Shown: positions 1-21,161 of the stretch, piece after piece
How the letters are laid out: the number at the start of each line of letters is the position of its first letter
How positions within the stretch are numbered: the stretch's first letter is position 1
DNA from: a virus
Virus record (IMG/VR): IMGVR_UViG_3300032431_000039
Location: 1 to 21,161 of that record
Strand: one strand, 5' to 3'
DNA: 21,161 bases
Program-made: the position numbers and the translations under genes
Notes under the pieces: generated by a model
Databases searched by the model: none
Seen by the model: only the letters and a program-made list of their open reading frames with translations
What the model was told of the DNA's origin: nothing

Positions 1-516
1 GATAAGACAGTTCTCAAGGTCATTAAAGGCCTTAACGGCGTTTATCGCGAGCTGCACTCGGAGACTCACAACAAGACCGACGACATCCTCCTAGCTCGCA
101 TCATTCGCGACGCGTTCGAGGTGCATGGGTGCCAGCGCGTTGCGATTGACGGCACTGGCATGGGCTCGTTTCCTGCCAAGGCGGCTCGGCGTGACTACGG
201 CTCGAAATTGGAGGTCGTCACGTTCACGGCGCCGCTCAAGGAGAGCCTCGCCACTGGCATCTATCAGGCCATGGTCACGGGCAAACTGGAGCTGTGCAAG
301 GATGCGCCAGAGGCAGTGCAGACTCGCGACGACCTTGCCTCCATTCGGCGCATCGTCACCACGGCTGGCAACGTACGTTTCGACGCCGCGCGCAACGCTA
401 GGGGGCACGCAGACAGAGCTTGGGCACTCATGCTGGCCCTGCATGCGTCCGAGCACGCTGGGGTGCGCACGGCGTACTCTGACCTCCGTGGCATACTCGG
501 CAGGTCAATCGGGTAG
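1..516 (+). CDS. Large terminase subunit, C-terminal part (Mu gp28-like), truncated by window start
   Basis: The frame is open from base 1 to a TAG at 514-516, giving 171 residues; the start and the ATPase domain lie outside the window. What remains is the RNase-H-fold nuclease domain of a DNA-packaging terminase, which cuts the DNA and loads it through the portal. Visible marks are an acidic residue in the segment AIDGTGMG (D50 of this fragment) and the closing GHADRAWALMLA segment (D138). These fit the metal-binding acidic positions of Mu gp28-like terminases. The protein ends 43 bases before the portal start, as in Mu-like head clusters. The family assignment rests on these motifs and on the adjacent portal. 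An ATG at 121 is in frame but internal to the domain and is not the real start. Confidence 0.88.
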   Translation, partial: DKTVLKVIKGLNGVYRELHSETHNKTDDILLARIIRDAFEVHGCQRVAIDGTGMGSFPAKAARRDYGSKLEVVTFTAPLKESLATGIYQAMVTGKLELCKDAPEAVQTRDDLASIRRIVTTAGNVRFDAARNARGHADRAWALMLALHASEHAGVRTAYSDLRGILGRSIG

Positions 517-559
517 ATTGCATGACGGTGGCCCTCGTGACAGGCAACGCTCGCACACA

Positions 560-2368
560 ATGCTAAATTCACTCCCAGAATTGGTGACCCTAGACGGCGC
601 GCAAATCCCGAAGCGCTCCGCGGCGCGCATGCGCATCGAGCAGTGGACGCCTGGCATTTCTGTCACTTGGTCGCCAAGCGATTTGCGGCAGGCGGTGGCC
701 GACAACCGACGCGGCCTATTCTCGCGCTCGTCTCAGCTGGCCGAGTCGATGCTGGCTGATGACGAGTACACGTCGAGCCTCAATCGAGCGATCGACGAGG
801 TTCTGTCGTCTCCATTTTCACTCATGCCCGAGACCGAGGACGGCGACCCCATCTCAATCTCGGAGTTGATTGCAGAGCAGCTCGGCGCGCAGTGGGGTAA
901 ATGCATCACCGAAGAGGCCATGGCCTCGATTCTAGGCTGGTACCTGGGCATTGGCGCGGCCGTAGCCACCATCGACTGGGACAAGGAGTGGAGGCCGTAT
1001 CTGCGCGTCCTACACCCACAATTCATGTGGTGGGACTCCGAGATGGTGAACGCGCGCGGTCAGCTCGGCGCGATGATGTACCAGACGCGCAACGGCGCAG
1101 TTGAGATCACGCCTGGCGACGGCAAGTGGTTTTTGATGGGTTCGCGAGAGTCCTGGGCGTCGTGCGCCGTTGCTGCCATCGGCGAAAACTGGTTCGTCAA
1201 GCGGTGCGCTTGGCGCGACTGGCAGCGCTACAATGAGCGCCATGGCCTGCCCATCATCAAAGCATTCGTGCCGTCGAGCGCTGAGGCTCAGGACAAGCGC
1301 TCGTTCATCCGCGACGTCTCGCGCGTTGGCTCTGACACGACCGTTGGTCTACCGACGCACCTCGGCCCAGACGGTGAGCAGTTTGATTTGGACCTGTTGG
1401 AGGCCAAGGATCTGGCCTTCGATTCGTTCGAAAAGACCCTCGCGCGCTGCGACCGCAAGATTCAGATCTTCTTCCTCGGCAGCAACGTCGGCTCCGAGAC
1501 GACCAGCGTTGGTTCGCGCGCCGCATCTGAGGCGTCTGCTGACGTCACCAAGCGCATTGCGTCCTCTCGGGCACGGCGTTTCGGCACCTACCTGCGAGAC
1601 CAACTGGTGACTCCGTGGGCGCTCTGGACGGTGCCTGGTGCCACGCTCGATGCGATGCCGTGGCCGAGCTGGCAGGTCATTGCCGGCCTCGAGGAGAGCA
1701 CGTCTATCCGCTGGGGCGCGGTTGCCGACGCTATCGCCAAGTGGTCGACGGCTGGGTACGACGTCAAAAACGCCATCGACATCGCGGCCGAGCTGGGCTT
1801 GACGGTGGAAGAGAAACCCGCTCCCGAGCCCGGCGCCATTGACCCCAAAACAGGCATGCCTGTGCCGCCTCTCATGGTGCCTGCTGAGCCCGGCATGCCA
1901 GCCGAGTCTGTACCCGCCGAGTCTTTACCCGCCGAGGAGGAGGCGCTCACTGCCGGCGGTCTGGATTTTGGCCAGGTCCTGGGTCGGCACCGGCGCATTG
2001 CCATTGTCGGTGGGCCAAGGGTCGGCAAAACAACGCTGTCCAAGCGCGTCAGTGACCGCAAGGTAGTGTCCACGGACGATTTCATGCGCCAGCCATGGGG
2101 CTCTGTCCCGACGCTCATTCAGGGCGCCGTAGCGCTCGAATCGGCGTTTATCGTGGAGGGCGTCCAGGCGGCTCGGTTTTTACGCAAGGGCGGACAGGTG
2201 GACGCCGTGATTCGGCTCGACCGCCCCAAGGTTCCGCGGACCAAAGGCCAGGAGACCATGGCCAAATCGGTCAACAAGATTTTTGACCAGTGGGCGAGCA
2301 GCAACAGGTCGACGCCGGTCTACCTGGAGCACGAGACCAGCATGGGGCCACGGTTTCGCCGAGCCTGA
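560..2368 (+). CDS. Portal protein (Mu gp29/DUF935-like) with C-terminal P-loop kinase-like domain
   Basis: This 602-residue protein starts at ATG 560. The open frame runs upstream to 125, but that part overlaps the terminase and reads as shadow sequence. Residues 1 to about 418 look like a DUF935 portal: an RG-x-QLAESML-type N-terminal helix region, a WRDWQRYNERHGLP segment, and a late segment rich in R, S and A before TPWALW. The portal forms the dodecameric ring at the capsid vertex. Residues about 419-475 are a Pro/Glu linker with a short tandem repeat. Residues about 478-602 form a second domain: Walker A GGPRVGKTT (G484-x4-G489-K490-T491), STDDF at 504-508 and FIVEG ending at E533-G534, a layout like small P-loop kinases. 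Mu gp29 is about 510 residues and lacks this tail. The portal call is good; the activity of the P-loop domain is unproven. No clear Shine-Dalgarno precedes the ATG. Confidence 0.88.
   Translation: MLNSLPELVTLDGAQIPKRSAARMRIEQWTPGISVTWSPSDLRQAVADNRRGLFSRSSQLAESMLADDEYTSSLNRAIDEVLSSPFSLMPETEDGDPISISELIAEQLGAQWGKCITEEAMASILGWYLGIGAAVATIDWDKEWRPYLRVLHPQFMWWDSEMVNARGQLGAMMYQTRNGAVEITPGDGKWFLMGSRESWASCAVAAIGENWFVKRCAWRDWQRYNERHGLPIIKAFVPSSAEAQDKRSFIRDVSRVGSDTTVGLPTHLGPDGEQFDLDLLEAKDLAFDSFEKTLARCDRKIQIFFLGSNVGSETTSVGSRAASEASADVTKRIASSRARRFGTYLRDQLVTPWALWTVPGATLDAMPWPSWQVIAGLEESTSIRWGAVADAIAKWSTAGYDVKNAIDIAAELGLTVEEKPAPEPGAIDPKTGMPVPPLMVPAEPGMPAESVPAESLPAEEEALTAGGLDFGQVLGRHRRIAIVGGPRVGKTTLSKRVSDRKVVSTDDFMRQPWGSVPTLIQGAVALESAFIVEGVQAARFLRKGGQVDAVIRLDRPKVPRTKGQETMAKSVNKIFDQWASSNRSTPVYLEHETSMGPRFRRA
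1898..1939 (+). repeat. Short tandem repeat encoding the portal linker
   Basis: Two 15-base units and a partial third (1898-1912, 1913-1927, 1928-1939) encode PAESV, PAESL and PAEE. They sit in the Pro/Glu-rich linker that joins the portal body to the P-loop domain and probably make it flexible and extended. Confidence 0.75.
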
Positions 2369-2403
2369 TGCATATCGTTACGGAAATCTGATAAGGATAA
2401 ATT

Positions 2404-2691
2404 ATGAGTCGTAATCGGACTGAGCAACAATTCGAGACCCGTGGTGAGGGGCACGCATCGTCTGCCTTGAGCGAGGCTCTGGGTGACAAGAGCGAGGTAG
2501 ATCCTCCGGTGCTTCGCCCGACGGTGGGCCGTGACCGTGAGGTCGAGTCCGATGATGACTTCGTGCTGCCGGCTGCCCAGCCGCCCAGCGCAGTCAACCT
2601 GACTCGCCAGTCACTGGCCTCGATGGTCGGCGACGCGCGCGCTCTTGAGATGATTCCCCTGTCGCCTGGAGAGCCCGGTTATGTCGGTTGA
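2404..2691 (+). CDS. Hypothetical 95-residue head-region protein
   Basis: I do not recognise this protein. It starts at ATG 2404 behind a good ribosome site (AAGGA at about 2393-2397) in a short AT-rich gap of 35 bases after the portal. Composition is polar and acidic, rich in E, D, S and P, with SDDDFVLPAAQPP in the middle and a possible short helix near residues 68-80 (RQSLASMVGDARALEM), so much of it may be disordered. Its end overlaps the protease start by 11 bases, implying coupled translation. In Mu the MuF-like gp30 gene sits between portal and protease; this protein has that position but shows no MuF features and is far too short. A head accessory or scaffold-associated role is only a guess from position. 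Confidence 0.7.
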   Translation: MSRNRTEQQFETRGEGHASSALSEALGDKSEVDPPVLRPTVGRDREVESDDDFVLPAAQPPSAVNLTRQSLASMVGDARALEMIPLSPGEPGYVG

Positions 2692-3592
2692 ATTCGAGCA
2701 GCTCGGCGCATTCGGTTTGCTCGGAGACGAGCCGCCGACCGAAATCAAGCTGTTCAGCTTCGGCACCACGGCGACTCGCAAGGGCTCGTTCGTGCTCGAC
2801 GCCGCGGGCGCTGCTTCGGTCATGGAGGCGTTCGCCGATGGCGGCATGGACCGCCTGCCGTTTGACGCTGGCCACGGCCAACTGGCTGGTTCGGGTGCCC
2901 ATCCGGCGGCTCACAAGAGCAAGGGGTGGTTCCTTCCTGAAGTGCGCGTGGACGGCCTGTATGCCTCCGATATCCAGTGGACCAAGAGCACCAAGGCAGA
3001 GCTAAGCGACCGTGAGTGGCGCTTTTTCTCGCCAGCAATCCGGTTCGACGGCGCGAGCCGACGGATCCTCGAATTGATCAATGTGGCCCTGACTAATCAG
3101 CCGGCCACCAAAAATCAGCGCCCGTTGGTGCTGAGTGCAACCCCTGAAAAGGCAGACGAAATGAAACCCATCCTGGAGAAGCTCGGCGCAGCCGATGAAA
3201 CCGGTGCGCTCGCTGCGATCACCGGATTGGAGGCCCAACTGAGCATGGCTACGGCCGAACTCAGTGCCGTTACTGGCGAGCGAGATTCGCTCAAGACGCA
3301 ACTCGCAACGCTCACCGCTGCGGCGGTCAAAGAGAAGCGCGACGCTGCTATCACCAAGCTCATCGAAGACGGCAAGCTCGCGCCGGCTCAGAAGCCGTTT
3401 GCTGAGTCGCTTTCGATGGAGCAGCTCGGTCAGTTTGCCGAGACGCTCACTGCCATTCGGCCCGTCTCTATCGAGAGCGGCACCGAGATCGCGACCCTCA
3501 GTTCTGAGGAACTCGATGTGTGCGCGAAGCTCGGAATTAAGCCCGAAGATTTCCTCAACACCAAGGCCTCGGCCAAGAAAGGTGGCCGCTAA
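2681..3592 (+). CDS. Prohead protease (Mu gpI-like)
   Basis: This 303-residue protein matches the Mu I protein family, the maturation protease that removes the scaffold from the prohead. The protease part (about 1-150) has the family's LPFDAGHGQ segment (D62, H65), then GLYASDIQWTKSTKAEL and EWRFFSPAI, ending with INVALTNQPA. The C-terminal half (from residue 161) is charged and helical, with a likely coiled coil near residues 185-230 (MATAELSAVTGERDSLK). It is also the probable separate scaffold, made from an internal start. ATG 2681 overlaps the previous gene by 11 bases; the TAA stop overlaps the next ATG (TAATG). Length and order agree with the family. Confidence 0.9.
   Translation: MSVEFEQLGAFGLLGDEPPTEIKLFSFGTTATRKGSFVLDAAGAASVMEAFADGGMDRLPFDAGHGQLAGSGAHPAAHKSKGWFLPEVRVDGLYASDIQWTKSTKAELSDREWRFFSPAIRFDGASRRILELINVALTNQPATKNQRPLVLSATPEKADEMKPILEKLGAADETGALAAITGLEAQLSMATAELSAVTGERDSLKTQLATLTAAAVKEKRDAAITKLIEDGKLAPAQKPFAESLSMEQLGQFAETLTAIRPVSIESGTEIATLSSEELDVCAKLGIKPEDFLNTKASAKKGGR
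3161..3592 (+). CDS. Putative head scaffold (Mu gpZ-like), internal in-frame start within the protease gene
   Basis: An in-frame ATG at 3161 (M161 of the protease) follows a good ribosome site, AAAAGG at 3147-3152, with an 8-base spacer. It would give a 143-residue protein identical to the protease C-terminus, opening with MKPILEKLGAADETGALAAI. That start resembles the N-terminus of Mu-family scaffolds. In Mu the scaffold gpZ is known to be produced from inside gene I in this way. The product is charged, mostly helical and probably coiled-coil, as expected for a protein that templates the capsid and is then degraded. Seen: start, ribosome site and frame. Inferred: that the site is used. Confidence 0.65.
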   Translation: MKPILEKLGAADETGALAAITGLEAQLSMATAELSAVTGERDSLKTQLATLTAAAVKEKRDAAITKLIEDGKLAPAQKPFAESLSMEQLGQFAETLTAIRPVSIESGTEIATLSSEELDVCAKLGIKPEDFLNTKASAKKGGR

Positions 3593-4020
3593 TGGTCGCA
3601 CTTGCAGCAAATAGTGATGTCCTAGAGATCGATTCTTCCTACGCTCAGCTGACCGGTGACTTCGGTGGCGGCGTCCCTCTCGCGGCTGGCGTGTTCTACA
3701 AGGGCGCCATCGTGTGCTGGGACTCGGCGGACCAGAGAATCAAGCCTGCCATTACCGGCACCACGCTCACGGCCATGGGTCGTTGCGAGGAATTCGTCGC
3801 GCTCGGCTCGACGGTCACCAGCATCCGAGTTCGCTCGGGCATTTTTGGATACACCATGGGCACTGCCGGTGACGCACTGGTCCAGGCCGATGTAGGCGCC
3901 TTGGTTTACCTCATCGACGACCAAACGGTCGCCAAAGTCTCAACCGGTCGCTCTATCGCCGGCCGACTTTACAAGGTCGTCGGATCGACGGCGTTCGTCC
4001 GTATCAATCCGCTCACCTGA
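3592..4020 (+). CDS. Capsid decoration (cement) protein, DUF2190-like
   Basis: This 142-residue protein looks like the small beta-rich cement proteins that sit on the capsid surface and stabilise it. It has the usual pattern: FYKGAIVCWD near residues 35-45, a glycine-rich turn region, and the segment GALVYLIDDQTVAK at about 103-116 before a final AGRLYKVV strand. Its place just upstream of the major capsid gene is the standard one. The start codon overlaps the protease stop (TAATG at 3590-3594), so it is probably coupled to the protease. No other family fits as well, but the fold is inferred from pattern alone. Confidence 0.75.
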   Translation: MVALAANSDVLEIDSSYAQLTGDFGGGVPLAAGVFYKGAIVCWDSADQRIKPAITGTTLTAMGRCEEFVALGSTVTSIRVRSGIFGYTMGTAGDALVQADVGALVYLIDDQTVAKVSTGRSIAGRLYKVVGSTAFVRINPLT

Positions 4021-4038
4021 GCTTAGGAGCGCACCAAA

Positions 4039-4926
4039 ATGATCATTACCCCTACGACTCTCCAAAATCTCCAAACGGGATTTTCCACCTCCTATCAGCG
4101 AGGCTTTACCCAGACTCCGCAGTTCACCGACGCGTTCACCATGACCGTGCCGTCGACTACGGACCTGGAAACCTACGGCTGGATGCTTGATTTGGCGGAC
4201 CTCCGCGAGTGGGTTGGCCCTCGCTTGATCCGCAACTTCGTGACTGCCTCCTACCAGATTCGCAACAAGAAGTACGAGTTGACCTACGGCGTGAGCGTCG
4301 ACGAAATCGAAGACGACCGCCTCGGTCTCTACGACATGAAGTTCGAATTGATGGGCTACCGCTCGAAGGTTTGGAAGGACAAGCTTCTTGCTGTTGCTCT
4401 CCAGGCTGGTGTTTCCACGGCTTCGTTCGACGGCGTGAATTTCTTCGCTACGACCCATCCGCTCAACCCGGCCGGCAACCAATCGAACAACTTCACGGGC
4501 TCGGCTCTCACGCCCACGAACTACAACACCGTCCGCACGTCGATGATTGGCTACACGAGCAACAACGGCGACAATCTGGGCATCATGCCCAACCTGTTGG
4601 TCGTTCCTCCGCAGCTCGAGATTGCGGCTCGGGAGATTGTTTCGATCCCGACGGTCGCAGCCGGCGGCGGCAACCCGTACTTCGGCACGGCTCAGGTTTT
4701 GGTCGTCCCGGCTCTCGCGAACCAGGCAACCACCTGGTACCTCATGGACACGTCGAGCCCGATCAAGCCCCTGGTTTTCCAGGTGCGCCAGGCTCCCATG
4801 TTCGCTCAGCAGACGTCGCCGGATTCGGACGCTGTCTTCCACCAGGACATGTACTTCTACGGCGTAAAAGCCCGTGGCGGCGCAGGCTACGGGCTCTGGT
4901 TCAATGCAGCCCGCGCAATTGCCTGA
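4039..4926 (+). CDS. Major capsid protein (Mu gpT-like)
   Basis: This 295-residue protein belongs to the Mu gpT major head subunit family (HK97 fold). It starts at ATG 4039 behind a strong ribosome site, AGGAG at 4025-4029. Recognisable parts are the N-terminal LQTGFSTSYQRGF, the YELTYGVSVDEIEDDRLGLY segment of the long helix region, FFATTHPLNPAG in the middle, and PNLLVVPPQLE. The C-terminus VKARGGAGYGLWFNAARA is typical of gpT. The strong ribosome site and the hairpin just downstream (4946-4975) suit a gene that must be made at high level. Some 415 copies or more per virion are expected for the fold, but the triangulation number cannot be read here. Confidence 0.93.
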   Translation: MIITPTTLQNLQTGFSTSYQRGFTQTPQFTDAFTMTVPSTTDLETYGWMLDLADLREWVGPRLIRNFVTASYQIRNKKYELTYGVSVDEIEDDRLGLYDMKFELMGYRSKVWKDKLLAVALQAGVSTASFDGVNFFATTHPLNPAGNQSNNFTGSALTPTNYNTVRTSMIGYTSNNGDNLGIMPNLLVVPPQLEIAAREIVSIPTVAAGGGNPYFGTAQVLVVPALANQATTWYLMDTSSPIKPLVFQVRQAPMFAQQTSPDSDAVFHQDMYFYGVKARGGAGYGLWFNAARAIA

Positions 4927-4945
4927 GTTGTTTTGATTCTGACTG

Positions 4946-4975
4946 GCCCCCATGCTTTCGAGCCTGGGGGCTTTT
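4946..4975 (+). terminator. Strong hairpin with U-tract after the capsid gene
   Basis: GCCCCCA (4946-4952) pairs with TGGGGGC (4965-4971). One T/C mismatch follows, then GCT/AGC closes a TTCG tetraloop at 4957-4960, and TTTT follows at 4972-4975. This is the form of an intrinsic terminator, and its place behind the capsid gene suits partial termination. Its descending GGGGG arm is also the only purine-rich tract ahead of the GTG start at 4981, so the hairpin may act on translation instead. Confidence 0.75.
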
Positions 4976-4980
4976 CAGGT

Positions 4981-5382
4981 GTGAGCCAGTACGCAACGAT
5001 TTCTGATTTCTACGACCTCGGCCTCAAGGCAGATGCGCTCGAAGAAGTCGTCGATGACGTGCTCAATTTGCACCTCATCACTGAGTCGAGCGTGGTCGAC
5101 AGCTACCTCGGCTCTCGCTACTCGCTGCCGCTCATCACGCCGTTTCCCGGCGCTCTGACTCGCGTTGTTTGCGACTTGGCGGCCTACTCGATTTTGATGC
5201 GGCGGGGTTACAATCCCGAAACATTCGACTTGAACTATGAGAAGCGCGCCATGGCTGCGCTGGAGTGGCTCAAGATGATTTCCAACGGCTCGCTGTCGCT
5301 GCCGGGCGTGATTGACTCCACGCCAGGGCTTAATGACGGATCGCCGTTGGTTTACTCTCAGCCCATGCGCGGTTGGCGATGA
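4981..5382 (+). CDS. Head-tail connector, Mu gp36/DUF1320-like
   Basis: This 133-residue protein fits the DUF1320 family (Mu gp36), which lies between capsid and tail genes and probably forms an adaptor ring below the portal. It opens with SQYATISDFYDLGL and carries DSYLGSRYSLPL (D40-Y42 onward) and a central helical stretch VVCDLAAYSILMRRG, all family-like. I chose GTG 4981 over the upstream TTG 4933. The longer version would translate through the hairpin at 4946-4975, and the family begins right at the YAT segment. The only candidate ribosome site is GGGGG at 4966-4970, inside that hairpin. The stop overlaps the next gene (ATGA). Confidence 0.82.
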   Translation: MSQYATISDFYDLGLKADALEEVVDDVLNLHLITESSVVDSYLGSRYSLPLITPFPGALTRVVCDLAAYSILMRRGYNPETFDLNYEKRAMAALEWLKMISNGSLSLPGVIDSTPGLNDGSPLVYSQPMRGWR

Positions 5383-5807
5383 GCAACAGTATCGCCATTG
5401 GCAAATTGCTCGTGGCGGCCAAGGCGTGTGAGTCGCTCCAGCACGCGCTCACAGAAGGCGCAGTTGCCGCAGCCAAAGAGACCGAACGCTTGATTGCGGA
5501 GGGTTTCAAAAATGAGAAATCCCCCTACGGTCGCAAATGGCCGGCGCGCAAGGACAAGCTCCCGCACCCTATCCTGGACAAGTCCGGGCGTCTCAAGCGG
5601 TCATGGTCGGTCAAGGCCCAGGGCAAGCGCATCCTGATTCGCACGTACGGGGTTGATTACGCCAAGTATCACCAGAGCGGCACCAAGCGCATGCCAGCGC
5701 GTCGCATGGTCCCAGAGGGTAAGTTGCCACCCAAGTGGGCCAAGCTCATTGGCGCCCGTGTAGCGCGCGCCCTGGGCGTCAAATTGCGCAAGGGTGGGTT
5801 TCGCTGA
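5379..5807 (+). CDS. Virion morphogenesis / tail completion protein (Mu gpG, P2 gpS-like)
   Basis: This 142-residue basic protein fits the phage virion morphogenesis family, which is needed to join heads and tails. It has the family order: an N-terminal helix, YGRKWPARKD, a segment LDKSGRLKRSWS, a beta strand, then YAKYHQSG at residues 94-101 and KRMPARRMV, close to the usual 'YA..HQ.G....PAR' signature. The start is ATG 5379, overlapping the gp36 stop (ATGA); a TTG two codons earlier is less likely. In Mu gpG follows gp30, near the portal; here it follows gp36, a rearranged position also seen in many Mu-like prophages. Confidence 0.85.
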   Translation: MSNSIAIGKLLVAAKACESLQHALTEGAVAAAKETERLIAEGFKNEKSPYGRKWPARKDKLPHPILDKSGRLKRSWSVKAQGKRILIRTYGVDYAKYHQSGTKRMPARRMVPEGKLPPKWAKLIGARVARALGVKLRKGGFR

Positions 5808-6343
5808 TGCCCGGCAACCGCATCACTCCCAACCTCTCGCGGTTCGGACGATTCGCCGCAGAGGTCGAGGCCAACCTTGCCGATACCACGGTCGAATTTC
5901 AGTCCGGCCGCGCGCGCGAGGGCGAGCACGGCATACGGCGTCGCGTCATGATGTACCGAGATGGTGGGCTCATCCTGGCTCCCAAGCGCGCCGGTGGGGC
6001 GATGGTTGGCGGCGAGAGCGGGACGCGCATCCCCACGATTTACGACCGGCACGAGTCGGTAGCTGTTGTGTTGCATGCTGAGAGCGAAGAATCGCTCGAC
6101 CAGTTGCTCGACAACATGATCAACGCCATCGACAGGGTGGCACCAAATGGCGGCATAAATTGGGAGAGTTACGAATGGAACGAGAACGAAATAGCCCAAA
6201 GGGTGCCGCAAATCCGGCTCCGGTTCGCGGTGAAATTGCCGGTGGCGGAGGAGATTCGGCCGCTCACGATCATCACGGCGGAGGAGATGGAGTTTCACTT
6301 CATCGTGCCTCCGGAGACTCTGGACCTTCCGGGCCCCGATTGA
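5807..6343 (+). CDS. Putative tail terminator / tail completion protein
   Basis: This 178-residue protein is not assigned by motif alone. ATG 5807 overlaps the previous stop (TGATG), so the upstream extension of the frame to 5735 is dropped. The middle holds a short conserved-looking strand-helix pattern, ESVAVVLHAESEESLDQLL, then a helix DNMINAIDRV and a late beta region RVPQIRLRFAVKLPV. This alternation of strands with one long helix is what tail terminator proteins (lambda gpU-type fold) show. The place between gpG and the sheath supports the call. It would cap the tail tube and bind the head connector. Function is inferred mainly from position and fold pattern. Confidence 0.6.
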   Translation: MPGNRITPNLSRFGRFAAEVEANLADTTVEFQSGRAREGEHGIRRRVMMYRDGGLILAPKRAGGAMVGGESGTRIPTIYDRHESVAVVLHAESEESLDQLLDNMINAIDRVAPNGGINWESYEWNENEIAQRVPQIRLRFAVKLPVAEEIRPLTIITAEEMEFHFIVPPETLDLPGPD

Positions 6344-6345
6344 CG

Positions 6346-6576
6346 GTGGCTCAGCATGGCGCCTTGCTCACTGGCAATGCTGTGCACCTCTACGCTGGCG
6401 CGCGCGTGCATTACGGCTGGGTCGAACACGAGCATCACTACGCCGACCGACCCGTCATGCTCACGGCGTCAGAGTTTGCCGAGGCCCTGGCGGCCTCCGG
6501 CGCATACCCAGTCAAACCTCTGTTAGAGATTGCAAAGGCTAGCGCCCACACCGGCGCTCCACCCAAAGGCTCCTGA
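6346..6576 (+). CDS. Hypothetical small protein before the tail sheath (Mu gp38 position)
   Basis: This is a 76-residue protein from GTG 6346, or 78 residues from TTG 6340, whose codon would overlap the preceding TGA. A much longer reading from 6160 overlaps the previous gene by 184 bases; its extra sequence is Gly/His/Arg-rich shadow and I reject it. The protein has a histidine-rich patch, HYGWVEHEHHYADRP, and ends with a short helix LASGAYPVKPLLEIAKA-like region. In Mu a small protein (gp38) lies just ahead of the sheath, but I see no clear similarity. No strong ribosome site is visible, so translation may be coupled to the upstream gene. Confidence 0.55.
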   Translation: MAQHGALLTGNAVHLYAGARVHYGWVEHEHHYADRPVMLTASEFAEALAASGAYPVKPLLEIAKASAHTGAPPKGS

Positions 6577-6579
6577 CCC

Positions 6580-8073
6580 ATGCCCAATAACCCCGCCTCA
6601 AATATTACGATTGTAGATCCTGGGCTTGGCGTCACGACGCCCGCTCAAATGCGCCCCATTGTGATGGGCGTCACCAACGCTGGCACGGCCAACGTGCTCA
6701 ATTTTTACTCGTCTCCGGCCAAGCTTGTCGCCGAGATGGGCTACGGCCCAGCGGTTGAGGATGCTCTGCAAATCCTCGCCTACGCCGGCGGCCCGGTTGG
6801 TTTCGTCAAAACGGCCAATTCGGTGGCAGCCACCAATGGTGCCATCACCAAGTCAGCTGGTGGCCCCACGGTCACGCTTGCTGGCGCGGCTTCATTCGAT
6901 TTCTCGGCCATCGTAGAAATCACTCTCGCCGGCGCGCTTGGGGTTGGCAAATTCCGCTACACTCTGGACGCCTACGCAGGAGATACGCTCGAAGAGCGCA
7001 CCTATTCGGGCACCATCACGATTCCGGCCGGCGGAACCTACCTCATCCCGGGCACCGGCATCACGCTGACGTTCCCGGCTGGCACCTACGTGCTGGCTGA
7101 AACCTACAGCTGGACGAGCAACGTTGCCTCGTTCAACGGCACCGACGTTACCGCGGCACTCACGGCAATCAACGCGAGCCCCCTCGCTTGGCGCTTCCTG
7201 TTGCTCTCGGCGTCGACGCTCACGGGCAACGCGGCTACCACGGCGGCCCTTTTGGCCACGCTCCAGAGTTCGCTCGCCACTCAGGAGGCAAACGAGCGAT
7301 TCCGCGCAGCCATGGCCCCCACGACTGGCGATCGCACGGTGCTACCGGCCGCTGTAGTCACGGCCTACTCGGCCACTGTCGCCAATCGTGAGCTGATCGC
7401 GCACGGCTACGCTCGTTACGTCGGGCAGTTTCAGCTTCCTGGCAGAGCCTACGTTGACCGTCCGGTCGTCGTGAGTTTTGCAGCCCGAGCGGCTGGCTCT
7501 CTGATTTCGACTGACCTCAAGCGCGTCGTCGGAAACGGCCTCAATGACGGCGGCCCGTTGCCTGGCGTCATCAAGCTGTTTTTCGACGAGCGCGTGGACG
7601 CATCGTTGCTCGACGACATTTACATCAGCACGGCGCGGACGTACGACGGCCGGCCCGGTTATTTCATCACTCAGGGCCGCATGAAAATCGCCGCTGGGTC
7701 GGACTTCACCGGCTGGCATCGGCGCATGGTCATGGACGTTGCTTGCGAGACGGCTCACTCGATCGCTGTGACGTTCATCGGGCGCGGCGTTCGCACGAAC
7801 GCGATCGTTGGCACCATCGACGAGCGGGACGCGCTCAGGCTGGAGTCTGAGGTCATCAACGCGGTCAGCTCACAGTTGATCTCGCCTCTCAACGCAGAGG
7901 GATCCGGCGGTCACGTGTCGGGTGTCAGTTACCGCATCGATCGCACGATCAACATTCTGGCAACCGCCACAATCCAGGGCGACCTGGGCATCAGGCCGCT
8001 CGGCTCGGTTGACTACATCCTCACGCGAGTCGGCTACTCGCTCAATGCTGGCGCCGAAACGGCCGGAGTCTAA
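6580..8073 (+). CDS. Contractile tail sheath protein (DUF2586-like)
   Basis: This 497-residue protein is the tail sheath, which surrounds the tube and contracts to drive it into the host. It begins with a short beta region and the PIVMGVTNAGTANVLNFY segment. A glycine-rich beta module follows (residues about 96-181), holding GTGITLTFPAGTYVLAETYS. The conserved sheath core then runs to the end, with GYARYVGQFQLPG near 280, a DDIYISTARTYDGRPGYFITQ-type segment (residues about 345-365), and a C-terminal LGIRPLGSVDYILTRVGY. Length and place (directly ahead of the tube) are as expected. The inserted module is also present in the second fibre protein at 19374. The ribosome site is weak. Confidence 0.85.
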   Translation: MPNNPASNITIVDPGLGVTTPAQMRPIVMGVTNAGTANVLNFYSSPAKLVAEMGYGPAVEDALQILAYAGGPVGFVKTANSVAATNGAITKSAGGPTVTLAGAASFDFSAIVEITLAGALGVGKFRYTLDAYAGDTLEERTYSGTITIPAGGTYLIPGTGITLTFPAGTYVLAETYSWTSNVASFNGTDVTAALTAINASPLAWRFLLLSASTLTGNAATTAALLATLQSSLATQEANERFRAAMAPTTGDRTVLPAAVVTAYSATVANRELIAHGYARYVGQFQLPGRAYVDRPVVVSFAARAAGSLISTDLKRVVGNGLNDGGPLPGVIKLFFDERVDASLLDDIYISTARTYDGRPGYFITQGRMKIAAGSDFTGWHRRMVMDVACETAHSIAVTFIGRGVRTNAIVGTIDERDALRLESEVINAVSSQLISPLNAEGSGGHVSGVSYRIDRTINILATATIQGDLGIRPLGSVDYILTRVGYSLNAGAETAGV

Positions 8074-8075
8074 TC

Positions 8076-8516
8076 ATGGCAACCTATCCCGACAACACCG
8101 GTTTCAAGTCCACATTTTCGCGCTGTGAGCTGACCCTAAACGGCAAAATCTACACTGCCATAACCAACGTCAGTATTGACCAGCCGACGGAGCGCGCTGG
8201 GGTCAAAGGCACCAAGCCTTTCCCCATCGGTCAGACCGCAGGCACCATGGATCTCGGCGAGGGAACCATTACGTTCTCCGATGAGGCCGAGCGCATGCAG
8301 TTCATCAACGACCTCGGCGACGGCTACCGTGAGAAGCTCTGGGGCCTGACCTGGGTCATCAGAAGCGGCACTGAAACGTTCAAGACCGAGTGCGTCGGCT
8401 GCGCGGTGACCGGCAATCCCATCGACCACGGCGAAGGCGCCGACGCTCTTGGCGGAGACATCGCGTTTTCGTTCATGAGCCACAAGATCAACGGCAAGTC
8501 CCCCCACTTGCCTTGA
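8076..8516 (+). CDS. Tail tube protein
   Basis: This 146-residue protein starts at ATG 8076, two bases after the sheath stop, with GGAG at 8065-8068 as ribosome site. It is beta-rich: an N-terminal CELTLNGKIYTAITNVSID hairpin, a PTERAGVKGTKPFPIGQTAG loop region, then strands LGEGTITF, GLTWVI and GGDIAFSFMSHKING. The size and its place directly after the sheath identify it as the inner tube that stacks in hexameric rings. Sequence similarity to a named tube family is not obvious to me, so the call rests on order, size and strand pattern. It is followed by an unusually long gap of 137 bases with hairpins. Confidence 0.82.
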   Translation: MATYPDNTGFKSTFSRCELTLNGKIYTAITNVSIDQPTERAGVKGTKPFPIGQTAGTMDLGEGTITFSDEAERMQFINDLGDGYREKLWGLTWVIRSGTETFKTECVGCAVTGNPIDHGEGADALGGDIAFSFMSHKINGKSPHLP

Positions 8517-8520
8517 ACAT

Positions 8521-8532
8521 GGCCGAAAGGCC
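8521..8532 (+). other. Small GAAA-tetraloop hairpin after the tube gene
   Basis: GGCC-GAAA-GGCC lies four bases after the tube stop codon. The 4-bp GC stem with a GNRA loop is compact but has no T-tract directly behind it, so it may protect the mRNA end or be incidental. Confidence 0.35.
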
Positions 8533-8587
8533 TAGGGAGACTCCGCGCGTTTTCTAACCCTTTTCGTGCCGAGAGACCTGTGCATGG

Positions 8588-8617
8588 AGCCCCGCTGTTT
8601 CGCCATAGTGGGGCTTT
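8588..8617 (+). terminator. Strong hairpin with short U-tract after the tail tube gene
   Basis: AGCCCC (8588-8593) pairs with GGGGCT (8610-8615), extended by GCTGT/ATAGT (with two G-U pairs) to an 11-bp stem, loop TTCGCC at 8599-8604, then TTT to 8617. It lies in the 137-base gap between the tube gene and the tail chaperone gene, the longest non-coding stretch in the window. It resembles the hairpin behind the capsid gene in stem sequence, in the TTTCG at the loop and in having a possible start codon (ATG 8621) just after it. Confidence 0.7.
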
Positions 8618-8653
8618 CGCATGTCCGCCGCTCGCTGTGCTACATTCGGCGCC

Positions 8654-9181
8654 ATGGCGAATATCACTACCAAGCTCCCCAATGGGGTGCTTTTCGAGGC
8701 ACGCAAACCGACCACGGCTGAATGGGATCGCTACGTCGAAAAGATTCGACGCGGTGAAATCAAGGTGGGCCAGCGTGAGCTGGTTCAACTCTGCTCCACA
8801 TCGCACACACCCGAGGAAGCCTCCAAGCTCCTCGCGCGCTACCCCGGTGCAATCAAGCCCATTGCTACTGGGCTAGACGAGCTGGCTCAAGGCCCGGCGT
8901 GGGAGGATGACGCGTTCATTTCGACTGAGGACGGCACGTCGATTGGCGGCGTTCTGTTTCGCGCGCCGACGCTCGAGGAGTGGGAGTCTGTCCAGGAACA
9001 GATGGAGGATCGAGACAAGAAGTGGGGAGAAATCACCCGCATTTTCCTACTCGATTTGACCGATGCGAAAGCCGACGCGACCAAGCTATTTGAAGACTAC
9101 CCGGCGTGCGTCCAGGTCATTGGGCGCGAGGTCGGCAAGTTGGTTGGGCAGGGCATCTCGGTCACTGTAAAAAAAGACTAG
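8654..9181 (+). CDS. Tail assembly chaperone, short form (gpG-like; Mu gp41 position)
   Basis: This 175-residue protein sits between the tube and tape measure genes, the place of tail assembly chaperones, which wrap the tape measure and guide tube assembly. I chose ATG 8654 (MANITTKLPNGVLFEARKPT). The in-frame ATG 8621 would add 11 residues, lies right behind the hairpin and cannot be excluded. The chain is a short beta region and then largely charged helices, with LEEWESVQEQMEDRDKK near residues 105-125. It ends in VKKD at a run of seven A bases that allows a -1 shift into the next frame. The frameshift and gene order are the main support; a sequence family is not recognised. Confidence 0.82.
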   Translation: MANITTKLPNGVLFEARKPTTAEWDRYVEKIRRGEIKVGQRELVQLCSTSHTPEEASKLLARYPGAIKPIATGLDELAQGPAWEDDAFISTEDGTSIGGVLFRAPTLEEWESVQEQMEDRDKKWGEITRIFLLDLTDAKADATKLFEDYPACVQVIGREVGKLVGQGISVTVKKD

Positions 9182-9372
9182 ACCACTGGCGCGCTGTGCG
9201 TGCGGACCGCTACCAGGTGGCGCGCGCACTCCAAGCATTTCGTGATGGCCGTGGGGACATTTGGGATCACACGGGCGCGCTGGTGGTGGCAGACGGCCTG
9301 GACGACATGCGTGTGCTGCGAATGGTGGCTGAGGGCATGGCTGGCGTGAAACGTGGTAAAGGTGTGAGTTAA
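8654..9372 (+). CDS. Tail assembly chaperone, -1 frameshift fusion (GT-like)
   Basis: A -1 slip at 9169-9175 joins 8654-9175 to a second frame that runs from 9175 to a TAA at 9370-9372. The fusion has 174 + 65 = 239 residues. After the shift it reads RLDHWRAVRADRYQVARALQ, then DIWDHTGALVVADGLDDM and a basic end, VKRGKGVS. The second frame has no good start of its own near the junction; ATG 9106 lies inside the first frame. It stops one base into the tape measure ATG. In lambda (G/GT) and in P2 (E/E'), the minority fusion binds the tape measure. The shift is inferred from the slippery sequence, the frame phase and the gene order. Confidence 0.78.
9169..9175 (+). other. Programmed -1 frameshift slippery heptamer A_AAA_AAA
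   Basis: Seven A bases stand in the exact X_XXY_YYZ phase for the zero frame (GTA AAA AAA GAC TAG). Both tRNAs can re-pair after a -1 slip, and the zero-frame stop follows one codon later. A candidate stimulating stem lies 7 bases downstream: CCACTGG (9183-9189) with CCAGGTGG (9213-9220), one G bulged. A competing 9-bp pairing of 9196-9204 with 9221-9229 is also possible. Confidence 0.8.
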
Positions 9373-11099
9373 TGGCCGACTCTGTCGAACTTGTTGTCGA
9401 GCTGAAAGACCGCGTTTCACGGAACTCAAAGGCCGCGGCTCGTTCGCTGGAGATGTTGGCCAGGAAGAGCAAATCGCTAGACAGGACGCTTCAGAGTCAT
9501 CAGTACAGGGCGGCCAAGCGGGCGGCTGAAGACAAGAAAATGTCAAAGGCTTGGCTGGTCGGCATGTCCGCGGCTGGCCTGGCAGCAACGGCGTGGGGAG
9601 CCGGCGTTGCTGCCGCAACATACGTGGCCGCCACGTCTCTGCACAGAGCAGGTATGGAGGCGAGCAAGATGGCGTACGCCTTCAATCTGCTCTCGGATGG
9701 CAACGGCCCGGAGACCATGATGCGCATCACCAAGCTGGCCGCTGGGCTGGGCTTGGAGGTGGGGGAGACCGCTAACAACTATCTAAGGTTGCTGAAGCTC
9801 AATTTCAAACCCGCCGCCGCGGAGGAGATCGTCAAGCTCGGCGCCGACATGCAGGCGCTGGGCGCGAGCGCTGAGCAGGTCTCGCTAATCGTCAAGGCGA
9901 TTGGCCAGGTCAAGGGCAAGGGCAAGCTCCAGATGGAGGAGCTGAGAAACCAAATCGGCGACCACGGCGTCAATACCAGTTTGGTACAGGATCACATTGC
10001 CAAAATAATGGGCATCGATCGCAAAACTGTCGAAGCTGCAATCTCGGCCGGCAAGGTCAACGCCGAGGTTGGTATCCAGGCAATCCAGGCGGCGATCAAG
10101 GAGCAGCTCCACGAATCCAGGGCCGGTGAGGCTGCCGAAAACTTCGTCAAAAACACATTTGCCGGCGATCAAAATCGCATGGCGGCCGAGGCGGAGCATC
10201 TGGGCCTTGGTCTTGGCAACATGTTTCGGATGGGCTTCGAGGACCAGGTCACTCAGGCCAGGAGGCTCCAAAAAGGCGGTATAACTGGCATTTTTGCGGA
10301 GGCTGGATCTTCTGATTTCTTGGACAAGTTTGCCAACAATCCAATGGTTGAAAAGTTGGGTGGTTTCATCGAGAGAATCGGCGCTGGGTTCGCCATGGTT
10401 CTTCCTCAAATCCTGGCGGTGGGCGAGGCGCTTTTCGAGGGCTTTGGTGAGGGGTTCGGGTTCGACGATGAGGCGATGTTTAGCGCCGAGAGCATAGCGG
10501 CGATATTGCGAGACGATGTCGCGCCAGCCATGCGCACAGTCGGGTGGCTGGTCGGGAACATGATCGAGCTGACTGGGTTCCTGGCAGTCGGCCTCGGGTA
10601 CATGGCCATTCAGTCGGTTAATGCCGGAGCTGCAATCCTAAGTGGCATCGGGTCCGCCATAACCTGGCTCTACGAGCTACCTGGAACCATGTTCGACATT
10701 GGCAAGAACGCGATCACTGGGTTCATTGATGGTATAAAAGCCCAGTGGCAGGCGGCAAAGGACACCGTTGCGAGTTTTGCTGACACCATCGTGGCGCAAA
10801 CCAAGAGCGGTTTCGGCATCCATTCGCCGTCCAAAGAATTCGCCTACCTCGGAGAAATGTCGGCACAAGGCTTCCAGGTGGGCCTCGACAAGACAACGCC
10901 GGTTTTGCCTGGCGCGTCTGCCATGGTTGGATCTGACGCGATGAAGGGCGGCGGCGGTTCCAGTTTCGGCAACTTCAGTTTTGCAATTACGGTCAACGGC
11001 GGCGGAGACGCGGAGGAAACCGGTCGCGCTGTTTTCGCGGAATTCGAATCGAATATGACTCGCTTTCTCGGCGGCATGGTTCAGCAGGCTGGCGCATGA
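9372..11099 (+). CDS. Tape measure protein
   Basis: This 575-residue protein sets tail length and is ejected into the host envelope. The N-terminus is a charged coiled-coil region (about 1-60), followed by a hydrophobic Ala/Gly stretch (about 60-90). A segment near 95-260, with NFKPAAAEEI, QMEELRNQIGDHG and KTVEAAISAGKVNAE-like helices, resembles the tape measure N-terminal domain of many phages. A second hydrophobic zone covers about 390-435. The hallmark IHSPSK (from G482) then runs into EFAYLGEMSAQGFQVGLDK. ATG 9372 overlaps the stop of the frameshift product (TAATG). At the usual 0.15 nm per residue the tail would be about 85 nm, short for a myovirus. Confidence 0.92.
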   Translation: MADSVELVVELKDRVSRNSKAAARSLEMLARKSKSLDRTLQSHQYRAAKRAAEDKKMSKAWLVGMSAAGLAATAWGAGVAAATYVAATSLHRAGMEASKMAYAFNLLSDGNGPETMMRITKLAAGLGLEVGETANNYLRLLKLNFKPAAAEEIVKLGADMQALGASAEQVSLIVKAIGQVKGKGKLQMEELRNQIGDHGVNTSLVQDHIAKIMGIDRKTVEAAISAGKVNAEVGIQAIQAAIKEQLHESRAGEAAENFVKNTFAGDQNRMAAEAEHLGLGLGNMFRMGFEDQVTQARRLQKGGITGIFAEAGSSDFLDKFANNPMVEKLGGFIERIGAGFAMVLPQILAVGEALFEGFGEGFGFDDEAMFSAESIAAILRDDVAPAMRTVGWLVGNMIELTGFLAVGLGYMAIQSVNAGAAILSGIGSAITWLYELPGTMFDIGKNAITGFIDGIKAQWQAAKDTVASFADTIVAQTKSGFGIHSPSKEFAYLGEMSAQGFQVGLDKTTPVLPGASAMVGSDAMKGGGGSSFGNFSFAITVNGGGDAEETGRAVFAEFESNMTRFLGGMVQQAGA

Positions 11100-11665
11100 C
11101 TTGGGCAACTGACATCGGTGAAAAAAACAAGGACGACAACGTTACGCCTGGCCCGAGCGAGTGGGATCAACTGCTCATTGCCGGGTCACCATGCCCTGGC
11201 ATCGTGACGGTGGAGCTCTCCCTTTCGGCGGACATCGACAAGAAAAAACCGAAGGGCGTTCGCAAGTCGCAGGCTGTAGATCGCGGGGCGAAGCCGGCGA
11301 AGGCGCGCATCAAAATTCTACTCCAGCCAAGCGAGCTGGCAATCTTCGCAGAGAAAATTGTCCCGCTGCTATTCGCCAAAGGCAAGGACGCGGCGCAAGA
11401 CCCGCTCGAACTCAGCCACCCGGAACTCGAACTCTGGGGTATCAACCTTTTCATCATCGAGGATTTGACCAGCTCACCGCCAGAGCCAGGCGGCCTCAAG
11501 GAAATTACGTTCGCCGCTATGGAGTACGTAGCGCAACCGAAGGCAGTGAAGCCGAGGGGCATAAAAACGGTGGAGGATTTGGCAGAGGCCGTGCAAACCA
11601 ATGTCGTTCCGATCGCGCAAAACCTCGTCGACAAGCTATTCAATGCCGGAAGGTCGCTGTTGTGA
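11096..11665 (+). CDS. Tail/baseplate-associated protein of unknown family
   Basis: This 189-residue protein starts at ATG 11096, overlapping the tape measure stop (ATGA). I do not recognise the family. It is a soluble, mixed alpha/beta chain: a beta segment GIVTVELSLSADIDKKKPKG, a basic stretch RGAKPAKARIKILLQPSEL, a helix EKIVPLLFAKGKDA, then PELELWGINLFIIEDLTS and a final amphipathic helix. In many contractile tails the gene after the tape measure encodes a small protein that links tube and baseplate hub (T4 gp53/gp48-like or LysM-type roles). That is the likeliest role here, by position only. The alternative frame covering the same bases from 11161 is the upstream overhang of the next gene. 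Confidence 0.7.
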   Translation: MTWATDIGEKNKDDNVTPGPSEWDQLLIAGSPCPGIVTVELSLSADIDKKKPKGVRKSQAVDRGAKPAKARIKILLQPSELAIFAEKIVPLLFAKGKDAAQDPLELSHPELELWGINLFIIEDLTSSPPEPGGLKEITFAAMEYVAQPKAVKPRGIKTVEDLAEAVQTNVVPIAQNLVDKLFNAGRSLL

Positions 11666-12333
11666 GCGAGGCCGTAACAGTCACAAGCGCCGGCCAGTCT
11701 CAATACGTGCTGAGCGGCACAATGAGCATCCCGCGAATCGGCGCATGGGTCATCGACGTCACCACTCGTGAGCAACTGGCGTCCGGCGCCGTCGCGATCA
11801 ATGACGGCGAACGTGACTGGCAGGGGTTCTGTACGAAATCAACCGGCGGTGTGTCGGCTGTTTTCACCGCTCGGATTGTTGGCGGCTCTGGCAACCTGAC
11901 CGCCGAACTGGGCCCGGCGCACTGGCAGAGCACGACGCTCGGCGCCGTCCTGGCTTCGACTCTCACTGACGGCGGAGAGCGACTCAGTGGCCTGATTCAG
12001 CCAGCCGTTCAGGCCGTGCCGCTGCCGTTTTGGACGCGCACGACGGGCACGCTTGGCGCCGCCGTGGCTGCCCTTGCTGGCGTCGCTGGCTCTGACTGGC
12101 GAGTGCTCCAGGACGGGAGCGTTTGGCTCGGCACGGGGCGCCCAACGCCAGCAAACCCATTTGATGCGGAGCCACTGCTCATTGATACCGACTTGGCCGT
12201 CGGTCTCATCGTTCTGAGCCCCGAATCGTTTTCGACCATTCCCGGCGATTTGATTTCCGGCCTCGAGGTCCAGTCCGTGCGATACGAACTCAACTCCACG
12301 CTACGCGCGTGGGCCTACGTGGAGCCAGCCTGA
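11662..12333 (+). CDS. Putative baseplate hub protein (gpD/Mu gp44-like), short
   Basis: This 223-residue protein starts at GTG 11662, overlapping the previous stop (GTGA), with a strong ribosome site GGAAGG at 11648-11653. The open frame extends upstream to 11161, but that part is shadow of the preceding gene. The chain is beta-rich: PRIGAWVIDVTTREQLASG, a repeated beta region, the segment SDWRVLQDGSVWLGTGRP at about residues 148-165, and a final IPGDLISGLEVQSVRYELN strand pair, as in the last barrel of hub proteins. Hubs join tube and spike and form trimers. Usual hubs have 300 residues or more, so this one is short. Placement between tape measure and spike supports the call; sequence support is modest. 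Confidence 0.58.
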   Translation: MSEAVTVTSAGQSQYVLSGTMSIPRIGAWVIDVTTREQLASGAVAINDGERDWQGFCTKSTGGVSAVFTARIVGGSGNLTAELGPAHWQSTTLGAVLASTLTDGGERLSGLIQPAVQAVPLPFWTRTTGTLGAAVAALAGVAGSDWRVLQDGSVWLGTGRPTPANPFDAEPLLIDTDLAVGLIVLSPESFSTIPGDLISGLEVQSVRYELNSTLRAWAYVEPA

Positions 12334-12758
12334 TGCCAGCCGAGAGCAAACAACGCCAGACAAAGGTTCCGGCCCCGACAGTGCCTGTCGTCGTGTTGCC
12401 GAGGAGCGCCGCTGCCTACGTGCCGGTGTTTTCGTTTGAGGGACTCAACGCGCCGAGTGTGACTCTCCAGGTTTTCACGGGCTTGAGCGCCAGCTACCGC
12501 GCAACCATCACGGTGGTCGGTCTCAAGTCGACTCGCTCACTCACGGCGGAGGAGATCCTCGGCGGCATCGGCTCACTCAACCCGCCGACGGTCAACGCCA
12601 AAACGGTTGCTCAGTTGCTGGATTTGGCCGTGCGAGCGGTGCTTTCTGCCGCCGAGGATTCCGGCGTAGAAATCACACCGGACGCGCTGTCCGTTGTCTC
12701 GCACGCCGTGAGTTACTCCGTGCGCGGCGCTCTGCTCAAGGCTGGGGTTGACGCCTGA
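12333..12758 (+). CDS. Hypothetical baseplate-region protein
   Basis: This 141-residue protein starts at ATG 12333, overlapping the hub stop (TGATG). The family is not recognised. The N-terminal half is beta-rich and Pro-rich (VPAPTVPVVVLPRSAAAYVP, then SVTLQVFTGLSASYRATI). The C-terminal half is helical, with VAQLLDLAVRAVLSAAEDSG and a second helix at the end. It lies between the presumed hub and the spike in a chain of overlapping genes, so a structural part or an assembly factor of the baseplate is likely. It could be the missing portion of the short hub as a separate chain, but the sequence does not prove this. Confidence 0.65.
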   Translation: MPAESKQRQTKVPAPTVPVVVLPRSAAAYVPVFSFEGLNAPSVTLQVFTGLSASYRATITVVGLKSTRSLTAEEILGGIGSLNPPTVNAKTVAQLLDLAVRAVLSAAEDSGVEITPDALSVVSHAVSYSVRGALLKAGVDA

Positions 12759-13177
12759 TGGCTCCAGATTTGCTGGCGCAATTTATCCGCTGGGTCATGC
12801 GGGACACCAAATATTTGGGCCTGTACTCATGCACCGTGCAAGCGCCTAGCACCGGTGACACCGTGGACGTCATGCCGGACGACGGCGCAATCGCAGGGAC
12901 TGGTTTGCAGTCTGTCCCGGTGCTCTACGGGGCGCCGGACATCAAATCCACGTTCTCACCTGGCGTGAAAATGCTCCTGTTTTTTGCCGGCGGAGATCCT
13001 CGGCAACCGAAGGCCATTGGATTCGGCGGGTCCGCAATTACGACCAGTGTGGGCGGTGGCCTCATGCCGTTTGCGCGGGTCGGCGATACAGTGGCGATTA
13101 CAGCCGCCACAAGCCCAAGCGGCCCGGTCACCGGCACCGGAATCATCATGGGTGGCTCGCAGAAACTGACCGGCTGA
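12758..13177 (+). CDS. Baseplate spike protein (gpV/Mu gp45-like), short form
   Basis: This 139-residue protein has the features of the OB-fold spike base: PVLYG at residues 54-58, a hydrophobic strand KMLLFFAGGDPRQP around 72-84 (D80), and IGFGG. A second part opens with PFARVGDTV (104-112), close to the ARVGD motif of these proteins, and ends in GTGIIMGGSQKLTG. It would sit at the centre of the baseplate and pierce the host envelope. Typical gpV proteins have about 200 residues, with a longer beta-helix tip; that tip and its HxH iron site are not visible here. ATG 12758 overlaps the previous stop (TGATG), and its own stop overlaps the next ATG. Confidence 0.8.
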   Translation: MAPDLLAQFIRWVMRDTKYLGLYSCTVQAPSTGDTVDVMPDDGAIAGTGLQSVPVLYGAPDIKSTFSPGVKMLLFFAGGDPRQPKAIGFGGSAITTSVGGGLMPFARVGDTVAITAATSPSGPVTGTGIIMGGSQKLTG

Positions 13178-13926
13178 TGGCGATCGTATATCTCGGCTCA
13201 CTCTCGCTTGGAGACGCAATCCCGGGGCTCCAGGACGCCCTAGGGGCCGCCGGCGAGGGTCTACGTACCGCGCGCACGGCAGTGGACGGCGCGATTGGCC
13301 AGCTCGGTTCGATGGTCTCTCAAATTCAGGGGCTAGCCGGCGAACTAGAGTCAGCAAAAGACTCGCTCGTCTCGACGGCGCTCGCCCCAGCGCTTGCTGC
13401 CGTCTCCACGGCGCAGGGCCTGCTTAACGACCTCAATAACATCACCAATCCTGGAGACTACGTTGCGGCGCTCCTGTCTCAAATTGACGCCGCTCGCGCC
13501 CTGGTAGCTAGCCTCGTGCCTGACGATTACCTCGGCGACATCATCGACGGCGTCTCCTCCTCGATTGCCGGGCTCCAGTCCCAGGCTCTTGGCTACGTAG
13601 GCCTAGGCGACGATCTGTCCGACTTGACCGACGATGTGGCCGGCGTGCTCGGCAACGTGACCGGCATTCTCGGCACCCTGACCGAGGCGAATGTCGCGAC
13701 GCTCGGCGCTTTGGTGGCGTACTCTGAGATGGCCTCTGCCCTGCTCAATTCGGGCGTGCACGCGTTTGGCTACACTGGGCCCTTGTCGAACCTAGGCGGC
13801 GAACTCGACGCGGCCACGCCGGCCACATCGGTCTCGGGCTCGGCCACCATTGGCGGAGTCATCCTGTTCGCCAAAACCAGCGACGGCGCGACGCTCGCGG
13901 CTCTCAACGATGTGTTTGGCATATGA
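13177..13926 (+). CDS. Unrecognised helical Ala/Gly/Leu-rich protein within the baseplate cluster
   Basis: This 249-residue protein starts at ATG 13177 (TGATG overlap with the spike gene). I recognise no family. Most of it is amphipathic or hydrophobic helix with heptad-like spacing (TARTAVDGAIGQLGSMVSQI, then further such stretches). DDLSDLTDDVAGVLGNVTGI near residue 145 is followed by a hydrophobic run, and the last 40 residues are beta-like (SVSGSATIGGVILFAK). It has few aromatic or charged residues compared with its neighbours. Mu has no gene between spike and gp46 in this place. It could be a second ejected or envelope-penetrating protein, or a trimeric coiled-coil baseplate part. No function is claimed. 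Confidence 0.75.
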   Translation: MAIVYLGSLSLGDAIPGLQDALGAAGEGLRTARTAVDGAIGQLGSMVSQIQGLAGELESAKDSLVSTALAPALAAVSTAQGLLNDLNNITNPGDYVAALLSQIDAARALVASLVPDDYLGDIIDGVSSSIAGLQSQALGYVGLGDDLSDLTDDVAGVLGNVTGILGTLTEANVATLGALVAYSEMASALLNSGVHAFGYTGPLSNLGGELDAATPATSVSGSATIGGVILFAKTSDGATLAALNDVFGI

Positions 13927-13953
13927 TGGCCATTTGCGAGGTACGGTAATCCC

Positions 13954-14349
13954 GTGGCGGACTCGGAGCTTGGGACAGATTTCGGCGGGGTGACCGACCT
14001 GGACGCCGCATGGGGTTCGGTCGGTGGTCGCCGTGCGCTGGCAGAGTCAATCGCCCGGCGGCTCATCACGCCGCGTGGAGCTCTACCTGATTTCCCTGAC
14101 TACGGTTTCGATCTGGTGTCGTGCATTGGCTCTGCCATGACGGACTCGCGCATTCGGCAGCGAGTGTCGGAGCAGGTGTTTTTGGAGGAGGAAATTCAGA
14201 ACGCCAGCGTCTCAATCGTGCGCACCAACCCATACGGCAACACCGCGTTGGACATCACGGTCTCGATCGATGCGACCGGAGTTCCTCCGTTTGATTTGAC
14301 CCTCAACGTGTCCGCGCTCGGCGTCGAAGCGATCATTCCAAAGGACTAA
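13954..14349 (+). CDS. Baseplate wedge protein (gpW/gp25-like; Mu gp46-like)
   Basis: This 131-residue protein starts at GTG 13954, behind GAGG at 13938-13941 (a long spacer of 12 bases). It fits the gpW/T4 gp25 wedge family: GRRALAESIARRLITPRGALP, followed by FPDYGFDL, is the family's core helix and turn, and a beta region NTALDITVSIDATG closes the chain. Wedge proteins of this type bind the J-like protein and trigger sheath assembly. Upstream of the GTG the frame soon meets a stop at 13924-13926, so no longer start exists. It is followed by the J-like gene after one base, the standard W-J-I order. Confidence 0.88.
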   Translation: MADSELGTDFGGVTDLDAAWGSVGGRRALAESIARRLITPRGALPDFPDYGFDLVSCIGSAMTDSRIRQRVSEQVFLEEEIQNASVSIVRTNPYGNTALDITVSIDATGVPPFDLTLNVSALGVEAIIPKD

Positions 14350-14350
14350 A

Positions 14351-15547
14351 ATGCTATCGCTCGAACAACTCCGCCAGCCAATGAAGCGCAGCGAAATCGC
14401 TGCCTGGCTCATTCAGACTCTCCGGGACCTGGGTTTCCAGACGACTGGTTGGCAACCGGGGCGCAATCAAACCACGATCCTCAATGCCATCGCAACGGTG
14501 GGCGCGTCGCTGTCGCAGGTCGCTGTCACATTTGCTCGCGCGAACTACTCTGAGACCGCGACGGGCCCCGGTCTGACCCTGCTCTCGCGCTCGCGTTTCT
14601 CCAATGAGCGCGAGAGTGCTCTCCAGGCCACCGGCCCGATGCTGTTTCGCTCCACCGCAACCTCGGCTCACACAATCCAGGTGGGGCAGCTCGTTATTGA
14701 GAGCGCGAGCACCGGTGTGCAATTCGGCAACACCACCGGCGGCGTCCTGAGTGCCGGCGGCACTTTGACTCTCACGGTGGAGGCTCTCGCCTCTGGCCTG
14801 TCCGGCAATGTTGCAAACAGCACTAGGTTGTTCCTGGTCACGCCTCTGGCAGGGGTTGAGGTAACCAACCCGGGACCAGGCCTTGGGGTCGCCTGGTACA
14901 CGACCCAGGCCGGCAGAAACGCCGAGCTGGATTCGGAGCTTCGCCTCCGCAACTCGACCAAATGGGGACTTCTCGCTGTCGAGAAAACCAAAACGGCGAT
15001 GATTGCACTCGCCCTGGAGCAGGACGGCGTGGCCAAGGCCTCCGTGGTCGACAACAACCCTCGCGGCCCCTTCACGGTGGACATTTACATCAGCGCCGCG
15101 GCATCAATCGTGAGTGCCGGACAGATCGCAGCGGCCCAGGCGGCGTTTGCAACGTATACGATGGGCACCGAGTCAGTGTGGCCGCCTACTGACACGCCGC
15201 TGCCGTCTAGCGTTCGGCTCTATCACCCCCCAACACTGCAACTCACAATCAACGGCGTAGTGTACTACGACCCGCAATTCACCGAGGCGGACATCGAGAT
15301 CGAGCTTGGAAATCGGCTGGATGCATTGGTGGAAATCACGCCGCTCGGCGGAACCACCTACGCCGCCGGGGCGGAGAACCTGCTGACGCTCGGAGACATT
15401 TTGCAGGTCATCGAGGAGACTCGCGGCGTTCTCTCGGCGACGCTGACTCTGCCGGCCGGCAACGTGGCCCTGTCTCCGACGACGCTCGTAATTCCACCGG
15501 CCGCAGGGTGGTTCGTTGGCCTCAACCTGGTGCCTGGAGTCACCTAA
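14351..15547 (+). CDS. Baseplate wedge protein J-like (Mu gp47-like)
   Basis: This 398-residue protein starts at ATG 14351 with AAGGA at 14341-14345 as ribosome site. It fits the baseplate J family: an N-terminal helical part (SEIAAWLIQTLRDLGFQ, ETATGPGLTLLSRSRF), a middle beta domain with SGLSGNVANSTR, the conserved NAELDSELRLRNSTKWG segment at about residues 195-211, and a C-terminal beta/helix part ending VGLNLVPGV. It forms the wedge of the baseplate with the W- and I-like proteins. Mu gp47 is about 360 residues, so the length is normal. The stop overlaps the next ATG (TAATG). Confidence 0.88.
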   Translation: MLSLEQLRQPMKRSEIAAWLIQTLRDLGFQTTGWQPGRNQTTILNAIATVGASLSQVAVTFARANYSETATGPGLTLLSRSRFSNERESALQATGPMLFRSTATSAHTIQVGQLVIESASTGVQFGNTTGGVLSAGGTLTLTVEALASGLSGNVANSTRLFLVTPLAGVEVTNPGPGLGVAWYTTQAGRNAELDSELRLRNSTKWGLLAVEKTKTAMIALALEQDGVAKASVVDNNPRGPFTVDIYISAAASIVSAGQIAAAQAAFATYTMGTESVWPPTDTPLPSSVRLYHPPTLQLTINGVVYYDPQFTEADIEIELGNRLDALVEITPLGGTTYAAGAENLLTLGDILQVIEETRGVLSATLTLPAGNVALSPTTLVIPPAAGWFVGLNLVPGVT

Positions 15548-16194
15548 TGGGCGAATATGTAGACTACATGACCAAGAGCGCCACGGGGCCATTTCGTGGC
15601 ACCATGGGTCAGCGAATGGTGGCCACGTTCGGCCTGCTGTTCGACGCGATTCAGCAGACTATCCTGGACGCCGTGCTTTCGCCGTGGCTCGATGAGAGGA
15701 ACGGGCCGGCGTACGATTCGCTCCGCGTGATCGGCAAGGAGCAGAGCATTCCGCAGTTTCCCGAGGAGTCCTGGCTCCAGTACCGCGCGCGCTTGCGCGA
15801 CCCTTGGAGCACGTGGGCTCGCGCCGGAGGGCCGCCGCTCATCATCGAGCAACTGGCTCTCGGTGGTTTTCCTGGAGCACAGATTTTTCGCTGGAGCGCC
15901 GGCGGTTCGCCGTCTGAGTTCGTGGTGTTTTTCCCGGTAGGCTCACACCCGGTGACTGGGCCTGGAGCGGCCTGGGGATCTTTCGTTTGGGGTGACGGCA
16001 CACACTACGGCCCGACTGGGATAACGCCGGCCCAAATAGAGACCATCCGCGGCATCATCAAACACTGGAAGCCGGCCATCTGGGTCTGCAAAAAGGTGAT
16101 TTTTGAGCTGAGCGGCTGGACGTATGGCTCTGGGCATACCTGGGGCGAACCCGGACTAGTATGGGGCGGAACTCAAGCAGAAATCGGAGTCTGA
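15547..16194 (+). CDS. Baseplate/tail protein I-like (Mu gp48-like)
   Basis: This 215-residue protein starts at ATG 15547, overlapping the J-like stop; the upstream extension to 15508 is dropped. Its place after J and before the fibres is that of tail protein I, which anchors fibres on the wedge. Features are an N-terminal helical region (DAIQQTILDAVLSPWL), then YDSLRVIGKEQSIPQFPEES, a WLQYRARLRDPW segment, and a late ITPAQIETIRGIIKHWKPA helix leading to WVCKKVIFEL. The chain ends in a Gly/Trp-rich stretch (WTYGSGHTWGEPGLVWGG) that may be the fibre docking part. The family resemblance is moderate; the order makes it firm. Confidence 0.8.
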   Translation: MGEYVDYMTKSATGPFRGTMGQRMVATFGLLFDAIQQTILDAVLSPWLDERNGPAYDSLRVIGKEQSIPQFPEESWLQYRARLRDPWSTWARAGGPPLIIEQLALGGFPGAQIFRWSAGGSPSEFVVFFPVGSHPVTGPGAAWGSFVWGDGTHYGPTGITPAQIETIRGIIKHWKPAIWVCKKVIFELSGWTYGSGHTWGEPGLVWGGTQAEIGV

Positions 16195-16195
16195 A

Positions 16196-16816
16196 ATGCC
16201 TGGAAATATCACTGACGCGAACGTTTTTACAGATCCAGTCAACACTCCGCTCGATGGAGAATCAGCAAACGGTTCGAGCGTTCTCGATGCTCTGCAAGAC
16301 CTGGCGAACCGAACGCGGTTTCTGAAGAACCAGGTGGATGCGACCAATGCAACGGCGGCGTCTGGGGCAGTAATCCGGTCTCAGTGGGCTGAGTACAGGA
16401 TGACTGGAGACCCGGTAGCTGGCTCCGGCGAGCCAACCTTGACCGAGTTGAGTGATCCTGCGGCAGCGTATTCCCTGGTGGCAGATCGAATCCAGGTTCC
16501 AGCCGCCGGCACGTATAGGGTCAGCGCTGGGTTTAGCGCAAAAAGCGCGGACACGGGCGCCAGCAAAAGACTGCGTGTCCTTTTGAGAAAAAACGGGCTC
16601 ACCACTGGTGACACCACCTACTCGCATTTTATCACTCGCGCCCTGAATGATGTCGATGCATTCGCAGAGGGGTCAATGACTGGGATGTTCATCATTACCA
16701 CGCCCGCCACCGAACGAATCAACGTAAATTTTTCAAACTCCACCGGCAATATCGCTCTTCAGGTGTCCGGCGCTGACCAGAAATTCAACTGGATCTTGAT
16801 TGAGCGGACGGCATAA
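16196..16816 (+). CDS. Tail fibre / receptor-binding-type protein
   Basis: This 206-residue protein starts at ATG 16196 with GGAG at 16187-16190. The N-terminal part, FTDPVNTPLDGESANGSSVL followed by LQDLANRTRFLKNQVDATN, resembles the baseplate-attachment segment of many phage fibres, including the typical 'LANRT.FLK.QV' helix. The C-terminal 120 residues form a beta pattern with AAGTYRVSAGFSAKSADTG and KRLRVLLRKNGLTTGD, like C1q/TNF-type or other jelly-roll heads that bind surface sugars. No enzyme motif is seen. It probably bridges the baseplate and the larger spike encoded next. The stop overlaps the next ATG (TAATG at 16814-16818). Confidence 0.72.
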   Translation: MPGNITDANVFTDPVNTPLDGESANGSSVLDALQDLANRTRFLKNQVDATNATAASGAVIRSQWAEYRMTGDPVAGSGEPTLTELSDPAAAYSLVADRIQVPAAGTYRVSAGFSAKSADTGASKRLRVLLRKNGLTTGDTTYSHFITRALNDVDAFAEGSMTGMFIITTPATERINVNFSNSTGNIALQVSGADQKFNWILIERTA

Positions 16817-19377
16817 TGGGCGCCCTAGACAACCTCATGGGCAAACACGTCATTGTAAATGACGTGCCTCTACCGGACCGCAAAACCGTGCGTTTTGCCG
16901 GCGCCGTCACGGCCTCCGACTCGCCAAGCGAGAACACGACTGACATCGTGATCGCCTCCGGCAGTGGGACACAGAACCTCTCAAGCGTGCTCGGAATCGG
17001 CAACAGCGCGGCAGGCGAGCAACTGAAAAACGTGGGCGCCGCAACGGACCCGAACGACGCGGTAACCAAGCTCCAAAGCGACGGCATTGCCGATGCTCGC
17101 ATTGACCTCCGCGAGTACGCCACCATGGCGCTCTCGCGCGCGATCGCGCCTGTGAGCGGACGTCGAACCATCACCAAGGGGTTCGCTGCGGCTGGCGATG
17201 GCGGCGGAGGCCAGTGGCTTGATGTTACCGGAGCCGCGCCTGGTACCCACGTCCACAACGGCGGCACGGTCATCGTGCCGATTGCCGGCGATGGTAGCGC
17301 GGCGAAGCTTCGGCAGAGCTGGACCGAAGTGGACGCACGCTGGTTCGGCGCGGCTCCGACGGCTAGCGGCGCGACCAATCATGCAGCGTTTGCGGCGGCA
17401 CTGGCGCTGGGTAAGCCGCTCGTAATCTCCTCCGATACCTACACGATTACTGGCGCGACGCTCGTGGCAACGGCTGCAATCAGGGGCACCGGACCAGCCA
17501 CGGACGCTGGGTCCAAACTCGTGTGCGGCGCATCACTCGCTGGACCCATGCTGCGATACTCTGTCAGCGGCGGGCGCATGTCGGGATTCACCGTGGACGG
17601 CGCGAACCTCGCCGACATTTGCATCGAGATACTGAACTCGAATATTTCGTCTCACGACAGCATCACGGTTATTCGAGCCCGGTACGATGGCGTGCACTAC
17701 CCGATCGCAGGTAACAACCTGGGCACGGTCTGGACCGCGCTTAAAGCGATGTTCTGTGGGCGCCATTACACGACGGGCACGGTCACTGCCGCGGCCGGGG
17801 CCACCGTCATCACGGTCACGGGCGCCGCGGACCTCACGACCATCGGGATCCGCGAATCCTTCGACTCAATTTATTTTGATGCGGAGCGCACCGCCGACGT
17901 TGCTGGCGGCGAACTGTGCGGGCTTGTGCACGACGTCTCGGTGCTAAACGCTACGCAGCTTACAATCTATCCACCGCTCACCACCGCACTGACCGCAGCG
18001 ACGTTTTCGGTCAACATGGGATCGGGCGTCAACATTGGTGCGCACAGCATCAATGGCTCGATGCGTTTTATATCCCCGCTATTTTTCGAGAATGCCGACG
18101 CGGGATTGCGCGACGCGGGCCTGTTCGGCGCAACCGTCATAGGCGGAATTTACGAGCACAACCACGCCGTTGGCCGCCAACTCGGCCGCCAACTCGGGAC
18201 CGCGGCCAACAGCACCGGTGGCACGGATGTGGGGCCGCATTTTGAGGCGTCGTTTGGCGGCTCGTTTCAGTACGCATTTTGCTACCGCGTGCAACTGCTC
18301 CCCGGCATGTCGACTACTTTATTCGCGGGGAATGAGCACCCGGCGTTTCGGGTGTGGCCGTTCTCTCACGGTCCCCCGTCGCATTCGGAGTGTAACGATT
18401 TCCGCTCAATCAGCGGGGACACGGCCGTGCTGGCCCAGAGATTCAGCGGGAGGATCGGTCTGATTGTAGCCACGGCCCGACTAGTGCTGCAGTCTGGAGG
18501 CCTAGGCAATTTCCAGGACGGAGAAACTTACTACTTCAAGTGCCGCGCGAACGTCCAGATCATTGCAGGCGCCGGGGCTACGGTCTCAGGGCGCCTACTC
18601 TACGGCAACGGGTCGACAATTGAATGCACGCACATGGGCGGCGGGGAGTGGTTCGTTAGCGGCGGCGGCGGTTACTGGACGTCGACCACTGCCGCGCAGC
18701 CAAGCGCGCCGCTGTTCACCAACGAAACAATCCTGCTGACCGACGGAAATCCGGACAGTGGATCCCCGTCGCTCGTGACCAGTGCGGCCGGCGTTTGGCG
18801 CCGCTCCGACGGCAACATCGCGCAAGCCGGCCTCTACGTCCCATACCTGACGTATCCCAACGGCCGCAGCGTTGCTGGCAAAGCGGCAGCGGGTGCCGGG
18901 CTTGGCGACGAGATTGGGCTCACCGACAACACGGTGCTCGCGGCGCTCGGGTCGGCGGCGATCTCGGCACAGAAAGTCACGGACCCTCTGTGCGCATTCG
19001 CGAGCGCGGACGGGAAGGTGCTCGTCGAGCGGGTGTCTCCCGGCGCAGCAACCGACTCGGCGTCGCTGGCCAACGCGGCCACTCTGCTCCTCAGCTACAC
19101 GACGGCCACGAACCGAGACCATGCGTTGATTGCGGTTGTCAAAATGACCGTCGCCTCGGTGCGCTACGTCGTGCGGCTGGCAGTCGACGCGGAGAACGTG
19201 GCGGGCACCGTAGCGGTCTTGGGCCAGCAAGTGCTTGGCGCCTTGCCCGTCGGCGTCACGCTCGTGGCCAACGTGAGCGGCACCTCCGTTCGCGCGGCAC
19301 TGCTCAATAGTACGGGCGCGGCCATCGGCCCCATCCGCATGCGTTGGAGCCGCGCGACAGTCGAGGACCCTTCGTGA
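16816..19377 (+). CDS. Tailspike with pectate-lyase-like beta-helix
   Basis: This 853-residue protein is the largest in the window. Residues about 1-95 form the anchor, with a segment GEQLKNVGAATDPNDAVTKL typical of fibre N-termini. A segment with VDARWFGA (V172-A179), then TNHAAFAAALALGKPLVISS and DTYTITG, is the usual opening of a pectate-lyase-type right-handed beta-helix. The helix continues with Gly/Asn turns to roughly residue 600. The C-terminal 250 residues are beta-rich and may trimerise or bind receptor. Such spikes usually cut or bind surface polysaccharide; I cannot identify catalytic residues. The gene starts at ATG 16816 by TAATG overlap and ends overlapping the next GTG. The host sugar cannot be inferred. 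Confidence 0.82.
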   Translation: MGALDNLMGKHVIVNDVPLPDRKTVRFAGAVTASDSPSENTTDIVIASGSGTQNLSSVLGIGNSAAGEQLKNVGAATDPNDAVTKLQSDGIADARIDLREYATMALSRAIAPVSGRRTITKGFAAAGDGGGGQWLDVTGAAPGTHVHNGGTVIVPIAGDGSAAKLRQSWTEVDARWFGAAPTASGATNHAAFAAALALGKPLVISSDTYTITGATLVATAAIRGTGPATDAGSKLVCGASLAGPMLRYSVSGGRMSGFTVDGANLADICIEILNSNISSHDSITVIRARYDGVHYPIAGNNLGTVWTALKAMFCGRHYTTGTVTAAAGATVITVTGAADLTTIGIRESFDSIYFDAERTADVAGGELCGLVHDVSVLNATQLTIYPPLTTALTAATFSVNMGSGVNIGAHSINGSMRFISPLFFENADAGLRDAGLFGATVIGGIYEHNHAVGRQLGRQLGTAANSTGGTDVGPHFEASFGGSFQYAFCYRVQLLPGMSTTLFAGNEHPAFRVWPFSHGPPSHSECNDFRSISGDTAVLAQRFSGRIGLIVATARLVLQSGGLGNFQDGETYYFKCRANVQIIAGAGATVSGRLLYGNGSTIECTHMGGGEWFVSGGGGYWTSTTAAQPSAPLFTNETILLTDGNPDSGSPSLVTSAAGVWRRSDGNIAQAGLYVPYLTYPNGRSVAGKAAAGAGLGDEIGLTDNTVLAALGSAAISAQKVTDPLCAFASADGKVLVERVSPGAATDSASLANAATLLLSYTTATNRDHALIAVVKMTVASVRYVVRLAVDAENVAGTVAVLGQQVLGALPVGVTLVANVSGTSVRAALLNSTGAAIGPIRMRWSRATVEDPS
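18172..18195 (+). repeat. Perfect 12-base tandem duplication within the tailspike gene
   Basis: GGCCGCCAACTC occurs twice in tandem (18172-18183 and 18184-18195), encoding the duplicated tetrapeptide GRQL. It keeps the frame and looks like a recent slip duplication in a loop of the beta-helix region. Confidence 0.8.
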
Positions 19378-20333
19378 GCGTCTTAGACTACCACCGAGCA
19401 CAGGTGTTCAACCCGCTCTCGATCACGAGTTCTACGCCGTTCCTCTGGTGCGAAGTCGACCGAGGCACGACGTTCTCGGGCGACGCGATCGCTGCTGGTA
19501 CCACGCCGCCCGTCGTGACGATTACGGGGGTCAACTCGCCAACGTTCCCAACGATCAAAGTCCGCATTCCCGCCGGCGGTGCACGCGGCACGGCGACGTA
19601 CGAGACGAGTTACGATGGCGTGCTTTGGAGCACGGCGGCCGCAACGCTCGCGTCTGTGGTGGTGGGACCGTTTACGATCAATTTCCCCGTCGGCACGTAC
19701 GCAACGAACAACACATACGACGCGAATCCGCAGACGCTGAACGACATGACAGCGGAGGCAAATCACCTGAGCGCGGCAGCCGCGACGGGCCCGCTCATTG
19801 TGCCCAACGCATTGGGCGGGCGCGCGGGATTCACGGCCGCCGCGTCGCGGTATTTCGTGCGCACTGTGCTCACGAACTCGCGCGCGGTGTCGGGGCCCAT
19901 GACGATCATCGTCATCGGCAGAACCCCCGCTTCGACCGGCGGCGTGATCATCGCAGGCGGAGTCAACTCTATGCGCGACCTACGCACAGACGGCGCGGGC
20001 GCATGGGGGCTAGTCTCCACTGCCGTCGGCAATATCTCCCCTACTGCAGCGGCGGAGATCAATCGAGACTTCCAACTCTCCGCGAGCTGGGATGGCGTTA
20101 ATTCGCTCGGCGAGCTTCGGCAGCGGGGTCTGCCGACGGTGCGCGGTACTGCGAACCCAGTGGACCCTGCGTCACTTGCGCTCACAACGATCGCGTTCGG
20201 CGCGCACGGTACCGGCACGAACGTGGCCGTCAACTTCCAGCTAGCAGCGATCTTCGCTTGCGATGGCCTGCTGTCCGCCGGCGATCTGGCACGCCTCCGC
20301 GACGGCTTTGCACACCGCTACTCGATACTCTGA
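19374..20333 (+). CDS. Second tail fibre / LamG-like domain protein
   Basis: This 319-residue protein starts at GTG 19374, overlapping the spike stop (GTGA). The frame extends up to a TTG at 19344, but that part lies inside the spike gene. The N-terminal part holds a beta module (residues about 45-119), with YETSYDGVLWS and FTINFPVGTYATNNTYDAN, very like the module inside the sheath protein. The C-terminal 190 residues (GRAGFTAAASRYFVRTVLTN, TIIVIGRTPASTGGVIIAGG, FQLAAIFACDGLLSAGDLAR) have the run of strands and the late 'L..GDL.RL' segment of concanavalin A/LamG-like carbohydrate-binding folds. A host-surface sugar-binding role is inferred. Confidence 0.7.
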   Translation: MSVLDYHRAQVFNPLSITSSTPFLWCEVDRGTTFSGDAIAAGTTPPVVTITGVNSPTFPTIKVRIPAGGARGTATYETSYDGVLWSTAAATLASVVVGPFTINFPVGTYATNNTYDANPQTLNDMTAEANHLSAAAATGPLIVPNALGGRAGFTAAASRYFVRTVLTNSRAVSGPMTIIVIGRTPASTGGVIIAGGVNSMRDLRTDGAGAWGLVSTAVGNISPTAAAEINRDFQLSASWDGVNSLGELRQRGLPTVRGTANPVDPASLALTTIAFGAHGTGTNVAVNFQLAAIFACDGLLSAGDLARLRDGFAHRYSIL

Positions 20334-20352
20334 CCCCCCGAGGTAACCGCCC

Positions 20353-20550
20353 ATGACCAAAATAGCGAAAGAGTCGAAAGAGTCGAAGGCCGCCGCGAAG
20401 GCCGCATCGAAAGCCGCACGAGCACGGGCCAGTGCCGACGCGCGCGATGACGCCGAACTCATCGAGAGCATCCGTGAGCGGAAAGAGGCGGGTGTGTTCG
20501 AACGGATACACCTCGCGCGCACCGCCCTCGAAGGCGCGCCCGTCGCCTGA
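20353..20550 (+). CDS. Small basic helical protein with internal repeats
   Basis: This 65-residue protein starts at ATG 20353 with a good ribosome site (GAGGT at 20340-20344), 19 bases after the fibre stop. The N-terminal third is a run of KES and KAA units (AKESKESKAAAKAASKAARA) encoded by short imperfect DNA repeats, predicted to be one long basic helix. The rest is an amphipathic helix with alternating charges (DDAELIESIRERKEAGVFER). No family is recognised. It lies at the border of fibre and lysis genes; a fibre-assembly factor or a regulator of lysis are both possible, without support from sequence. Confidence 0.65.
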   Translation: MTKIAKESKESKAAAKAASKAARARASADARDDAELIESIRERKEAGVFERIHLARTALEGAPVA

Positions 20551-20560
20551 AATGGAAATT

Positions 20561-21142
20561 ATGCCCAATCACACCAACGCCATTTTCGCAGCCCTGGTCT
20601 CAGTCGAGCCATCGCTCCCGTGGATTTTGCTGGCTCTGGCTACGGAGATCGGTTTGCGTTTCGTACGTCGACTTTTCCCCGCTCAGGCCAGGCTCATTCC
20701 CGCGGGCTGGGACCTCATCCCCGCGGCTCTGCTGGCTGCAGGGTTCGCCGCCGCGACGACGGAGGTGACGTCGCTCACTCTGTTTTTCGGTGGCGTCATG
20801 GGCGTCCTCGGGCCGTTGCTGCGCACCACTCCGCCAAACGTGCCGACGCCTCCGCCCTCGCCTCCTGCTGATGGCTATGCTGCGTGGACCCGCGGCGGGC
20901 CATCGTGGCGCGGACCATCCCCGTACTGGAGGCGCGGCGCTCTGATTGGGGTCCTAATGCTCCTGGTCGCGGCTTGCACCCAACCCCGCCCACCCGGGCG
21001 AGACCCGTGCTACCTGGCTGCCGAGGCCCGAGCTTTTGAGCGCGGCGTGACCGAGTGCGCGGATTACGAGTCGACGGCTCAGTGTCCAGCGTGGCCGGCC
21101 ATCGACAGCGAAATGCAACGCGAGCAGGAGGCGTGCGAATGA
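20561..21142 (+). CDS. Holin-like membrane protein with C-terminal lipobox and Cys-rich tail
   Basis: This 193-residue protein is drawn from ATG 20561 (GGA just upstream); the in-frame ATG 20552 would add three residues. Hydrophobic stretches lie at about 20-35, 50-67 and 70-87, with a basic RFVRRLF between the first two, a holin-like layout. A Pro-rich linker (91-103) and Trp/Arg/Gly stretch follow, then a fourth hydrophobic run after RR (124-125) ending in LMLLVAAC (C139), a good lipobox. The remaining 54 residues carry four more Cys (150, 166, 175, 192). A lipobox this far inside a protein is odd: either one chain with a fourth segment, or a lipoprotein translated separately. Position suggests the lysis cassette; holin and spanin roles are inferred. 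Confidence 0.6.
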   Translation: MPNHTNAIFAALVSVEPSLPWILLALATEIGLRFVRRLFPAQARLIPAGWDLIPAALLAAGFAAATTEVTSLTLFFGGVMGVLGPLLRTTPPNVPTPPPSPPADGYAAWTRGGPSWRGPSPYWRRGALIGVLMLLVAACTQPRPPGRDPCYLAAEARAFERGVTECADYESTAQCPAWPAIDSEMQREQEACE

Positions 21143-21161
21143 ACTGGGAACTACTGGTGAG
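21139..21161 (+). CDS. Start of a further gene, cut by window end
   Basis: ATG 21139 overlaps the previous stop (ATGA) and has a strong ribosome site, GGAGG, at 21127-21131. Only MNWELLV is encoded before the window ends. By position it is a further lysis-cassette gene; the product cannot be identified. Confidence 0.5.

Follow-up and report, generated by a model that had tools for sequence, protein, structure and literature searches.

A predicted P-loop kinase domain fused to the portal protein of an uncultured Mu-like phage and to other phage head proteins

The question raised by this locus is why a phage portal protein should end in what appears to be a small kinase, and whether this arrangement is peculiar to a single phage. 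The window (the whole stretch of DNA that was analysed, 21,161 bases) is the IMG/VR virus record IMGVR_UViG_3300032431_000039 and comes from an uncultured Mu-like phage. The initial annotation of this DNA described one uninterrupted frame in which a DUF935-type portal is joined, through a linker with PAES repeats, to a P-loop domain that could be located inside the capsid.

The fusion gene and its surroundings

The fusion gene is found between the end of a terminase gene and a set of genes for head proteins, with the following features:

1–516, plus strand: terminase large subunit, C-terminal nuclease part (PF17289, E 3.4e-13), directly upstream of the fusion gene
560–2368, plus strand: portal–kinase fusion gene of 602 residues, one open frame from the ATG at 560 to the TGA ending at 2368
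734–1768, plus strand: Mu-type portal core (PF06074, Portal_Mu, E 8.3e-37), residues 59–403
1814–1948, plus strand: linker rich in P, A and E, residues about 419–463, read from the translation, of low model confidence
About 1880–1946, plus strand: PAES-type repeats of the linker, read from the translation
2404–2691, plus strand: 95-residue protein without Pfam match, in the place where Mu has MuF/gp30
2681–3592, plus strand: Mu gpI-like protease/scaffold (PF10123, E 5.8e-35)
4039–4926, plus strand: Mu gpT-like major capsid protein (PF10124, E 3e-77)

The order along the window is terminase C-terminus, portal–kinase, the 95-residue gene, gpI-like protease, a cement-like protein (a sub-threshold match) and gpT-like capsid protein. 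The succession terminase, portal, gpI protease and gpT capsid is shared with Mu-like phages (Mu gp29, JBD30 portal); in contrast to the Mu and JBD30 portals, that of the window continues into a kinase domain after residue 463 or so, and it is not followed by a MuF gene, given that PF04233 had no match in the 21-kb window. Further downstream, two long open reading frames without Pfam matches (16816–19377, 853 residues, and 19344–20333, 329 residues) probably encode tail-tip or fibre proteins.

The portal half proved to be a real Mu-type portal, as the DUF935 assignment had implied. Its match to PF06074 reached 127.7 bits against a cut-off of 23.9 in Pfam, and the best PDB matches for the portal part of the AlphaFold model were the JBD30 and Mu portals 8rka, 9knu and 9khx (E 2e-16 to 5e-15). 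The full-length model, which was read for the portal and the linker only given that its alignment had almost no kinase rows, is reasonable for the portal at residues 20–420 approximately. In the linker, where the PAES-type repeats are indeed present, pLDDT values are mostly below 70 and then below 50. The exact start of the gene is not certain, since the codon frame is open 5' of the ATG at 560 up to base 95 and a search for a clear Shine-Dalgarno site before this ATG found none.

The same in-frame fusion is present in two sister contigs, IMGVR_3300020219_000094 and IMGVR_3300020180_000153, which show approx. 95% DNA identity to the window and are 13 bases apart from each other. Relative to one of them, 56 bases differ in the portal part (47 at codon position 3), 6 in the linker, and 22 in the kinase part (19 at codon position 3); counted by codon, the differences in the kinase part are 18 synonymous and 3 replacement, and no indels separate the two sequences across the fusion. 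Given that the differences fall mostly at codon position 3 and that indels are absent, the portal and the kinase halves are kept as protein in one frame. The single frame described initially was therefore confirmed, with no stop or frameshift between its halves, and a sequencing error or frameshift artefact was rejected because the frame, under selection, is common to three contigs.

Fold and conserved residues of the kinase domain

The last part of the protein contains the following features:

1949–2365, plus strand: P-loop kinase-type domain, residues 464–602 (pLDDT 96.2, pTM 0.90; fold matches)
2009–2035, plus strand: Walker A, GGPRVGKTT, residues 484–492 (translation and homologue alignment)
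2069–2083, plus strand: STDDF, residues 504–508 (D506 conserved, 44 of 46 homologues)
2147–2161, plus strand: FIVEG, residues 530–534 (E533 invariant, 46 of 46)
2174–2188, plus strand: RFLRK, residues 539–543 (R539 and R542 conserved, 45 of 46)
2243–2269, plus strand: KGQETMAKS, residues 562–570 (Q564 in 45 and M567 in 44 of 46)

The Walker A, STDDF and FIVEG motifs are located where they had been claimed; the invariance of Walker A is partly due to selection, because GGP..GK formed part of the search pattern. We take STDDF to resemble the STGDM of adenylate kinase. In the 46-row alignment, K490, T/S491, D506, E533, R539, R542 and Q564 are each kept in at least 44 of the homologues, W513 is conserved in 42 and G534 in 45. 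Because catalytic-type residues are kept across these 46 homologues, the domain is predicted to be an active kinase, and this conservation makes catalytic activity likely.

The structure of residues 464–602, modelled with AlphaFold2 from 46 rows, has a mean pLDDT of 96.2 and a pTM of 0.90. The best Foldseek matches are adenylate kinases, with a modest E value of 2.7e-4, and below them appear polynucleotide kinases, thymidylate kinases and nicotinamide riboside kinase. With VIA-align, the comparison with E. coli adenylate kinase (1ake) gave a Z of 10.0, with 3.0 Å over 123 residues, and that with polynucleotide kinase 4gp7 a Z of 9.6, two values that count as a tie by the rule of VIA-align itself; likewise, the family profile searched against the PDB reaches adenylate kinases and dephospho-CoA kinase. 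The structure prediction and fold search proposed with the initial annotation thus returned a confident P-loop kinase fold, and a chance Walker A within a long tail was rejected by the family of homologues and by the model with its pLDDT of 96. According to this model, residues 464–602 are a P-loop kinase in their fold, from which no substrate can be read.

Adenylate kinase and the other NMP kinases share with the domain the P-loop form GxPxxGKxT, the fold (Z 10.0) and the profile matches; in contrast, the modelled domain comprises about 135 residues versus 185–215 in adenylate kinase, and would be devoid of the NMP-binding and LID inserts, for which the order of secondary structures in the model leaves no room. 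The resemblance to polynucleotide kinases (4gp7, 4mde) extends over about 130 residues with a Z of 9.5–9.6 and an identity of 10–13%. Against Pfam, NCBIfam and PHROGs, residues 464–602 gave no family above the curated cut-off. The Walker A region alone gives weak AAA/GTPase matches, and the best sub-threshold Pfam match is AAA_18, with 16.7 bits versus a cut-off of 29.4; it is possible that such proteins were annotated earlier as generic AAA proteins in nr or the AlphaFold DB. Two Pfam candidates were discarded: adenylate kinase (PF00406) had no match listed at E up to 10 for the window protein, and zeta toxin (PF06414) had none for the window domain at the same limit. In the scan of 46 members, adenylate kinase families and PF06414 were absent from the 25 commonest families.

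A kinase family attached to several head proteins

A degenerate DNA pattern covering the stretch VEG...KGQxxMA, suggested partly by phage kinases, led to locus L028, in which a separate kinase gene encodes a protein 47% identical to the window domain. Successive profile searches yielded 16, 22 and then 59 loci, and re-scanning with an HMM brought the number of loci with the domain to 62. Fusion of the enzyme to a head protein, the feature expected of polyvalent-type effectors, occurs in 20 of them, i.e., 8 portal, 5 MuF/head-morphogenesis and 7 scaffold fusions; this association with the head was not selected for, because the searches used the kinase domain only. The fusions are as follows:

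Portal fusion, window: PF06074
Portal fusion, L099: PF04860, E 5.5e-45
Portal fusions, L121, L126, L130, L147, L151 and L164: phrog_146
MuF/head-morphogenesis fusions, L085, L086, L143 and L152: kinase in the N-terminal part
MuF/head-morphogenesis fusion, L136: kinase at the C-terminus
Scaffold fusion, L119: phrog_206, E 6.5e-27
Scaffold fusions, L135, L128/L129, L084 and L124: assigned more weakly, by likeness to L119 or by position
Scaffold fusion, L123: assigned by position and kinase clade only

In all eight portal fusions the kinase is at the C-terminus of the portal; phrog_146 is also the best PHROG for the PF06381 portals of this set. The fusions encountered most frequently were those of the PF06381-type group, L121, L126, L130 and L147. 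In L085, L086 and L143 the kinase is inserted inside the MuF protein. Two of these proteins, encoded at L085:8449-11346 and L086:6670-9297, are MuF proteins of about 860–960 residues with the kinase near the N-terminus and a HEEAH metalloprotease-like motif near the C-terminus. The possibility that the kinase is a general replacement for MuF was rejected, since MuF genes coexist with the kinase in L121, L126 and L130; they were not found in the window and in several other phages.

A separate kinase gene lies directly 3' of the portal gene, or overlaps it, in L077, L080, L087, L097, L137/L138 and L149, where the protein upstream in L077 has no family match and is called a portal by its size, position and terminase neighbour only. 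The kinase adjoins a terminase, portal, protease or MuF gene in L073, L074, L075, L082, L083, L122, L133, L139/L140, L142, L145, L146 and L163. For approximately one third of the loci, no head gene was found with the queries used; given that L100, L103, L104 and L120 are among these, the family may not be restricted to the head. A distinct branch of kinases (L100, L101, L103, L104, L156, L162, L163 and L165) carries an additional insert (similar to VKxPExGVxYLP) behind the TD motif, and its members are mostly without head genes in the stretches examined; the portal fusions of L099, L151 and L164 fall within the same branch.

Some of these loci show other features. A histidine-phosphatase-like gene (MKILLMRHGFSGNQ...) directly precedes the kinase gene in the head module of L028:198-707 (L075:about 6600-7119). 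L083:4118-8566 encodes a portal of 1482 residues, with PF06381 at residues 44–409 and the kinase gene next to it, and the last 100–160 residues of this portal match minor-head and unknown PHROGs. In L084, a look-alike of proteasome-type Ntn hydrolases (MTCIAGAIKGDEVWIGADAVSVHSD..., 4128-4682), recognised by eye only, is located between the portal and kinase–scaffold genes. With the queries used, the domain was found among 50,697 records of phage isolates only in MW202476, itself an environmental phage. No relative of the portal turned up in the collection of genome contigs, and the matches that the kinase profile gave, in genomes of Clostridia and Actinobacteria, were all partial P-loop matches; 296 genomes of one phylum had no kinase match at E 1e-12 in a search run without a positive control.

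By BLAST, nearly every pair of kinases from the eight portal fusions gives a match. On the other hand, there is no BLAST match between the portal of the window, that of L099, those of L121, L126, L130 and L147, and those of L151 and L164, with the sole exception of L121 and L164 at 20% identity. As an example, the kinases of L099 and L151 are 53% identical and their portals have different family assignments. On a quick tree of the kinases with 58 rows, the portal-fused state needs at least three changes on well-supported branches, the fused states overall need six, and the scaffold fusions form one tight clade. This pattern, drawn from sequence comparisons, indicates that the kinase domain was joined to portals at least three separate times. 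The view of the fusion as one odd protein is therefore too narrow, since the same domain occurs on several portals and on other head proteins.

A search for other DUF935 portals with the same tail had also been proposed. Among 80 loci with PF06074-type portals, the fusion was found only in the lineage of the window (L175, L176); in L177 (= L080) and L217 (= L149) the kinase is encoded separately, by an overlapping gene in the +1 frame, and the other 76 have no kinase within the stretch examined. Many Mu-type portals have other C-terminal tails, of 100–455 residues, and six of ten that were scanned carry the pyrophosphatase PF18823 (E 1e-25 to 3e-31):

L208:4824-5963, L226:1768-3132 and L199:2854-3750: portal with PF18823
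L223:4761-5693, L228:4647-5537 and L230:4509-5456: portal with PF18823

In these six portals, PF18823 follows the portal core and is itself followed by a conserved helical segment at the C-terminus. An enzyme docking site therefore does exist at the end of Mu-type portals, with the kinase among its rarer cargoes.

At several loci a separate kinase frame or gene overlaps the portal end by about 50–190 bases (L080:8968-9080, L077:8983-9089, L087:6944-7002, L137:5839-6026 and L149:5893-5945), and in every case checked it is in the +1 frame relative to the portal. The overlap in L080 and L077 spans the Walker A codons, where the portal frame reads CCC and then C or A, and in L080 a Shine-Dalgarno-like GAGG precedes the ATG of the kinase itself. 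It is possible that a +1 frameshift makes a portal–kinase fusion in L080 and L077.

Known head-borne enzymes and the possible role of the kinase

The portal–kinase fusion belongs to a known theme, that of enzymes fused to phage head proteins. Pyrophosphatase (InPase), PBECR and 2H domains have been found fused to portal or MuF proteins and are thought to be packaged and injected, and a zeta-toxin-like kinase is fused to MuF (PMC5512222); likewise, Nudix, 2H and ADP-ribosyltransferase domains occur on portal or MuF proteins (PMC9503650), and MuF proteins with toxin domains have been described (PMC5576092). In the portal–InPase fusions, an example of which for PF18823 is gp124 of Burkholderia phage BcepF1 (PMC5512222), the enzyme is also on the C-terminal side of the portal core; there the enzyme is a pyrophosphatase followed by a helical segment, whereas in the window portal it is a P-loop kinase. 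MuF proteins with effectors likewise join a P-loop kinase or effector to a head protein, but the partner in the window is a portal and its kinase is not a Pfam zeta toxin. In the open-licence literature, no paper naming a portal–kinase fusion or this kinase family was found; nor did the literature and libraries searched contain the family or its joining to scaffolds and to several portal groups.

The C-terminal crown or barrel of portals of solved structure is directed into the capsid. Because the C-terminus of the portal points inward, and MuF-type and scaffold proteins are internal, the enzyme is probably located inside the head. The position in the capsid interior proposed in the initial annotation thus receives indirect support: the eight portal fusions are all C-terminal and the other partners are MuF-type and scaffold proteins. 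The protein would be a working portal subunit, whose C-terminus, facing the capsid interior, would carry, on a flexible tether, a small P-loop kinase resembling adenylate kinase. The kinase domain would be built into procapsids, with up to twelve per head, and would act as a phosphotransferase on a small molecule, a nucleotide or a nucleic-acid end. With less certainty, it may be carried in the virion as an early-phase effector that acts in the new host, after it has been freed from the portal, perhaps through cleavage by the head protease, and has travelled with the DNA. Delivery to the host is the more doubtful step and we propose it tentatively, because the kinase must first leave the portal; being covalently tied to it, the domain would not enter the cell unless cut off. 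Overall, an enzyme carried in the virion on the inner face of the portal is the best explanation, to which we assign a probability of about one half. The presence of a single fused lineage among 80 Mu-type portal loci counts against it.

A wider proposal, which seems rather unlikely, is that the domain represents a hitherto undescribed family of head kinases, which joins now a portal, now a MuF protein or a scaffold and works from within the particle. Up to twelve copies at the portal would control nucleotide state or phosphorylation state, either of the contents of the head or of the ends of the packaged DNA, or would be shed into the host as a kinase carried by the virion.

The main rival to host delivery is a role in assembly or packaging within the procapsid, where the domain, by binding or phosphorylating nucleotides, DNA ends or a head protein, would make portal closure, packaging or ejection dependent on nucleotide state. 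The portal, MuF-type and scaffold partners all act in assembly, and the polynucleotide kinase fold is nearly as close as that of adenylate kinase. Scaffold normally leaves the head before maturation; the scaffold fusions, confined to one tight clade, favour this role since they point to a use in assembly and not in ejection. Nevertheless, with one lineage fused and two with an adjacent gene among the 80 Mu-type portals, the kinase is no core component of packaging, and its sharing by unrelated portal groups suggests an accessory cargo, so that we regard this role as improbable.

Still less probable is that the kinase is a cytoplasmic gene for nucleotide metabolism or counter-defence in the phage-making cell, with the fusions as read-through events of little function of their own. 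Some members of the family are away from head genes, and close unfused relatives directly follow or overlap the portal gene (L080, L077, L087, L097, L137, L149), so a small indel could fuse them; however, fusions arose several times and with three kinds of head protein, even inside MuF (L085, L086, L143), and in the sister contigs of the window the linker and both parts are in frame under selection. Loss of catalysis, leaving the domain to bind NTP or to serve as a structural plug in the inner end of the portal, would suit its length of about 135 residues versus 185–215 and the absence of the large inserts (NMP-binding and LID) seen in adenylate kinase, but is very improbable given that catalytic-type residues are kept across 46 divergent members and that the domain also occurs as a separate protein.

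Returning to the virion-carried enzyme, the significance of the fusion lies in the existence of a P-loop kinase family that Pfam, NCBIfam and PHROGs do not list as such and that is repeatedly attached to the inner machinery of the head. If present in virions, it would be a tool for establishing how portal-borne enzymes reach their target, i.e., by cleavage, by ejection or by action in the head, and the same question applies to the known portal–pyrophosphatase fusions. The fusion also marks the C-terminus of the portal as a common docking place for accessory enzymes.
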